NCBI RefSeq assembly: GCF_004216915.1
Contig: NZ_SGXD01000004.1
Coordinates: 124,001-188,000, forward strand
Source of the DNA: Motilibacter rhizosphaerae
GTDB taxonomy: Bacteria > Actinomycetota > Actinomycetes > Motilibacterales > Motilibacteraceae
Direction of reading: 5' to 3'
DNA length: 64,000 bases
In this document: positions 1 to 64,000 of the stretch, piece by piece
How positions within the stretch are numbered: position 1 is the stretch's first letter
How the letters are laid out: each line of letters starts with the position of its first letter
Notes under the pieces: model-generated
Told to the model about the DNA's origin: nothing
The model's input: the letters and a program-made list of their open reading frames with translations, nothing else
Database searches by the model: none
Translations under genes and position numbers: made by a program

Positions 1-83
1 ACTCCACGATCGCCCAGATCGCGGCCGTGCTGGGAGCGCACCGGGGCGACGTGGTCGGCGACCCGGCCGGGCTCCCGGGCTGA
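1..83 (+). CDS. C-terminal fragment of an unidentified protein
   Basis: The first bases hold an open frame (codons from base 3) of 26 codons ending at TGA 81-83; its start lies outside the window. The visible tail is short, begins STIAQIAAVL and ends with a Gly/Pro/Asp-rich stretch. That is too little to assign a family. It stops 29 bases before the flavohaemoglobin-like gene, which has its own ribosome binding site, so the two could be co-transcribed. Confidence 0.4.
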   Translation, partial: STIAQIAAVLGAHRGDVVGDPAGLPG

Positions 84-112
84 CGGCCCGGTCCCGGCCA
101 GGAGGGGGAGCC

Positions 113-1276
113 GTGGACATCGTCCGGATGAGGAAGAGCTTCGAGGCGGTCGCCGCGCACGGGGACGAGGTGCCGCTCTGGTTCTACTCGCACCTGTTCC
201 TGTCGCACCCCGAGACCCGGGCGATGTTCCCGGTCTCGATGGCCCAGCAGCGCGACCGGCTGTTCGGCGCGCTCGGGCACATCGTCACCAAGGTCGACGA
301 CTCCGAGGCGCTGGTGCCCTACCTGCAGCAGCTCGGCCGCGACCACCGCAAGTTCGGCACGCAGACCGCGCACTACCCCGCGGTCGGCGCGAGCCTGCTC
401 GCCACGCTCGCGCACTTCGCCGGCCCGGACTGGACGCCGGAGGTCGAGGCCGACTGGACCGCGGCGTACGGACTGGTGGCGGGGGTGATGTCCGGTGCGG
501 CGGACGCCGCCGCTGACGCACCCGCCAGCTGGGACGCCGACGTCGTCGCCCACGAGCTCCGCACGCCCGAGATCGCCGTGGTGCGGCTGCGCCCCCGGGA
601 GCCGTACCCCTTCTCCCCCGGGCAGGCGCTCACGCTCGAGACCGAGCGCCGACCACGGCTCTGGCGGACCTACTCCATCGCCAACGCGCCGCGCGAGGAC
701 GGCACGCTCGACCTCCACGTCCAGGCGATGGACGGCGGCCCGGTCAGCCTCGCCCTCGTCCGGCACCTCGAGGCCGGCGACGTCGTCCGGCTGGGCCCGC
801 CGCTCGGCACCATGACCCTCGACCCGGACTCCGAGCGCGACCTGCTGCTGGTGGGCAGCGGCACCGGCTTCGCGCCGCTCAAGGCGATGATCGAGCAGAT
901 CGCCGGCTCCGCCGTCCCTCGCCGCGTGGACCTCTTCCTCGGCGTGGGCAGCGGACGGGAGTTCTACGACCTGGACGACCTGCAGCGGCTCCAGCAGGAG
1001 CACGGCTGGCTCTCGGTCGTGCTCGCCGCCACCCGGCCCGACCCGCTCGAGGACCGCACGGGGGTCGAGGAGGGCCACGTGACCGACGTGGTCGTGCGGC
1101 GGGGTCCCTGGCCCGGCCGGGACGGGTACGTCTGCGGCTCCAGCGAGATGGTGGGCTCCACCGTCGCCCGGCTCGTGGACGCGCACGTGCCGCGCCATCG
1201 GATCCGCAGCGAGGTGTTCCTGCCGAGCCGACCCGCTCCGACGACGACTCCGACCACCACAGGGGACCCGGCATGA
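113..1276 (+). CDS. Flavohaemoglobin-like globin/FAD/NAD(P)H oxidoreductase
   Basis: The 387-residue protein fuses an N-terminal globin domain (about 1-130) to a ferredoxin-reductase-like FAD and NAD(P)H module (about 140-370), the flavohaemoglobin architecture at close to its usual length of about 400. In the globin part Tyr25, Phe39 and the probable proximal haem ligand His78 sit where the family needs them. The flavin domain has RTYSIAN (185-191), the FAD-binding RxYS motif, and GSGTGFAPL (248-256) is the nucleotide-binding loop. Family members detoxify nitric oxide or sense oxygen; which applies here is not visible. The GTG start follows AGGAGGGGGAGCC. The stop overlaps the next start by four bases, so this enzyme is translationally coupled to a DivIVA-domain gene, an unusual pairing. 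Confidence 0.85.
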   Translation: MDIVRMRKSFEAVAAHGDEVPLWFYSHLFLSHPETRAMFPVSMAQQRDRLFGALGHIVTKVDDSEALVPYLQQLGRDHRKFGTQTAHYPAVGASLLATLAHFAGPDWTPEVEADWTAAYGLVAGVMSGAADAAADAPASWDADVVAHELRTPEIAVVRLRPREPYPFSPGQALTLETERRPRLWRTYSIANAPREDGTLDLHVQAMDGGPVSLALVRHLEAGDVVRLGPPLGTMTLDPDSERDLLLVGSGTGFAPLKAMIEQIAGSAVPRRVDLFLGVGSGREFYDLDDLQRLQQEHGWLSVVLAATRPDPLEDRTGVEEGHVTDVVVRRGPWPGRDGYVCGSSEMVGSTVARLVDAHVPRHRIRSEVFLPSRPAPTTTPTTTGDPA

Positions 1277-2091
1277 CGACCACGGACCCGGAGGCCGGCG
1301 GGTTCCGCACCGGCCGCATCACGCCCTCGGACGTCCGCAACGTGCTCTTCTCGCGCGCGGGCATCGGGCGGCACGGCTACGACGAGATCGAGGTCGACAT
1401 CTTCCTCGAGCGCGTCGAGCACGAGCTCTTCCGCCTGGTGGGCGAGAAGGGCGAGCTGCGCGACGAGGCCGACCGGCTGCGGCGCCGCCTCGCCGGCAGC
1501 GACGGGGACGGGGGCGGGGCGGAGGCCTCCGCGCAGGCGGTGCGGGTCCTCTCAGCTGCGCAGCAGACCGCCGACCAGTACGTCGCCGAGGCCGAGCTCT
1601 ACGCCAAGCGGCTCAGCGTGGAGACGCGGGTGGCCTGCGAGCGGATGATCGACGAGGCCCGGGCCCGCGCCCAGCAGATCCTCGACGACGCCGAGCGGAT
1701 CGCCGGTGACGCGGGGGGCACGGCCGAGGGGGCCGGGGCACGGGTCCTGGGCGGGCAGCAGGCTCCGGCCGCTCTGCCGCCGGGCTCCGGCGCCACGTCC
1801 GCCGCCGCGCGCCAGGAGCTCGAGCAGCAGGTCGCGTACCTCCAGGCGTTCGGGCGCGCCTGCCGCACGCAGCTGCGCGCGTACCTCGAGGCGCTGCTCC
1901 ACGACGTCGAGGACGAGTGGGGCCGGGCGCACCCGGAGGTCCTCGGGAGCATGGCGGCGCGCACTCCCGGCGGCGGCCCCGTCGGGAGCGCCCTGCTACC
2001 GGTGGGGGACCCGCTGGCGGGCGCTCCCGCCGGTGACGGAGGCCGGACGATCGAGCTCGACGGCGAGCCGCACGCCCGGACCGGGCGCTAG
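1273..2091 (+). CDS. DivIVA domain-containing protein
   Basis: The 272-residue protein starts with a DivIVA-type N-terminal domain: ITPSDVRNVLF at about residues 16-26, then GRHGYDEIEVDIFL and a predicted coiled coil to about residue 75. DivIVA/Wag31/SepIVA proteins sense membrane curvature or organise polar growth and septation. A second helical region (about 85-140, Gln/Ala/Glu-rich) precedes an Ala/Gly-rich linker and a third helix (about 180-215), so it is not Wag31 itself but a shorter accessory member. Its ATG overlaps the TGA of the flavohaemoglobin-like gene. The next gene, a membrane protein, follows 21 bases downstream. Exact cellular role is unknown. Confidence 0.8.
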   Translation: MTTTDPEAGGFRTGRITPSDVRNVLFSRAGIGRHGYDEIEVDIFLERVEHELFRLVGEKGELRDEADRLRRRLAGSDGDGGGAEASAQAVRVLSAAQQTADQYVAEAELYAKRLSVETRVACERMIDEARARAQQILDDAERIAGDAGGTAEGAGARVLGGQQAPAALPPGSGATSAAARQELEQQVAYLQAFGRACRTQLRAYLEALLHDVEDEWGRAHPEVLGSMAARTPGGGPVGSALLPVGDPLAGAPAGDGGRTIELDGEPHARTGR

Positions 2092-2112
2092 GCCCGGCAC
2101 CGGGGCAGCGGC

Positions 2113-3516
2113 ATGGCCACCGAGGAGGGGCGCCAGCAGGCGCAGCACGCGGGCGACGGCGGGCTGCTCCCCCGTCCGCGGGTGCTCGACCAGCGCTACC
2201 CGGAGCACCTGTTCCCGTCCGGGCCGCGCCGGCGCCCGGGGCTGCGCGCCCTCGCCATCGCGGTGCCCGTGGTCGTCCTGGTCGTCCTGGCCGCGGTCGC
2301 GGCGGTCGCGGTCCCGCTGCTGCGGCGCGAGCACGGCCGGCCGGCGGCGCGCCCTGCCGTGGTCTCCGCCGCCCCGCCGGCCGCCTCCGCCGCTCCTGCC
2401 ACGCCCGCCGCGCCCGGCCCGGCCCCCGGTCCGGCGCCCGCCGATGCCGCCGCGCTGCGCAGCGCGCTCCAGCTCGACCTCACCCAGCGGCTGGTGCTCA
2501 CCGACCGGCTCGTGGAGGCCCGGCTCGGACGCGACCCCGATGCGGCGGCGGCGGCGACGCAGGCCCTCGCCGGGGTCACGGCGGCGGTCCAGCGCGACGT
2601 CGCCGGCGTGCTCCCCGCCGGCGACGCCGCGTCCCTCGTCCAGCTGTGGGCCGCCGCGGCGCCGGCCGCCGTGCGCGAGGCGCTGGCCCTCGCGGGGGGC
2701 GACACCGCCACGGCGGAGGCCGCGGCAGCGGCGACCGGGGACGCGGCGCGGGAGGCGGGGCGGCTGCTCGGCCTGGCGACGGACGGCCGGCTCCAGCCCG
2801 CGGCCGCCCAGGCGCTCACCGCGTACGACGGGGCCGTCCGCGGCTGGGGTACGGCGTGGGCGGACGGCCACTACGGCTCGGCGTACGAGCAGGAGCAGCG
2901 GGGACTGGAGTCCGCGGCCGCGCTCGCGCGGCAGGTGGCCGCGGCCGCCCGCGCCGCGTCCCGGGTGCCGGGGTCGCCCGCGTCCCCCGCGCTCGAGCTG
3001 CGGCTGCGGCTCCAGCAGCGGCTCGTCGTGCACGCGGCGCTGCTCAGCGACGCCATGCAGGCCTCCGCCGCGAGCGGTCCGGACGCGGCGGCGGCGCGGA
3101 CCGCCCTCTCCGCCAGCGCCGCGGACCTCGGGGCGGCGGTGGGCTCGCGCCTCGGCGCGACCGCAGGACGGGGCTTCGCGAGCGCGTGGAGCGACCAGGC
3201 CGACGCCGCGGTCGCGTACGTCACCGCCGGCCCCACGGGCGGCGCGCAGGACGTGGCGGCCTCGGCGCTCGCGGCCTCGGCCGCCGAGGTCGGGCGCGTC
3301 CTCGCGACGGCGACAGGGGGGCGCCTCGCGCCGGCGACCGTCGTGCCGTCGGTGGAGGCGCACGACCGGCTGCTCCTGCAGGAGGCCGCCCAGTGGGCCA
3401 CCGGCGACACGGCAGCGGCGCGCGCGAGCGGCGGCGCCGACGCCCTGGAGCTGCTCTCCCTGGGGCGCCAGCTGGCGAGCAGCATCACCGCGGCGGCCGG
3501 CTCGGCCGCCCGCTAG
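2113..3516 (+). CDS. Ala-rich membrane-anchored protein with duplicated helical domain
   Basis: The 467-residue protein has a cytoplasmic N-terminus of about 40 residues, one membrane segment (about 46-70, rich in Val/Ala/Leu), a Pro/Ala linker, and an extracytoplasmic part made of two similar modules of about 150 residues (about 118-285 and 292-460). Both modules start with QRLV, contain a DAAAA-type helix, a central Trp, a GRLL/GRVLATA-like helix ending in GRL-PA, and a last helix with W followed by GD/GH. This suggests an internal duplication. I recall similar tandem helical modules in uncharacterised actinobacterial surface proteins, but no function. It follows the DivIVA-domain gene in the same direction and converges on sufT with a 13-base gap, without an obvious terminator. 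Confidence 0.7.
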   Translation: MATEEGRQQAQHAGDGGLLPRPRVLDQRYPEHLFPSGPRRRPGLRALAIAVPVVVLVVLAAVAAVAVPLLRREHGRPAARPAVVSAAPPAASAAPATPAAPGPAPGPAPADAAALRSALQLDLTQRLVLTDRLVEARLGRDPDAAAAATQALAGVTAAVQRDVAGVLPAGDAASLVQLWAAAAPAAVREALALAGGDTATAEAAAAATGDAAREAGRLLGLATDGRLQPAAAQALTAYDGAVRGWGTAWADGHYGSAYEQEQRGLESAAALARQVAAAARAASRVPGSPASPALELRLRLQQRLVVHAALLSDAMQASAASGPDAAAARTALSASAADLGAAVGSRLGATAGRGFASAWSDQADAAVAYVTAGPTGGAQDVAASALAASAAEVGRVLATATGGRLAPATVVPSVEAHDRLLLQEAAQWATGDTAAARASGGADALELLSLGRQLASSITAAAGSAAR

Positions 3517-3529
3517 CGAGCCGGTCGGC

Positions 3530-3865
3530 TCAGACGTTGAACCCGAGGGCGCGCAGCTGCTCGCGACCGTCGTCGGTGATCTTGTCCGGACCCCACGGCG
3601 GCATCCAGACCCAGTTGATCTTGACGTCGTCGACGAGGTCGTCGAGCGCCGAGCGGGTCTGGTCCTCGATGACGTCGGTCAGCGGGCAGGCCGCGGAGGT
3701 CAGCGTCATGTCGAGCACCGCGACCCGGCTGCGGTCGTCGACGGTGATGCCGTAGACCAGCCCGAGGTCGACGACGTTGATCCCGAGCTCGGGGTCGACG
3801 ACGTCCTTCATCGCCTCCTCGATCTCGTCCACGCTGCCCAGCGGCTTCTCGGCCGTCTCGCTCAT
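3530..3865 (-). CDS. sufT: SufT-like DUF59/MIP18 Fe-S assembly factor
   Basis: The 111-residue protein matches the PaaD/MIP18 (DUF59) family: EIEEAMKDVVDPELGINVVDLGLVYGI near the N-terminus, and LTSAACPLTDVIEDQ with the conserved cysteine in the middle. Family members help maturation or carriage of iron-sulfur clusters. The start chosen is the ATG at 3865 (MSETAEKP) because it is preceded by GGAGG and overlaps the sufU stop codon by four bases. The frame stays open further upstream, but that part would only duplicate sufU sequence. It is the last gene of the suf operon and converges on the preceding plus-strand gene. Confidence 0.9.
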   Translation of the reverse strand: MSETAEKPLGSVDEIEEAMKDVVDPELGINVVDLGLVYGITVDDRSRVAVLDMTLTSAACPLTDVIEDQTRSALDDLVDDVKINWVWMPPWGPDKITDDGREQLRALGFNV

Positions 3866-4335
3866 CTGCCGTCCTCCACGCTCGTCGTGCCCGTGCCCGT
3901 GCCCGCGACCGCGCGCGCGGTCGCGTCCTTCCACGCCATCCACCCCAGCAGCGCGCACTTCACCCGCGCCGGGAACCGCGCGACGCCGACGAAGGCGATG
4001 CCGTCGCCCAGCAGCTCCTCGTCCGGCTCCGCCTCCCGCGCCAGCATCGCCTGGAACGCGTCCAGCGCGCGCAGGCCCTCCTCCACCGGCTGGCCGACGA
4101 CCAGCTCGCTGAGCACGGAGGTCGACGCCTGGCTGATCGAGCAGCCCTCGCCGGAGTACGACACGTCCTCGACCGTGGCACCGTCCGCCGAGAGGCGCAC
4201 CCGCAGCGTCACCTCGTCACCGCACGTCGGGTTGACGTGGTGAGCCTCGGTCGTGAACGGCTCGCGCAGCCCCGCGTGCCGCGGGTTGCGGTAGTGGTCG
4301 AGGATCACGTCCTGGTAGAGCGCCTCGACGCTCAT
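3862..4335 (-). CDS. sufU: SufU iron-sulfur scaffold / sulfur acceptor
   Basis: The 157-residue protein is a SufU-type IscU relative. The three conserved cysteines are Cys38 in NPTCGDE, Cys65 in SGEGCSIS and Cys127 in RVKCALL, with the extra region between the second and third cysteine that separates SufU from IscU. In Gram-positive bacteria SufU binds zinc and takes persulfide sulfur from SufS. The ATG at 4335 is preferred because GGAGG lies six bases before it; an in-frame GTG two codons earlier overlaps that site. The gene sits 22 bases after sufS and overlaps sufT by four bases, consistent with a SufS-SufU sulfur relay. Confidence 0.93.
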   Translation of the reverse strand: MSVEALYQDVILDHYRNPRHAGLREPFTTEAHHVNPTCGDEVTLRVRLSADGATVEDVSYSGEGCSISQASTSVLSELVVGQPVEEGLRALDAFQAMLAREAEPDEELLGDGIAFVGVARFPARVKCALLGWMAWKDATARAVAGTGTGTTSVEDGR

Positions 4336-4357
4336 GCGCACCTCCGGTGCTGGGTGC

Positions 4358-5665
4358 TCATGCGAACCACCGCCGCACGACCGCCAGCCCGTCGACGAGC
4401 GCGTCGACGTCGCCCTCGGTCGTGTAGACGTAGAAGCTCGCGCGGGCGGTCGACGGGACGCCGAAGCGGTCGCAGACCGGACGCGCGCAGTGGTTGCCGA
4501 CGCGGACCGCCACGCCTTCGGCGTCGAGCACCTGGCCGATGTCGTGGCTGTGCACCGGACCGTGGGCGCCCTCGAGCACGAAGGAGACCGCTCCCCCGCG
4601 CTCCACCGGCGACGCCGGCCCGATGATGCTCAGCCCGGCGACCTGCGACAGCCGGTCCAGCGCGTACGCCGTGATCCGCTGCTCGTGCGCCGCGACCGAG
4701 GCCATGCCGAGCCCGGTGAGGTAGTCGACCGCGGCACCGAGCCCGACCGCCTGCGCGATCGGCGGGGTGCCGGCCTCGAACTTGTGCGGCAGCTGCGCGT
4801 AGGTCGAGCCGGCCATCTTCACCGTCTCGATCATCTCGCCGCCGCCGAGGAAGGGCGGCAGCGCCTCGAGGACGGCCTCCCGGCCCCACAGCACGCCGAT
4901 GCCGGTGGGCGCGAGCATCTTGTGACCGGTGAACGCGACGAGGTCGACGCCGGCGGCGGCGAGCTGCTGGACGTCGTACGGCAGCTGCGGCACCGCCTGC
5001 GAGGCGTCGACGACGACGAGGGCGCCCGAGCGCTCCTTCGCCCGCCGGGCCACCTCGGCGACCGGGTTGACCGTGCCGAGGATGTTCGACACGTGCACCA
5101 GCGAGACGACCTTCGTGCGCTCGGTGAGCAGCTCGTCGAGGTCGGAGAGGTCGAGCCGGCCCTCGTCCGTGATGCCGAGCCAGCGCAGGGTCGCGCCCGT
5201 CCGCTCGCAGAGCAGCTGCCACGGCACGAGGTTCGAATGGTGCTCCATCTCGGTGACGAGGACCTCGTCACCGGGCCCGACGCGCCACGGGCCGCCCCAG
5301 GCGACCGCGTTGGCGACGAGGTTGAGCACCTCCGTGGAGTTCTTCGCGAAGACCACCTCGCGGCGCGAGGCCGCGCCGATGAACGCCGCGACGCTGTCGC
5401 GGGCGCCCTCGTAGAGCGCCGTCGCCTCCTCCGCGAGCGCGTGCACGCCGCGGTGGACGTTGGCGTTCGACCGGCGGTAGTACGCGTCGACGGCGTCGAG
5501 CACCTGCACGGGCTTCTGCGAGGTCGCGGCGGAGTCGAGGTAGACCAGCGGCTTGCCGTCGTGCACGGTGCGCGACAGCACGGGGAAGTCCGCGCGCACC
5601 GCCTCCGAGTCGAGCGCCACCACGGGCTCGTGCCGGGCGCTGCCGACCTCCGCCGCGGCTGTCAC
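4358..5665 (-). CDS. sufS: SufS cysteine desulfurase
   Basis: The 435-residue protein is a class-II cysteine desulfurase, a PLP enzyme that takes sulfur from cysteine to form a persulfide for cluster assembly. The PLP lysine is Lys249 in FTGHKMLAPTGIG. The catalytic cysteine is Cys393 in GNHCARPVC. Other family marks are YLDSAATSQKP near residue 42 and NILGTVNP near 194. Length fits SufS with a short N-terminal extension. Its GTG start overlaps the sufC stop by four bases and sufU follows directly, so desulfurase and acceptor are expressed together. Confidence 0.95.
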   Translation of the reverse strand: MTAAAEVGSARHEPVVALDSEAVRADFPVLSRTVHDGKPLVYLDSAATSQKPVQVLDAVDAYYRRSNANVHRGVHALAEEATALYEGARDSVAAFIGAASRREVVFAKNSTEVLNLVANAVAWGGPWRVGPGDEVLVTEMEHHSNLVPWQLLCERTGATLRWLGITDEGRLDLSDLDELLTERTKVVSLVHVSNILGTVNPVAEVARRAKERSGALVVVDASQAVPQLPYDVQQLAAAGVDLVAFTGHKMLAPTGIGVLWGREAVLEALPPFLGGGEMIETVKMAGSTYAQLPHKFEAGTPPIAQAVGLGAAVDYLTGLGMASVAAHEQRITAYALDRLSQVAGLSIIGPASPVERGGAVSFVLEGAHGPVHSHDIGQVLDAEGVAVRVGNHCARPVCDRFGVPSTARASFYVYTTEGDVDALVDGLAVVRRWFA

Positions 5666-6420
5666 GACGCCTTCTTCACGTAGCGCTCGTAGCCCTCCGC
5701 CTCGAGCCGGTCCGCGAGCTCCTTGCCGCCCTCCTCGGCGACCCGGCCGTCGACGAAGACGTGCACGAAGTCGGGCTCGATGTAGCGCAGGATCCGCGTG
5801 TAGTGCGTGATGAGCAGCACGCCCACCTCGCCGCCGGCGCGCACCCGGTTGACGCCCTCGGAGACGATGCGCAGCGCGTCGACGTCGAGGCCGGAGTCGG
5901 TCTCGTCGAGCACCGCGATCTTCGGCTTGAGCAGCTCGAGCTGGAGGATCTCGTGGCGCTTCTTCTCGCCGCCGGAGAAGCCCTCGTTGACGTTGCGCTC
6001 GGCGAACGACTGGTCGATCTCGAGCTGGTCCATCGCCCCGCGGACCTCCTTGACCCAGGTCCGCAGCGCGGGCGCCTGGCCGCGCACCGCGGTGGCCGCG
6101 GTGCGCAGGAAGTTGCTGACCGAGACGCCCGGGACCTCGACGGGGTACTGCATCGCGAGGAAGAGCCCGGCCCGGGCGCGCTCGTCGACGCTCATCGCGA
6201 GGACGTCCTCGCCGTCGAGCGTCACCGTGCCGCCGGTGACGGTGTACTTCGGGTGCCCGGCGATGGAGTACGCCAGGGTGGACTTCCCGGAGCCGTTGGG
6301 GCCCATGATCGCGTGGGTCTCGCCGGAGCTCACCGTGAGGTCGACGCCGCGCAGGATCTGCTTGGGGCCGGCCTCGGTGTCGACCGTGACCTGCAGGTCG
6401 CGGATCTCGAGGGTGGACAT
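5662..6420 (-). CDS. sufC: SufC Fe-S assembly ATPase
   Basis: The 252-residue protein is the ABC-type ATPase of the SufBCD scaffold. The P-loop is GPNGSGKST (about residues 36-44), the signature is FSGGEKKRHEILQ, and Walker B is AVLDETDSGLD. The FSGGEKKR signature and the LDETDSGLD ending are typical of SufC rather than of transport ATPases. The start is the ATG at 6420 (MSTLEIRDL), preceded by AGGAGGAGCAGCGC. An open frame continues upstream but has no family similarity. It lies between the Rieske-like gene and sufS, overlapping sufS by four bases. Confidence 0.95.
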   Translation of the reverse strand: MSTLEIRDLQVTVDTEAGPKQILRGVDLTVSSGETHAIMGPNGSGKSTLAYSIAGHPKYTVTGGTVTLDGEDVLAMSVDERARAGLFLAMQYPVEVPGVSVSNFLRTAATAVRGQAPALRTWVKEVRGAMDQLEIDQSFAERNVNEGFSGGEKKRHEILQLELLKPKIAVLDETDSGLDVDALRIVSEGVNRVRAGGEVGVLLITHYTRILRYIEPDFVHVFVDGRVAEEGGKELADRLEAEGYERYVKKAS

Positions 6421-6488
6421 GCGCTGCTCCTCCTGGTGGCTGCTGGACGGAGCAGCCCTGCTGGTCGTGGGGACGTCGGGGGTACGGG

Positions 6489-6809
6489 TCAGCTGGCGGG
6501 CGTGGCGAGGTCGACGAGGACGTCGTCGCCCTCGACGCGGACGGCGTAGGTCGCGACCGCCTGCACGGCGGGCGGCCCGGACGGCTTGCCGGTGCGCAGG
6601 TCGAAGCGCGAGCCGTGCAGCCAGCACTCGAGCGTGCAGCCGTCGAGCTCGCCCTCGGAGAGCTTGACGGCGCCGTGCGAGCAGCGGTCCTGCAGGGCGA
6701 GGACGCCCTCCTCGACGTGCGCGAGCACGACGGGCGAGCCGCCGACGACGAACGCCCGGACCGAGCCGAGCGGCAGCTCCGCGAGCGAGGTCACGCGCAC
6801 CGCGGTCAC
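6489..6809 (-). CDS. Rieske-type [2Fe-2S] ferredoxin of the suf operon
   Basis: The 106-residue protein is a stand-alone Rieske protein with CSHGAVKLS and CWLHGSRFD, the two C-x-H / C-x-x-H motifs that hold the [2Fe-2S] cluster with two cysteines and two histidines. Such small Rieske ferredoxins commonly sit between sufD and sufC in actinobacterial suf operons. They resemble non-haem oxygenase ferredoxin subunits, and their role there (electron donor to the SufBCD system, or a client) is not settled. The GTG start overlaps the sufD stop by four bases, so it is translationally coupled. sufC follows after 68 bases. Confidence 0.9.
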   Translation of the reverse strand: MTAVRVTSLAELPLGSVRAFVVGGSPVVLAHVEEGVLALQDRCSHGAVKLSEGELDGCTLECWLHGSRFDLRTGKPSGPPAVQAVATYAVRVEGDDVLVDLATPAS

Positions 6810-8068
6810 GCGCCGGCCGCCACTGCCGCCCCGGTGGACGCCACTGCCCGGCCGCCCTCGAGCTCGGCGACGATGGCGTCGAGCAGCCGCTCGCGCAGCG
6901 CCGGCACCGAGATGCGCTGCAGCACGTCGACGAAGAAGCCGAGCACGACGAGGCGGCGCGCCTCGTCCTCCGGGATCCCGCGCGCCTGCAGGTAGAACAG
7001 CTGCTCGTCGTCGAAGCGGCCGGTCGCGCTGGCGTGGCCGGCGCCGGCGATCTCGCCGGTCTCGATCTCGAGGTTGGGGACGCTGTCAGCGCGGGCGCCG
7101 TCGGTGAGCACGAGGTTGCGGTTGAGCTCGTACGTGTCGGTGCCCTCCGCGGCCGCGCGGATCAGCACGTCGCCGACCCAGACCGTGTGCGCGGACTCGC
7201 CCTGCAGCGCGCTCTTGTAGGTCACGCGGGAACGGCAGTGCGGGTGGGCGTGGTCGACGAAGAGCCGGTGCTCCAGGTGCTGGCCGGCGTCGGCGAACGA
7301 GATGCCGCGGAGCTCGGCGTCGCCACCGGGGCCGGAGTACTCGACGGTCTCGACGACGCGGACGAGGTCACCGCCGAGGGTGACCTGCGTCGAGGAGAGC
7401 TTGGCATCGCGCCCGAGCCGCACGCCCTGGTGAACGGCGTGCACCGAGCCGGCGTCCCAGCCCTGCACCGAGACGAGCTCGACCTCGGCGCCGTCACCGA
7501 CGAGCACGGAGACCAACCCCGCGTAGCGCGCGCGGCCGCTGTGCTCGAGCACGACGGTGGCCTTCGCGAACGCCCCGACCTGGACGACGAGGTGGCCCCA
7601 CGCCAGCTGGTCGGCGCCGCGCAGCCGCAGCACGACGGGCTCGGCCGGCCGGGCCTCCTGCGGCACGGCCACGAGCGTGGCGCCGCCCGCGCGGCGACCG
7701 GCGAGCGCGGCGACGCGGTCCACCGGCACGGGCACGTCGCCGAGCAGCGGGTCGCCGTCCGCGAGGGCGCGGACGGTGACGCCCTCCGGGAGGTCCGCGT
7801 CGAGCGCGAGCGGGGTGCCGGCCTCCTCGCCCGCGAGCAGCGCGGTGAGGGGCTCGAGCGGGGTGAACCGCCAGTCCTCCTCACGGCCGGTGGGCACGCC
7901 GAAGTCGTCCGGGTCGAAGGAGCGCTTCTCGGTCGCCCGCGACCGGGTGTCGACCTTCGGCGCACCGGGCCCGTGGGCGTGCTCCTTGACCGCCAGGGGA
8001 CCGCCGGCGGAGGCGCCCGAGGGCACCCCCGCACCGGCGGCGAGGAGATCCGTGACCGACTCGGTCAT
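6806..8068 (-). CDS. sufD: SufD Fe-S cluster assembly protein
   Basis: The 420-residue protein is the SufD member of the SufB/SufD family, with a right-handed beta-helix core and the conserved C-terminal region [26 protein letters not shown]. The N-terminal helical part holds [16 protein letters not shown], also typical of SufD. It forms the scaffold with SufB and SufC. The start is the ATG at 8068, which overlaps the sufB stop by four bases; the frame remains open upstream only as antisense sequence. Order sufB-sufD-Rieske-sufC is the actinobacterial arrangement. Confidence 0.95.
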
Positions 8069-9477
8069 CCGACCGCGCCCTCCATCTGCAGCTCGATCAG
8101 GCGGTTCAGCTCGAGGGCGTACTCCATGGGGAGCTCGCGCGCGATGGGCTCGATGAACCCGCGCACGATCATCGCCATGGCCTCCTCCTCGGTCATGCCG
8201 CGCGACATCAGGTAGAACAGCTGGTCCTCGCTGACCTTCGAGACCGTGGCCTCGTGGCCCATCGAGACGTCGTCCTCGCGCACGTCGACGTACGGGTACG
8301 TGTCGGAGCGGCTGATCGTGTCGACCAGCAGCGCGTCGCAGCGCACCGTGCTCCTCGAGGAGTGCGCCCCCTCGAGGACCTGCACGAGGCCGCGGTACGA
8401 CGTGCGGCCTCCGCCGCGCGCCACCGACTTGCTCACGATCGAGGACGACGTGTGCGGGGCGGCGTGCACCATCTTCGAGCCCGCGTCCTGGTGCTGGCCC
8501 TCGCCGGCGAAGGCGATCGAGAGCGTCTCGCCCTTGGCGTGCTCGCCGACCAGCCAGACGGCGGGGTACTTCATGGTGACCTTGGAGCCGAGGTTGCCGT
8601 CGATCCACTCCATCGTCGCGCCCTCGTGGGCCACGGCCCGCTTGGTGACGAGGTTGTAGACGTTCGCCGACCAGTTCTGGATCGTGGTGTAGCGGACGCG
8701 GGCGCCCTTCTTCACGACGATCTCGACCACCGCGGAGTGCAGGCTGTCGCTGCTGTAGATCGGGGCGGTGCAGCCCTCGACGTAGTGGACGTAGGAGTCC
8801 TCGTCGGCGATGATCAGCGTCCGCTCGAACTGGCCCATGTTCTCGGTGTTGATGCGGAAGTAGGCCTGCAGCGGGATCTCCACGTGCACGCCCTTCGGCA
8901 CGTAGATGAACGACCCGCCCGACCACACCGCGGTGTTGAGCGCGGAGAACTTGTTGTCGCCGGTCGGGATGACCGTGCCGAAGTACTCCTTGAACAGCTC
9001 GGGGTGCTCGCGCAGGCCGCTGTCGGTGTCGAGGAAGATGACGCCCTGCTCCTCGAGGTCCTCGCGGATCTTGTGGTAGACGACCTCGGACTCGTACTGC
9101 GCGGCGACGCCGGCGACCAGGCGCTGCTTCTCGGCCTCGGGGATGCCCAGCCGGTCGTAGGTGCTCTTGATGTCGTCGGGGAGGTCCTCCCACGACGCGG
9201 CCTGCTTCTCCGTCGACTTGACGAAGTACTTGATGTTGTCGAAGTCGATGCCGGAGAGGTCGGAGCCCCAGGTCGGCATGGGCTTCTTGTGGAAGAGGCG
9301 CAGGCCCTTGAGCCGCATGTCGAGCATCCACTCGGGCTCGCCCTTGCGCGCGGAGATGTCGCGGACGACCTCCTCGGAGAGCCCGCGCTTGGCGACCGCG
9401 CCGGCCGCGTCGGAGTCGGCCCACCCGTACTCGTAGCGGCCCAGCCCATCGAGCTCGGGATGTGCGGTCTGCGTCAT
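8065..9477 (-). CDS. sufB: SufB Fe-S cluster scaffold
   Basis: The 470-residue protein is SufB, the cluster-building subunit of SufBC2D. Recognisable segments are [30 protein letters not shown], the [15 protein letters not shown] region, and the C-terminal [28 protein letters not shown]. Length matches actinobacterial SufB without an intein, whereas mycobacterial SufB often carries one. The ATG at 9477 overlaps the TGA of the sufR-like regulator by four bases, coupling regulator and scaffold translation. Confidence 0.96.
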
Positions 9478-10217
9478 CGGGACGTCCCTCCGTCGGTGGT
9501 GCGGGTCGTGCTGGTGGTCACGTGGGTCGTGCAGACGTGCTCGCCGTGGGCGAGGGTCGAGAGCCGGCGGGCGGGCGCGCCCACCAGCCGGGAGAAGGAG
9601 TCGGCCTCGGCGTCGCAGAGCTCGGGGAACTCCGCCGCCACGCTCTGCACGGGGCAGTGGCCCTGGCAGAGCTGCAGCCCGCCCGCGGGCCCCGTGCGGA
9701 CGCTGGCGGCGTAGCCGTCGGCGGCGAGCGCGGTCGCGAGGGCGTCGAGCCGGGCGCCGGGCTCCTCGCCCGCCGCCTGGACGCGAGGGGCGTAGCGGGC
9801 CTCGAGCTCCTCGACGCGGGCGCGGGCGAACGCGGACACCGCCTGGCGGCCGCCCTCGGCGGCGAGGAAGCGCAGGGCGGAGACCGCGAGGTCGTCGTAC
9901 GCGCTGGCGAGCGCCGCGTGCCCGGCACCGGTGAGGGCGAAGGCGCGAGCCGGGCGCCCCCTGCGGCGCGGGCCGCCGACCCCCCGGTCCTCGCGCGCCT
10001 CGACGTGGCCGAGGGCGACGAGGGCGTCGAGGTGGCGGCGGACCGCGGCGGGCGTGAGGGAGAGCTGCTCGGCGAGCGCGGCCGCGGTGGAGGGGCCGGA
10101 CTCGGAGATCGCCCGGGCGACGCGGTCGCGCGTGCGCGCGTCGACGGACGGGCCGTCCGGGGGCGCGCCGGCAGCACCGCGCGTCGGCGCGGCTGAGGTG
10201 CTCGGCGAGGTCCCCAC
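9474..10217 (-). CDS. sufR: SufR-type Fe-S-sensing transcriptional repressor
   Basis: About 247 residues. A winged helix-turn-helix of the DeoR/ArsR kind lies near the N-terminus ([21 protein letters not shown]), with a GPRRRGRP wing. The C-terminal half carries cysteines in [19 protein letters not shown] and GEHVCTTH, the pattern expected for the [Fe-S] cluster ligands of SufR. SufR represses the suf operon when it holds a cluster. The start is uncertain: GTG 10217 or GTG 10226, with no clear ribosome binding site for either. The operator-like palindrome at 10223-10237 covers the upstream GTG, so I favour 10217. The stop overlaps sufB by four bases. Confidence 0.88.
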
Positions 10218-10222
10218 GGATT

Positions 10223-10237
10223 GCACAACACCAGTGT
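10223..10237 (-). promoter_or_regulatory. Putative SufR operator
   Basis: On the minus strand the sequence reads ACACT-GGTGT-TGTGC, at the very start of sufR. From memory the mycobacterial SufR site is an imperfect palindrome ACACT-N5-TGTGA; this differs only at the last base. Its place between any promoter and the sufR coding region fits autorepression of the whole suf operon. The -10 element is not clear; TAGCGC or CACACT just upstream are candidates. Confidence 0.55.
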
Positions 10238-10365
10238 GCGCTAATTCGCTTCCCGCGCCCAGCGCGGCTCCCGTGGGCCGCGTCACGGAAGGCGACCCTA
10301 ACCCGGCGGCGTCCTCGGGCGGCGTGCCACATGTCTCAGCATCCGGACGGGGCGTCTCGCGGCGC

Positions 10366-10395
10366 TTGACCACGCTGAGTGACGAGTGGTCGAGT
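10366..10395 (+). promoter_or_regulatory. Possible promoter of the organosulfur operon
   Basis: TTGACC at 10366-10371 is a good -35 match. It is followed after 18 bases by TCGAGT (10390-10395), which has only the first and last T of an actinobacterial TANNNT -10. A start of transcription near 10402 would leave about 33 bases before the leader peptide ATG. The -35 is better supported than the -10. Confidence 0.3.
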
Positions 10396-10434
10396 GCTCC
10401 ACGACCGCACGAGCCCTGCTGGAAGGCCCTGGAC

Positions 10435-10575
10435 ATGACCGCCGCTGCGCACGGGACGCTCCGTCCTGCCGTGCTGCGTGCCGCCGTGCTCCAGCGCCAC
10501 CGCCTCGCCTCCTCGCCGGTCCCCCCGGGCACGCACTGTCGCGCCCGCTCGCGCTGTGCCTGTCACCAGCAGTAG
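10435..10575 (+). CDS. Putative cysteine leader peptide (46 aa)
   Basis: A 47-codon frame with ATG at 10435, GGAAGG eight bases upstream (10421-10426) and TAG at 10573-10575. The peptide is basic and ends THCRARSRCACHQQ. Codons 35, 41 and 43 are cysteine and all three are TGT, the rare cysteine codon in a genome this GC-rich. The frame lies alone between sufR and an organosulfur-use operon that is usually controlled by cysteine/sulfate supply. Cysteine-rich upstream reading frames that attenuate sulfur genes are known in mycobacteria and streptomycetes. I infer the same role here; the peptide itself does not match a family I know well. Confidence 0.55.
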   Translation: MTAAAHGTLRPAVLRAAVLQRHRLASSPVPPGTHCRARSRCACHQQ

Positions 10576-10579
10576 CCCC

Positions 10580-10602
10580 GGCGCTGCCGCGCCCGCAGCG
10601 CC
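10580..10602 (+). promoter_or_regulatory. Hairpin just after the leader-peptide stop codon
   Basis: GGCGCTGC (10580-10587) and GCAGCGCC (10595-10602) form a perfect 8-bp stem with a 7-base loop, starting five bases after the leader TAG. A ribosome stalled at the TGT codons or waiting at the stop would cover or free the first arm. GCAGCGCC occurs again at 10613-10620, so the first arm has two alternative partners. Confidence 0.45.
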
Positions 10603-10625
10603 CCCAGCGCCCGCAGCGCCCCCAG
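10590..10625 (+). repeat. 18-bp tandem duplication in the leader region
   Basis: The unit CGCCCGCAGCGCCCCCAG occurs twice in direct tandem (10590-10607 and 10608-10625) and is followed by a partial third copy (CGCAG). It lies between the leader peptide and the dioxygenase gene, and duplicates the right arm of the first hairpin. Confidence 0.85.
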
Positions 10626-10646
10626 CGCAGTCCGCCCGCCTGCCGC

Positions 10647-10679
10647 CCCCGCGCGGCCCGCTGCCCGCCCCGCGCGGGG
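10647..10679 (+). terminator. Putative attenuator hairpin before the dioxygenase gene
   Basis: CCCCGCGCGG (10647-10656) pairs perfectly with CCGCGCGGGG (10670-10679) across a 13-base loop. No U-rich tail follows, which is common for actinobacterial terminators. It stands 40 bases before the GTG of the first structural gene and after the leader peptide, the position expected for an attenuator. Confidence 0.4.
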
Positions 10680-10719
10680 AGCCCTCCTGCCCGCGCGCCA
10701 CCACGCCCCTGGAGCTCCC

Positions 10720-11625
10720 GTGACCGTCGTCATCCCCGCCTCCTCCCTCGTCGCCCGCGACCTCACCGTCGACACCGGCACCGAGGTGAGCGGCGTCCAG
10801 CTCGGCCCGCACCTCGACGAGGGCACCGTCGCGCACCTGCGCCGCCTGCTCGTCGCCCGCAAGGTGCTGTTCTTCCGCGGGCAGGGCGCCCTCGACACCG
10901 AGGGCCAGCTCGGCTTCGCCCGGCTGCTCGGGCCGCTCACGACCGCCCACCCGACCGTGCCCGCGGGCGACGGGAGCGGCCACGTCCTCCCGATCGACAG
11001 CGACGCCGGGCGCGCGGACGCCTGGCACACCGACGTGACGTTCGTGCCGCGGCCGCCGGCCTTCTCCGTGCTGCGCGCGGTGACGCTGCCGCTCACCGGC
11101 GGGGACACGGTGTGGGCCAACACCACCCGCGCGTACGAGCGCCTCCCCCGCCCCCTGCAGGTGCTCGCCGACGAGCTGCGCGCCGTGCACACCAACGCCC
11201 ACGACTACGGCCGCCCGGTGCCCGCGCAGGGCACGGCCGCGCACCGGCACTTCGAGCAGTTCGTCGCGCAGGTCTTCGAGACCGAGCACCCCGTCGTGCG
11301 CGTCCATCCGGAGACCGGTGAGCGGACGCTGCTGCTCGGCGGCTTCGCCCGCACGCTCGTCGGCCTCGGTGCGCGGGACTCCGCCCGGCTCATCGAGCTG
11401 CTGCAGGGCCACGTCACGCGCCCGGAGAACCTCGTCCGCTGGTCGTGGCGCCCGGGCGACGTGGCCGTCTGGGACAACCGCGCCACCCAGCACTACGCCG
11501 TCAACGACTACGGCGACGTCGAGCGCCGCCTGCAGCGCGTCACGGTGGCCGGCGACCTGCCGGTCGGCGTCGACGGCCGCCCGAGCACGGGCCTGCGCGG
11601 CGACGCGTCGCACTACTCCGCCTGA
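10720..11625 (+). CDS. TauD/TfdA-family 2-oxoglutarate-dependent dioxygenase
   Basis: The 301-residue protein has the Fe(II)-binding triad of the TauD family: His103 and Asp105 in AWHTDVTF, and His258 in RATQHYAVNDY. The 2-oxoglutarate-binding arginine is probably one of the ERR residues near 269-270, and DTVWANTTRAYE is another family signature. TauD-type enzymes hydroxylate taurine, other sulfonates or alkyl sulfates and release sulfite or sulfate. Followed by an Ssu-type transporter and FMN monooxygenase, it probably acts on an organosulfur substrate, although the exact one is unknown. The GTG start follows GGAGCTCCC; that short self-complementary site could itself be masked. Confidence 0.88.
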   Translation: MTVVIPASSLVARDLTVDTGTEVSGVQLGPHLDEGTVAHLRRLLVARKVLFFRGQGALDTEGQLGFARLLGPLTTAHPTVPAGDGSGHVLPIDSDAGRADAWHTDVTFVPRPPAFSVLRAVTLPLTGGDTVWANTTRAYERLPRPLQVLADELRAVHTNAHDYGRPVPAQGTAAHRHFEQFVAQVFETEHPVVRVHPETGERTLLLGGFARTLVGLGARDSARLIELLQGHVTRPENLVRWSWRPGDVAVWDNRATQHYAVNDYGDVERRLQRVTVAGDLPVGVDGRPSTGLRGDASHYSA

Positions 11626-11663
11626 CCCCTCCCCCGCACGCACGACACCCGCAGAAGGACGCC

Positions 11664-12701
11664 ATGCGCACGAAGACCCTCCTCCCGCTCGTCGCCTCGC
11701 TGGCCCTGGTGCTCGGCGCCACGACCGCCTGCGGCTCGGGCGAGCAGAAGGCCTCCGCCAGCTCGAGCGGCAGCGACAGCACCGTCGAGCTCCGCTACCA
11801 GGGCTGGGCCAACCAGGTCACCCTCCCCGAGCTCGCCGAGGCCCTCGGCTACCTCAAGGGCGTCAAGCTGAAGTACGTCGGGAACACGATCTCCGGTCCG
11901 CAGGACATCGGGGCCGCCGCCGCTGGACAGGTGGACTTCGGCGGGGCCTTCGACGGCGCGGTGGCGAAGCTCATCCGCTCGGGCAGCCCGGTGAAGGCCG
12001 TCATCGCCTACTACGGCTCCGACAAGGGCGCCTACAACGGGTTCTACGTGCTGGACAGCAGCAAGATCCGCACGGCGAAGGACCTCGTCGGCAAGAAGGT
12101 GGGCGTCAACACCCTCGGCGGCCACAACGAGGCGGTGCTCGACACCTACCTGCTGAAGAACGGCCTGACCTGGGACCAGGTGAAGTCCGTCCAGCTCGTC
12201 CCGCTGCCCCCGCCGAACACCGACCAGGCGCTGCGCGCGCACCAGATCGACGTCGCCGCGCTCACCGGCCAGTTCCGCGAGCAGACGCTGGCCAAGGGCG
12301 GAGTCCGCGCGGTCTTCAGCGACTCGCAGTACTTCGGTGACTTCAGCGCCGGCACGTACATCTTCCGCAAGGACTTCATCGCGAAGCACCCGGCCGCGGT
12401 GAAGGCGTTCACCGCCGGTGTCGCGAAGGCCATCGAGTGGACGAAGAGCACGCCGCACGACCAGGTGATCGCCGAGTACACGAAGATCATCGAGGGCCGC
12501 AAGCGCAACGAGACGACGAGCAGCCTCAAGTACTGGACGAGCGCCGGTGTCGCGACCAAGGGCGGCGTCATCCAGGACAGCGACTTCACCCGCTGGGGCG
12601 ACTGGCTCGAGCAGACCGGGTCGGTCAAGAAAGCCGACCTCGACGTGAAGTCGCTCTACACCAACGAGTTCAACCCGTACGCGTCCGGGAGCGCCTCATG
12701 A
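11664..12701 (+). CDS. SsuA-like sulfonate/taurine ABC transporter binding lipoprotein
   Basis: The 345-residue protein begins with a lipoprotein signal (hydrophobic stretch then LGATTACG, Cys23 as lipidation site), followed by an SsuA/NMT1-type solute-binding fold: ELRYQGWANQVTLPELAEAL, the IGAAAAGQVDFGG region and LVGKKVGVNTLGG. This is the family that binds aliphatic sulfonates, sulfate esters, taurine or nitrate. The ATG at 11664 follows AGAAGGACGCC. Its last codons overlap the ATPase gene by four bases. Linkage to a TauD-like dioxygenase and FMN monooxygenase supports an organosulfur ligand. Confidence 0.88.
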   Translation: MRTKTLLPLVASLALVLGATTACGSGEQKASASSSGSDSTVELRYQGWANQVTLPELAEALGYLKGVKLKYVGNTISGPQDIGAAAAGQVDFGGAFDGAVAKLIRSGSPVKAVIAYYGSDKGAYNGFYVLDSSKIRTAKDLVGKKVGVNTLGGHNEAVLDTYLLKNGLTWDQVKSVQLVPLPPPNTDQALRAHQIDVAALTGQFREQTLAKGGVRAVFSDSQYFGDFSAGTYIFRKDFIAKHPAAVKAFTAGVAKAIEWTKSTPHDQVIAEYTKIIEGRKRNETTSSLKYWTSAGVATKGGVIQDSDFTRWGDWLEQTGSVKKADLDVKSLYTNEFNPYASGSAS

Positions 12702-13534
12702 CCGCTGCGATCCGCCTGGACTCCGTGACCAAGGAGTTCCGGCCCCCCGGCGGGGGCACCTTCACCGCCCTGCAGGACGTCTCCTTCGACGTCGCGCCCG
12801 GGGAGTTCCTCGCCCTCGTGGGCCCGAGCGGCTGCGGGAAGTCCACACTGCTCGACCTCCTGGGCGGACTGAGCGGACCGACCAGCGGCCAGGTCCTCGT
12901 GGACGGCCGGCCCGTCACGGGGCCGGGGCTGGACCGCGGCCTCGTGTTCCAGCAGTACGCCCTGCTGCCCTGGCGCACTGCGCAGTCCAACGTCGAGTTC
13001 GGGCTCGAGGCGAAGTCCGTGCCGCGGCGCAAGCGCGCAGCGCTCGCCCGCGAGTTCCTCGACCTGGTGGGACTGCGGGGCTTCGAGGACCGCTACCCGC
13101 ACCAGCTGTCGGGCGGGATGCGCCAGCGCGTGGCGATCGCCCGCAGCCTCGCGTTCGACCCCGACGTGCTGCTGATGGACGAGCCGTTCGCGGCGCTCGA
13201 CGCGCAGACCCGCGAGAACCTCCAGCTCGAGCTGCTGCGGATCTGGGAGCAGACCGGCAAGACGGTCGTGTTCATCACGCACGGCATCGACGAGGCCGTG
13301 CTGCTCGGCCAGCGCGTGGCCGTCATGACCTCGCGCCCCGGGCGCATCAAGCAGGTCGTCGACATCCCGCTGCCGCTCGCCCGCCGGCGCGGCGAGGACG
13401 TGCGCTCCGACCCGGAGTTCGTCCGGCTGCGCCACGAGGTGTGGCGCCTGCTGCAGGACGAGGTGCGCCAGGCGCAGGCCGCCGAGGGCACCGCGGTCCC
13501 CTCACCCCCCAAGGAGGTCGTCCCCGTTGGCTAG
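12698..13534 (+). CDS. SsuB-like ABC transporter ATPase
   Basis: The 278-residue protein is the ATP-binding subunit of a nitrate/sulfonate/taurine-type importer. Walker A is GPSGCGKST (residues 42-50), the Q-loop is [10 protein letters not shown], the signature LSGGMRQR (138-144), Walker B is [11 protein letters not shown], and the switch histidine lies in FITHGIDEA. The Q-loop and signature are those of the SsuB/TauB group. The ATG overlaps the binding-protein stop by four bases, and the last codons overlap the permease start. Confidence 0.93.
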
Positions 13535-14390
13535 CACCCTCGCCCCTGCCCAGCAGGCTGTCGCCGCCCCCGCGGCCGCCGTCCCCACCGCCGTCGAGCG
13601 ACGTCGCCCGCGAGCCGGTGGAGCGGTCCGGGCGGCCCGTACCCTGCTGCTCAGGAGTTCGGCGATCGTCATCTTCCTCGCGGTGTGGGAGATCGTCCCG
13701 CGCGTCGGGCTGGCCGACCGGGCCCTCTTCCCGCCGTTCTCCGACGACGTCGACGCCTGGTGGCACCTCGCGCGCAACGGCATGCTGTGGAGCAACACCT
13801 CGGCCAGCTTGAAGCGCTCGCTCGCCGGCTTCGTCATCGCCGTGGGGATCGGTGTCCCGCTCGGCCTGCTCATCGCGTGGTACCGGCCCGTACGCCACTT
13901 CCTGCTGCCGCTGCTCGAGCTCTGGCGCAACACTGCGGCGCTCGCGCTGCTGCCGGTGTTCACGCTGTTCCTCGGTATCGGCGAGACGTCCAAGATCGCG
14001 ATCGTCTTCTACGCGTGCCTGTTCCCCGTGCTGCTCAACACGATCAGCGGTGTCGGCGAGGTCGACCCCCTGCTCGTGAAGTCCGCGCGCTCGCTGGGCT
14101 TCTCGTCGCTGCAGCTGTTCCGCAAGGTCGTGCTGCCGGCCGCGGTGCCCTCGATCTTCACAGGCGTCCGGATGGCCGGAGCCTCCTCGATCCTGGTCCT
14201 GCTCGCGGCCGAGATGGGCGGGGCCAAGGCCGGGCTCGGCTACGACATCATCCGCACCCAGCAGAACTTCGAGATCCCGAACATGTACGCCGGGATCATC
14301 ACCATCGCGCTGCTCGGCGTCCTCATCAACGCCGCCCTGGTCCGCCTCGAGCGCCGCGCCTCGCGCTGGCGCGACGACTTCCGCCGCTAG
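13527..14390 (+). CDS. SsuC-like ABC transporter permease
   Basis: The 287-residue membrane protein has about six hydrophobic segments and the cytoplasmic EAA-like loop [22 protein letters not shown], typical of BPD_transp_1 permeases of the SsuC/TauC type. A long N-terminal polar tail of about 35 residues precedes the first segment. The start is TTG at 13527, chosen because a strong AAGGAGGT lies eight bases upstream at 13511-13518, inside the end of the ATPase gene. It completes the importer with the preceding two genes. Confidence 0.9.
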
Positions 14391-14410
14391 CCCGAACCGG
14401 AGTGACCGAC

Positions 14411-15811
14411 GTGTCCCGTCACCTGCACCTCAACGCCTTCCTCATGAACACCGGCCACCACGAGGCGGCCTGGCGCCACGAGGTCTCGCGCCCGGAGCGA
14501 GCCCACTCGGCCCGCCACTTCATCGAGCTCGCGCAGATCGCCGAGCGCGGCAAGCTCGACTCGATCTTCTTCGCCGACGGTGTCGCCGTGCGCGGCAACG
14601 TCCGGCACAACACGCAGGGCGGGCTCGACCCGCTGGCGATCCTCAACGCCGTCGCCACGCACACCGAGCACATCGGCCTCATCGCGACGGTCTCCACGTC
14701 GTTCCACGCACCCTTCACCGTGGCGCGCGCCTTCGCGACGCTCGACCACCTCTCGGGCGGCCGCGCCGGCTGGAACATCGTCACCTCGGGGACCGAGGCG
14801 GAGGCGCAGAACTACAACCTGGACAAGCACTACGACCACGGCGAGCGCTACCGCCGCGCCGCGGAGTTCGTCGAGCTGACGCAGAAGCTCTGGGACTCGT
14901 GGGAGGACGACGCCCTCGTCATCGACAAGTCGACCGGGCTCTACGCCGAGACCGCGAAGATCCACGAGGTCGCGCACCGCGGCGAGTTCTACTCCGTACG
15001 CGGTCCGCTGACCACGCCGCGCTCACCGCAGGGGCGCCCGGTCCTCGTGCAGGCGGGGTCCTCGGAGGACGGCAAGGAGTTCGCCGCGCAGTACGCCGAG
15101 GCCATCTTCACCGCCTGGCAGACGCTCGGGGAGGCGCAGGACTTCTACAGCGACATCAAGGCCCGCGCCGTCCGCCACGGCCGCGACCCCCGGCTGCTCA
15201 AGGTGCTCCCCGGGATCGTGCCGGTCCTCGGCAGCACCGAGGCCGAGGCCAAGCGCCTCGAGGCCGAGCTCGAGGAGCTCCTCGTCTGGGACTACGGCCT
15301 GGCGCAGCTCTCCGGGATGCTCACCGTGCCGCTCACGCACGACCACCTCGACGTCGCGGTCTCCGACCTCGACCTGCCCGACGAGTCCGAGATCAACGGC
15401 AACAAGAGCCGCTTCACGCTCGTCCGCGACCTCGGCCGCCGCGAAGGGCTCACGGTCCGCCAGGTCATCGCCCGGCTCGGCGGCGGGCGCGGCCACCGGA
15501 CCTTCACGGGGACGCCGGAGCAGGTGGCCGACACGCTGCAGCACTGGTTCGAGGACGGTGCCGCCGACGGCTTCAACGTCATGCCGCCGCTGCAGCCCTC
15601 GCTGCTCGAGGCGTTCGTCGACACGGTCGTGCCGATCCTGCAGGAGCGCGGGCTCTTCCGGCGCGAGTACGAGGGGGCGACGCTCCGCGACCGCTTCGGC
15701 CTCCCCCGCCCCGAGAGCCAGTACGCCGTGGCCCCGTCCACGACGCTGGACTCCGCGCCCTCCGAGGGCGGCTTCGCGGGCCGGCGCGTCCCTGCGCCGG
15801 TGAGCGCGTGA
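14411..15811 (+). CDS. NtaA/SnaA/DszA-family FMNH2-dependent monooxygenase
   Basis: The 466-residue protein belongs to the NtaA/SnaA/SoxA branch of bacterial luciferase-like flavin monooxygenases. It opens with HLHLNAFLMNTGHHEAAWR and contains RAGWNIVTS, ENYNLDKHYDHGERYRRA-like and GSSEDGKEFAAQYAE segments that are standard in this family. These enzymes oxidise sulfonates, sulfones (DszA) or nitrilotriacetate with reduced FMN. The start is GTG 14411, with GGAG eight bases upstream; an in-frame GTG at 14402 overlaps that site. Two flavin reductases follow, which would supply FMNH2. Substrate is unknown, but the operon context says organosulfur. Confidence 0.88.
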   Translation: MSRHLHLNAFLMNTGHHEAAWRHEVSRPERAHSARHFIELAQIAERGKLDSIFFADGVAVRGNVRHNTQGGLDPLAILNAVATHTEHIGLIATVSTSFHAPFTVARAFATLDHLSGGRAGWNIVTSGTEAEAQNYNLDKHYDHGERYRRAAEFVELTQKLWDSWEDDALVIDKSTGLYAETAKIHEVAHRGEFYSVRGPLTTPRSPQGRPVLVQAGSSEDGKEFAAQYAEAIFTAWQTLGEAQDFYSDIKARAVRHGRDPRLLKVLPGIVPVLGSTEAEAKRLEAELEELLVWDYGLAQLSGMLTVPLTHDHLDVAVSDLDLPDESEINGNKSRFTLVRDLGRREGLTVRQVIARLGGGRGHRTFTGTPEQVADTLQHWFEDGAADGFNVMPPLQPSLLEAFVDTVVPILQERGLFRREYEGATLRDRFGLPRPESQYAVAPSTTLDSAPSEGGFAGRRVPAPVSA

Positions 15812-16344
15812 GCGCCCCGGGACGGCCCGGCGTCGTCACGGTCTCGGGCAACCCGCGGCCGGGCAGCCGCACCACTCGGCTGGCCGTCGCGCTCGGTGAC
15901 GCCCTGCAGGAGGCGCTGCGGCTGCCGGGAGCCGCGCAGCACCTCGAGCTCGCGACCCTGCCCGCGCCCTTCGGGGCCGACGCGGGCGCGGCGCTGGCCG
16001 AGCCGCTCGCCGCCCTGCGCAGCGCACGGGTCGCGGTCATCGCGACGCCGACGTACAAGGCGAGCTACACCGGCCTGCTCAAGGCGTTCGTCGACCTGCT
16101 GCCCCCGGCTGCCCTCGCGGGCATGCTCGCGGTCCCGGTCCTCACGCTCGGCGCCCCCGGCCACACGCTCGCGGCCGAGGTGCACCTGCGCCCGCTGCTG
16201 CACGAGCTCGGCGCGACCACGCCGACGGCGGCGGTCACGGTCCTCGACGCCGAGCTCGCCGACCCGGAGGCCGCAGGACGCGCGTGGGCCGAGCGGCTGG
16301 TGCCGAGCCTGCGGCCGCTGGTGACCGAGGGCGTGCCCGCGTGA
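15808..16344 (+). CDS. NADPH-dependent FMN reductase (SsuE-like)
   Basis: The 178-residue protein has the flavodoxin-like FMN reductase fold: GNPRPGSRT near residue 14 is the phosphate-binding loop and VAVIATPTYKASYTGLLKAFVDLLP is the family signature (SsuE / NADPH_dep_FMN_red). It would supply FMNH2 to the monooxygenase just upstream. The GTG overlaps that gene's stop by four bases. A second, unrelated flavin reductase follows, so the operon carries two. Confidence 0.88.
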   Translation: MSAPGRPGVVTVSGNPRPGSRTTRLAVALGDALQEALRLPGAAQHLELATLPAPFGADAGAALAEPLAALRSARVAVIATPTYKASYTGLLKAFVDLLPPAALAGMLAVPVLTLGAPGHTLAAEVHLRPLLHELGATTPTAAVTVLDAELADPEAAGRAWAERLVPSLRPLVTEGVPA

Positions 16345-16853
16345 GCGCCCTGCTCCCCCCTCGCGTGCTCAGCGCACCGTCGGCGGCGCTGCGCGGCTTC
16401 TTCCGCCGCTACGCCGCCGGCGTCAGCATCGTCACGCTCCCCGGCGCCGCCGGCCCCGTCGGCTTCACCGCGAGCTCGCTCGCGTCCGTCTCGCTCGACC
16501 CGCCGCTCGTGAGCTTCAACGTCTCGCGCACGGCGTCGAGCTGGCCCGCCCTGCAGGACGCCCGGCACGTCGGGGTGCACCTGCTCGGCGAGCGCGACCG
16601 CAGCACCGCCACGGTGTTCGCGACGTCGGGCGCCGACCGCTTCGCCGGGGTGGAGTGGCGCGAGGGCGACCACGGCGTACCCCTCCTGAGGACGTCGGGC
16701 GGGTGGCTGCTCGGCCGGGTCGTCGAGCGGGTGGCGGCGGGCGACAGCACGCTCGTCATCGCCGAGGTCCTCGACGCGGCGCTCGCCGACGGCCTGGACG
16801 ACGGGCACGAGCCGCTCGTGTGGCACGGGGGTGCGTTCCGCCGGGCGGTATGA
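16341..16853 (+). CDS. Flavin reductase (FMN-binding split-barrel, HpaC-like)
   Basis: The 170-residue protein is a flavin reductase-like domain protein: FRRYAAGVSIVTL, GPVGFTASSLASVSLDPPLVSFNVS and HLGVHLLGE-like segments are those of two-component monooxygenase reductases. It provides a second possible source of reduced flavin for the operon's monooxygenase. The start is the GTG at 16341 overlapping the previous stop by four bases; an open frame continues upstream only as overlap with that gene. A strong hairpin follows 35 bases downstream and probably ends the operon. Confidence 0.88.
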   Translation: MSALLPPRVLSAPSAALRGFFRRYAAGVSIVTLPGAAGPVGFTASSLASVSLDPPLVSFNVSRTASSWPALQDARHVGVHLLGERDRSTATVFATSGADRFAGVEWREGDHGVPLLRTSGGWLLGRVVERVAAGDSTLVIAEVLDAALADGLDDGHEPLVWHGGAFRRAV

Positions 16854-16887
16854 GCAGCCCCGCCGGTGTGACGCGCACGACGCGCGC

Positions 16888-16913
16888 GGGCCGCCCGCTC
16901 CGGCGGGCGGCCC
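16888..16913 (+). terminator. Terminator hairpin after the organosulfur operon
   Basis: GGGCCGCCCGC (16888-16898) pairs perfectly with GCGGGCGGCCC (16903-16913) around a TCCG loop. No U tract follows, as usual in this GC range. It separates the organosulfur operon from the ABC exporter genes. Confidence 0.7.
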
Positions 16914-16939
16914 CCTCGCGCGCACCTACCATGGAGGCC

Positions 16940-17863
16940 ATGCCGTACGCCGCCGTCGAGGTCGTCGACCTCGTCAAGCGCTACGGCCGTCGCACCGCGG
17001 TCGACGGGCTCACCCTGCGCGTGGAGCGCGGGTCGGTGACGGCCGTGCTCGGCCCCAACGGCGCGGGGAAGACGACGACGATCGAGACGTGCGAGGGCTA
17101 CCGCTCCCCCGACGCCGGTACGGTCCGGGTCCTGGGCCTCGACCCCGTCCGCGACGCCACCGCGCTGCGTCCCAAGGTCGGCGTCATGCTGCAGGGCGGC
17201 GGCATCCCCAACGCCGTCCGCCCGATGGAGGCGCTGCGCCACGCGGCCGCGCTGCACGCCGACCCGCTGCCCCCCGGGCTGCTCGTCGAGCGGCTCGGGC
17301 TCGGCAGCTCGCTGCGCACGCCGTACAAGCGGCTGTCGGGCGGACAGCAGCAGCGCCTCTCGCTCGCCCTCGCCCTCATCGGGCGCCCCGAGCTCGTCTT
17401 CCTCGACGAGCCGAGCGCCGGGCTCGACCCGCAGGCCCGGGCGGTCATCGGCGACCTCGTGCTGGAGCTGCGCCGCTCCGGGGTCACCGTCGTGCTCACG
17501 ACGCACCTCATCGACGAGGCCGAGCGGCTCGCCGACGAGGTCGTCGTCATCGACGCCGGGCGCGTCGTCGCCTCGGGCAGCCCGGCCGGCCTCACCGCCG
17601 GCGGCGCGCAGACGCGGCTGTCGTTCACCGCGCCCGCCGGCCTCCCGCTCGACGACCTGCGCCGCGTGCTCGGCAGCGGGCTCGCCTGCGAGGAGCGGCC
17701 GGCCGGCACGTACCGCGTCGAGGGGCCGCTGACCCCGTCGGTGCTCGTCTCGGTCGCGCGCTGGTGCGAGGCGCGCGGGGTCATGCCGGAGGGGCTCACG
17801 GTCTCGCGGCGCACCCTCGAGGACGTCTTCCTCGAGCTCACCGGGCGGGAGCTGCGCGGATGA
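16940..17863 (+). CDS. ABC exporter ATP-binding protein
   Basis: The 307-residue protein is a CcmA/DrrA-type ABC ATPase. Walker A GPNGAGKTT lies near residues 38-46, the signature is LSGGQQQRLSLA, Walker B is LVFLDEPSAGLD, and the switch is TTHLIDEAERL. A C-terminal domain of about 80 residues follows, as in drug/lipid exporters. The ATG at 16940 is favoured over the one at 16931 because GGAGG lies between them. The permease gene overlaps by four bases. In many actinobacteria this pair stands beside sufR and ctaA; the exported substrate is unknown. Confidence 0.92.
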   Translation: MPYAAVEVVDLVKRYGRRTAVDGLTLRVERGSVTAVLGPNGAGKTTTIETCEGYRSPDAGTVRVLGLDPVRDATALRPKVGVMLQGGGIPNAVRPMEALRHAAALHADPLPPGLLVERLGLGSSLRTPYKRLSGGQQQRLSLALALIGRPELVFLDEPSAGLDPQARAVIGDLVLELRRSGVTVVLTTHLIDEAERLADEVVVIDAGRVVASGSPAGLTAGGAQTRLSFTAPAGLPLDDLRRVLGSGLACEERPAGTYRVEGPLTPSVLVSVARWCEARGVMPEGLTVSRRTLEDVFLELTGRELRG

Positions 17864-18666
17864 CGGCGCTCGACGTCCCCGCCCCGACCGCGGCGGCCGA
17901 GGTGCTCGACCTCAGCCCGGCACCGGGTCGCGCCCCCGCCGGCCGCATGCTGCTCGCGCAGGGCCGGCTGGAGCTCGCGCTGCTGCTGCGCAACGGCGAG
18001 CAGGTGCTCCTCGCCCTCGTCATCCCCGCGCTGCTGCTCGCCGTCGGCTCCGAGGTGCACGTCGTGGACCTCGCCGCAGGCGTCCGGCGGGTCGACGCCG
18101 TCACGCCCGGCGTGCTCGCGCTGGCGGCGATGTCCATCGCGTTCACCGGGCAGGCGATCGCCACCGGCTTCGAGCGGCGCTACGGCGTGCTCAAGCGGCT
18201 CGGCTCGACCCCGCTGCCGCGCTGGGGCCTGCTCGGCGGCAAGACCCTGGCCGTGCTCGCGGTCGAGGCGCTGCAGCTCGTCGTCCTGGGCGGCCTCGGG
18301 CTGGCCCTGGGCTGGCACCCCCACGGCGACCCCCTCTCGGTGCTGGCCCTGCTGGTCGTCGGTACGGCGGCCTTCACGGCCCTCGCGCTGCTGCTGGCCG
18401 GGACGCTGCGCGCCGAGGCGACGCTCGCCGCGGCCAACCTCGTCTGGGTGCTGCTCCTCCTCGCCGGCGGCGTCGTGGTCCCGCTGTCGGACTACCCCTC
18501 GGGCGCCGCTGACGCGGTGCGGCTGCTCCCCCTCGCGGCGCTGGCGGAGGGGCTGCGCGACGTGCTCGAGCACGGGCGGGTCGTGCCCTGGCGCGACCTG
18601 CTGACGCTGGGGGCGTGGGCCGCGGGGGCCGGCGCGCTCGCCGGGCGGTGGTTCCGGTGGGAGTAG
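17860..18666 (+). CDS. ABC-2 type exporter permease
   Basis: The 268-residue protein has about six membrane segments and an ABC-2 permease layout, with a long polar N-terminus (about 25 residues), a first segment near residue 46, and ERRYGVLKRLGSTPLPRW between the second and third, a loop typical of ABC-2 exporters. It pairs with the ATPase whose stop overlaps its ATG by four bases. The ctaA start lies inside its last codons, so the three genes are likely one transcript. A role linked to haem or cytochrome assembly is possible from position alone. Confidence 0.88.
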   Translation: MTALDVPAPTAAAEVLDLSPAPGRAPAGRMLLAQGRLELALLLRNGEQVLLALVIPALLLAVGSEVHVVDLAAGVRRVDAVTPGVLALAAMSIAFTGQAIATGFERRYGVLKRLGSTPLPRWGLLGGKTLAVLAVEALQLVVLGGLGLALGWHPHGDPLSVLALLVVGTAAFTALALLLAGTLRAEATLAAANLVWVLLLLAGGVVVPLSDYPSGAADAVRLLPLAALAEGLRDVLEHGRVVPWRDLLTLGAWAAGAGALAGRWFRWE

Positions 18667-19601
18667 CCCTCCGCCGTCCGTCCTGGGCCCTCGTGCACCG
18701 GCTCGCCCTGGCCTCGCTCGCGACCAACGTGCTGCTCGTCCTCACCGGCGGGGCGGTCCGGCTCACCGGCAGCGGGCTCGGCTGCCCGACCTGGCCGCGC
18801 TGCGACTCGACCTCGTACGTCACGCGCAGCGCGCTCGGCGCCCACGGCGTGATCGAGTTCGGCAACCGCATGCTGACCTTCGTGCTCGCGGTCGTCGCGG
18901 TGGCGACGCTCGTCACGGCGGTGGCCGTCCGGCCGCGCCGGCGCGACGCCCGGCTGCTCGCGCTCGCGCTGTTCCTCGGCATCCCGGCGCAGGCCGTGCT
19001 CGGTGGCATCACGGTGCTGACGAGGCTCAACCCGTGGGTGGTCCTGCTCCACCTCATGTGCTCGCTGCTGCTCGTCGCCGGCTCGGTCCTCCTCGTCGAC
19101 CGCACGGGGCCGCAGCCCGGGCGGCGGCCCCGGGCCCTGCTGCCCGGTCCCCTGCAGCAGCTGGTCCGCGGCGTGCTCGCGCTGGTGCTGGCGACCTGCT
19201 ACCTCGGCGCCGTCGTCACCGGGAGCGGGCCGCACGCCGGTGACGCGGAGGCGCACCGGACCGGTCTGGACCCCGACCGCATGGCGCAGCTCCACGCCGA
19301 CGTGGTGTTCCTCCTCGTGGGGGTCACGCTCGCGCTCGTCGTCGTCTGCGCCGCCCTGGCGGTGCCGCCCGCCGTGCGGCGGGCCGCCGGCCTGCTCCTC
19401 GGCCTCGAGCTCGTGCAGGGCGCCATCGGCTTCGTCCAGTACTTCACCGGCCTGCCCGCCCTCGCGGTCGCCCTGCACATGCTCGGCGCCGCGCTCCTCG
19501 TCGCGGCCGCCACCCACCTGCTGCTCACGACCCGCGAGCGCAAGCCGCAGCTGGTGCCGGCGGCCCCGCGCCCGGTGGCCGACGCGCTGGCCGCCCGCTA
19601 G
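18657..19601 (+). CDS. ctaA: Haem A synthase CtaA
   Basis: The 314-residue protein has eight probable membrane segments and the CtaA/COX15 signatures LTGGAVRLTGSGLGCPTWP near the N-terminus and GVIEFGNRM; histidines in the membrane segments (for example LLHLM and ALHMLG) are candidates for haem ligands. It converts haem O to haem A for cytochrome aa3 oxidase. The GTG at 18657 is the only reasonable start and overlaps the end of the ABC permease gene. ctaB, which supplies haem O, is on the other strand about 3 kb away. Confidence 0.93.
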   Translation: MGVALRRPSWALVHRLALASLATNVLLVLTGGAVRLTGSGLGCPTWPRCDSTSYVTRSALGAHGVIEFGNRMLTFVLAVVAVATLVTAVAVRPRRRDARLLALALFLGIPAQAVLGGITVLTRLNPWVVLLHLMCSLLLVAGSVLLVDRTGPQPGRRPRALLPGPLQQLVRGVLALVLATCYLGAVVTGSGPHAGDAEAHRTGLDPDRMAQLHADVVFLLVGVTLALVVVCAALAVPPAVRRAAGLLLGLELVQGAIGFVQYFTGLPALAVALHMLGAALLVAAATHLLLTTRERKPQLVPAAPRPVADALAAR

Positions 19602-19667
19602 CTCCCCGACCGCCGGCGCTCTCCTCGGCGCCGCCCGGCGTTCACCAGGCCGCGCTGGGATGCCCGC

Positions 19668-21272
19668 GTGACCGACGCGATCCCCCGCCGCACCGTCCTC
19701 GTCGCCGCGACCGCCGGGCTCGCCGGCGCCCTCGTCGCCCGCGACGTCCGCACCGCCCACGCGGACGTGCCCGCCCACGACCCGTTCGGCCTGGGCGTGG
19801 CGAGCGGTGACCCGCTCCCCCAGTCCGTCATCCTCTGGACCCGGCTGGTGGCACCCGACCCCACCGCGGCCACGCCGTACGCCCCCCGCAGCGTCGAGGT
19901 CGAGTGGGAGGTGGCCCGAGACGAGGCCTTCGGCCAGGTGGTGCAGCGCGGCACCGCGTGGGCGCACCGCGACCTCGCGCACAGCGTGCACGTCGACGTC
20001 GGCGGCCTGCAGCCCGGCACCGACTACCACTACCGGTTCCGCGTCGGCGGGCACGTCAGCCCGGCTGGCCGCACCCGCACCGCGCCCGCGCTCGGCAGTC
20101 TCCCCGCCGCCACGCGCTGGGCGGTCGTGAACTGCCAGGACTGGCAGAACGGCTACTGGCCGACCTTCACCGGCCTCGCGCAGGAGGACCTCGACGTCGT
20201 CCTCCACGTCGGCGACTACATCTACGAGTACGACCCGGCGAGCGCGTTCCCGGACCGCCGGCACACCACTCCGGACGTCCTCGGCCTCGACCAGCTGCGC
20301 ACGCTCGGGGACTACCGGGCGCGCCACGCGCAGTACAAGACCGACCCCGCCCTGCAGGCCGCGCACCTCGCGTTCCCGTGGATCGTCGCGTGGGACGACC
20401 ACGAGACCGAGAACAACTACGCCGGGCTCGTCGACGAGGTCGACGACACGGGCGCTCGGCACCAGGACCCGGCGGAGTTCGCGCGGCAGCGGGCCGCGGC
20501 GTACCAGGCCTACTACGAGCACATGCCGATCCGCCCCAAGCTCCGGAAGGACGCCGGCTCCTACAAGATCTACCGCGGCTTCGAGTTCGGCCGCCTCGCC
20601 CGGCTCGACATCCTCGACACCCGGCAGTACCGCACCGACCAGCCCGGCGGCCACCCCAGCGACTTCGGCCCCGACGCCGACGGCCGGGGCAACGCCGCGG
20701 GCACGATGACCGGCCCCGAGCAGGAGGCCTGGCTGCTGCGGCGCCTCCGCCACTCCGGCGCCGTCTGGGACGTCGTGGCCCAGCAGACGCTGATGTCGCC
20801 GATCCGCTTCCCCGACTTCCTCGGGAGCGGCCAGCCCTTCATCCGCAACCTGGACCAGTGGGACGGCTACCAGCCGCAGCGCGCCCGCCTGCTGCAGGCG
20901 CTCGTCGACGAGCAGGTGCGCAACCCCGTCGTGCTGAGCGGCGACATCCACTCGACCTGGCTGAGCGACCTCCACCTGCGCCAGGACGATCCCACCTCGC
21001 CCGTCGTGGCCACGGAGTTCTGCTCGACGAGCATCTCCTCGTCGTTCCCGGCGGCGTTCGACCCGGTCCTCAAGGCCTGGAACCCCGGCGCCAACCCGCA
21101 CGTGAAGTACTTCGACGGGTCGCGCCACGGCTACCTGCGCCTCGACATCACCGCCGAGCGCTGCCGCGTCGACGTCCGGACCGTGCCGACCATCGCCACC
21201 CGGGTCGCGCCGGTCACCACCAGCGCCTCGTACGCGACGGAGGCCGGCTCGCCCGGCGTCGTCCCGGCCTGA
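19668..21272 (+). CDS. phoD: PhoD-type alkaline phosphatase/phosphodiesterase
   Basis: The 534-residue protein starts with a twin-arginine-like signal (PRRTVLVAATAGLAGALVA) suggesting Tat export. It carries the PhoD metal-site motifs GDYIYEYD, WDDHETENNY and GDIHSTWL in order, plus the family's N-terminal FGLGVASGDP. PhoD enzymes are calcium/iron-dependent secreted phosphatases that release phosphate from mono- and diesters. The GTG start lacks a clear ribosome binding site. A hairpin follows the stop by eight bases, so the gene is probably monocistronic. No PHO-box can be claimed with confidence. Confidence 0.92.
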   Translation: MTDAIPRRTVLVAATAGLAGALVARDVRTAHADVPAHDPFGLGVASGDPLPQSVILWTRLVAPDPTAATPYAPRSVEVEWEVARDEAFGQVVQRGTAWAHRDLAHSVHVDVGGLQPGTDYHYRFRVGGHVSPAGRTRTAPALGSLPAATRWAVVNCQDWQNGYWPTFTGLAQEDLDVVLHVGDYIYEYDPASAFPDRRHTTPDVLGLDQLRTLGDYRARHAQYKTDPALQAAHLAFPWIVAWDDHETENNYAGLVDEVDDTGARHQDPAEFARQRAAAYQAYYEHMPIRPKLRKDAGSYKIYRGFEFGRLARLDILDTRQYRTDQPGGHPSDFGPDADGRGNAAGTMTGPEQEAWLLRRLRHSGAVWDVVAQQTLMSPIRFPDFLGSGQPFIRNLDQWDGYQPQRARLLQALVDEQVRNPVVLSGDIHSTWLSDLHLRQDDPTSPVVATEFCSTSISSSFPAAFDPVLKAWNPGANPHVKYFDGSRHGYLRLDITAERCRVDVRTVPTIATRVAPVTTSASYATEAGSPGVVPA

Positions 21273-21280
21273 GCGGCGCC

Positions 21281-21306
21281 GGCCGGCCGGATCCACCCGG
21301 TCGGCC
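21281..21306 (+). terminator. Terminator hairpin after phoD
   Basis: GGCCGGCCGG (21281-21290) pairs with CCGGTCGGCC (21297-21306) with one G-U pair and an ATCCAC loop, eight bases after the phoD stop codon. Confidence 0.6.
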
Positions 21307-21409
21307 GGTCCCGGGACCGTCAACTCGCCCTCGTCGCTGCCGACGGAGTTTGTGGGACCCCTGCTCCAGGTCCCGCGCCCCACGTCGACCGACCGCGAGG
21401 AGAGGACCC

Positions 21410-22279
21410 GTGCGCTCCCTGCGACCGCCCCGGTGGCTCTGCCCGCTCCTGGCCGCGGCCGTCGCCGTCGCCGTGCCGGCCGTGACGCTGCCCCGGCTGC
21501 ACGCCGTGTCCCCCTGGCCGGCCCTGCTCGGGCTCGCCGTGTGGACCGCCGGCAAGTACGTGCTCTGCCCGCTGCGCTGGCACGGGTTCTCGGAGAGCGG
21601 GCGGGGCCGGCGCTGGCACACCGCGGCCTACGCCGAGTCCGAGCTGCTCGGCCTGCTCACCCCCGGCCACATCGGCGCCGACCTCTGGCGCGTCAAGCGG
21701 CTCTCCGCGGTCGGGCTGCAGCGCAGCTCCGCCGTCGCCGAGGTCGGACTCGACCGCGTGGTCGGTGCCCTGGGCGCGGCGGTCTTCGTCGGCCTCGCCG
21801 GGACCGCGCTGCCCGTGCGCCTGCTGCTCGGGGTGCTCGGCGCCGTCGCGCTCGGCGGCGTGGCGCTGCTCGGCGTCGCGCTGCTCCGCCCGGAGTGGCT
21901 GCCCCGGCGCCCGCTCCCGTCGCTGCGCTCGCTGGCGAAGGGGCTGCTGCTCTCGATCGGCTACCAGGCCTCCGTGCTCGCGCTGCTGCTCGGGACGCTG
22001 CACTCGGCCGGTGCCTCCGCGGACCCCGTCGCCGTGCTCGGCGCCCTCGGGGCGAGCAACCTCGCCGGCGTGCTGCCCGGCCCGCAGGGCGCGGGCCCGC
22101 GCGACGCGGCGCTCGTCATCGCCCTGGTCGGGCTCGGCATCCCCACGCTGACGGCGGTCGCCGCGGTCGCGCTCAAGGCCACGCTCGCCTGGGGGCCCGC
22201 CCTGCTGCTCGGCGGCGGCTGCCTGCTCGTCGCGAAGGTGCGCCGCCGCCGCTCCGGCCCGGCGCTCGCCGCCGCCTAG
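21410..22279 (+). CDS. YbhN/AglD-like membrane protein (LPG synthase TM family)
   Basis: The 289-residue protein has about seven hydrophobic segments and two short motifs typical of the lysylphosphatidylglycerol-synthase transmembrane / YbhN family: LLTPGHIGADLWRVKRL (about residues 80-95) and LPGPQGAGPRDAAL (about 220-234). Members flip or modify membrane lipids or glycolipids; none of that can be specified here. The GTG start at 21410 follows GAGGAGAGGACCC. It stands alone after the phoD terminator and converges on the HNH gene after 11 bases. Confidence 0.75.
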   Translation: MRSLRPPRWLCPLLAAAVAVAVPAVTLPRLHAVSPWPALLGLAVWTAGKYVLCPLRWHGFSESGRGRRWHTAAYAESELLGLLTPGHIGADLWRVKRLSAVGLQRSSAVAEVGLDRVVGALGAAVFVGLAGTALPVRLLLGVLGAVALGGVALLGVALLRPEWLPRRPLPSLRSLAKGLLLSIGYQASVLALLLGTLHSAGASADPVAVLGALGASNLAGVLPGPQGAGPRDAALVIALVGLGIPTLTAVAAVALKATLAWGPALLLGGGCLLVAKVRRRRSGPALAAA

Positions 22280-22290
22280 CGCCCCCCCGC

Positions 22291-22692
22291 TCAGGCCGCG
22301 CGGCGCGCCAGCCGGCGCTGCTGCGCCACGACGTACGCCGCTGCCCGGCGCTGGCCGCCCCGTCGCCCGATGGCGGCGGCGAGGGCGCTGAGCGACCGCT
22401 CGACGGTCCCCGTGTCGGGGGACCAGCCGCGCCGCTCGCACTCCTCGAGCCACTCCACGACCGGGCGGTGGCCGCGCTCGCGGTTGCAGCGGCGGCAGGC
22501 CGGCACCTCGTTCTCCAGCCACGACGGGCCGCCGCGCGCCCGCGGGACGAGGTGCTCGCGGGTCGCCTCGACCAGACCGGTGAGCGCCCTCCCGCACCAC
22601 ACGCAGACCGCACCGTCGCGCGCGATGGCGAGCTGCAGCCGCGCGGCGCGGCCGGGCTGGCGCGGGCCGGAGGTCGGAGCGGGGCGGGGCAC
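22291..22692 (-). CDS. HNH endonuclease domain protein
   Basis: The 133-residue protein has two CxxC knuckles (CVWCGRAL and CRRCNRERGH) bracketing REHLVPRARGGPSWLENEVPAC, a complete HNH nuclease core with its His and Asn. Such small stand-alone HNH proteins are widespread in actinobacteria, often chromosomal and of unknown biological role. The GTG start at 22692 has no ribosome binding site but has TAGCGT six bases upstream, so the mRNA may be leaderless. Position between the YbhN-like gene and ctaB is probably incidental. Confidence 0.85.
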   Translation of the reverse strand: MPRPAPTSGPRQPGRAARLQLAIARDGAVCVWCGRALTGLVEATREHLVPRARGGPSWLENEVPACRRCNRERGHRPVVEWLEECERRGWSPDTGTVERSLSALAAAIGRRGGQRRAAAYVVAQQRRLARRAA

Positions 22693-22698
22693 CCCTCG

Positions 22699-22704
22699 AC
22701 GCTA
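22699..22704 (-). promoter_or_regulatory. -10 element of the HNH gene (leaderless start)
   Basis: On the minus strand TAGCGT is followed by six bases and then the GTG start codon, the spacing expected when transcription starts at the initiation codon. The same spacing is seen before uvrB, uvrC and the kinase gene at 49617. Confidence 0.55.
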
Positions 22705-22742
22705 CGTCCGCCGGGGGCCCGTCGCCCGGTGGCCGGAGGTGC

Positions 22743-23729
22743 TCAGCGCCCCGGCAGCAGCGGTGCCGCGGCCACGGCCACGAACAGCAGCGAGAGGTAG
22801 CTGATCGAGCCGTGGAACAGCCGCATCGGCTTCAGCGCGGCGCCGGCGAGCCCGCGGCGGGCGCGGCCGAGCAGCGCGTGCGCCTCGACGAGGAAGGCGG
22901 CGCCGAGCGCCAGGCTGGCGACGCCGTAGACCCAGCCGGTGCCGGCGACCGGCCAGAGCGCCACCGACGCCGCGACCATGGCCCAGCTGTACGCGACGAT
23001 CTGCCGCGCGACCGCGACGTCGCCGGCGACGACCGGCAGCATGGGCACGCCCGCCCGGCCGTAGTCCTCGCGGAAGCGCATGGCGAGCGGCCAGTAGTGC
23101 GGCGGCGTCCAGAGGAACACGACGAGGAACAGCACGACGGGCGCCCAGGACAGCGAGTCCGTGACCGCGGCCCAGCCGATGAGCACCGGCATGCAGCCAG
23201 CGGCACCGCCCCACACGATGTTCTGCGGGGTCCGGCGCTTGAGCACCAGGGTGTAGACGAGGACGTAGAACGCGATCGCAGCGAGCGCCAGCCCCGCCGA
23301 GAGCAGGTTGACGACGGCCGTGAACAGCCCGACGCTCAGCGCCCCCAGCACGAGCCCGAAGACGAGGGCCTCGCGCGGCGACACCGCGCCCGTCGCGAGC
23401 GGCCGGCGCTCGGTGCGGTGCATGACCTTGTCGATGTCGCGGTCGAGGTAGCAGTTCAGCGCGTTGGCGCTGCCGGCCGCGAGGAAGCCGCCGACGAGCG
23501 TGGCCACGGTGACGCCGAGGCCCGGCAGGCCGTGCGCGGCCAGCAGCATCGTGGGGATCGTCGTGACGAGCAGCAGCTCGATGATCCGCGGCTTGGTGAG
23601 CGCGACGTACGCCCGGACGGTGTCGACGGGCCCGCGCGAGCGGGCGGCGACGGGCTCCGCGGCGAGGGTGGGGGCGCTGCTCCCATGGGCCGGCACCGGC
23701 AGGGCCGGCCGCGGGTCGACAGCCGTCAC
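22743..23729 (-). CDS. ctaB: Protohaem IX farnesyltransferase CtaB (haem O synthase)
   Basis: The 328-residue protein is a UbiA-type prenyltransferase with about eight membrane segments and the Asp-rich signature [21 protein letters not shown] (about residues 90-108) of haem O synthases. A second Asp-containing region follows near [15 protein letters not shown]. It farnesylates haem B for cytochrome oxidase, one step before CtaA. The GTG start is supported by AGGTGCTCT just upstream. It is divergent from tkt, the usual actinobacterial arrangement. Confidence 0.94.
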
Positions 23730-23765
23730 AGAGCACCTCGGGGCGTCGCGGACACGGACGTCCTC

Positions 23766-23771
23766 AGCCTA
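23766..23771 (-). promoter_or_regulatory. -10 element of ctaB
   Basis: On the minus strand TAGGCT lies 36 bases before the ctaB start. No convincing -35 is visible. It faces the tkt -10 about 60 bases away, forming a divergent promoter region. Confidence 0.4.
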
Positions 23772-23831
23772 GCCGCTGTGGCCCGGACGACAGTGCGGAC
23801 GGCGCGTGACGAGCGCGACACCGGGCAGGGA

Positions 23832-23837
23832 TAGGGT
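23832..23837 (+). promoter_or_regulatory. -10 element of the tkt operon
   Basis: TAGGGT lies 32 bases before the tkt GTG, leaving room for a short leader with the strong site CGGAGGGAG. The -35 region (near TGACGA) is poor, so this is tentative. Confidence 0.4.
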
Positions 23838-23869
23838 CGGACCGAGACAGTCCGGAGGGAGACCCGCGA

Positions 23870-25990
23870 GTGGCCAACACCGACAGCGCGAGCCAGAGCA
23901 CCGCCTCGAAGCTCGAGTGGACAGACCAGGACCGCAAGGCCGTCGACACCGCCCGTGCGCTGGCGATGGACGCCGTGGAGCGCGCCGGGTCCGGGCACCC
24001 GGGGACGGCGATGAGCCTCGCCCCCGCGGCGTACCTCATCTTCCAGAAGCTGCTGCGCCACGACCCGAGCGACTCGCAGTGGGCCGGGCGCGACCGCTTC
24101 GTGCTCTCCGCCGGGCACTCGAGCATCACGCTCTACACCCAGCTGTTCTACTCGGGCTACGGCCTGACGGTCGACGACCTGGCGCACCTGCGCCAGTGGG
24201 GCAGCCTCACCCCGGGCCACCCTGAGCACGGTCACACCAACGGCGTGGAGACGACGACCGGCCCGCTCGGCCAGGGCATCTCCACCGCCGTCGGCTTCGC
24301 GATCGCGCAGCAGTACGAGCGCGGGCTGTTCGACCCCGAGGCGGCGGCGGGCGAGAGCCCCTTCGACACCACGACCTGGGTCATCGCCTCCGACGGCGAC
24401 ATGGAGGAGGGCGTGCAGGCGGAGGCCGCGAGCCTCGCCGGCCACCTGCGCCTCGGCGGCCTCGTCGTCCTCTACGACGACAACCACATCTCCATCGACG
24501 GCGACACCGACGTGGCGTTCAGCGAGGACGTCCTCGCCCGCTACGAGGCGTACGGCTGGCACGTCCAGCGCGTCGACGACGCCGAGGACGTCCAGGCGCT
24601 GCACGCGGCGCTGAGCGCGGCGCGCGACGAGAAGGGCCGCCCCTCCATCGTGGCGGTGCGCTCGATCATCGCGTGGCCGGCCCCCAACGCGCAGAACACC
24701 GCGAAGGCGCACGGCTCGGCGCTCGGCGCCGCCGAGGTGGCGGCGACGAAGGAGGTCCTCGGGCTCGACCCGACGAAGTCCTTCGACGTGCCGGAGGACC
24801 TGCTCGAGCACGTGCGCGGCGTCGTCGCCCGCGGTCGGGCGCTCCACGCCGAGTGGGAGCAGGGCTTCGCGGCCTGGCGCGAGCGCGAGGCCGAGCGCGC
24901 CGCCGAGTTCGACCGCATCGCCGCCCGCCGGCTGCCGGCCGGGTGGACCGAGGCGATCCCGGTGTTCCCCGCGGGCAAGGAGGTCGCCACCCGCAAGGCG
25001 AGCGGCGAGACCATCAACGCCATCGCCCGGGCGCTCCCCGAGTTCTGGGGCGGCTCGGCCGACCTCCACGAGTCCAACCTCACCTTCATCGAGGGCGGCG
25101 GCTCGTTCGGCTCCCCCGAGTCGGGCGCCAAGGGCGTCAGCCCCTACGGCCGCAACCTCCACTTCGGCATCCGCGAGCACGCGATGGGCGCCGCGCTCAA
25201 CGGCATCGCGCTGCACGGCGGGACGCGCGTCTTCGGCGGCACCTTCCTCGTGTTCAGCGACTACATGCGCGGCGCGGTGCGCCTCGCGGCGCTGATGAAG
25301 GCGCCGGTCACCTACGTCTGGACGCACGACTCGATCGGCCTCGGCGAGGACGGCCCGACCCACCAGCCGATCGAGCACCTCTGGTCGCTGCGGGCGGTCC
25401 CCGGCCTCAACGTCGTCCGCCCGGGCGACGCCAACGAGACCGCCGTCGCCTGGCGCACGATCCTCGAGCGCGACGACGCCCCGCACGCGCTGGCGCTGAC
25501 CCGCCAGGGCGTCCCGACCTACGACCGCTCCCCCGAGGGCGGCTTCGCCAGCGTCGAGGGCGTCGCCAAGGGCGCGTACGTCCTGCAGGAGGCCTCGAAC
25601 GGCCAGCCCGACGTCCTCATCATCGCGACCGGCTCCGAGGTGCAGATCGCGGTCGCCGCGCGCGAGCAGCTCGAGGCCGCGGGCGTCCCCACGCGCGTCG
25701 TCTCCGCCCCGTGCCTCGAGTGGTTCGAGGAGCAGGACGAGGCCTACAAGTCGACGGTGCTCCCGCCCTCGGTCCGCGCGCGCGTCTCGGTCGAGGCCGG
25801 CATCGCGCAGGGCTGGTGGAAGTACCTCGGTGACGCGGGCGAGCCCGTGAGCATCGAGCACTTCGGCGCCAGCGCGTCCTACAAGGTCCTCTACGAGCAG
25901 TTCGGCTTCACCGCCGAGCGGGTCGCGGCAGCGGCGCAGGCGAGCATCGCCAAGGCGTCGACGATCAAGGGCAGCACCACCGGGAACTGA
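23870..25990 (+). CDS. tkt: Transketolase
   Basis: The 706-residue protein is a full-length transketolase, a thiamine-diphosphate enzyme of the non-oxidative pentose phosphate pathway. Recognisable parts are GSGHPGTAMSLAP near residue 40, the GDGDMEEGVQ-like thiamine site (IASDGDMEEGV), the DSIGLGEDGPTHQPIEHL segment and the C-terminal VSIEHFGASASYKVLYEQFG. The GTG start has GGAGGGAG upstream. It is the first gene of tkt-tal-zwf-opcA-pgl, separated from tal by 48 bases. Confidence 0.97.
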   Translation: MANTDSASQSTASKLEWTDQDRKAVDTARALAMDAVERAGSGHPGTAMSLAPAAYLIFQKLLRHDPSDSQWAGRDRFVLSAGHSSITLYTQLFYSGYGLTVDDLAHLRQWGSLTPGHPEHGHTNGVETTTGPLGQGISTAVGFAIAQQYERGLFDPEAAAGESPFDTTTWVIASDGDMEEGVQAEAASLAGHLRLGGLVVLYDDNHISIDGDTDVAFSEDVLARYEAYGWHVQRVDDAEDVQALHAALSAARDEKGRPSIVAVRSIIAWPAPNAQNTAKAHGSALGAAEVAATKEVLGLDPTKSFDVPEDLLEHVRGVVARGRALHAEWEQGFAAWREREAERAAEFDRIAARRLPAGWTEAIPVFPAGKEVATRKASGETINAIARALPEFWGGSADLHESNLTFIEGGGSFGSPESGAKGVSPYGRNLHFGIREHAMGAALNGIALHGGTRVFGGTFLVFSDYMRGAVRLAALMKAPVTYVWTHDSIGLGEDGPTHQPIEHLWSLRAVPGLNVVRPGDANETAVAWRTILERDDAPHALALTRQGVPTYDRSPEGGFASVEGVAKGAYVLQEASNGQPDVLIIATGSEVQIAVAAREQLEAAGVPTRVVSAPCLEWFEEQDEAYKSTVLPPSVRARVSVEAGIAQGWWKYLGDAGEPVSIEHFGASASYKVLYEQFGFTAERVAAAAQASIAKASTIKGSTTGN

Positions 25991-26038
25991 GGCCCCGCGG
26001 GAGGGGCCCGGCGAGCACGACCACCACCAGGAGGAACC

Positions 26039-27217
26039 GTGAGCACGACCACCGATCCGCTGCGCCAGCTGAGCGACGAGGGCGTCGCCATCTGGCTCGA
26101 CGACCTCTCCCGGGCCCGCCTGCAGAGCGGGAACCTCGCCGCCCTCGTGCGCGACCGCGCCGTCGTGGGCGTCACGACCAACCCGACGATCTTCCAGAAG
26201 GCGATCAGCGGCTCCGCCGTCTACGACGAGCAGCTGCGCCAGCTCGCGCTGCGCGGCGTCGACGTCGGCGAGGCGCTGCGCTCGGTCACGACGTACGACG
26301 TGCGCTGGGCGTGCGACGTGCTCAAGCCGGTCTGGGAGGCGAGCGGCGGCAGCGACGGCCGCGTCTCCATCGAGGTCGACCCCCGCCTCTCGCACGACAC
26401 CGAGCGCACGCTGGCCGAGGCCCGCGCGCTGTGGTGGCTCGTCGACCGGCCGAACCTGTTCATCAAGGTCCCGGCCACGAAGGAGGGGCTGCCGGCGATC
26501 AGCCAGCTGCTCGCCGAGGGCATCAGCGTCAACGTCACGCTCATCTTCTCCCTCGAGCGCTACGACGCCGTCATGGACGCCTTCGTCGAGGGCATCGAGC
26601 GCGCCCGGGCCGCCGGCCTGCCGCTCGAGCCGATCGAGAGCGTCGCCTCCTTCTTCGTCAGCCGCGTCGACACCGAGATCGACAAGCGGCTCGACAAGCT
26701 CGGCTCCGACGAGGCGAAGGCGCTGCGCGGCAAGGCCGCCGTCGCGAACGCGCGCCTCGCGTACCAGCACTACGAGCAGGTCTTCGGCGGTGAGCGCTGG
26801 AAGGCGCTCGAGGCCGTCGGCGGCCGCCCGCAGCGCCCGCTCTGGGCCTCGACCGGCGTGAAGGACCCGTCCTACGACGACACCATGTACGTCGTGGACC
26901 TCGCCGCGCCCGGGACGGTCAACACCATGCCCGAGGCGACGCTCGAGGCCGTCGCCGACCACGGCGTCGTCAAGGGCGACCAGGTCCGCGGCTCCTACGC
27001 CGAGGCCCAGCAGGTGCTCGACGCGCTCGCCGCGGTCGGCGTCGACTACGACGACGTCGTGCAGGCGCTCGAGGACGAGGGCCTGGACAAGTTCGAGGTC
27101 AGCTGGAACGAGCTCATCGACTCCGTGTCGGGCGAGCTGGAGAAGCTCGGGGCCGAGGTCGCCCCCGACGGCTCCACGTCGCCGGCCGGCGACGGCCCGT
27201 CGGCCGCATCGAAGTAG
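26039..27217 (+). CDS. tal: Transaldolase
   Basis: The 392-residue protein is a transaldolase of the bacterial TalB type. The Schiff-base lysine lies in [30 protein letters not shown] and [18 protein letters not shown] are further signatures. It exchanges dihydroxyacetone units between sugar phosphates in the pentose phosphate pathway. A C-terminal tail of about 20 Pro/Ser/Ala-rich residues extends beyond the usual end. GTG start with AGGAGGAACC upstream; between tkt and zwf in the operon. Confidence 0.97.
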
Positions 27218-27262
27218 CCCGCTCGCGACTCCACGCACCGCTCCCGAGGGAAGGCTCCGCCC

Positions 27263-28819
27263 ATGACTGCGAGCGACCCGCTCGCCCCCGGCACGCTGCC
27301 CGGGTCCAACCCGCTCCGCGACCTCCGCGACCGCCGGCTCCCCCGCGTGGCGGGGCCCTGCGGGCTCGTCATCTTCGGCGTCACGGGCGACCTGTCGCGC
27401 AAGAAGCTCATGCCCGCGATCTACGACCTCGCCAACCGCGGACTGCTGCCACCGGGCTTCGCCCTCACGGGCTTCGCCCGGCGCGACTGGGCCGACCAGG
27501 ACTTCGCCCAGGTCGTCCACGACGCGGTGAAGGAGTACGCCCGCACCCCGTTCCGCGAGGAGGTCTGGCAGCAGCTCGCGGAGGGCATCCGCTTCGTCCC
27601 CGGTGAGTTCGGCGACAAGGCGGCCTTCGAGCAGCTGCGCCAGACCATCCAGGAGCTCGACGAGAAGCGCGGCACCGGCGGCAACCACGCGTTCTACCTC
27701 TCGGTGCCGCCGAAGTTCTTCCCCGACGTCGTCCGCCAGCTCAAGGAGACCGGGCTCGCCGACGGCCCGGAGCACGCCTGGCGCCGCGTCGTCATCGAGA
27801 AGCCGTTCGGCCACGACCTGGCCAGCGCGCAGGAGCTCAACGCGATCGTCGCGGACGTCTTCCAGCCGGCGTCGGTCTTCCGCATCGACCACTACCTCGG
27901 CAAGGAGACGGTCCAGAACATCCTGGCGCTGCGGTTCGCCAACCAGATGTTCGAGCCGATCTGGAACCGCAGCTACGTCGACCACGTCCAGATCACGATG
28001 GGCGAGGACATCGGCATCGGGGGCCGCGCCGGCTACTACGACGGCATCGGCGCCGCCCGCGACGTCATCCAGAACCACCTCCTCCAGCTGCTCGCCCTGA
28101 CGGCGATGGAGGAGCCGGTCTCCTTCGACGCCCGCGACCTGCGCCTGGAGAAGCTCAAGGTGCTGGGCGCGACGCACGCGCCGCTCAACCTCTCGACGGC
28201 GACCGCCCGCGGCCAGTACGCCGCCGGCTGGCAGGGCGGCGTCAAGGTCCCCGGCTTCCTCGACGAGGAGGGCATCCCCGGGGACTCCACCACGGAGACC
28301 TACGCCGCGGTGAAGCTCGAGATCGAGACCCGCCGCTGGGCGGGTGTCCCGTTCTACCTGCGCACCGGCAAGCGGCTGGCGCGCCGCGTCACCGAGGTCG
28401 CGGTCGTCTTCCAGCGCGCCCCGCACCTGCCCTTCACCCGCAACGCGGTGGAGGAGCTGGGGCAGAACGCGCTCGTCATGCGCATCCAGCCCGACGAGGG
28501 CATGACGGTGCGCTTCGGCTCCAAGGTCCCCGGCACCTCGATGGAGGTGCGCGACGTGACCATGGACTTCGCGTACGGCCACTCGTTCACCGAGTCCAGC
28601 CCGGAGGCCTACGAGCGGCTCATCCTCGACGTGCTGCTCGGCGACCCGCCGCTGTTCCCGCGCCACGAGGAGGTCGAGAGCTCCTGGCGGATCCTCGACC
28701 CGATCGAGGAGTACTGGCGCGGCCTGCCCCAGCCCGACCAGTACGCCTCGGGCACGTGGGGCCCCCGCTCGGCGGACGAGATGATGGCGCGCGACGGCCG
28801 CGCCTGGCGCCGGCCGTGA
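27263..28819 (+). CDS. zwf: Glucose-6-phosphate dehydrogenase
   Basis: The 518-residue protein is G6PD, the NADP-linked first step of the oxidative pentose phosphate pathway. The coenzyme motif GVTGDLSRKKLMPAIYDL is near residue 35 and the substrate/catalytic motif RIDHYLGKETVQN near 210. The N-terminal 30 residues are an extension before the dinucleotide fold. OpcA, its assembly/activation partner in actinobacteria, is encoded next. ATG start with GAGGGAAGG upstream. Confidence 0.97.
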   Translation: MTASDPLAPGTLPGSNPLRDLRDRRLPRVAGPCGLVIFGVTGDLSRKKLMPAIYDLANRGLLPPGFALTGFARRDWADQDFAQVVHDAVKEYARTPFREEVWQQLAEGIRFVPGEFGDKAAFEQLRQTIQELDEKRGTGGNHAFYLSVPPKFFPDVVRQLKETGLADGPEHAWRRVVIEKPFGHDLASAQELNAIVADVFQPASVFRIDHYLGKETVQNILALRFANQMFEPIWNRSYVDHVQITMGEDIGIGGRAGYYDGIGAARDVIQNHLLQLLALTAMEEPVSFDARDLRLEKLKVLGATHAPLNLSTATARGQYAAGWQGGVKVPGFLDEEGIPGDSTTETYAAVKLEIETRRWAGVPFYLRTGKRLARRVTEVAVVFQRAPHLPFTRNAVEELGQNALVMRIQPDEGMTVRFGSKVPGTSMEVRDVTMDFAYGHSFTESSPEAYERLILDVLLGDPPLFPRHEEVESSWRILDPIEEYWRGLPQPDQYASGTWGPRSADEMMARDGRAWRRP

Positions 28820-28847
28820 GCCCGGCCGTGAGCCCGGCCGTGCGCCC
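28812..28847 (+). repeat. 12-bp direct repeat over the zwf stop codon
   Basis: GGCCGTGAGCCC occurs twice in tandem (28812-28835), followed by a near-copy GGCCGTGCGCCC (28836-28847). The first copy contains the zwf TGA stop. The rest of the 94-base gap to opcA holds only a GC-rich spacer with a start-proximal GAGAGG. Confidence 0.8.
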
Positions 28848-28913
28848 TGCTCTGCGCCCGGCCTGCGCCGGGTCGCCCCGGTCCTCCCGACGACGCCGCG
28901 AGAGGCGGGCAGC

Positions 28914-30014
28914 GTGAACATCGACCTCACCGACACGACAGCGAGCAAGATCTCGGCCGCCATCCTCGAGGCACGCCGGCGCAGCGGGTCGCCCGCGACC
29001 GGCGCGGTGCTCACGCTCGTCATCGTCACCGACGAGCAGGGCCACTACGACGCGCTCAAGGCGGCGACGTCGGCCTCCCGCGAGCACCCGTCGCGCATCC
29101 TCGTCGTCGTGGCCCGCCCGGGCCGCGGCGACGCCCGGCTCGACGCCGAGGTGCGCACCAGCGGCGAGACGGGTCCGGGGGAGGTCGTGCTGCTCCGCCT
29201 GCACGGCGAGCTCGCGCACCACCCGGACAGCGTGGTGCTGCCCCTGCTGCTCCCGGACGCGCCGGTCGTGGCCTGGTGGCCCGGCACCGCACCGCAGGAC
29301 CCCTCGGCCCACCCGATCGGCGCTCTCGCGCAGCGGCGCATCACCGACGCCGCGTCCTGCGACGACCCGCTGGCCGAGCTCGCCGAGCGGGCGCGCGGCT
29401 ACTCCCCCGGCGACACGGACCTGTCCTGGACCCGGCTGACGCAGTGGCGCACGTTCCTCGCGGGCGCGTTCGACCAGGTCACCCCGGTCGTCCACGGCGC
29501 CACCGTCGAGAGCGAGCCCGACAGCCCCAGCGCCGAGCTCCTCGCCCGCTGGGTCGAGGCGCGGCTCGGCGTGCAGGTCGCCCGCGTCACCACCGACGGG
29601 CCCGGCATCACCGGGGTGCGGCTCGACACCGACGGGGGGCAGCTCACGCTGCTGCGCGGCGACGGTCGCGTCGCGGCGATGGCCCTGCCCGGCGCTCCCG
29701 AGCGCTCCGTGGCCCTGCCGCGCCGCCCGCTCACCGAGCTGCTCGTGGAGGAGCTGCGCCGCCTCGACGCCGACGAGGTCTACGGCGAGGTGCTGACCGG
29801 CGCGGCTCCCGGGTCGACGCCCCCGCCGGGGCCGCGCGACGAGTCGACGCCCGACATCGTGCTCGAGACGCAGGAGCAGCAGCCGGCGACCGGCGACGGC
29901 GAGCAGGGGCCGGGCGGCACCGACCCCGCCGAGGGCTCCAGCGAGCAGGACGTCGACGGCCACGGCGCCGCGCAGGACGCTCCGCACGACGTCGACGCCG
30001 CCGCGCGCTCGTGA
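28914..30014 (+). CDS. opcA: OpcA, glucose-6-phosphate dehydrogenase assembly factor
   Basis: The 366-residue protein matches the actinobacterial/cyanobacterial OpcA family: ATGAVLTLVIVTDEQGHYDALKA-like N-terminus, HPSRILVVVARPG, and DLSWTRLTQWRTFLAGAFD in the middle. OpcA activates or assembles G6PD. The family body ends near residue 300; the last 65 residues are a Glu/Asp/Gly/Gln-rich, probably disordered tail. GTG start after GAGAGGCGGGCAGC. The stop overlaps the pgl start by four bases. Confidence 0.93.
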   Translation: MNIDLTDTTASKISAAILEARRRSGSPATGAVLTLVIVTDEQGHYDALKAATSASREHPSRILVVVARPGRGDARLDAEVRTSGETGPGEVVLLRLHGELAHHPDSVVLPLLLPDAPVVAWWPGTAPQDPSAHPIGALAQRRITDAASCDDPLAELAERARGYSPGDTDLSWTRLTQWRTFLAGAFDQVTPVVHGATVESEPDSPSAELLARWVEARLGVQVARVTTDGPGITGVRLDTDGGQLTLLRGDGRVAAMALPGAPERSVALPRRPLTELLVEELRRLDADEVYGEVLTGAAPGSTPPPGPRDESTPDIVLETQEQQPATGDGEQGPGGTDPAEGSSEQDVDGHGAAQDAPHDVDAAARS

Positions 30015-30742
30015 GCGCGGCGGAGCGCGTCGTCGCGCCTGACGCGACGGCGCTGGCCGGCGTGGTCGCCGACGCCCTCGTGTCCGCCATGGCCGCCGCC
30101 CAGGCGGCGCGCGGCGCCGCGGCGCTCGTGCTCACCGGCGGCGGGATCGGCACCGCCACGCTGCGCGCCCTCGCCGAGCGGGCGGAGTCGGTCGACTGGT
30201 CCACGGTGCAGCTGTGGTGGGGCGACGAGCGCTACCTGCCGACCGGCGACCCCGAGCGCAACGAGACCGGGGCCCGGGAGGCGCTCATCGACGCGCTGCC
30301 GATCGACCCCGCGCAGGTGCACCCCGTCCCCGGCCCCGACGCGAGCACCAGCGTGGAGGAGGCCGCGGCGTACTACGCCCGCGAGCTCGCCGACGCCGGC
30401 AGCGGCGGGCTGCCCGTGATCGACGTCGTGCTGCTCGGCGTCGGGCCGGACGCGCACATCGCGTCGCTGTTCCCCGGGCACCCCGCGCTCGCGGACGACG
30501 CGCTCGCCGTGCCCGTGCACGACTCGCCCAAGCCGCCGCCGACGCGGGTGAGCCTCAGCCGGCGCAGCATCACGGCCGCGCGGGAGGTCTGGCTGCTGGC
30601 CGCCGGGGCCGAGAAGGCCGACGCCGTCCTCCTCGCCGCCGGCACGGAGGACCCCCGGGTAGCCCCCGCGGGGTCGGTGACCGGCCGCGAGCGCACCGTC
30701 TGGTTCCTCGACAGCGCGGCGGCGCAGCGCCTGCCCGCGTAG
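30011..30742 (+). CDS. pgl: 6-phosphogluconolactonase
   Basis: The 243-residue protein is a DevB/Pgl-type 6-phosphogluconolactonase: LVLTGGGIGTATLRAL near residue 40, VQLWWGDERYLPTGDPERN near 65 and LLGVGPDAHIASLFPGH near 145. It hydrolyses the product of G6PD. The GTG start overlaps the opcA stop by four bases. The last gene of the pentose phosphate operon; gnd is not in the window. Confidence 0.95.
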   Translation: MSAAERVVAPDATALAGVVADALVSAMAAAQAARGAAALVLTGGGIGTATLRALAERAESVDWSTVQLWWGDERYLPTGDPERNETGAREALIDALPIDPAQVHPVPGPDASTSVEEAAAYYARELADAGSGGLPVIDVVLLGVGPDAHIASLFPGHPALADDALAVPVHDSPKPPPTRVSLSRRSITAAREVWLLAAGAEKADAVLLAAGTEDPRVAPAGSVTGRERTVWFLDSAAAQRLPA

Positions 30743-30751
30743 CCCCGCCTC

Positions 30752-30796
30752 GACGACGACGGGCCGGACCCTGGTGGGGTCCGGCCCTTCGTCGTC
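30752..30796 (+). terminator. Terminator shared by the convergent pgl and rbpA
   Basis: GGGCCGGACCC (30761-30771) pairs with GGGTCCGGCCC (30777-30787). The stem continues outward with GACGACGA against TCGTCGTC after one mismatch. It lies ten bases after pgl and 30 bases beyond the rbpA stop, so it can serve both directions. Confidence 0.8.
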
Positions 30797-30825
30797 TCCT
30801 GGCGGTGGTGCTGGTCCTGCGGCCG

Positions 30826-31179
30826 CTAGCTCGTCTCGCCGCGCCGCCGGCGCAGCGCCTCGAGCGCCTCGGTGAGGATGGCCTCGCCGTCCTCGTCGCT
30901 GCGCCGCTCCTTCACGTAGGCGAGGTGCGTCTTGTACGGCTCCGTGCGCGGCGCCGCGGGCGGGTCGTCCTTGTCCTGGCCGGCGGGCAGCCCGCAGCGG
31001 GGGCAGTCCCAGATCTCCGGCGGCTCGACGCCCGCCTCCTCGGCGAAGCTCGGCCGCGACTCGTGGCCGCGGGCGCACCAGTAGGAGACGCGGATCCGGG
31101 GCGCGGTGTCGCCGCGCTCCGCCTCGCCCATGGGACCGGCGCCGACTCGACTGCCGCGGATGGCGTTGCCACTGGCCAC
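30826..31179 (-). CDS. rbpA: RbpA, RNA polymerase-binding protein
   Basis: The 117-residue protein is RbpA, an essential actinobacterial factor that binds RNA polymerase and the principal sigma factor and helps open-complex formation. Signs are GNAIRGSRVGAGPMGEAERG (N-terminal tail and basic linker), the zinc-like core with VSYWCARGHE and DCPRCGLPAG, and the C-terminal helix KERRSDEDGEAILTEALEALRRRR that binds sigma. Start is GTG or ATG context MASGNAI with AGGAG upstream. A hairpin separates it from secG. Confidence 0.96.
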   Translation of the reverse strand: MASGNAIRGSRVGAGPMGEAERGDTAPRIRVSYWCARGHESRPSFAEEAGVEPPEIWDCPRCGLPAGQDKDDPPAAPRTEPYKTHLAYVKERRSDEDGEAILTEALEALRRRRGETS

Positions 31180-31258
31180 GGGGACTCCTCCGGGTGGTGC
31201 TGCTGGGCGGGGGTGCTGCGGGTGCTGGGCGTTCGTCCTGGGCGGACGGGGTGCTGGT

Positions 31259-31281
31259 CGCCCGCGCGGTGTGCGCGGGCG
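31259..31281 (-). terminator. Terminator hairpin after secG
   Basis: CGCCCGCGC (31259-31267) pairs perfectly with GCGCGGGCG (31273-31281) across a GGTGT loop, ten bases past the secG stop on the minus strand. It probably ends the gap-pgk-tpiA-secG transcript before rbpA. Confidence 0.65.
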
Positions 31282-31290
31282 CCCGGCCTG

Positions 31291-31530
31291 CTAGGACTTC
31301 GCGAGCAGGCCGAGCACGACGACGCTGACGAACCAGATCGTCCCCACGCCGATGGTGAGGCGGTCGAGGTTGCGCTCGACCACGCTCGAGCCGCCGAGCG
31401 AGGACGACAGGCCGCCGCCGAACATGTCGGACAGGCCGCCGCCCTTGCCCTTGTGCAGCAGCACGAGCAGCACCATGAGCAGGCTCGTGATGATGAGCAG
31501 GACCGCGAACGCGATCTCAGCGATGTGCAC
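31291..31530 (-). CDS. secG: SecG preprotein translocase subunit
   Basis: The 79-residue protein has two membrane segments (about 5-25 and 57-76) around a glycine-rich loop KGKGGGLSDMFGGG, the SecG layout. SecG assists protein translocation through SecYEG. It follows tpiA by 69 bases on the same strand, the classical position in actinobacteria and other bacteria. GTG start after GGAAGGCTGCCC. Confidence 0.95.
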   Translation of the reverse strand: MHIAEIAFAVLLIITSLLMVLLVLLHKGKGGGLSDMFGGGLSSSLGGSSVVERNLDRLTIGVGTIWFVSVVVLGLLAKS

Positions 31531-31599
31531 GGGCAGCCTTCCGGACGGACGGGGTCGTGGGAGGGCCCGTTGGTCGAGGCCTCCCTGCAGGGGAACAGC

Positions 31600-32403
31600 C
31601 TACGACGCGGGCGAGGCCTCGGGGGCGGCGTCGAAGCGGACGATCCGGGTGAAGTCCTCCGCGTCGAGGCTGGCCCCGCCGACGAGCGCGCCGTCGACGT
31701 CGGCCTGCGCCATGATCGCGCCGGCGTTCGAGCCCTTGACCGAGCCGCCGTAGAGCACGCGGACCGCGGCCGCGACCTCGGGCGACCAGGTGGACGCGAG
31801 AGCCGCGCGGACCGCCGCGCAGACCTCCTGCGCGTCCTCGGGGGTCGCGACCTCGCCGGTGCCGATGGCCCAGACCGGCTCGTACGCGACGACGACCTTC
31901 GCGACCTCCTCGGCCGAGAGGCCGTCGAGCGCGCCGAGCAGCTGCGCCACGGTGTGGGCGACGTGCTCGCCGGCCTTGCGGACCTCGAGCCCCTCGCCCA
32001 CGCACAGGATGGGCGTGAGCTCGTGGCGCAGCGCGGCCTTGACCTTGGCGCCGACCAGCGCGTCGTCCTCGTGGTGGTACTGCCGGCGCTCCGAGTGGCC
32101 GACCACGACGTAGGTCACGCCGAGCTTCGCGAGCATGGAGCCGCTGGTCTCGCCGGTGTAGGCGCCCTTGTCGTGCGCGCTGATGTCCTGCGCGCCGTAC
32201 GCGATGCGCAGGTCGTCGCCGTCGACGAGCGTCTGGACGCTGCGGATGTCGACGAAGGGCGGCAGGACGACGACGTCGGCCTTCTCGAAGTCCTTCTCGT
32301 CCAGCCGGAACGCGAGGTCCTGGACGAGGCGGATGGCCTCGAGGTGGTTGAGCGTCATCTTCCAGTTGCCCGCGAGCAGCGGCTTCCGGGTGGTGCTGGC
32401 CAT
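31600..32403 (-). CDS. tpiA: Triosephosphate isomerase
   Basis: The 267-residue protein is a complete TIM barrel: GNWKM with the substrate lysine near residue 13, GHSERR with the catalytic His near 104, [10 protein letters not shown] with the catalytic Glu near 175, and the loop [12 protein letters not shown]. It interconverts dihydroxyacetone phosphate and glyceraldehyde 3-phosphate. It begins three bases after pgk and precedes secG. Confidence 0.97.
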
Positions 32404-32406
32404 GCG

Positions 32407-33633
32407 TCAGGCTCCCAGTGCAGTCAGGCCGGGGAGCTGCTTGCCCTCGAGGTACTCGAGGCTCGCGCCACCGCCGGTGGAGATGTGTCCGAACGAGGAC
32501 TCGTCGAAGCCGAGGGCGCGCACGGCCGCGGCCGAGTCGCCGCCGCCGACGACGGTGAGGGCGCCGGACGCCGTCGCGTCGGCGAGGCCCTGGGCGACCG
32601 CGCGGGTCCCGCCGGCGTAGGGCTCCATCTCGAACACGCCCATCGGGCCGTTCCAGAAGACCGTGCGCGCACCGCGGATCGCGTCGGCGAAGGCCTGCGC
32701 GGACTCCGGGCCGATGTCGAGCCCGAGCCGGTCGGCCGGGATGGCGTCGGCCGCGACGACCTGCGGGTCGGCGTCGGCCGCGAACGCGGTGGCGACGACG
32801 ACGTCGGTCGGCAGCAGCAGGCGGACGCCCTTCTCCTGCGCGCGGGCCGCGTAGCCGCGGACGGTGTCGAGCTGGTCCTCCTCGAGCAGGCTCTTGCCGA
32901 CCTCGAGCCCCTGGGACTTGAGGAAGGTGAAGAGCATGCCGCCGCCGACGAGCAGGGCGTCGCCCGACTCGAGGACGCCGAGCAGGTTGTCGATGACCCC
33001 GAGCTTGTCGGAGACCTTGGACCCGCCGAGCACCACGGCGTACGGGCGCTCGGGGGAGGTCAGCCGGCGCAGCACCTCGACCTCGGCGAGCACGAGGCCG
33101 CCGACCGCGGCAGGCACGCGCTGCGGGACGTCGTAGACGCTGGCGTGCTTGCGGTGCACGGCGCCGAAGCCGTCACCGACGTACGCGCCGCCCTCCCCGA
33201 GCAGCGCGACGAGCGCGTCGGCGAAGGCCCCGCGCTCGGCGTCGTCCTTGCTGGTCTCCCCCGCGTTGAAGCGGAGGTTCTCGAGCAGCGCGACCTGGCC
33301 GTCGCCCAGGCCGTCGACGGCGGCGCGGGCCTCGTCGCCCACGGTGTCCGCGGCGAAGGCGACCGGGGCGCCGAGCAGCTCCGCGAGGCGCGCCGCGACC
33401 GGGGCGAGGGTGTACTTCGGGTCCGGTGCGCCCTTCGGGCGGCCGAGGTGGGCGACGACGACGACGCGCGCGCCCTTGCCCACGAGCGCCTGGATCGTCG
33501 GCAGCGAGGCGCGGATCCGGCCGTCGTCGGTGATCCGCGGCGCGTCGGGCGCGCCCTCGATCGGGACGTTGAGGTCGGAGCGGACCAGGACGCGGCGGCC
33601 GCGCAGGTCGCCGAGCTCGTCAAGGGTCTTCAC
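32407..33633 (-). CDS. pgk: Phosphoglycerate kinase
   Basis: The 408-residue protein is phosphoglycerate kinase, beginning [25 protein letters not shown] with the family signature; the C-terminal glycine-rich ATP site [12 protein letters not shown] and [13 protein letters not shown] are present. It transfers the phosphate of 1,3-bisphosphoglycerate to ADP. It lies between the terminator-like stem after gap and tpiA. Confidence 0.97.
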
Positions 33634-33709
33634 AGCGGAGCCCCCTCGGGGTCTGGGGTGGGCGGGGTCGGAGCGGGCCGGGCGGGAGGCACGGGCGCCC
33701 GGCGCACGA

Positions 33710-33746
33710 CAGTCCCGGGCCCGGCGAGGAGCCGGGCCCGGGACTG
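33710..33746 (-). terminator. 16-bp perfect stem between gap and pgk
   Basis: CAGTCCCGGGCCCGGC (33710-33725) pairs perfectly with the sequence at 33731-33746 around a GAGGA loop, 15 bases past the gap stop on the minus strand. It is the most stable hairpin noticed in the window. Because pgk, tpiA and secG lie beyond it in the same direction, it should reduce read-through or protect the gap 3' end. Confidence 0.75.
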
Positions 33747-33760
33747 CGCGGGGACGTGCG

Positions 33761-35887
<2,127 letters not shown>

Positions 35888-35897
<10 letters not shown>

Positions 35898-36931
35898 TGC
35901 GCCCTCCCCTGCTCGGGCCCCTGGCCCGTCTCCTGCGAGGAGCCGGCGTCCCGGCGCCGCTCCTCGGCGAACACCGAAGCGTACGCACGTGCGAGCCGCT
36001 CCGGGTCGTGCCGGTCGGGCGCCCCGTCCGCCGCGACGGGCGCGAGCACCAGCCGGCCCCCGGCGGACGACACGACGGAGCGCAGCGCGTCCGCGTCGCC
36101 GACGGAGCCCGGGTCGGCGAGCACGACGTCGAGGCGCAGGCCCGGGGCGTGCGCGAGCAGCACCTCGACGTGCGCCTCCGCGGTGTAGCCGCTGGTCTCG
36201 CCCTCCTGGGCGGCGAGGTTGAGGCAGAGCAGCCGTCGCGCGCCGGTGTCCTGCAGCGCGCGGGCGAGACCCGGCACCTGGAGGTGCGGCAGCACGCTGG
36301 TGAACCACGAGCCCGGGCCGAGGACGACCCAGTCGGCGGCCGAGATCGCCTCGACGGCCTGCGGGCAGGCGGGCGGCCGCTCGGGCGTGAGCCGGATGCC
36401 GAGGACCTGCCCGGCGGTCGTGGCGGAGGCGACCTGGCCGCGCACGACGGTGACGTCGTCGGGGCGGGCGGGGTCGGCTCCGCGCACCGTCGCCGCGATG
36501 TCGAGCGGCACCTCGGCCATCGGCAGGACGCGCCCCTGCACCCCGAGCAGCCGCCCCATCCAGTCGAGCGCGGCGACGATGTCGCCGCCGAGCCGCTCCC
36601 AGAGCGCGACGATGAGCAGGTTGCCGAGCGCGTGGCCGTGCAGCTCCCCGGAGCTGACGAAGCGGTGCTGGACGACCTCGGCCCAGGTGCGCCCCCACTC
36701 GTCGTCGCCGCAGAGCGCGGCGAGCGCCTGGCGCAGGTCGCCCGGGGGCAGCACCCCGAGCTCACCGCGCAGGCGGCCGCTGGACCCGCCGTCGTCGGCC
36801 ACGGTGACGACAGCCGTGAGGCTGCCGGTCACGCGGCGCAGCGCGGAGAGCGAGGCGGCGAGGCCGTGGCCGCCGCCGAGCGCGACGACGGCGGGACCCT
36901 CCGCCCCCGGGCGCTCCTCCGCCGGTGTCAC
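35888..36931 (-). CDS. yvcK: YvcK/CofD-like gluconeogenesis factor
   Basis: The 347-residue protein belongs to the CofD/YvcK family: [17 protein letters not shown] near residue 16 is the nucleotide-sugar binding start and [15 protein letters not shown] follows. YvcK binds UDP-sugars and affects cell shape and central carbon use in Bacillus and Mycobacterium (CuvA). The C-terminal 40 residues ([10 protein letters not shown]...) extend past the fold. The GTG overlaps the rapZ stop by four bases, and its end overlaps whiA. Confidence 0.92.
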
Positions 36932-37836
36932 TCGCGCCCCAGGTCGCGGTGCGCGACGGAGACGTCCAGCCCCCGCTCGCGGAGCAGTCCGGTGAGGCGC
37001 TCGCTCATCGCCACGGAGCGGTGCTTGCCGCCGGTGCAGCCGATGGCGACGGTGGCGTAGTGCTTGCCCTCCCGCTCGTAGCCCGGGGCGATGACCTGGA
37101 GCAGCTGGGCGTAGCCGGTGACGAACTCCTCCGCGCCGGGCTGGGCGAAGACGTAGTCGCGGACCGGGGCGTCGCGCCCGGTCTGCGGCCGGAGCTCGGG
37201 GACCCAGTGCGGGTTCGGCAGGAACCGGCAGTCGGCCACGAGGTCCGCGTCGACGGGCAGGCCGTACTTGTAGCCGAACGACATGACCGTGACGTGCAGC
37301 CCGCGGCCGTCCTCGGCGCCGAAGTGGCGGGCGACCGCGTCGGCGAGCTGGTGGACGTTGAGCGTGCTCGTGTCGAGGACGACGTCGGCTGCGGCCCGCA
37401 GCTCCTCGAGGATGCGCCGCTCCGCGCTGATGCCGTCGAGGATGCGCCCGATGCCCTGGAGCGGGTGGGGGCGCCGGTTGGACTCGAAGCGCCGGACGAG
37501 CACGTCGTCGGTGGCGTCGAGGAAGAGCGTGCGGGTGCGCGAGCCGTGGGCGTGCAGGTCCTCGACGGCCGCGCGCAGGTCGGCGGTGAACGCCAGGCTG
37601 CGCACGTCGACCACGGCGGCGATGCGCTCGACCTCGCCCGAGGTGCGGCCGCCGAGGTCGGCGAGGCGGGGGAGCAGCGAGGGCGGCAGGTTGTCCACGA
37701 CGTACCAGCCGAGGTCCTCGAGCGCGTGCGCCGCCGTGCTGCGCCCGGCGCCCGACATGCCGGTGACCAGCGCCATCTCCACCGGGCGCGGGCCGCCCGC
37801 CGCCGCCGGCTCCGCTGCGGTCGCCTCGTCCGTCAC
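36928..37836 (-). CDS. rapZ: RapZ/YvcJ nucleotide-binding protein
   Basis: The 302-residue protein is the RapZ (YvcJ) P-loop protein: VTGMSGAGRSTAAHAL with the P-loop at residues 26-33, DNLPPSLLPRL and the C-terminal GCTGGKHRSVAMSERL of the RNA-binding domain. In enterobacteria RapZ controls glmS through small RNAs; in Gram-positives the role is less clear. The GTG at 37836 follows GAGGGGACGCAC. Open frame further upstream lacks family similarity. It starts the rapZ-yvcK-whiA cluster. Confidence 0.93.
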   Translation of the reverse strand: MTDEATAAEPAAAGGPRPVEMALVTGMSGAGRSTAAHALEDLGWYVVDNLPPSLLPRLADLGGRTSGEVERIAAVVDVRSLAFTADLRAAVEDLHAHGSRTRTLFLDATDDVLVRRFESNRRPHPLQGIGRILDGISAERRILEELRAAADVVLDTSTLNVHQLADAVARHFGAEDGRGLHVTVMSFGYKYGLPVDADLVADCRFLPNPHWVPELRPQTGRDAPVRDYVFAQPGAEEFVTGYAQLLQVIAPGYEREGKHYATVAIGCTGGKHRSVAMSERLTGLLRERGLDVSVAHRDLGRE

Positions 37837-37933
37837 GTGCGTCCCCTCGTCGTGCGGCACCGACCGGCGCGCTGTCGTGCCTGTCGTGCCCGTCCTGCAT
37901 GTCGGCCCTCGCGGGGTGCCCGACCAGGAGCGC

Positions 37934-40000
37934 TCACCCCGGCAGACCCGACCGGACGGGCTGCGGGTGGAGCATCCCACTCCCGTCCGCGCCCTCCTCG
38001 GCCGCGTCCCCCTCGGCCAGCGGCGCGGGGGTCGCACCCGGCTCGTGCAGCGCGGAGACGACGGCCGCCGCGAGGACGGGGCCGAAGCCCGGCAGCGTCG
38101 CGACCTCCTCCGCCGTGGCCTCCCGCAGCCGCTTGACCGAGCCGAAGTGGCGCAGCAGCGCCTTGCGCCGGGCCTCCCCCAGCCCCGGCACCCCGTCGAG
38201 CGCGCTGACGCGCACGGCCTTGGAGCGCCGCTGCCGGTGGTACGTGATGGCGAAGCGGTGCGCCTCGTCGCGCACGCGCTGGAGGAGGTAGAGCCCCTCG
38301 CTCGTGCGCGGGAGGATCACCGGCGCGTCGTCGTCGGGGAGCCACACCTCCTCGAGCCGCTTGGCCAGGCCGCAGACGGCGACGTCGTCGATGCCGAGCT
38401 CGTCGAGCGCGCGTTGCGCCGCCGCGACCTGCGGCGGGCCGCCGTCGACGACGACGAGCTGCGGGGCGTAGGCGAACTTGCGCGGACGCCCGGTCTCGGG
38501 GTCGATGCCGGCCGGCACCTCCGCGGCGGGCGCGCCGTGCTGCTCGGCGAGCTCCTCGCCGGCCCCCGCCTCGACGAGCACGCCGGCCTCGCCCGTGGAC
38601 TCCCGCGCCTCGAGGTAGCGCCGGAAGCGGCGGGTGATGACCTCGTGCATGGAGGCGACGTCGTCGGACTGCCCGGCCACGCCGCGGATGGCGAAGCGGC
38701 GGTACTCGGACTTGCGCGCCAGGCCGTCCTCGAAGACCACCATCGAGGCCACGATCTCCTCGCCCTGGTGGTGCGAGACGTCGTAGCACTCGATCCGCAG
38801 CGGGGCCTCGTCGAGCCCGAGCGCCTCCTGGACCTCCTGCAGGGCCCGCCCGCGGGTGGTGAGGTCGCTGGCCCGCTTGGTCTTGTGCAGCGCGAGGGCC
38901 TGCGCCGCGTTGCGCGCGACGGTCTCGAGCAGGGCGCGCTTGTCGCCGCGCTGCGGCACGCGCAGCTCGGCGCGCGCGCCGCGGGCGAGCCGGAGGATCT
39001 CCTGCACCAGCTCGGCGTCCTCGGGGAGCGCCGGCACGAGCACCTCGCGCGGGACCTCGTTGCCGCCGTCGAGGTAGAACTGCTCGACGAACCGCTCGAC
39101 GAGCCCGCCGGTGTCGACCTCCTCCACCTTGTCGACGACGAAGCCGCGCTGCCCGCGGACGCGGCCGCCGCGGACGTGGAAGACCTGGACGGCCGCCTCG
39201 AGCTCGTCCTCGGCGAAGGCGATGACGTCGGCGTCGGTGGCGTCGGGCAGGACGACCGCGCTCTTCTCCATGGCGCGGGTCAGCGCGCCGATGTCGTCGC
39301 GCAGGCGCGCCGCCCGCTCGTACGCCATCTCGGCGGCGGCCTCCTGCATCTGCCGCTCGAGGCGCCTGGTGAACTTGGCCGTGGAGCCGGCCATGAAGTC
39401 GCAGAAGTCCTCGACGATCGCGCGGTGCTCCTCCGCGCTCACCTTGCCGACGCAGGGCGCGGAGCACTTCTCGATGTAGCCGAGCAGGCACGGCCGGCCG
39501 ACCTGCTCGGCGCGCTTGAACACCCCCGCGCTGCAGGTACGGGCCGGGAAGACCCGCAGCAGCAGGTCGAGCGTCTCGCGGATGGCCCAGGCGTGGGCGT
39601 ACGGGCCGAAGTAGCGCACGCCCTTGCGCTTCGGCCCGCGCATGACGAGCAGCCGCGGGAACTCCTCGTGGAGCGTGACGGCGAGGCTGGGGTAGGACTT
39701 GTCGTCGCGGTACTTGACGTTGAAGCGCGGGTCGAACTCCTTGATCCAGCTGTACTCCAGCTGGAGCGCCTCGACCTCGGTGGCGACGACGGTCCACTCG
39801 ACGCTGGCCGCCGTCGTCACCATCGTCGCGGTGCGCGGGTGGAGCTGGAGCAGGTCCTGGAAGTAGTTGTTCAGCCTGTTGCGCAGGCTCTTCGCCTTGC
39901 CGACGTAGATGACCCGGCCCTGCTCGTCACGGAACTTGTAGACCCCAGGGGAGTCCGGGACCTCCCCCGTGCGGGGGCGGTAGGTCGAGGGGTCCGCCAC
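37934..40000 (-). CDS. uvrC: UvrC excinuclease subunit
   Basis: The 688-residue protein is UvrC: N-terminal GIY-YIG nuclease ([25 protein letters not shown]), a UVR motif ([23 protein letters not shown] near residue 210), the RNase H-like C-terminal nuclease with [25 protein letters not shown], and two helix-hairpin-helix motifs ([20 protein letters not shown] and [14 protein letters not shown]). It makes both incisions in nucleotide excision repair. The GTG start at 40000 lies six bases after a TAGCAT, with no ribosome binding site, so it may be leaderless. A 40-residue tail follows the last motif. Confidence 0.96.
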
Positions 40001-40006
40001 GGCTCG

Positions 40007-40012
40007 ATGCTA
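40007..40012 (-). promoter_or_regulatory. -10 element of uvrC (leaderless start)
   Basis: On the minus strand TAGCAT stands six bases before the GTG of uvrC, the same arrangement as in uvrB. A match to the damage-promoter -35 (TTGTCRGTG) is absent here, unlike uvrA and uvrB. Confidence 0.45.
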
Positions 40013-40040
40013 CGTCCGGCTGGTCGTGTGGCAGCGCGGG

Positions 40041-42932
<2,892 letters not shown>

Positions 42933-43012
42933 GGCTCCCCTTCGCTGGCGTGTCACTGGCGTGGTGCGGCTCTCCCCGAGGGGCGCGGACGCGCACCCCG
43001 GGGCACCCCGCC

Positions 43013-43035
43013 ATGCTAGGTGGCCCCACCGACAC
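43013..43035 (-). promoter_or_regulatory. DNA-damage (RecA-NDp/PafBC-type) promoter of uvrA
   Basis: On the minus strand GTGTCGGTG, then exactly eight bases, then TAGCAT. This matches the actinobacterial RecA-independent damage promoter TTGTCRGTG-N8-TANNNT, activated by PafBC, at eight of nine -35 positions and at all fixed -10 positions. It would start transcription near 43006, leaving about 75 bases of leader. Confidence 0.7.
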
Positions 43036-43062
43036 AGTGCCGAGCGAAGAACCGGAGCCCCC

Positions 43063-43719
43063 GTGAGCGAGCCCGCCGAGACCCCCGTGACCGGCACCGA
43101 CCTCGTCCTCGGGACGCTCGCGGTGACCGGGCTGTCCGTCGGCGCGACGGACAACGACGCGTACCTCCTGCGCTGCCGCGCGTCGGGCGCGACGCTGCTC
43201 GTCGACGCCGCCGCCGAGGCGGAGCGGCTCCTCCGGCTCGTCGGCGACCTGGCAGGGGGACGGCTCGACGGCGTGCTGACGACCCACCGGCACCACGACC
43301 ACTGGGGCGCCCTGGCGCAGCTCGTGCAGGCGACCGGCACCACGACGTACGCCGGGGCGGCCGACGCCGACGCGATCGGGGTCCGCACCGACGTCCGGCT
43401 CGGCCACGGCGACCTCGTGCGCGTCGGGGAGGCCGAGGTGCGCGTCGTCGCCCTGCCCGGGCACACCCCGGGCTCGGTCGCGGTGCTCCTCGAGCCGGAG
43501 TCCGACGCTCCCGTCGTGCTCACCGGCGACGCGCTCTTCCCCGGGGGCGTGGGCCGCACCGGCTCGCCCGAGGAGTTCACCAGCGCGTACGACGCGGTGG
43601 TCCGCGAGCTGTTCGATCAGCTCCCGGACGCCACGCGCGTCCTGCCGGGGCACGGGCTGCCGACGACCCTGGGCGCCGAGCGCCCGAGCCTGCCGGAGTG
43701 GCGCGCCCGCGGCTGGTAG
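43063..43719 (+). CDS. MBL-fold metallo-hydrolase (glyoxalase II-like)
   Basis: The 218-residue protein has the metallo-beta-lactamase fold metal site THRHHDHWG, the [15 protein letters not shown] motif, [14 protein letters not shown] and PGHG near the C-terminus, all typical of glyoxalase II/hydroxyacylglutathione-hydrolase-like proteins. Such a gene usually stands beside uvrA in actinobacteria. Its substrate is unknown; in mycothiol-making bacteria it may act on mycothiol thioesters. GTG start with GGAGCCCCC upstream. It converges on the polyol dehydrogenase gene with two bases between. Confidence 0.85.
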
Positions 43720-43721
43720 GC

Positions 43722-45212
43722 CTACTCCCCCGCGCCGGACTCGAGCGACTCCAGCGTGGCCCGCGCGCCCTTCGCGTGGAGCGACTCCAGCACCGCGAGG
43801 TACGCCGCCCGGAAGCGCTCGTCGTCGACCAGGTCGCCGAACAGCGCCCGGTTCTCGACGAACGCCAGCGGTTCGTCGTGCTGGCGGCGGGCGGTCTCGA
43901 CCAGCACGTCGCGCAGCCGGTCCACGACCTCGATCGGCTGGCCCTGCTCGTCGACGGCCTCGGCGTACCTCGCCCAGCTGGCGACGACGGCGATGGCGCG
44001 GACCGGCACCGCGCCCGCGGCGAGCCGCTCGCGCACGACGGGGAGCAGCCACTTCGGGATCCGGTCGGAGCTCTCGGCGCACAGCCGGGGCACCGTGTCG
44101 CGCACCTCGGCGTTGGAGAACCGCTCGACCAGCTGGGTCTTGTAGTCGTCGAGGTCGATGCCCGGCACCGGCCGCAGCGTCGGCGTGCCCTCCTCGTCCA
44201 TGTAGGCCCGCAGGAAGCGCGCGAAGAGCGGGTCGCGGGCGACGTCGTGCACGAGCCGGTAGCCCGCGAGGTAGCCGAAGTAGCACAGCGCCTGGTGGCT
44301 CGCGTTGAGCAGGCGGAGCTTCATGAGCTCGTACGGCTCGACGTCCTCGACGAGCTGCACGCCCGCGTCCTGCAGCGGCGGCCGGCCCAGGGGGAAGGCG
44401 TCCTCGAGCACCCACTGCGTGAACGGCTCGCAGACGACCGGCCAACCGTCCGCGATGCCGAAGCGCTCGGCCACCTCCGCGCGGTCGTCGTCCGTCGTCG
44501 CGGGGGTGATGCGGTCGACCATGCAGGACGGGAAGCGCACCTCCTGCTCGATCCAGTCCGCCAGCTCCGGGTCGCGCAGCCGTGCGAACGCCGTGAACAT
44601 CCGGTGCGCCACCTCGCCGTTGCCCTGGATGTTGTCGCAGGACATCACCGTGAACGGCGGGATGCCGCGGTCGCGGCGCCTCCGCAGGCCCTCCGTCACG
44701 AGCCCGAAGACCGTACGCGGCACCGCCCCGGGCTCGAGGTCGGCCATCACCCCGGGGTTGCCGGCGTCGAACTCGCCGGTCACGTGGTGGAAGTTGTAGC
44801 CGCCCTCGGTGATCGTGAGGGAGACGATGCGCACCTCGGGCGAGGCGAGCCTCTCCACGACGGCCCCGGGGTCGTCGGGGGCGAACAGGTAGTCGACGAG
44901 CGAGCCGATGACCCGCGGCTCGTACGTGCCGTCCGGGTGCTTGACGACGAGGGTGTAGAGGAAGTCCTGCGCTGCCAGGACATCGCGCATCCGCTCGTCG
45001 TGCGGGAGGACCCCGACGCCGCAGATCCCCCAGTCCCGCGCCTCCCCCTGCTCCATGAGCCGGTCGAGGTACATCGCCTGGTGCGCGCGGTGGAAGCCCC
45101 CGACACCGAAGTGGACGATCCCCGCGCGCACGCGGGAGCGGTCGTAGGTCGGGACCGCCACCCCCTCGGGCGGGTCGGCGAGGACGCTGCGGTCGAGGCG
45201 GCGCGGGGTCAC
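43722..45212 (-). CDS. Mannitol 2-dehydrogenase / polyol long-chain dehydrogenase
   Basis: The 496-residue protein belongs to the polyol-specific long-chain dehydrogenases (mannitol 2-dehydrogenase, fructuronate reductase, arabinitol dehydrogenase). IVHFGVGGFHRAHQAMYLDRL is the NAD-binding N-terminus. KLRLLNASH holds the K-x4-N-x2-H catalytic set near residue 310. It oxidises a polyol such as mannitol, sorbitol or arabinitol to a ketose. The GTG overlaps the permease stop by four bases, putting it last in the uptake operon. Which polyol is not visible. Confidence 0.9.
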   Translation of the reverse strand: MTPRRLDRSVLADPPEGVAVPTYDRSRVRAGIVHFGVGGFHRAHQAMYLDRLMEQGEARDWGICGVGVLPHDERMRDVLAAQDFLYTLVVKHPDGTYEPRVIGSLVDYLFAPDDPGAVVERLASPEVRIVSLTITEGGYNFHHVTGEFDAGNPGVMADLEPGAVPRTVFGLVTEGLRRRRDRGIPPFTVMSCDNIQGNGEVAHRMFTAFARLRDPELADWIEQEVRFPSCMVDRITPATTDDDRAEVAERFGIADGWPVVCEPFTQWVLEDAFPLGRPPLQDAGVQLVEDVEPYELMKLRLLNASHQALCYFGYLAGYRLVHDVARDPLFARFLRAYMDEEGTPTLRPVPGIDLDDYKTQLVERFSNAEVRDTVPRLCAESSDRIPKWLLPVVRERLAAGAVPVRAIAVVASWARYAEAVDEQGQPIEVVDRLRDVLVETARRQHDEPLAFVENRALFGDLVDDERFRAAYLAVLESLHAKGARATLESLESGAGE

Positions 45213-46075
45213 TTGACGGCTCCGAGGGACAGGCCCTGGACCAGCTTGTCCTGGGCGGCGAACCCGGCGACCAGCACGGGGAAGGAGATGGCGCAGGCGG
45301 CCGCGCAGACCTTGGCGAGGAAGAGCCCCTGGCTCGTGACGAAGCTGGTGAGGAACACCGGCGCCGTCTGCGACACGACTCCGGTCAGCACGCGGGCGAA
45401 GAGCATCTCGTTCCAGCTGAAGATGAAGCAGATCAGCGAGGTCGCGGCGATGCCCGGCGCCGAGAGCGGCAGGATGATCCGGCGGAAGATCGCCGGCAGC
45501 GACGCACCGTCGATGGAGGCCGCCTCGAGGATCGCGACCGGCACCTCGGCGAGGAAGGAGCGCATCATCCACACGGCGATCGGCAGGTTCATCGTCGTGT
45601 AGAGCAGCACCAGCAGCCAGATGTTGTCGAGCAGGTGCACCTTCTGCGCGAAGAGGTAGATCGGCAGGAGGCCGGCCACCGCCGGCAGCATCTTCGTCGT
45701 GAGGAAGAAGAAGAGCACGTCGGACCACTTGCGCACGGGGCGGATCGACAGCGCGTACGCCGCCGGGATCGCCAGCGCGAGCACGAGGACCGTGGAGCCG
45801 ATGCTCGCGGTCGCCGAGTTGATGAGCGAGGGCCACGGGCTCGTACCGGTGGAGGCACCGAAGAACTCGCGGTAGCCCTGCAGGGTCAGCTTCGCGCCCA
45901 GTGACGGCGGGTTGGTGGCGGCGTCGGACTCGGTGTGGAAGGACGTGAGGACCATCCACGCGACGGGCGCGAAGAACAGCAGCCCCAGGACCCAGGCGAG
46001 CAGGCCGAGCAGCGGGCTCCCGCCCCGGCGGGGGCGCCGGCGGCGGGCGACCGGCACCGTGACGACGGCGGTCAT
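45209..46075 (-). CDS. CUT1 ABC permease (MtlG-like)
   Basis: The 288-residue protein has six membrane segments and the EAA loop LEAASIDGASLPAIFRRIILP, as in MalG/MtlG sugar permeases. SGPW-like MLPAVAGLLPIYLFAQKV is another family feature. It forms the membrane channel with the next-upstream gene. ATG start after the overlap with that gene's stop. No ATPase gene is near. Confidence 0.92.
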   Translation of the reverse strand: MTAVVTVPVARRRRPRRGGSPLLGLLAWVLGLLFFAPVAWMVLTSFHTESDAATNPPSLGAKLTLQGYREFFGASTGTSPWPSLINSATASIGSTVLVLALAIPAAYALSIRPVRKWSDVLFFFLTTKMLPAVAGLLPIYLFAQKVHLLDNIWLLVLLYTTMNLPIAVWMMRSFLAEVPVAILEAASIDGASLPAIFRRIILPLSAPGIAATSLICFIFSWNEMLFARVLTGVVSQTAPVFLTSFVTSQGLFLAKVCAAACAISFPVLVAGFAAQDKLVQGLSLGAVK

Positions 46076-47040
46076 GACTCCTCCCGGAGCAGGCTGGAGA
46101 TCTGGCGCAGCGCGAACGTGGCGATGACGATCGACCCGAAGACGACGATGACGCCGTTGGCAGAGGCCTGCCCGTAGTCGTGCGCCTGGTAGAAGGTCTC
46201 GTAGATCGTGTAGGGCAGGTTCGCGGTGCCGAGCCCGCCGGAGGTGAGCGTGAAGACGGCGTCGAAGTTCTGCACGACGTAGATGCAGCCGAGCAGAGCG
46301 GCCAGCTCGAGGTAGCGCCGCAGGTGCGGCAGGGTGATGAAGCGGAACACCTGCCACGCACCGGCACCGTCGACGCGAGCCGCCTCATAGACGTCGAGGG
46401 GCCGGGACTGGAGGCCGGCCAGCAGGATCAGCATCATGAACGGCGTCCACTGCCACACCAGGGCGGCCTCGACGGCGAGCTTGGGCGTCCCCCCGATCCA
46501 GTCGGGCTGGGGTGGCGAGTCCGAGCCGAACAGGCTCCACAGCCAGTGCAGGCCGCCGTTGAGCAGGCCGTACTCCGGGTTGTAGAGCGCGTGCTTCCAC
46601 AGCAGCGCGGCGGCGACCGGCACCACGAGGAACGGCGCGATGAGGATCGTGCGGACGAAGCCGCGGCCGAAGAACGCGCGGTCCAGGAGCAGGGCGAGGC
46701 CGAGCCCGATGAGCAGGCTGACCAGCACCACGCTCACGGTCAGCACGATCGTCGTGATGATCGACGAGCGCAGCGTCGCGTCCTGGAAGGCGTTGACGTA
46801 GTTGTGCAGGCCGCTGAAGCCCTTGTCGTCCGGGTAGAGCGCGTTCCAGCGCATCAGCGAGATGACGAGCGTGGCGACGAACGGCAGCTGGGTGACGACG
46901 ACGAGGTAGACCAGCGCCGGCAGGAGGGGGGCACGGCGTGCCCAGTCCCTGCGGGACCGCCAGCCCTGCTGCGAGGTCCGGCCCGGGGCCGGGGCGGGCC
47001 GCGAGGCCCGCCCCGACGCCGGGAGCTGCACGGTGCTCAT
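46072..47040 (-). CDS. CUT1 ABC permease (MtlF-like)
   Basis: The 322-residue protein has a polar N-terminus of about 35 residues, six membrane segments, and the EAA loop VYEAARVDGAGAWQVFRFITLPHL of MalF-type permeases. It is the partner of the following permease. ATG start at 47040, 34 bases after the binding-protein gene and with GAAGGAC upstream. Its stop overlaps the next start by four bases. Confidence 0.92.
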   Translation of the reverse strand: MSTVQLPASGRASRPAPAPGRTSQQGWRSRRDWARRAPLLPALVYLVVVTQLPFVATLVISLMRWNALYPDDKGFSGLHNYVNAFQDATLRSSIITTIVLTVSVVLVSLLIGLGLALLLDRAFFGRGFVRTILIAPFLVVPVAAALLWKHALYNPEYGLLNGGLHWLWSLFGSDSPPQPDWIGGTPKLAVEAALVWQWTPFMMLILLAGLQSRPLDVYEAARVDGAGAWQVFRFITLPHLRRYLELAALLGCIYVVQNFDAVFTLTSGGLGTANLPYTIYETFYQAHDYGQASANGVIVVFGSIVIATFALRQISSLLREES

Positions 47041-47074
47041 GTGCAGTCCTTCCGCTGTGGTGTCGGCAGTACGG

Positions 47075-48448
47075 TCACTTGCCGGCGTACTTGTCGGCGA
47101 CCTTCTGCGCTTCGGACTGCCCGCTCTTCAGTGCCGCCGAGACGCTGGTCTTGCCGGCGATCGCAGAGCTGATGGACTGGGAGACCGTCGTGCCGAGGGC
47201 GCTGAACTCCGGGATGTCGACGAACTGGATGCCTACGGTGGGGCGAGGCTGCACACCCGGGTCGGTCGGGTCGGCGCTCGCGATGGAGTCCTTGGTCTGC
47301 TGGTAGAACGCGCCCGCGGACTTCTGGTAGTCCGCGTTGTCGTACGTCGAGGCGCGCTTGCCGGCGGGCACTCGCGGCCAGCCGAGGCTCTTGCCGACGA
47401 GGTTCTCGTAGTCCTTGCCGGAGGCCCACTCGATGAACTTCGCGGCCGCGTCCTGGTGCTTCGAGGCCTTCTGCACGGCCCAGGCCCAGGTGTAGAGCCA
47501 TCCGGAGCTCTTGGTCTTCACGACGGGAGCGGGCGCGTAGCCGAGCTTCCCGGCGACGGGCGACTGCGACGACTCGAGCGTGCCGGCGGCGGAGGTCGCG
47601 TCGTACCACATGGCGACCTTGCTCTGCTCCATGTTGTTGAGGCACTCGGTGAAGCCGGACTGCGAGGCTCCGGACTCGCCGTGGGCCTTGATGAGGTTGA
47701 CGTAGAAGTTCGTCGCCTGCGCCCACTCCGGGCTGTCCAGACCGGCCTTCCAGTCCTTGGTGAACCACGTGCCGCCGAAGGTGTTGACCACGGTCGTCAG
47801 CGGGGCCATCACCTCGCCCCAGCCCGGGAGGCCGCGCAGGCAGATGCCCTTCATGCCGGGCTGCGCGCCGTCGACCTTGGCCGCGATGTCCGCCACCTGC
47901 TGCCAGGTCGGTTGCGCCGGCATCGAGACGCCCTTGGACTGCAGGACGTCCTTGCGGTACATGAGGAACGAGGACTCGCCGTAGAACGGCTCGCCGTAGA
48001 CCTTGCCGTCGACCGTGAGCGACTCGGTCATCGGCTTGAGGATGTCGTCCTGGGCGAACGTCGCGTCCTTGCTCACCGCGTCGAGCGGGGCGAGCCAGCC
48101 GTTCTTCGCGTAGAACGGGATCTCGTAGTTGCTCAGCGACGCGACGTCGTACTGGCCGGCCTGGCTGGAGAACTCCTGCGAGATCTTGTCGCGGACGTCG
48201 TTCTCCGGCAGCACGGTGTAGTTCACCTTGATGCCGGTCGACTTCGTGAAGTTGTCCGCCGTGAGCTTCTGCAGGTCGACCATCTGCGGGTTGTTCACCA
48301 TGAGGACGTTGACGACCTTGCCACCGCCACTGCCCGAGCTGCCGCCCGAACCGCCGGCACCGCCGCAGGCGGCGAGGGCGGGGACGACCGCGACCGAGAG
48401 CACCGAGAGCGCGGCCACCGAGCCGCGCGGACCTCGTGCGAAGAGCAC
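47075..48448 (-). CDS. Polyol/sugar ABC transporter binding lipoprotein
   Basis: The 457-residue protein is a family 1 solute-binding protein for sugars or polyols. The start chosen is GTG 48448 because AGGAGG lies five bases upstream and the N-terminus then gives a proper lipoprotein signal (VLFARGPRGSVAALSVL... LAACGG, Cys28). The longer frame from 48487 would put 13 polar residues before it and place the operator palindrome over its start codon. Typical features are FTKSTGIKVNYTVLPENDVRDKIS-like and the WYDATSAAG region. It leads the operon with two permeases and the dehydrogenase; ligand mannitol, sorbitol or arabinitol is inferred. Confidence 0.88.
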   Translation of the reverse strand: MLFARGPRGSVAALSVLSVAVVPALAACGGAGGSGGSSGSGGGKVVNVLMVNNPQMVDLQKLTADNFTKSTGIKVNYTVLPENDVRDKISQEFSSQAGQYDVASLSNYEIPFYAKNGWLAPLDAVSKDATFAQDDILKPMTESLTVDGKVYGEPFYGESSFLMYRKDVLQSKGVSMPAQPTWQQVADIAAKVDGAQPGMKGICLRGLPGWGEVMAPLTTVVNTFGGTWFTKDWKAGLDSPEWAQATNFYVNLIKAHGESGASQSGFTECLNNMEQSKVAMWYDATSAAGTLESSQSPVAGKLGYAPAPVVKTKSSGWLYTWAWAVQKASKHQDAAAKFIEWASGKDYENLVGKSLGWPRVPAGKRASTYDNADYQKSAGAFYQQTKDSIASADPTDPGVQPRPTVGIQFVDIPEFSALGTTVSQSISSAIAGKTSVSAALKSGQSEAQKVADKYAGK

Positions 48449-48481
48449 CTTTGCCTCCTGGGATGAGAACAGCTCGCTCGC

Positions 48482-48493
48482 GCTCATCTGAGC
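48482..48493. promoter_or_regulatory. Operator palindrome 1 of the polyol operon
   Basis: GCTCATCTGAGC is a palindrome (GCTCA/TGAGC arms with a 2-base centre) and is the exact reverse complement of the second site at 48571-48582. It lies in the leader of the binding-protein gene, about 13-24 bases after the putative transcription start, where a bound repressor would block elongation. Confidence 0.7.
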
Positions 48494-48512
48494 AGCGAGG
48501 GCGACACCTGAG

Positions 48513-48542
48513 AGTGTTGTGCGGTTCTCCGGTGGAGGTCAA
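48513..48542 (-). promoter_or_regulatory. Putative promoter of the polyol operon
   Basis: On the minus strand TTGACC (48537-48542) is followed by 18 bases and AACACT (48513-48518), a fair -35 and a partial -10. Transcription would start near 48506. A GTGTTG/CAACAC inverted pair (48514-48519 and 48540-48545) overlaps both elements. Confidence 0.45.
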
Positions 48543-48570
48543 CACCGTGCGGCAAGATGAGCCCTAGACC

Positions 48571-48582
48571 GCTCAGATGAGC
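48571..48582. promoter_or_regulatory. Operator palindrome 2, before the SorC-family regulator
   Basis: GCTCAGATGAGC, the same palindrome as at 48482-48493. The centres are 89 bp apart. It ends one base before the regulator's ribosome binding site (AGGAAGG). A half-site GATGAGC occurs at 48556-48562. Confidence 0.7.
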
Positions 48583-48598
48583 AGGAAGGCGGAACTGC

Positions 48599-49564
48599 AT
48601 GCCGCGTCGCAGCCAGCCGGGGCCCGGCGAGCTCGTCCTCATGGCCTCGGTCGCCCGCCGGCACTACCTCGCCGGCCGGTCGAACGTCGAGATCGCCGAG
48701 GAGCTGGGGCTCAGCAGGTTCAAGGTCGCCCGTCTGCTCGACGCGGCCGTGTCCACCGGGCTCGTGCGGATCGAGATCACCTCGCCGGCGGGGGTGGACG
48801 TCGAGCTGTCCAGCCGGCTGCAGGAGGCGTACGGGCTGCGCCACGCCGTCGTCGTCGACGTCGACGACCCGCCCGTGGAGACCCTGCTGCCCGCGCTCGG
48901 CCGGGCCGCCGCCGACCTGGTGTCGGAGATCGTCACCGACGACGACGTGCTCGGCCTGGTGTGGGCACGCTCGGTCAGCGCGATGAGCGCCGCGCTGCGC
49001 GAGCTGGCGCCCTGCCCCGTCGTGCAGCTCAGCGGGGCCCTGCTGGCCCCGGGCGGCGGCGGGGACACCGGTACCGAGCTGGTGCGCAGCGTCGCCCGCG
49101 TCGGCGGAGGGCCGGCGTACTGCTTCTACGCGCCGATGATCGTCCCCGACGCGGCCACCGCCACCGCGCTGCGCCGCCAGCCCGACGTCACGCGCGCCCT
49201 CGAGCAGCTCCCCCGCGTCACGAAGGCCGTCGTGGGCGTCGGCGCCTGGGCACCCGGCTACTCCACCGTGCACGACGCGCTGCCGGAGCCCGAGCGGGCC
49301 CGGCTCTACCAGCGCGGCGTCCGCGCCGAGGTCGGCGGCAACCTGCTCGACGCCGAGGGCGGCGAGGTCGAGTCACCGCTCACCGCGCGGCTGCTCAGCG
49401 TCGGGGCGGACCAGCTGCGCCAGGTCGAGGAGGTCGTCGCCGTCGCGTACGGCGTCCCCAAGGCGGCAGCGGTGCGCGCTGCCCTGCGCAGCGGCCTCGT
49501 CCGCGGGCTCGTGACCCACCGGGCGCTCGCCGTGGCGCTGCTCGCCCTGGAAGCCGGGGCGTGA
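48599..49564 (+). CDS. SorC/DeoR-family polyol-responsive regulator
   Basis: The 321-residue protein has an N-terminal helix-turn-helix (NVEIAEELGLSRFKVARLLDAA near residue 30) and a SorC-type sugar-binding domain: VWARSVSAMSAAL, VQLSGALL, VTKAVVGVGAW and VGGNLLDAEG with the sugar-phosphate-like pocket. SorC regulators respond to phosphorylated sugars or polyols. It is divergent from the polyol operon and two identical palindromes lie between, so I infer it represses both. ATG start with AGGAAGG upstream. No phosphotransferase gene is near, so the true inducer is uncertain. Confidence 0.9.
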   Translation: MPRRSQPGPGELVLMASVARRHYLAGRSNVEIAEELGLSRFKVARLLDAAVSTGLVRIEITSPAGVDVELSSRLQEAYGLRHAVVVDVDDPPVETLLPALGRAAADLVSEIVTDDDVLGLVWARSVSAMSAALRELAPCPVVQLSGALLAPGGGGDTGTELVRSVARVGGGPAYCFYAPMIVPDAATATALRRQPDVTRALEQLPRVTKAVVGVGAWAPGYSTVHDALPEPERARLYQRGVRAEVGGNLLDAEGGEVESPLTARLLSVGADQLRQVEEVVAVAYGVPKAAAVRAALRSGLVRGLVTHRALAVALLALEAGA

Positions 49565-49604
49565 CGCCCGCAGCGGCGACGCGTGCCCGGAGGCGGGTCG
49601 CGGA

Positions 49605-49610
49605 TACCGT
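49605..49610 (+). promoter_or_regulatory. -10 element of the kinase gene (leaderless start)
   Basis: TACCGT is followed by six bases and the GTG of the phosphotransferase gene, the same spacing as at uvrB and uvrC. Confidence 0.5.
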
Positions 49611-49616
49611 GACCCG

Positions 49617-50414
49617 GTGACCGGGGCACCAGCGGACGAGGTGGGCGAGCTGCTGCCCGGCGGCCACGCCAACCGCGGGCGCATCCGGCGCGCCGGCGAC
49701 ACCGTCCGCCGCCCGCTGCGCCCGACGAGCCCCAGCGTGCACGCCCTGCTGCGCCACCTCGAGGCCGTCGGCTTCCCGGGAGCTCCCCGCGTGCGCGGGG
49801 TCGACGGGACGCGCGAGGTGCTCGACTACGTCCCCGGCGAGGTGCCCGGCTCGCGGGTGCCGGACGCGCTGGCCACCGATGACGCGCTGGCCAGCGTCGC
49901 GCTCCTCCTCCGCGACTACCACCACGCGGCTCGGGGCTTCGACGCCGCCGCCTGGGCGTGGCCCCGCCGCGCGCCGGCCGCCTGGGCGGGCTCGGTGGTC
50001 GTGCACAACGACCCGAACATCGACAACGTGGTGTTCCGGGGAGGCCGCGCCGTCGCCCTCATCGACTTCGACCTGGCCGCACCCGCGGACCCGCTGTGGG
50101 ACGTCGCCCTCGCCGTACGCCTGTGGGCGCCGCTGCGCGACCCGGTCGACGTGCACGACGCCCGCCAGGGCCAGGAGCTGCGGCGGGCGCGGCTCTTCGC
50201 CGACGCGTACGGGCTGGCGCGCGAGGAGCGCGAGCGGCTCGCCGCCGCCGTGCGGGACAGCGGCGAGTGGGCGTACGCCGCCGTCGAGCAGGCCGTCGAC
50301 CAGGGGCACCGCGAGTTCGCGGAGTACTGGCGCGCCAAGGGCGGTGCCCGGGCCGGCCGGACGCGGGCGTGGCTGGAGGCGCACGCCGCCGAGGTCGGCG
50401 ACGCGCTGCGCTAG
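49617..50414 (+). CDS. Aminoglycoside-phosphotransferase-like kinase
   Basis: The 265-residue protein is an APH/ChoK-like kinase: VVHNDPNIDNVVFRGG (HxDxxxxN catalytic loop, about 125-140) and ALIDFDLAAPADPLWDVA (metal-binding Asp). The N-terminal ATP-binding part has few Lys and a RRAGDTVRRPLRP stretch. APH-like proteins phosphorylate antibiotics, choline, sugars or others; substrate is unknown. The GTG has a -10 hexamer six bases upstream and no ribosome binding site. It converges on uvrB after 33 bases. Often such a gene lies near uvrB without a known link. Confidence 0.82.
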   Translation: MTGAPADEVGELLPGGHANRGRIRRAGDTVRRPLRPTSPSVHALLRHLEAVGFPGAPRVRGVDGTREVLDYVPGEVPGSRVPDALATDDALASVALLLRDYHHAARGFDAAAWAWPRRAPAAWAGSVVVHNDPNIDNVVFRGGRAVALIDFDLAAPADPLWDVALAVRLWAPLRDPVDVHDARQGQELRRARLFADAYGLAREERERLAAAVRDSGEWAYAAVEQAVDQGHREFAEYWRAKGGARAGRTRAWLEAHAAEVGDALR

Positions 50415-50447
50415 GCGCGCTGCGACCCGGACGCCTCCGACGCCGCG

Positions 50448-52562
<2,115 letters not shown>

Positions 52563-52568
52563 GGTTCG

Positions 52569-52591
52569 AAGGTACGCGCTGGCACCGACAG
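52569..52591 (-). promoter_or_regulatory. DNA-damage (RecA-NDp/PafBC-type) promoter of uvrB
   Basis: On the minus strand CTGTCGGTG, exactly eight bases, then TACCTT: one mismatch from TTGTCRGTG-N8-TANNNT. The -10 ends six bases before the GTG start of uvrB, so transcription should begin at or next to the start codon. With the same motif at uvrA this is unlikely to be chance. Confidence 0.8.
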
Positions 52592-52610
52592 AGCCCTCCC
52601 GAGCGGCGGG

Positions 52611-54077
52611 CTACCCCCGCAGCGGGGCTGCCACCTGCAGCCCCGCCGTGCCGGACGCGCTCGGCGCGAACGCGCTGGTGCCCGAGTACTGGGCGCGGAA
52701 CCGCCACCGGCCGGTGGTCGGCGGGTGCCACGAGACCGTCCCGCTGCCGCCGACGACGCGGACGGGCAGCAGGGCGTAGGGCTGCCAGCCCGAGAAGGGG
52801 TCGAGCCGCTCGACGGTCACGACCGCGCGCCCGCTCGCCGCGGGCGCGACGGCGACCCGCACCGCGACGTTGCGCCCCGGCGCGACGACGGCGCTGGCGC
52901 GCCCCTCGACCGTGGTCCTCGTCGAGGTGATCGCGCGCATCGAGCGCACCAGCGCGTACGCCGCCCGGCCCGGCCCGGCCGCGCGCACGGCCACCACGTA
53001 GTGCCCGGCGGGGAGGCGCACGGCGACCCGCAGCGCCCCGCTCCCGGTCGCGCCGGCGACCGGCCGGCCCGCGTCCGTCCGGACGTCGAGCCCGAGCTCC
53101 CTGCTCGCCGGGGCGGCGAGGTCGAGGTCGAGCACCGAGCGTCGGGCGACGTCGAAGTGGTAGACGTCCACGGCGTCGAGGGAGGCGCCGCCGACGCTGC
53201 CGCGCAGTCGCCGGTGCTCGGGCAGCGGCAGGCCGGGCGCGACGTCGTCGCGGCCGGCCGGCCCGGCGAGCAGGGCCACCGGCTGCGCGCTGCGCACCCC
53301 GGCGTCCGCGGTGAGGAGCGCGACCCAGCGGCCGCTGGCGCCGAGCGGGGGCGTGAAGAGCTGCGCGCCGCCGCACGACGTGGAGAGCCTCGGGGCCTGG
53401 TCGAAGGACGTGGTGCCCGGCGCGAAGAGCTGCAGGGAGGCGCAGCCCGCGGGCGCGACCAGGTCCAGCACGTACGTCCGGCCTCCGACGAGGGGCAGCC
53501 AGTACGCCGCGGTCGGTCGCAGCACGCGGTCGAGCACCACGCGCGCCCCGCGGTGCGGCAGCGGGTGCCCCGGTGGCGTGGCGGGCGCCGGCCCGCGCAG
53601 CAGCCCGAGCGTGAACGCCCCGGGTGCCGAGCCCGGGAGCGCGGCGACGCGGACGAGGTACGCCGCCCCGGCCGCCGGGCGGAAGGCCGTGGCCGCCCTG
53701 CCCTGGTCGTCGGTGGTGTCGCAGGCGACCTCGCTGAGCCGGGAGCGGACCGCGCCGAAGACGGTGACCTGGGCGTCGAGCTGCCCGTCGGCCTGCAGGC
53801 GGAGGACCACCGCGCGATCGGCGGGCGGGGTGACGGCGTACCAGACGGAGGGGCCGGTCGCGCCGCACGAGCTCAGCGGCTCGACCGCGTCGACGGTCGC
53901 GCCCACCGTCGTCCCGCGCACCGTGCCGGGCACGCGCAGGGCGACGGGCGCCTCGCGGGCGTCCCCCGGCGGCGGGCCGACCTCGGCGGCGACGGCCGGA
54001 GCGGCGAGCGCGGGACCGGCGAGCACGAGCAGCGCAGCGCCCAGGACGACGGAGCACAGGGAGCGGGGGGACGGCAC
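52611..54077 (-). CDS. Secreted beta-rich protein (pre-peptidase-like domains)
   Basis: The 488-residue protein starts with a Sec signal peptide (SLCSVVLGAALLVLAGPALAAP, cleavage probably after AVAA) and continues with several beta-sheet-type repeats: ATGPSVWYAVTPPADRAVVLRLQADG near residue 70 resembles bacterial pre-peptidase C-terminal domains, and the C-terminal PPTTGRWRFRAQYSGTSAFAPSASG is Ig-like. There is no protease catalytic triad, so it may be an adhesin, chaperone or surface protein rather than an enzyme. GTG start after AGGAGTCCCC. The gene stands upstream of uvrB on the same strand, but uvrB has its own promoter in the 48-base gap. Confidence 0.7.
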   Translation of the reverse strand: MPSPRSLCSVVLGAALLVLAGPALAAPAVAAEVGPPPGDAREAPVALRVPGTVRGTTVGATVDAVEPLSSCGATGPSVWYAVTPPADRAVVLRLQADGQLDAQVTVFGAVRSRLSEVACDTTDDQGRAATAFRPAAGAAYLVRVAALPGSAPGAFTLGLLRGPAPATPPGHPLPHRGARVVLDRVLRPTAAYWLPLVGGRTYVLDLVAPAGCASLQLFAPGTTSFDQAPRLSTSCGGAQLFTPPLGASGRWVALLTADAGVRSAQPVALLAGPAGRDDVAPGLPLPEHRRLRGSVGGASLDAVDVYHFDVARRSVLDLDLAAPASRELGLDVRTDAGRPVAGATGSGALRVAVRLPAGHYVVAVRAAGPGRAAYALVRSMRAITSTRTTVEGRASAVVAPGRNVAVRVAVAPAASGRAVVTVERLDPFSGWQPYALLPVRVVGGSGTVSWHPPTTGRWRFRAQYSGTSAFAPSASGTAGLQVAAPLRG

Positions 54078-54386
54078 GGGGACTCCTGGGTCTCGCAGGG
54101 GGTGTCGCCGGTGGGTGGTGCAGCGGGCTGGTGCTGGGTCTGCCCGAGAGGACCCCCTGGCCGCCCCGCCTGGTTCAGTCGTCCTGCGACGCGTCCGGCG
54201 GTGATGTCGCCATCGTCGGGGAGCAGGCGGATCGGTCGCGGGCGCCTCGGTGGTCGCCGGGAGCGCAGTCGTCCAGGACGCGGCGGACGACGTCGACGGC
54301 GCTGCTTGCGTCGGTGCAGATGCTGACGACCTCGACGTCCGCAGCATCGGGTCCGAGGGGTGGCGACGAGCCCTAGGGTCGGTCGC
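54078..54386 (+). other. Intergenic region with -10 of the 54387 gene
   Basis: This 309-base stretch separates the divergent secreted-protein gene and the gene at 54387. I see no protein I can support: a 60-codon minus-strand frame without a start codon and several plus-strand frames are uninformative. TAGGGT at 54374-54379, seven bases before ATG 54387, fits a leaderless -10. No terminator or RNA gene is visible. Confidence 0.5.
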
Positions 54387-55478
54387 ATGCGAGGGGATGC
54401 GCTGCTGGGCGGCCCACGGGGACGGCGCCTGTGCCTCGAGGTGACGTGGCAGTTCCAGCAGGATCCGGATGCCCGGCACCGGTGGTGGCGGTCGTTGTCG
54501 GGGTGGGACGGTGCCGCGACGGATGAGCGGGCTCGGGTGGCTGCGCTCGCTGCTGCCGTCGCCTCGGTCGACGTCGACGGCATCGCGAGGTGCTCCGCGG
54601 TGCGCGACTTGCTGCCGGCCCTGGACATGGCGGTCTCCTTCGCCCGGTACTGGCAGGAGCCGGATGAGGACGATCTGGCCCTCCACAGCGCGCTCCTCGC
54701 ACGCGTGCTGCGCCCCGTCGCCGACGCGGTAGCAGCGGCTCCAGCCGCTGACTGGTGGAGCGATCCGCTGGATCGTGCTGACCAGTGGCATGTGCGGTGG
54801 CGCCCTGATGACGAAACCGCACTGCGTCCTGCGGACGGGGACGCACCCCGGCTCCTGGCCCAGTGGCGGCAGCGAGCGGACGAGGCGGAGGCGCGCGCCA
54901 CGCGGGACACTCCCGCTGACCCGACCGCGCCCTACAGCGGGTCGTGGTGGTCGACACCGGCGCTGTCCGGCCTCACGGCGACGACCCGGTCAGTGCCCGA
55001 CGGCTCACGCGCGCCGCTGGGGCTGCTCGTGCTCGAGGACTTTCTCGGCGAGTCGACCGCCGAGGTGGGGCAGGTGGTCGTGTCACCCGCCGCCCGCGTG
55101 TACGAGGTCGACGGCCCCGGCGACTGGCTCGAGCTGGCCCGCCGCTACCCGAGTGACGTGACGGCGTCTCGCCGCCACGACTGGTACCGGACCACGGGGT
55201 GGACGGGACGGTGGGTGCTGCCGGACTGGGCTGCCGTGGCTGCTGACTGGGACGGCGTCCACGTCAGCGTCGCCACGTACCTGGCGACCGCGGGCAGGCT
55301 CCTTCCCCTCGCACCCGAGGGCGGCGCTGCCGCCACCCTGCTCGCGGGCTGGGGCCCCGACGAGACGTGGTGGCTCACCGACGCCGCCACGAGCGCTGGG
55401 TCCGCGACACGGTGGACGTCGTTGCGGGACGAGCCGCTGTCCTGGACTCCCGTGCCGTCGGCGGCGTCGCCCGACTAG
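54387..55478 (+). CDS. Hypothetical protein with LGGPRGRRLCLE N-terminus
   Basis: The 363-residue protein has no signal peptide or membrane segment. It begins MRGDALLGGPRGRRLCLEVTW, a motif I recall from unannotated actinobacterial proteins. The middle is Trp/Asp-rich (for example RYWQEPDEDDLALHS and the GSWWSTPALSG segment), and the C-terminal half has VYEVDGPGDWLELARRYP and WVLPDWAAVAADWDGVHVS. No catalytic motif is evident. The ATG at 54387 is chosen over a GTG at 54360 because TAGGGT lies seven bases upstream. Codon use looks slightly less GC-biased at third positions than core genes nearby. Function unknown. Confidence 0.75.
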   Translation: MRGDALLGGPRGRRLCLEVTWQFQQDPDARHRWWRSLSGWDGAATDERARVAALAAAVASVDVDGIARCSAVRDLLPALDMAVSFARYWQEPDEDDLALHSALLARVLRPVADAVAAAPAADWWSDPLDRADQWHVRWRPDDETALRPADGDAPRLLAQWRQRADEAEARATRDTPADPTAPYSGSWWSTPALSGLTATTRSVPDGSRAPLGLLVLEDFLGESTAEVGQVVVSPAARVYEVDGPGDWLELARRYPSDVTASRRHDWYRTTGWTGRWVLPDWAAVAADWDGVHVSVATYLATAGRLLPLAPEGGAAATLLAGWGPDETWWLTDAATSAGSATRWTSLRDEPLSWTPVPSAASPD

Positions 55479-55487
55479 CGGTGGACG

Positions 55488-55694
55488 TCATCCTCGGCGC
55501 GAGCGGATCGCGAGCAGCATCACGACGATGACGACGGAGAACCCGCCTGCTAGGACGTACTCCCACGGGCGAGGCAGCCTGTGGCGACCGTTGCCGACAG
55601 GCCCGTGGTACGTCGTGGCGAGGTAGAAGGCAGGCGCGGCGTGCGACTCCGGCACCGCGGCTTCCCCGATCGTGGTCCTCCGTGCGGCTCGCAC
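55488..55694 (-). CDS. Small single-pass membrane protein (hypothetical)
   Basis: A frame of up to 68 codons with one clear C-terminal membrane segment (WEYVLAGGFSVVIVVMLLAI) followed by RSRRG. The start could be GTG 55694 (MRAARRTTIG) or GTG 55652, which has GGGGAA upstream and gives 54 residues. It converges on the previous gene with a nine-base gap. Without homologues in hand it is only a plausible gene; function unknown. Confidence 0.4.
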   Translation of the reverse strand: MRAARRTTIGEAAVPESHAAPAFYLATTYHGPVGNGRHRLPRPWEYVLAGGFSVVIVVMLLAIRSRRG

Positions 55695-55974
55695 GAGGCC
55701 TTCCCCCTGCGGCGGTGGGCATGCGATCTTCGCGGCCGGGCAGGAGCGACCGCCTCAGCAGTCGGCGCGCCGGACCTGCTACCCCCCCCCACGGGCGCGC
55801 CGGCGAACAGGGGCAAGCCGGCGAGGACATCGCCCATCCGCTCAGACACCCGCCACCCTCCTCCGCGTCAGCCCGACTGCAGCGTCATGCCGGGAGCGCC
55901 CGCCGATGGCGACCGCGCGCTCCGGAACCGTCCAGGGTGCACGCTGCGCCGAGCACCTCGTCGCGAGCAGACGA

Positions 55975-56388
55975 CTAGGGGACTTGGCAGTCGACGTCGA
56001 CCTCCCTGGTCTCCTTCGCGACGAGCGCGACGATCGGGTCGGCCGGGGTGCACGGGTTCCTGGCGTCGTTCATGCCAGGGCTCACTCCCGTGACCTCGTA
56101 CTCGCCCGCCGGAAGCTCCGTCGTGAAGCGCCCAGCACTGGTCGACACGACTGTTGCCCGCTGGTGCGGCTCGTCGCGCAGCCGGAATGTGATCGTCCCG
56201 TCGATGAGGTGCACCGGCGTCCCCCCTCCAGCCGTCGCCGGGCCGCCCACCATCCGGAACACCCCCGTCACGTGAGCACGAGGAGCCGCGTGGTGCGACG
56301 AGCCGCCGCACGCCGACACCGCGAGCGCCAGCACGCCACAGCACACGCCCCACCCACGGGTCACGCGCACCCCGCCAACCCCTGTCAT
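55975..56388 (-). CDS. Putative lipoprotein (hypothetical)
   Basis: A 137-residue protein with a short lipoprotein signal (GVLALAVSACGG, the cysteine as lipidation site) and a beta-rich C-terminal part: GTPVHLIDGTITFRLRDEP, TSAGRFTTELPAGEYEVTGVSPG. This resembles carboxypeptidase-regulatory-like or transthyretin-like folds found in secreted proteins. A second cysteine pair (NPCTPADP and DVDCQVP) could form a disulfide. The start could be ATG 56388, 56406 or GTG near 56364. It follows the gene at 56428-57006 on the same strand with a short gap. Confidence 0.6.
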   Translation of the reverse strand: MTGVGGVRVTRGWGVCCGVLALAVSACGGSSHHAAPRAHVTGVFRMVGGPATAGGGTPVHLIDGTITFRLRDEPHQRATVVSTSAGRFTTELPAGEYEVTGVSPGMNDARNPCTPADPIVALVAKETREVDVDCQVP

Positions 56389-56427
56389 CTGCCCACGATG
56401 CCGCACAGCGTGTCCATGGGGTGTCCC

Positions 56428-57006
56428 CTACAGGTGCGCGGGTGCCGTCGCCACGCCGTCCCGGTGCAACTCGGCCAGCACCCGCCGCGTCAACGTCCGC
56501 GCCAGCGTGCCGACGCCCTGGATCCCCGGACACCCGTCCAGCCGCACGATGAGCACCTGCCAGCCGGCCGCCACGTTGAATGACACCAGATCGACGGCGC
56601 CGGATTCGGCCGGGCACGAGTAGGTCCCGTGGTTGAACGCCGAGTCCGGCGCCGCGTTGACGGCCGCGGCCAACCGCCGCGCCTGCACCTCCGTCAGCCG
56701 GACCGACCGCACCCCACCACACGCCCCCGGCAGCGGCGGAGCCTCGACTGCCACGGCCCACAACGGCGACGCGTCCACCATCGGCAACACCGGCTCCACG
56801 CCCCCGTCCCGGCTCCCCGAGCAGGACCCGCCCGGTCCGGGCAGCACCGCCGCCGCAACGGATGCCGTCGGCAGCGGCCGCGGCCCGTCAGCAGTGGCCG
56901 CGGGACCCTCGTGCCTCGTCGCGAGCGCCACACCCAGCACCGCTACCACAGCGACCGGGGCAGCAGCCGACGCGCCCGCCACCCGCCAGTCGACCCTGCC
57001 CACCAT
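56428..57006 (-). CDS. Membrane-anchored hypothetical protein
   Basis: About 192 residues from ATG 57006 (a start at 57081 would add 25 Gly/Arg-rich residues). An N-terminal hydrophobic segment (AAAPVAVVAVLGVALA) is followed by an extracytoplasmic domain with VDASPLWAVAVEAPPLPGACGG, VRLTEVQARRLAAAVNAAPDS and DLVSFNVAAGWQVLIVRLDGCPG. Four cysteines could form two disulfides. I do not recognise the family; similar small exported domains occur singly in actinobacteria. It and the lipoprotein gene form a pair. Confidence 0.6.
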   Translation of the reverse strand: MVGRVDWRVAGASAAAPVAVVAVLGVALATRHEGPAATADGPRPLPTASVAAAVLPGPGGSCSGSRDGGVEPVLPMVDASPLWAVAVEAPPLPGACGGVRSVRLTEVQARRLAAAVNAAPDSAFNHGTYSCPAESGAVDLVSFNVAAGWQVLIVRLDGCPGIQGVGTLARTLTRRVLAELHRDGVATAPAHL

Positions 57007-57195
57007 GCCCGTCAGACGCCCTCGACCACGCCCCGGTTCCTCGTGGCCGCGACCCTGTCCCCCAGCCCCTGGCGCGGTCACGCCCGAACAGCGAGGGCGC
57101 TAGAACGGCGCCCCGCAGGACGAGACGTCCTAGTCACGGCACGGGCCCAGCCGCCGAGCGCCCCGGAGTTCTTGGTGACGTTTTTGTAAAGAGGC

Positions 57196-57224
57196 TTGAC
57201 AGAGGCTTTCTGTCGTTCCATCGT
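57196..57224 (+). promoter_or_regulatory. Promoter of the amino-sugar operon
   Basis: TTGACA (57196-57201) is a perfect -35, followed by 17 bases and CATCGT (57219-57224), a partial -10. Direct repeats AGAGGCTT (57190-57197 and 57201-57208), 11 bp apart, and TTTTTGTAAAG just upstream mark this region as unusually AT-rich for the window. Leader length to the TTG start is about 77 bases. Confidence 0.6.
57198..57214. promoter_or_regulatory. Operator palindrome in the amino-sugar promoter
   Basis: GACAGA-GGCTT-TCTGTC is a perfect inverted repeat (6-bp arms, 5-bp centre) covering the end of the -35 and the spacer. A bound regulator would exclude RNA polymerase. No regulator gene is adjacent. Confidence 0.6.
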
Positions 57225-57307
57225 GCAGAAGTGCGCGACAGCGGGAAGCCGTCGCCCCCACGACTGCAGCGGGACTCCTCCCCCTGCGCCCAGACCAGGA
57301 GGACGCG

Positions 57308-58678
57308 TTGAAGCACAAGAGGTTCCTCACCGCCGGACTCGTCGCCGGCGTGCTCTCGACGGCCGCCGCGTGCGGCAGCAGCTCCGGCACGTCGAGCGCG
57401 AGCAGCGACCAGCCCACGACCGGCGGCTCCGCGGCAGCGGGTTCGGCGGCGGGCTCCGCGGCCCCTGCGGCCGGCGGCGGCAGCAAGACGCTCAAGGTGT
57501 GGCTGATGAGCGGGTCGGCGCCCGACGCCCTCGTCGCCTCGCTCGACAGCGCGTTCGAGGCCGCTCACCCGGGCATCAAGGTGGACTACCAGGTCCAGCA
57601 GTGGAACGGCATCCAGGAGAAGCTGACGACCGCGATGTCGGACGCGTCCACGACGCCCGACGTCATCGAGCTCGGCAACACGCAGAACCCGTCCTTCTCC
57701 GCGGACGGCACCCTCGCCGACCTCACGGACAAGGTCTCCCAGCTGGGCAGCACGAACTGGCTCGCCGGTCTGAAGGACCCCGGTGCCTACGAGGGCAAGC
57801 AGTACGGCATCCCGTTCTACGCCAGCGGCCGCGTCGTCATCTACCGCAAGGACATGTTCGCCAAGGCCGGCATCTCCGCGCCCCCCACCAGCGACGCCGA
57901 GTGGCTCAGCGACATCCAGAAGCTCAACAAGGCCTACGCCGGCCAGAAGGACTTCCAGTCGCTCTACCTCCCGGGCCAGTCCTGGTACACCTACCTCTCG
58001 TTCCTCTGGGACCAGGGCGGTGACATCGCCAAGCAGGACGGCGACTCCTGGACGGGCACCCTCGACACCCCGCAGGCCGCGGCCGCGGCGGACTTCTACA
58101 AGCAGCTCGTCGACACCTCGAAGACCACGGCCCCCAAGGACAACGACGAGGCCAACCCGCAGCAGTACACCGTGTACTCCAAGGGCAAGACGGCCATGAT
58201 GATCGGCCTGCCCTGGGAGCTCGGCAGCGCGGTGGCCGACAAGGGCGCGCCGAAGGACCTCAAGGCCAACTCCGGCGTCTTCGCCATCCCCTCGAAGACC
58301 GCAGGCAAGACCGCGCCGATCTTCCTCGGCGGCTCGAACCTCGCCATCCCGGTGAACAGCAAGAACCAGGACCTCGCCTGGGACTGGATCAAGCAGCTGG
58401 CCGGCAAGGACTACCAGGAGCAGCTGGCCAAGGCCAACGGCGTCGTCCCCAACGACCCGGCCTTCAACTCCGTCATCGCGGACGACCCGATCGTCAGCGT
58501 CGTCGCGAAGGCGGCCGCCGGCGGCAGCAAGGCCACCCCGGCGACGCCCAAGTGGGCGGCCGTCGAGGCGCAGAACCCGATCAAGGACTTCCTCACCGCG
58601 GTCGTGACGGGCAAGCAGAAGGCCGCGGACGCCGCGAAGACCGCCTCGCAGGCCATCACCGACAAGATGTCCGGCTGA
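57308..58678 (+). CDS. Amino-sugar/sugar ABC transporter binding lipoprotein
   Basis: The 456-residue protein is a family 1 extracellular sugar-binding protein with lipoprotein signal (FLTAGLVAGVLSTAAACGS, Cys22), a low-complexity Ser/Gly/Ala linker, then KTLKVWLMSGSAPD, YQVQQWNGIQEKLTTAM and DVIELGNTQNPSF. It resembles N,N'-diacetylchitobiose/GlcNAc binding proteins (NgcE/DasA type). The start is TTG 57308 with AGGAGGACGCG upstream. With the following permeases, SIS protein and ROK kinase it forms an amino-sugar operon. Confidence 0.9.
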   Translation: MKHKRFLTAGLVAGVLSTAAACGSSSGTSSASSDQPTTGGSAAAGSAAGSAAPAAGGGSKTLKVWLMSGSAPDALVASLDSAFEAAHPGIKVDYQVQQWNGIQEKLTTAMSDASTTPDVIELGNTQNPSFSADGTLADLTDKVSQLGSTNWLAGLKDPGAYEGKQYGIPFYASGRVVIYRKDMFAKAGISAPPTSDAEWLSDIQKLNKAYAGQKDFQSLYLPGQSWYTYLSFLWDQGGDIAKQDGDSWTGTLDTPQAAAAADFYKQLVDTSKTTAPKDNDEANPQQYTVYSKGKTAMMIGLPWELGSAVADKGAPKDLKANSGVFAIPSKTAGKTAPIFLGGSNLAIPVNSKNQDLAWDWIKQLAGKDYQEQLAKANGVVPNDPAFNSVIADDPIVSVVAKAAAGGSKATPATPKWAAVEAQNPIKDFLTAVVTGKQKAADAAKTASQAITDKMSG

Positions 58679-58731
58679 CGCCCCTCCTGCCCGACAGCTG
58701 AGCACATGCTGGACCGATGAGGAGCGAGCGC

Positions 58732-59715
58732 GTGACGACGACCCCGGTGGCCTCGGGCGTGGAGCGGGAGATCCCGGCGCAGCCGTCGGCCTCACCCCCT
58801 CCGGTGAGACGCAGGCGCAGCGCGCGGGTGCGGGAGCAGGCCGTCGCGTACGCACTGCTGGCCCCGGCGGTCGTCGTCCTCGCGGGACTGCTGGCCTACC
58901 CCGCGGTGCGCGTGCTGCTCATCTCGTTCCAGGAGCTCAACCGGCGCGAGATCGTCCTGCACCAGACCAAGTGGGTGGGGCTGCAGAACTACCGCTCGGT
59001 CTTCACCGGCGCGAAGATCTGGACCGTCACGGGACGGACGGTGGTGTTCACCGGCATCCTCGTCGCGACGACGGTGTTCGTGGGGCTGGGAGTGGCGCTG
59101 CTGCTGCAGCGCCTCTCCCGGCCCACCCGGATCGCCCTCCAGGCCGCGCTCGTCGCGGCCTGGGCGATGCCGATCATCAGTGCCACCACGGTGTTCCAGT
59201 GGCTCTTCGACGAGAACTACGGGATCGTCGACAAGACGCTCGCCGGCATCGGGTTCTCGTCCTGGCGGCACCACCCCTGGTTCTTCACCGGCCACAGCGG
59301 GCTGTTCGTCATCGGGCTGCTCATCGTCTGGCAGGCCGTGCCGTTCGTCGCCTTCAGCGTGTACGCCGGCATCCTCGGCATCGACCGCGACCTGTACGAG
59401 GCCGCCGGGCTCGACGGTGCGGGGGCGGTGCGGTCCTTCAGGTCGATCACCTGGCCGATGCTGAAGCCCCTTGTGCTGCTGCTGACCTTCCTCTCGCTGA
59501 TCTGGGACTTCCGCGCCTTCACCCAGATCTACGCGTTCCGCCGCGGCGGACCCGCAGGGAGCACGACGACCCTGTCGGTCCTGCAGTACGTCACCGGCAT
59601 CTCCCAGGCGCACTACGGCAAGGCCGCCGTCGTCAGCGTCTTCATGATCGCCGTCCTCGTGCTCCTCAGCGCGCAGTACCTGCGCCTGCTCCTGAAGTCG
59701 GAGAAGACCGCATGA
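58732..59715 (+). CDS. CUT1 ABC permease (first)
   Basis: The 327-residue protein has six membrane segments with a polar N-terminus of about 40 residues, and the EAA loop LYEAAGLDGAGAVRSFRSITWPM. The GTG at 58732 is chosen because AGGAG lies seven bases upstream; the ATG at 58717 has no such site. It is the MalF-type partner of the following permease, whose start overlaps by four bases. Confidence 0.92.
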   Translation: MTTTPVASGVEREIPAQPSASPPPVRRRRSARVREQAVAYALLAPAVVVLAGLLAYPAVRVLLISFQELNRREIVLHQTKWVGLQNYRSVFTGAKIWTVTGRTVVFTGILVATTVFVGLGVALLLQRLSRPTRIALQAALVAAWAMPIISATTVFQWLFDENYGIVDKTLAGIGFSSWRHHPWFFTGHSGLFVIGLLIVWQAVPFVAFSVYAGILGIDRDLYEAAGLDGAGAVRSFRSITWPMLKPLVLLLTFLSLIWDFRAFTQIYAFRRGGPAGSTTTLSVLQYVTGISQAHYGKAAVVSVFMIAVLVLLSAQYLRLLLKSEKTA

Positions 59716-60545
59716 CCAGGCGATCCCTGCCGGGCCGCATCGCGACCGAGTCCCTGGGCGGCCTGCTGGCCGTCGTGTTCGCCTTCCCCGTGTACTGGAT
59801 GGCGCTGTCGGCCTTCCGGCCGGAGAACCGCATCCAGACCAGCTCCTACGACCTGCTCCCCACCAGCGCGACCTTCGACAACTTCTCCCGGGCGCTGCAC
59901 AAGCCGGGCTTCCTCGACTTCGCCCGCAACAGCCTGGTCGTCACGCTGTCCTCGGTCGTCCTCGCCGTCGGTGTGGCCGTCCTCGCGGCGGTCGCCCTCG
60001 CCCGGCTGAGGTTCCCCGGCCGGCGCGGCTTCGTGCTGCTCGTGCTCGTCGCGCAGCTGGCGCCGTTCGAGGCACTGCTCATCCCGATGTACTTCCTCAT
60101 GCGCGACCTCGACCTCGTCAACCACCTCACCGCACTCGTGCTCATCTACCTCGCCAGCACGCTGCCCTTCACCGTGTGGACGCTGCGCGGCTTCGTCGAG
60201 GGGATCCCCTTCGAGCTCGAGGAGGCCGCGATGGTCGACGGCTGCTCCCGGGTGAAGGCGTTCTGGCGGGTGACCTTCCCGCTGCTGGGGCCCGGGCTGG
60301 TCGCCTCGTCGCTCTACGCCTTCATCACCGCGTGGAACGAGTTCCTCTACGCCCTCGTGCTCATGACCGACAAGGCGAACCAGACCCTCCCCCTGTGGCT
60401 GACCGCCTTCAAGACCAACTTCGGCGACGACTGGTCGGGCGCCATGGCCGCCTCGGTCGTCTACAGCATCCCCGTCCTCGTCTTCTTCGCCGTGCTGCAG
60501 CGCCGGATGGTGGGTGGCCTCGCCAGCGGGGCCGTGAAGGGCTGA
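59712..60545 (+). CDS. CUT1 ABC permease (second)
   Basis: The 277-residue protein has six membrane segments and the EAA loop LEEAAMVDGCSRVKAFWRVTFPLL of MalG-type permeases. ATG 59712 overlaps the preceding stop by four bases. There is no ATPase gene with this transporter, as for the polyol one; an MsiK-type ATPase elsewhere is likely to drive both. GAC-type DALLIPMYFLMRDLDLV is a usual family feature. Confidence 0.92.
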   Translation: MTRRSLPGRIATESLGGLLAVVFAFPVYWMALSAFRPENRIQTSSYDLLPTSATFDNFSRALHKPGFLDFARNSLVVTLSSVVLAVGVAVLAAVALARLRFPGRRGFVLLVLVAQLAPFEALLIPMYFLMRDLDLVNHLTALVLIYLASTLPFTVWTLRGFVEGIPFELEEAAMVDGCSRVKAFWRVTFPLLGPGLVASSLYAFITAWNEFLYALVLMTDKANQTLPLWLTAFKTNFGDDWSGAMAASVVYSIPVLVFFAVLQRRMVGGLASGAVKG

Positions 60546-60589
60546 TCCGCCCCCTCCCCCGAGACACTGCTACTGGAAGGAACTCCCCC

Positions 60590-61627
60590 GTGTCCGAGAC
60601 CGGCACCGTCATGGCCGCCGAGATCGCCGAGCAACCCGTCGCGTGGTCGCGCCTGCTGGAGGGCGGACGCTCCGACGCCGTCCGCGTCGCCCAGGCCGTG
60701 CGCTCCGCCTCCCCCCGCTTCGTGCTCTTCGCAGCGCGCGGGACGAGCGACTCCGCCGCGCTCTACGCCCGCTACCTCTGCGAGACGGTCCTCGGCCTGC
60801 CCTGCGGCAGCGTCTCCCCCTCCACGGTCACGGTGTACGGCGCCCGGCCCGACCTGCGCGACGTGCTGCTCGTCGCGGTCAGCCAGTCCGGCGGGTCGCC
60901 CGACCTCGTGGAGACCACCTCGGTGGCGCGCGAGTGCGGCGCGCTGACCCTCGCCGTCACGAACACCGGCGACTCGGACCTCGCGCGCGCCGCGGACCTG
61001 CACCTCGACGTCATGGCCGGCCCCGAGAAGGCCGTGGCGGCGACCAAGACCTACACCGCGGAGCTGCTCGCGCTGTGGCTCCTCGTCGACGCGTGGCGCG
61101 GGGGCGACGGGAGCCGGGCGGACGTCCTGCCGGAGCTCGGCAGCGCCCTGCTGGAGAGCTGCGCCCCCGAGGTCGGGGTGCTCGCCGCCCGCCTGCGCTT
61201 CGCCGACACGCTGCTGACGACGGGACGCGGCTACTCGTACCCGAGCGCGGTCGAGGCGGCGCTCAAGCTCACCGAGACGACGTACGTGCCGGCGCGCGCC
61301 TGGAGCGGTGCCGACCTGCTCCACGGTCCGCTCGCCGCTGTCGACGCCGACACCCCCGTGCTCGCCGCGGCCGGGTCGCGGCGCGGCGCCGAGGCCCTGG
61401 TCGACGTGCTCGAGCGCGTGCGCGGGCGCGGCGGCGACGTCTCCGTCGTCGGCCCGGCGACGGGCGCCGCGGGCGCCCCTGCCCTCACGCTGCCCGATGT
61501 GGACGAGGAGCTGGCGCCGCTGCTCGAGATCCTGCCGCTGCAGCTGCTCTGCCTGGAGATGGCCCGCGCACGCGGGCTCGACCCCGACGCGCCGCGGGGC
61601 CTCGCGAAGGTGACCCGGACCAGGTGA
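60590..61627 (+). CDS. SIS-domain glucosamine-6-phosphate deaminase-like protein
   Basis: The 345-residue protein has two SIS domains, like the isomerase half of GlmS. FAARGTSDSAALYARYL and VSQSGGSPDLVETT are the first sugar-phosphate site. AGPEKAVAATKTYTAEL is the linker seen in NagB-II/AgaS-type deaminases, and TYVPARAWSGADLLHGPL holds the conserved His. The C-terminus PRGLAKVTRT matches the GlmS family. It lacks the glutaminase domain, so deamination of an amino-sugar phosphate is more likely than synthesis. GTG start with GGAAGGAAC upstream; followed directly by a ROK kinase. Confidence 0.88.
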   Translation: MSETGTVMAAEIAEQPVAWSRLLEGGRSDAVRVAQAVRSASPRFVLFAARGTSDSAALYARYLCETVLGLPCGSVSPSTVTVYGARPDLRDVLLVAVSQSGGSPDLVETTSVARECGALTLAVTNTGDSDLARAADLHLDVMAGPEKAVAATKTYTAELLALWLLVDAWRGGDGSRADVLPELGSALLESCAPEVGVLAARLRFADTLLTTGRGYSYPSAVEAALKLTETTYVPARAWSGADLLHGPLAAVDADTPVLAAAGSRRGAEALVDVLERVRGRGGDVSVVGPATGAAGAPALTLPDVDEELAPLLEILPLQLLCLEMARARGLDPDAPRGLAKVTRTR

Positions 61628-62550
61628 GCGCAGCCGCGGAGAGCCGTCGCGTGACCGTGGGGGTCGACGTCGGGGGCACGAAGACCGCCGTCGCCCTCGT
61701 CGGCCTCGACGGCGTCGTCCACGACGAGCGCCGCAACCCGACGGCCGGCTCGGCCGAGGACGGGCTCGCGCTCGTCGCCAAGCTCATCGCCGAGTGGCAG
61801 GGCGAGTTCGACGTCCTCGGCGTGGGCCTCGCGACGCCCGGACTGGTCCGGGGCGGGGTCCTCGAGTCGGCGGCCAACCTCTCGGGGTGGGCGGGCGTCG
61901 CCGTGGGCCCGCTGCTGGCCGACCTCACCGGCCGCCCCGTGCTCGTCGACAACGACGGGCGTGCCGCGGCCTGGGGCGAGTTCCTGCACGGTGCCGCGGT
62001 CCCCGGCTCGAGCGACCTGCTCTGCCTCACGCTGGGCACGGGGCTCGGCGGCGGGCTCGTGCTGCAGGGCCGCCCGTACCGCGGTGGCGGGCTGGCGGGC
62101 GAGGTCGGGCACATGGTGCTCGTGCCCGACGGCCGGCTCTGCGGGTGCGGGGCGTGCGGCTGCTGGGAGCGCTACGTCAGCGGCTCGGCGCTGGTCGAGG
62201 AGGCCCACGGGCTCGGGATGCGGGCCGCGCCGGGGCGCGCGCTGGACGGCCGGTCGGTCGTCGCCGCAGCCCGGCAGGGCGACCCGGCGGCGAGCACCGC
62301 CGTGCACAACGTCGCCCGCTCCCTCGGCGAGGGGCTGGCCGTCGTCGTCACGCTGCTCGACCCGCAGACGGTCGTCCTGGCCGGCGGGCTGTCCGCCGCC
62401 GGCGACCTGCTGCTGCCGGAGGCGCGCCGCGCGCTCGCGGAGACCGTCATCGGCGGGCGTACGCGCCACCTCCCCCCGCTGCGCACCGCCGCGCTCGGCT
62501 CCCGGGCCGGCGTCGTCGGAGCGGCCGCGCTGGCGAGGGAGGCGGCCTAG
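61624..62550 (+). CDS. ROK-family sugar kinase
   Basis: The 308-residue protein has VGVDVGGTKTAVALV for ATP binding, the catalytic DND in VLVDNDGRAAAWGE, LGTGLGGGLV and the zinc motif CGCGACGCWERY with EVGHM. These mark the ROK kinases (glucokinase, N-acetylglucosamine/ N-acetylmannosamine kinase). No DNA-binding domain is present, so it is an enzyme, not a ROK repressor. The GTG overlaps the SIS gene stop by four bases. Kinase then deaminase would form amino-sugar phosphate processing after uptake. Confidence 0.9.
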   Translation: MSAAAESRRVTVGVDVGGTKTAVALVGLDGVVHDERRNPTAGSAEDGLALVAKLIAEWQGEFDVLGVGLATPGLVRGGVLESAANLSGWAGVAVGPLLADLTGRPVLVDNDGRAAAWGEFLHGAAVPGSSDLLCLTLGTGLGGGLVLQGRPYRGGGLAGEVGHMVLVPDGRLCGCGACGCWERYVSGSALVEEAHGLGMRAAPGRALDGRSVVAAARQGDPAASTAVHNVARSLGEGLAVVVTLLDPQTVVLAGGLSAAGDLLLPEARRALAETVIGGRTRHLPPLRTAALGSRAGVVGAAALAREAA

Positions 62551-62571
62551 CAGCGGGCTGGCGGAATCCCC

Positions 62572-62601
62572 TTGTCGACCGCACCGCGCTGCTGGCACGC
62601 T
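62572..62601 (+). promoter_or_regulatory. Putative promoter of the ABC-2 exporter genes
   Basis: TTGTCG (62572-62577), 18 bases, then CACGCT (62596-62601) seven bases before the GTG start. The -35 is fair and the -10 keeps A2 and T6 only. If real, the mRNA is leaderless. Confidence 0.4.
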
Positions 62602-62608
62602 CGCGCAG

Positions 62609-63628
62609 GTGCCGCTCCTCGAAGCCGAGAGCCTCACCAAGGTCTTCCGCCGCCCCGACAAGGGCCCCGGGCTGAAGGGGGCCGTCCGGCACCTGGTGCA
62701 GCGCCGCTACTCCGAGCACGTCGCGGTGGACGGCGTCGACCTGGCCGTCGAGGCGGGCGAGGCGGTCGCGTACGTCGGGCCGAACGGCGCCGGCAAGTCG
62801 ACCACGGTGAAGATGCTCAGCGGCATCCTCGTCCCGACCTCCGGCTCGGTCCGCGTCGCCGGCCTGGTGCCGCACCAGCACCGGGTCGAGAACGCCCGCC
62901 GCATCGGCGTCGTCTTCGGCCAGCGCACGCAGCTCTGGTGGGACCTGCCGGTGCAGGACTCCCTCGCGCTGCTGCGCGACATGCACGGCATCGGACCTCG
63001 GCGCTACGCCGAGACCCTCGAGCGGCTGGACGCCGTGCTCGAGCTGGCCGACCTGCTGCCCGTGACGGCGCGCAAGCTCTCGCTGGGACAGCGCATGCGG
63101 GCGGACCTCGCGGCCGCCCTGGTGCACGAGCCCTCGATCGTCTACCTCGACGAGCCGACGATCGGGCTCGACATCGCGGTGAAGGACCGGGTCCGCGCCT
63201 TCGTCCGCCAGATCGTCGCCGACGGCACCACGGTCATGCTGACGACGCACGACCTCGGCGACATCGAGGACATCTGCCGCCGGCTCGTCATCCTCGACGG
63301 CGGACGGGTCGTCTACGACGGCGACCTGCAGGCCGTCAAGGACGCGTACGCTCGCGACCGCGTCGTCCACCTCACGCTCGCCGAGCCCCTCGCGTCCACC
63401 TCCGGCATCGCGGCACGCATCCCCGCTGCGCGCGTCGCGGACGGCGCGAGCGACCGCGAGGTCACGGTGACCTTCGACCGGCTGGCCGTGAGCGCGGTCG
63501 AGGTGCTCGCGGCCGCGTCCGCCGAGGCGGAGGTGGTGGACGTGCGCATCGACGAACCGGCGATCGAGGACGTCGTCCGCAAGGTCTACTCCGGCGAGCT
63601 GCGCCCCAGCCCGCAGGCCGGCCCGTGA
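62609..63628 (+). CDS. ABC-2-type exporter ATPase
   Basis: The 339-residue protein is an ABC ATPase with P-loop GPNGAGKST (57-65), Q-loop FGQRTQLWWDLP, signature LSLGQRMRADLAAAL, Walker B YLDEPTIGLD and TTHDLGDIEDICRRL. The FGQRTQLWWDLP Q-loop and LSLGQR signature mark a subfamily that pairs with ABC-2/DUF990-type permeases (viologen/antibiotic-type exporters in actinobacteria). The C-terminal 90 residues form a regulatory extension. The permease gene overlaps by four bases. Confidence 0.9.
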   Translation: MPLLEAESLTKVFRRPDKGPGLKGAVRHLVQRRYSEHVAVDGVDLAVEAGEAVAYVGPNGAGKSTTVKMLSGILVPTSGSVRVAGLVPHQHRVENARRIGVVFGQRTQLWWDLPVQDSLALLRDMHGIGPRRYAETLERLDAVLELADLLPVTARKLSLGQRMRADLAAALVHEPSIVYLDEPTIGLDIAVKDRVRAFVRQIVADGTTVMLTTHDLGDIEDICRRLVILDGGRVVYDGDLQAVKDAYARDRVVHLTLAEPLASTSGIAARIPAARVADGASDREVTVTFDRLAVSAVEVLAAASAEAEVVDVRIDEPAIEDVVRKVYSGELRPSPQAGP

Positions 63629-64000
63629 GCTCCGCTGCTCCGCCCGCACCAGCACGCCACCAGTCCTGGGTGGCCTACCGGGGGCTCGCGCGCGCGGCGC
63701 TCCGGTCCCTGGTCGCGTACCAGGGCGCCTTCCTCTTCGGGCTGCTCGCCTCGGTGTTCTCGGCGCTCGCGATGCTCTACCTGTGGCGGGCGGTGCTCGC
63801 GTCGAGCCCCGCGGCGCACGGGTTCGACTGGCCGCACATGCGGGCGTACCTCCTGGCGGCGTTCGTCGCCGGCTCGCTGGCCTCGAGCTGGGTCGACTAC
63901 CGGCTGGCGTTCCGCATCCAGCGCGGCGACGTAGGCCTGGACCTGGTCCGTCCGGTCGACTACCAGCGGGCGAGGTTCGCCGAGGCCGTCGGCTTCGGCG
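63625..64000 (+). CDS. ABC-2-type exporter permease (partial, cut by window end)
   Basis: The visible 125 codons start at GTG 63625, overlapping the ATPase stop by four bases. They show a short polar N-terminus, a first membrane segment (GAFLFGLLASVFSALAMLYLW), a second (AYLLAAFVAGSLASSW) and a VDYRLAFRIQRGDVGLDLVRPVDY loop, typical of ABC-2 permeases in this subfamily. The reading frame continues past the window end. Confidence 0.85.
   Translation, partial: MSSAAPPAPARHQSWVAYRGLARAALRSLVAYQGAFLFGLLASVFSALAMLYLWRAVLASSPAAHGFDWPHMRAYLLAAFVAGSLASSWVDYRLAFRIQRGDVGLDLVRPVDYQRARFAEAVGFG

Follow-up and report, generated by a model that had tools for sequence, protein, structure and literature searches.

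Leader region and chromosomal setting

A short open reading frame that carries cysteine codons close to its end and lies in front of genes for the use of organic sulfur raises the question of whether it encodes a regulatory leader peptide and of how such a leader would be read out. The frame studied here is located in a stretch of 64,000 nucleotides of the Motilibacter rhizosphaerae genome (the window, to which all coordinates refer). From the evidence presented below we conclude that it is probably (rough probability 0.68) a cis-acting leader peptide, which would sense the supply of cysteinyl-tRNA and adjust the organosulfur operon downstream. It extends from ATG (10435) to TAG (10575) with the predicted product MTAAAHGTLRPAVLRAAVLQRHRLASSPVPPGTHCRARSRCACHQQ, and the preliminary description of this DNA was right in assigning 46 codons and a ribosome-binding site of its own to it. 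The same description had stressed three terminal cysteine codons, all TGT; these are indeed found at positions 35, 41 and 43, but they are scattered through the final 12 codons and are not contiguous. The elements of the leader, some of which are compared with those of G001, a genome of the same genus, are as follows.

10366..10395, plus strand: candidate promoter, TTGACC (10366-10371), 18-nt spacer, TCGAGT (10390-10395); aligns with G001
10421..10426, plus strand: Shine-Dalgarno-like GGAAGG, 8 nt 5' of the leader ATG, assigned from sequence
10435..10575, plus strand: putative leader peptide ORF, 46 codons; homologous ORF at the matching locus of G001, silent change being frame-specific
10516..10542, plus strand: conserved core PVPPGTxCR, codons 28-36, with PPG preceding Cys; same in G001 save residue x, remaining differences silent
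10537..10539, plus strand: conserved TGT, Cys codon 35, proposed sensing codon; TGT-CGC in the window and G001
10555..10563, plus strand: TGT codons 41 and 43; missing from G001 in the alignment

The counterpart of the candidate promoter in G001 reads TTGACA-18-TTCGGT and is located upstream of the G001 leader. In the window, the -10 element (TCGAGT) is a poor match to the consensus, and a sigma-70 scan found nothing. The codon usage of the leader lies between that of genes and that of off-frame DNA. An 81-codon Pro/Ala-rich open frame (10478-10723), which is out of frame with the leader and ends with GTGA over the tauD start, probably arose by chance in GC-rich DNA.

The leader had been placed directly upstream of genes that release sulfur from organic compounds, and this identity of the operon was confirmed by Pfam and NCBIfam.

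10720..16853, plus strand: organosulfur operon, seven genes
10720-11625, plus strand: tauD
11655-12701, plus strand: SsuA-type substrate-binding protein (SBP)
12695-13534, plus strand: ABC ATPase
13527-14390, plus strand: permease
14450-15811, plus strand: NtaA/DmoA-type FMN monooxygenase
15811-16344, plus strand: SsuE-type FMN reductase
16338-16853, plus strand: flavin reductase

Since the genes encode TauD, an SBP, an ABC ATPase, a permease, a monooxygenase and two reductases, the name organosulfur operon is fair. A sufR-like gene lies upstream of the leader on the opposite strand. In three genomes of the same family (G002, G003 and G004), the sufR-like gene adjoins the ABC transporter gene, which begins near 16938 in the window. 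Homology to these genomes ends at about 10307 and restarts at about 16920, and the leader and the operon therefore represent an inserted block relative to them. The segment 10230-10307 is accordingly the older sufR promoter region. The sequence TTGCACAACACCAGTGTG (10220-10240) at the sufR start is nearly identical in G001, G002 and G003 and is a probable operator of the SufR-like regulator.

Conservation of the leader in a second genome of the genus

A search of 394 genomes of the class with the 46-residue peptide yielded one clear match besides itself, G001 (E 1.5e-5, 56% identity), the matches in other genomes being weaker (E 7e-4 and up); none of the nine extra loci from this search that were read was a short cysteine leader. 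A leader profile found the two congeners alone among the 394 class genomes and only the window's own leader among 396 genomes of the phylum. The strict pattern PVPPGTxCR gave 7 further matches in the class genomes and no convincing leader; these look like chance occurrences, read within larger genes. Plasmids, viral contigs and the PDB contained no matches to the new-type leader. The conservation of the leader described here is therefore that between two genomes, the window's and G001.

In G001 (L152:1524-4790) the leader occupies the same chromosomal interval, with sufR on one side and the ABC transporter on the other; after it comes a gene for an FMN reductase orthologous to the SsuE-type protein of the window (68% identity). 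G001 does not have the part from tauD to the monooxygenase between leader and reductase, and a different gene lies upstream; a 13-codon frame between its leader and the reductase may be a deletion scar. Read from a GTG start, the G001 peptide is (V)DTQRPAALPGPALARHLLSMSPVPPGTSCRDLARR, and the residues common to both peptides are RPA.L....L.RH.L..SPVPPGT.CR. The 27 codons that align give pS 0.55 and pN 0.26, whereas pS does not exceed pN in the two shifted frames (pS/pN 0.18/0.44 and 0.33/0.37). Within SPVPPGTxCR all changes are silent apart from the variable residue x. Conservation of the frame and of its TGT codons in relatives had been named as a check of the proposal: the frame and TGT35 are kept in G001, whereas nothing there corresponds to codons 41 and 43, and the G001 leader contains a single cysteine. 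Thus, the comparison does not support the view that all three TGT codons matter; codon 35 alone is conserved.

Relation to the NF042934 leader family

The actinobacterial "putative leader peptide" is represented by the NCBIfam entry NF042934 (cis_reg_atten; RxHVDLxRxxSxxCR), a profile of 19 positions with a cut-off of 27 bits. A canonical leader of this family at the window site was considered and rejected: the window leader did not match the profile at E up to 10, its locus was not among the matches when the genome was searched at E up to 1, and hhalign produced no alignment between the two-member new-type alignment and 18 canonical leaders. The spacing from RH to CR differs by two residues between the new type and the canonical leaders. 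The leader is accordingly not filed as a member, and the earlier statement that the peptide is unlike known leader families holds. Decay from a canonical leader is a possibility.

The preliminary description had further assumed the principle known from mycobacterial sulfur genes with a different peptide, and had suggested a search in front of TauD operons elsewhere. The peptide is new; the principle, however, is not new for this operon, since the orthologous operon of Trujillonella endophytica (TauD 70% identical) is preceded by an NF042934 leader, MRCGDTVLLVGRPHLDLVRYAGALCRCC (34.5 bits). A leader of the type RGHVDLCRVASALCRPFQP is likewise present in four Streptomyces-like genomes whose TauD is closely related. 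The search thus recovered canonical cysteine leaders, but before other TauD operons, which have no canonical leader, it revealed no uORF of the new type accompanied by a TTGAC element. The window's own genome harbors an NF042934-type leader above the curated cut-off before a rhodanese gene and a second one, below the cut-off, before a flavin reductase gene; in G001 there is one, which precedes a transporter operon whose binding protein is of the NMT1 type and is divergent from the G001 TauD gene. A cysteine-rich frame in an uncultured actinobacterium (L083:2836-2990), which ends in NICRWCFCEGCDQRWTHEERP with its stop just 5' of a TauD gene, is possibly another leader type.

TGT codons at the key cysteine

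That TGT is very rare, as had been claimed, was verified against the genome: the 317 called genes in 400 kb contain 5 TGT and 727 TGC codons (5/732). None of the 1134 ATG-started short ORFs in this 400-kb sample has three TGT within its last 12 codons, and neither does any of the 2664 short ORFs started by ATG, GTG or TTG; any three cysteine codons within the last 12 occur in 7 and 19 of these ORFs, respectively.

We also tallied the cysteine codons of canonical-type NF042934 leaders (drawn from L106-L126, which are family f1 genomes, and from L009, L135, L137, L139 and L140). The invariant cysteine is TGT in 22/22, while the remaining cysteine codons of the same leaders comprise 4 TGT and 19 TGC. 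A C precedes the invariant TGT in 21 of the 22, and the following codon begins with CG in 20; the new-type leader shows C-TGT-CG in the window and G001 alike. As judged from sequence, this shared C-TGT-CG appears to be the strongest functional link between the new type and the canonical leaders. The initial emphasis on TGT is even better founded than it first seemed, because the invariant cysteine of the canonical leaders is TGT as well. The bias at the invariant cysteine is an observation of codon-level selection within the known family NF042934, and in the literature available to us we found no paper describing TGT selection at this position. UGU and UGC should both be decoded by a single tRNA-Cys; one might guess that UGU was chosen for slower wobble decoding.

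RNA between the leader and tauD

The RNA between the leader stop and tauD contains the following features.

10580..10602, plus strand: 8-bp hairpin, 4 nt from stop to stem; folds alone at -15.2 kcal/mol; not kept in G001
10647..10679, plus strand: 10-bp GC stem; folds alone at -24 kcal/mol; no T-run; not kept in G001
10576..10719, plus strand: C-rich, G-poor tract, possible Rho-loading RNA; C 84, G 43, skew 0.32

The two hairpins, which had been interpreted as an attenuator, exist as 8-bp and 10-bp stems, but this function is not borne out. Both lie within C-rich tandem-repeat DNA, the leader region of G001 forms different stems, no T-run follows either window stem, and the whole leader fold is no better than that of shuffled sequences (z -0.51). 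An intrinsic terminator or classical trp-type attenuator was rejected, as neither the window nor G001 contains a terminator-like site; a riboswitch or other Rfam RNA family was rejected too, with just two sub-threshold chance matches in 9400-11000.

The excess of C over G after the stop is the same in both genomes (skew 0.32 over 144 nt in the window and 0.32 over 88 nt in G001). In a comparison that was devised after the sequence had been seen, and is thus post hoc, the background skew was 0.00 +/- 0.10 across 33,120 windows, 0.09% of which reach the value of the tract, and 0.03 +/- 0.12 in 60 upstream gaps, none of which (0/60) reaches it. Canonical leaders have a mean post-stop skew of 0.23 (Mann-Whitney p 4e-6 vs the 60 upstream gaps). 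The C-rich, G-poor tract after the leader stop suggests an involvement of Rho. For actinobacterial cys leaders without terminators, Rho had already been proposed by Seliverstov et al., who called their own prediction weak (PMC1262725). The C-rich, G-poor RNA past the stops of the canonical leaders in L106-L126 suggests, as a separate observation, a Rho read-out for the whole NF042934 family.

Proposed mechanism and alternative explanations

Cysteine attenuation fits these features best, with a read-out that may be Rho-dependent or translational, the cysteine response itself being what we infer from the sequence. If cysteine is plentiful, the ribosome would pass UGU35 and terminate at UAG; Rho could then load onto the uncovered C-rich tract, and transcription would stop before tauD. 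If cysteine is scarce, the ribosome would stall at UGU35 near the leader end, in this species perhaps also at codons 41 and 43, and the stalled ribosome would keep Rho off or alter the local folding, allowing expression of the operon. The Pro-Val-Pro-Pro-Gly before the cysteine is of a slow-translation type and may hold the ribosome, making the UGU step decisive. However, a ribosome stalled at codon 35 would reach only partway to the C-rich tract, which speaks against this model. In E. coli reporters, PPG stalls ribosomes and, when EF-P is lacking, causes termination by Rho (PMC5021804). Such a stall exposes the RNA to Rho, but one at the very end of a leader may mask it, so the sign of the PPG effect is unpredictable here. 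Cysteine-codon sORFs of M. smegmatis act by attenuation, according to the passages in which they are cited (PMC9031893, PMC13236596).

It is possible, though on the less likely side, that the same leader is read out on translation and without Rho, the cysteine stall refolding the RNA and freeing the ribosome-binding site of tauD (GGAG, 10710-10713). Strong local stems are present, and attenuation on translation is reported for the polycysteine sORFs of M. smegmatis in the part of that literature available to us; yet the structure of the region is no better than that of shuffles, the stems are not kept in G001, and the bias of C over G would be left unexplained. A more far-reaching version of cysteine attenuation, which we consider rather doubtful, is that the leader belongs to a distinct class of its own, in which the nascent PVPPG arrest motif and the single UGU jointly decide expression, a PPG pause being followed by UGU decoding, and, more broadly, that actinobacterial cysteine leaders sense the UGU codon itself and not just cysteine.

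An arrest peptide, in which PVPPG and contacts in the exit tunnel sense another cue (EF-P activity, proline or a small molecule) and the cysteine codon is incidental, seems unlikely to us: conservation is higher in the PVPPGT core than in the count of cysteine codons, and PPG is a known stall motif, but the sole conserved cysteine uses the rare TGT, as in 22/22 canonical cysteine leaders, and the downstream genes are sulfur genes. It is more improbable still that the ORF is untranslated, with the similarity to G001 left over from DNA once held in common and chance TGT codons, because, despite a weak coding signal, the missing family match and its presence in two genomes only (among 394 class and 396 phylum genomes), pS exceeds pN in this frame alone, no comparable ORF occurs in 400 kb, and the orthologous operons lead one to expect a cysteine leader here.

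Comparison with known leader peptides

In our best reading, the leader is a variant of the cysteine attenuation of actinobacteria that is specific to this lineage. This suggests that the lineage has replaced, or independently evolved, the peptide of a cysteine attenuator and kept the rare codon as well as its location and the C-rich RNA that follows, which would separate the possible needs of the mechanism (UGU, placement, accessible RNA) from its variable part, the peptide. For NF042934, still named just "putative", it raises the question of why the sensing cysteine is always UGU, a codon nearly absent from genes.

TnaC of the E. coli tna operon senses free tryptophan via its nascent chain, and its leader stall lies beside a Rho loading region. 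A leader stall near a Rho loading region is also the read-out proposed here; unlike TnaC, the window leader would respond to the supply of Cys-tRNA.

The leaderless polycysteine sORFs of mycobacteria (Canestrari et al. 2020), as described in papers that cite them, share with the window ORF its small size, cysteine codons close to the stop, the sulfur genes that follow and the attenuation principle. In contrast to them, the window ORF has no contiguous cysteine run (35, 41, 43), possesses an SD-like site 8 nt before its ATG, likely has a 5' UTR, contains the conserved PVPPG and precedes a sulfonate operon. The -10-like element about 40 nt 5' of the ATG argues against a leaderless transcript in the window.

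With the NF042934 leaders, the new type shares a short leader preceding sulfur genes (in the members examined), which in other genera precedes the orthologous operon, a CTTGAC-like -35 element shortly upstream, a key cysteine encoded by TGT and followed by Arg, and C-rich RNA past the stop. Unlike them, it has SPVPPGT instead of the HVDL core, and the distance from the cysteine to the stop is 21-36 nt compared to 6-18 nt in canonical leaders. By sequence it is thus a separate type, found in one genus so far, which by position, codon choice and downstream RNA would work like the known actinobacterial leaders.

Follow-up and report, generated by a model that had tools for sequence, protein, structure and literature searches.

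The start codon of uvrB in the Motilibacter rhizosphaerae window (the whole 64,000-nucleotide stretch analysed here) lies directly next to a putative damage promoter, which raises the question of whether the gene is switched on by PafBC and whether its mRNA carries any leader. A sequence-only reading had proposed both a PafBC-type promoter and a leaderless message. The analysis makes it highly probable that uvrB has a PafBC-dependent damage promoter fused to its start codon, yields a leaderless mRNA and is under no direct LexA control. This reading is based on the sequence, the presence of PafBC genes, conservation and a bias across the regulon; from these we infer that PafBC activates uvrB, that the transcript begins at 52562 and that its translation is leaderless, and any benefit under damage is inferred too.

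The uvrB promoter

The features of the locus are as follows.

52583..52591, minus strand: PafBC (RecA-NDp) box CTGTCGGTG, assigned from its sequence and the TGTC conserved at this place
52569..52574, minus strand: −10 hexamer TACCTT, 8 nt after the PafBC box
52562, minus strand: predicted transcription start, the G of the GTG start codon (within ∼1 nt), placed from the −10 spacing
50448..52562, minus strand: uvrB, 704 amino acids, GTG start, N-terminus VRPVTDLQ, assigned by NCBIfam and Pfam

Read from the window sequence on the minus strand, the order is CTGTCGGTG, CCAGCGCG, TACCTT, CGAACC and then the GTG of uvrB. The gene is identified by two equivalog models (NCBIfam uvrb and PRK05298) that exceed their cut-offs, and Pfam UvrB domains are also present. 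The site CTGTCGGTG-N8-TACCTT spans 52591–52569 (minus strand) and places a TGTCRGTG box 8 nt before a TANNNT hexamer. Relative to the known consensus tTGTCRgtg-N8-TAnnnT (quoted in an excerpt of PMC5656591 with the same 8 nt spacing) it differs solely in the weak first t, which agrees with the earlier claim of a match in all but one base. The exact site string occurs once in the window, and allowing up to three mismatches gives four matches against 0.61 expected; since the search pattern was derived from the uvrB site itself, the exact match alone is no evidence.

The promoter ends at 52569 and the GTG begins at 52562, six bases on, exactly as the sequence-only reading had stated. With the start codon 6 nt after the −10 there is no room for a leader or a ribosome-binding site, in line with the further proposal that uvrB is translated without one. 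Neither a sigma-70-type (housekeeping) promoter nor a terminator was found at 52450–52900, a region that includes the space between the upstream same-strand ORF (ending at 52611) and uvrB. The first 60 nt of the predicted mRNA form a moderate fold (−21.3 kcal mol−1, z −1.73) in which the GTG is paired within a 4-bp stem; if formed, this pairing would not be ideal for leaderless initiation. A second in-frame GTG three codons downstream (52553) could give a 9-nt leader.

In the proposed mechanism, DNA damage would lead PafBC on single-stranded DNA to contact CTGTCGGTG and domain 4 of sigma A, as published for M. smegmatis, and this contact would let RNA polymerase start at TACCTT. Transcription would then begin at the GTG at 52562, giving a uvrB mRNA with no 5' leader on which the ribosome would initiate directly. 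The excerpted structural work describes PafBC activated by single-stranded DNA as inserting between sigma A domain 4 and promoter DNA, with PafB reading the −26 motif (PMC11804915).

PafBC and LexA in the host genome

PafB and PafC are encoded as adjacent WYL proteins on contig C5 (∼165.8–167.8 kb; C5:165863 onward). An NCBIfam scan of the host gave no match named for PafB or PafC, and a PDB sequence search was therefore used instead. Host PafB matches the M. smegmatis PafB chain of complex 7p5x (1.6e-66) and host PafC the corresponding PafC chain (5.5e-57); the PDB chains matched by the two proteins belong to 7p5x, 9fnd and 6sj9, with E values of 1e-56 or better.

No LexA-like sequence with two or fewer mismatches is present at 52069–57543, and the 21 exact LexA boxes listed genome-wide all lie away from uvrB. 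The CGAAC-N4-GTTCG element of the LexA/SOS regulon is thus absent from the vicinity of the promoter, the earlier remark that no LexA box is visible holds, and LexA control of uvrB was rejected on the absence of a nearby box.

At host recA, a LexA box (C3:168833) lies 109 bp upstream of a PafBC site (span C3:168833–168977), an arrangement that resembles mycobacterial recA with its two promoters. Composite promoters were also observed: just ahead of the start codon, the PafBC −10 shares bases with a LexA-like palindrome such as that in TCGAACGTATGTTCGA (G036:C31:2299–2329, G049:C1:417043–417088 and similar rows elsewhere), an apparent double control within one leaderless promoter.

PafBC-type sites across the host genome

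With at most one mismatch, the consensus identifies 34 sites in the 4.3-Mb genome compared with two for the reversed pattern. The genes behind these sites include dnaX, polA, radA, sbcD, vsr, a DEDD/GIY-YIG nuclease, recA, uvrA and uvrB, together with a DinB-like protein and ten DUF222-HNH endonucleases; downstream genes were named by Pfam and NCBIfam, and uvrA by reading the frame. Together, the genes behind the 34 sites are a predicted damage regulon. One site (C3:679285), whose −10 lacks its TA, is probably a chance match.

An ATG or GTG lies 6–8 nt after the −10 at 26 of the 34 sites, or at 25 if recA is taken as leadered, and this geometry persists at 15 of 24 sites when the ten DUF222-HNH copies are removed. 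The nine non-leaderless sites include recA and uvrA. The probable recA start is 47 nt after the −10 and is preceded by GGGAGG; a GTG also occurs at 8 nt, and because the same context recurs in three family members the recA start is uncertain. The uvrA site is the second PafBC site of the window.

43013..43035, minus strand: second PafBC site, a consensus match before uvrA; leadered
42930..42932, minus strand: probable uvrA start codon GTG, ∼80 nt after the −10, with GGGGA upstream

The DUF222-HNH copies comprise one diverged member (C5:205441) and nine near-identical ones, two of them cut by contig ends (in the host, G000: C1:83385, C1:632782, C1:1104522, C2:606453, C2:982119, C3:520437, C3:732618, C11:58 and C11:9490). 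Two of the ten were scanned against Pfam and the rest recognized by their near-identical sequence. Every copy has its own PafBC-type promoter with an ATG 6 nt after the −10, that is, a multiplied nuclease family riding on the damage promoter.

Conservation at uvrB among Actinomycetes

UvrB was searched in 98 Actinomycetes genomes; every genome gave some match and the 5' region was usable in 91, seven genomes being left out because the listing held no uvrB N-terminus for them (G008, G014, G042, G050, G076, G095 and G096). TANNNT occurs 6–8 nt before an in-frame ATG or GTG in 81 of the 91 regions, compared with 0–3 of 91 at the control distances (3–5, 9–11, 12–14, 20–22 and 30–32 nt). In 67 relatives the distance from −10 to start is 6 nt (34 genes), 7 nt (28) or 8 nt (5). 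TGTC is found at its fixed upstream place in 66 of 91, while the other 255 four-letter words average 0.06 there with a maximum of two. The full TGTCRGTG box with an intact −10 is found in 35, 52 and 63 of the 91 at zero, up to one and up to two mismatches, respectively. Arg-Pro directly follows the start in 51 of the 81 relatives with leaderless geometry, and SD-like 4-mers precede it in just three. The same arrangement is seen in named Peterkaempfera, Planomonospora, Phycicoccus, Nocardioides, Cellulomonas and Mycolicibacterium; 80 named uvrB loci were listed, of which just the actinobacterial ones bear on the question.

The site itself varies. The first consensus position (t) is C in 39, T in 23, G in 14 and A in 5 of the 81 promoters. 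In five genomes of family f18, TGTCGG is combined with a TGTTCT-like −10 and a GTG seven bases on. The M. tuberculosis motif is reported, in the part of PMC8151990 available, to tolerate TGTCGG, TGTCAG and TGTCAC, which fits the variants among the Actinomycetes sites. By the strict test 25 of the 91 genes have no box, among them those of small genomes (f5 and f26), in which the leaderless spacing of the −10 is retained. Two f17 genomes have the box 79–84 nt before the uvrB start together with an SD-like GAGGAG; these two genes are therefore leadered.

Two further observations concern the site. Of the 81 promoters, 67 have C at the first and 51 have G at the second of the two bases that precede the TA of the −10, and from this base usage the −10 consensus seems to extend to CG-TANNNT. 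A joint loss of PafBC and the uvrB box is unsupported: most f5 and f26 genomes have a PafB relative (36–40% identity), and one genome (G080) has no PafB match yet keeps TGTCGG at uvrB.

Leaderless bias across the regulon

The 98 genomes contain 1093 exact PafBC-type sites, of which 647 (59%) have an RTG at 6–8 nt and 103 (9.4%) at 20–22 nt; these totals are inflated by DUF222-HNH paralogs, and a site may count twice if two start codons fall in range, so that the pooled P value calls for caution. For housekeeping-type promoters (TTGAC-N18-TANNNT) the fraction with an RTG at 6–8 nt is 320 of 1849 (17%), an imperfect comparison in that the reversed control exceeds the real count in AT-rich small genomes. 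The family to which the window belongs has a reversed control for the housekeeping pattern of 5 against 111; there, leaderless geometry is found at 63 of 85 PafBC-type and 25 of 111 housekeeping-type sites.

The sounder evidence comes from single-gene tests (uvrB, polA and radA) and the per-genome comparison, in which the leaderless fraction is higher for PafBC-type than for housekeeping-type sites in 60 of the 61 genomes that have five or more sites of both kinds. For polA (best 30 loci of 96 genomes) leaderless geometry is present in 29 and the TGTC box in 19, and for radA (best 30 loci of 98 genomes) in 27 and 23, respectively, both samples of best-matching loci leaning to near relatives. 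On these site geometries the PafBC regulon is biased to predicted leaderless mRNAs, the leadered exceptions being recA, uvrA, some radA and some uvrB, and the putative PafBC promoter with leaderless message seen at uvrB is the usual arrangement for this regulon in Actinomycetes. By published mapping, leaderless mRNAs account for 47.5% of the genes mapped in M. smegmatis and for 26% of start sites in M. tuberculosis (PMC5741613, as excerpted), so that against those figures the PafBC excess is moderate.

The three radA exceptions (L254, L255 and L258, from the near relatives G024, G061 and G043 of family f25) retain the box; their leader is short and carries a strong Shine–Dalgarno sequence (AGGAGG or GAGGAGG), a natural switch from leaderless to leadered.

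Streptomycetaceae

A UvrB tree places five genomes (family f19: G018, G039, G057, G073 and G089) within Streptomycetaceae, together with Streptomyces oceani (support 99/96). These five contain 252 exact PafBC-type sites, 29 to 70 per genome, compared with seven in the reversed control, and an RTG lies at 6–8 nt in 142 of the 252. These counts favour a large putative PafBC-type regulon in Streptomycetaceae. They are at odds with an initial motif search of 2022, which suggested a lack of conservation of the M. smegmatis PafBC motif in S. venezuelae (PMC9380542, excerpt); a RecA-NDp promoter has been described before SCO6735 (PMC5087735, excerpt). Whether Streptomyces has a LexA-independent damage response, which the excerpted 2022 paper left open, becomes testable.

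Alternative explanations

The promoter could be of PafBC type with uvrB made mainly from a leadered mRNA, through an early start, an upstream-gene transcript or the GTG at 52553. Read-through from the same-strand ORF ending at 52611, after which no terminator was seen, could add leadered message, a GTG is available 9 nt downstream of the start, and leadered PafBC genes do occur (recA, uvrA and the two f17 uvrB genes). The fixed spacing of the relatives (81 of 91, controls 0–3), the Arg-Pro after the proposed start in 51 of 81 and the scarcity of SD-like 4-mers before it (three) all speak for the start at 52562, and we regard a mainly leadered uvrB as improbable.

A smaller chance still attaches to a housekeeping leaderless sigma A promoter at which the box is decorative or serves another regulator such as ClgR. 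Small genomes do have the −10 and leaderless geometry with no box, and a claim cited in the available part of PMC5656591 has ClgR binding the same RecA-NDp motif; the recurrence of TGTC at the same position in 66 of 91 regions, where other words reach two at most, and the PafB and PafC genes of the host argue for PafBC instead. That uvrB is a LexA-controlled SOS gene is very improbable, the least likely of the three: double control is seen at host recA, with its LexA box and PafBC site, whereas a LexA-like box is absent near uvrB even at two mismatches.

Implications and comparison with known systems

The opinion of the analysis is evenly balanced on a wider proposal, that the PafBC regulon is leaderless throughout Actinomycetes, Streptomycetaceae included, and that the activator works with leaderless initiation as a single coupled device. 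If they are coupled, repair proteins would share a translation mode that needs no Shine–Dalgarno sequence, and their translation may stay active or be co-tuned if ribosomes or initiation factors change under damage stress. If the proposal is true, the 252 sites in five Streptomycetaceae genomes would be among the largest PafBC regulons. The regulon-wide geometry would tie a damage activator to a translation mode and offer a simple rule for correcting repair-gene start codons in GC-rich genomes, and so would matter more than uvrB alone. A neutral reading is that leaderless starts may simply be easy to retain where the intergenic space is short and the −10 fixed.

In the openly accessible literature, itself available in part, no paper was found to connect PafBC with leaderless mRNAs in its title or abstract, and two papers that mention both draw no such connection in the parts available; a remark in Gamulin 2004 or Muller 2018/2021 is possible. 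In M. smegmatis, uvrB transcript is 37% lower without pafBC (PMC5656591, excerpt). The mycobacterial RecA-NDp/PafBC promoter (recA P1 type) shares the TGTCRGTG-N8-TANNNT pattern, the encoded PafBC and a repair-gene regulon with the system described here, whereas most targets here have their start codon at the predicted 5' end, a regulon property not described in the available parts of the mycobacterial work. M. tuberculosis Rv1955 has a RecA-NDp promoter as here but a leader of ∼50 nt, and in the same start-site mapping the lexA mRNA is leaderless, like the predicted uvrB mRNA, but SOS controlled (PMC2897130, excerpt). Mycobacterial leaderless mRNAs likewise have an ATG or GTG at the 5' end and no Shine–Dalgarno sequence (PMC5741613, as excerpted), but are spread over the genome, whereas here they are tied to one stress activator. 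Deinococcus deserti, from the partial sources available, also has leaderless messages in a radiation-tolerant bacterium, in another phylum and with another regulator (IrrE/DdrO). The excerpted sources thus already support PafBC control of uvrB in M. smegmatis and show leaderless mRNAs to be common in mycobacteria, and the coupling of the two across the regulon may be the part that is new.
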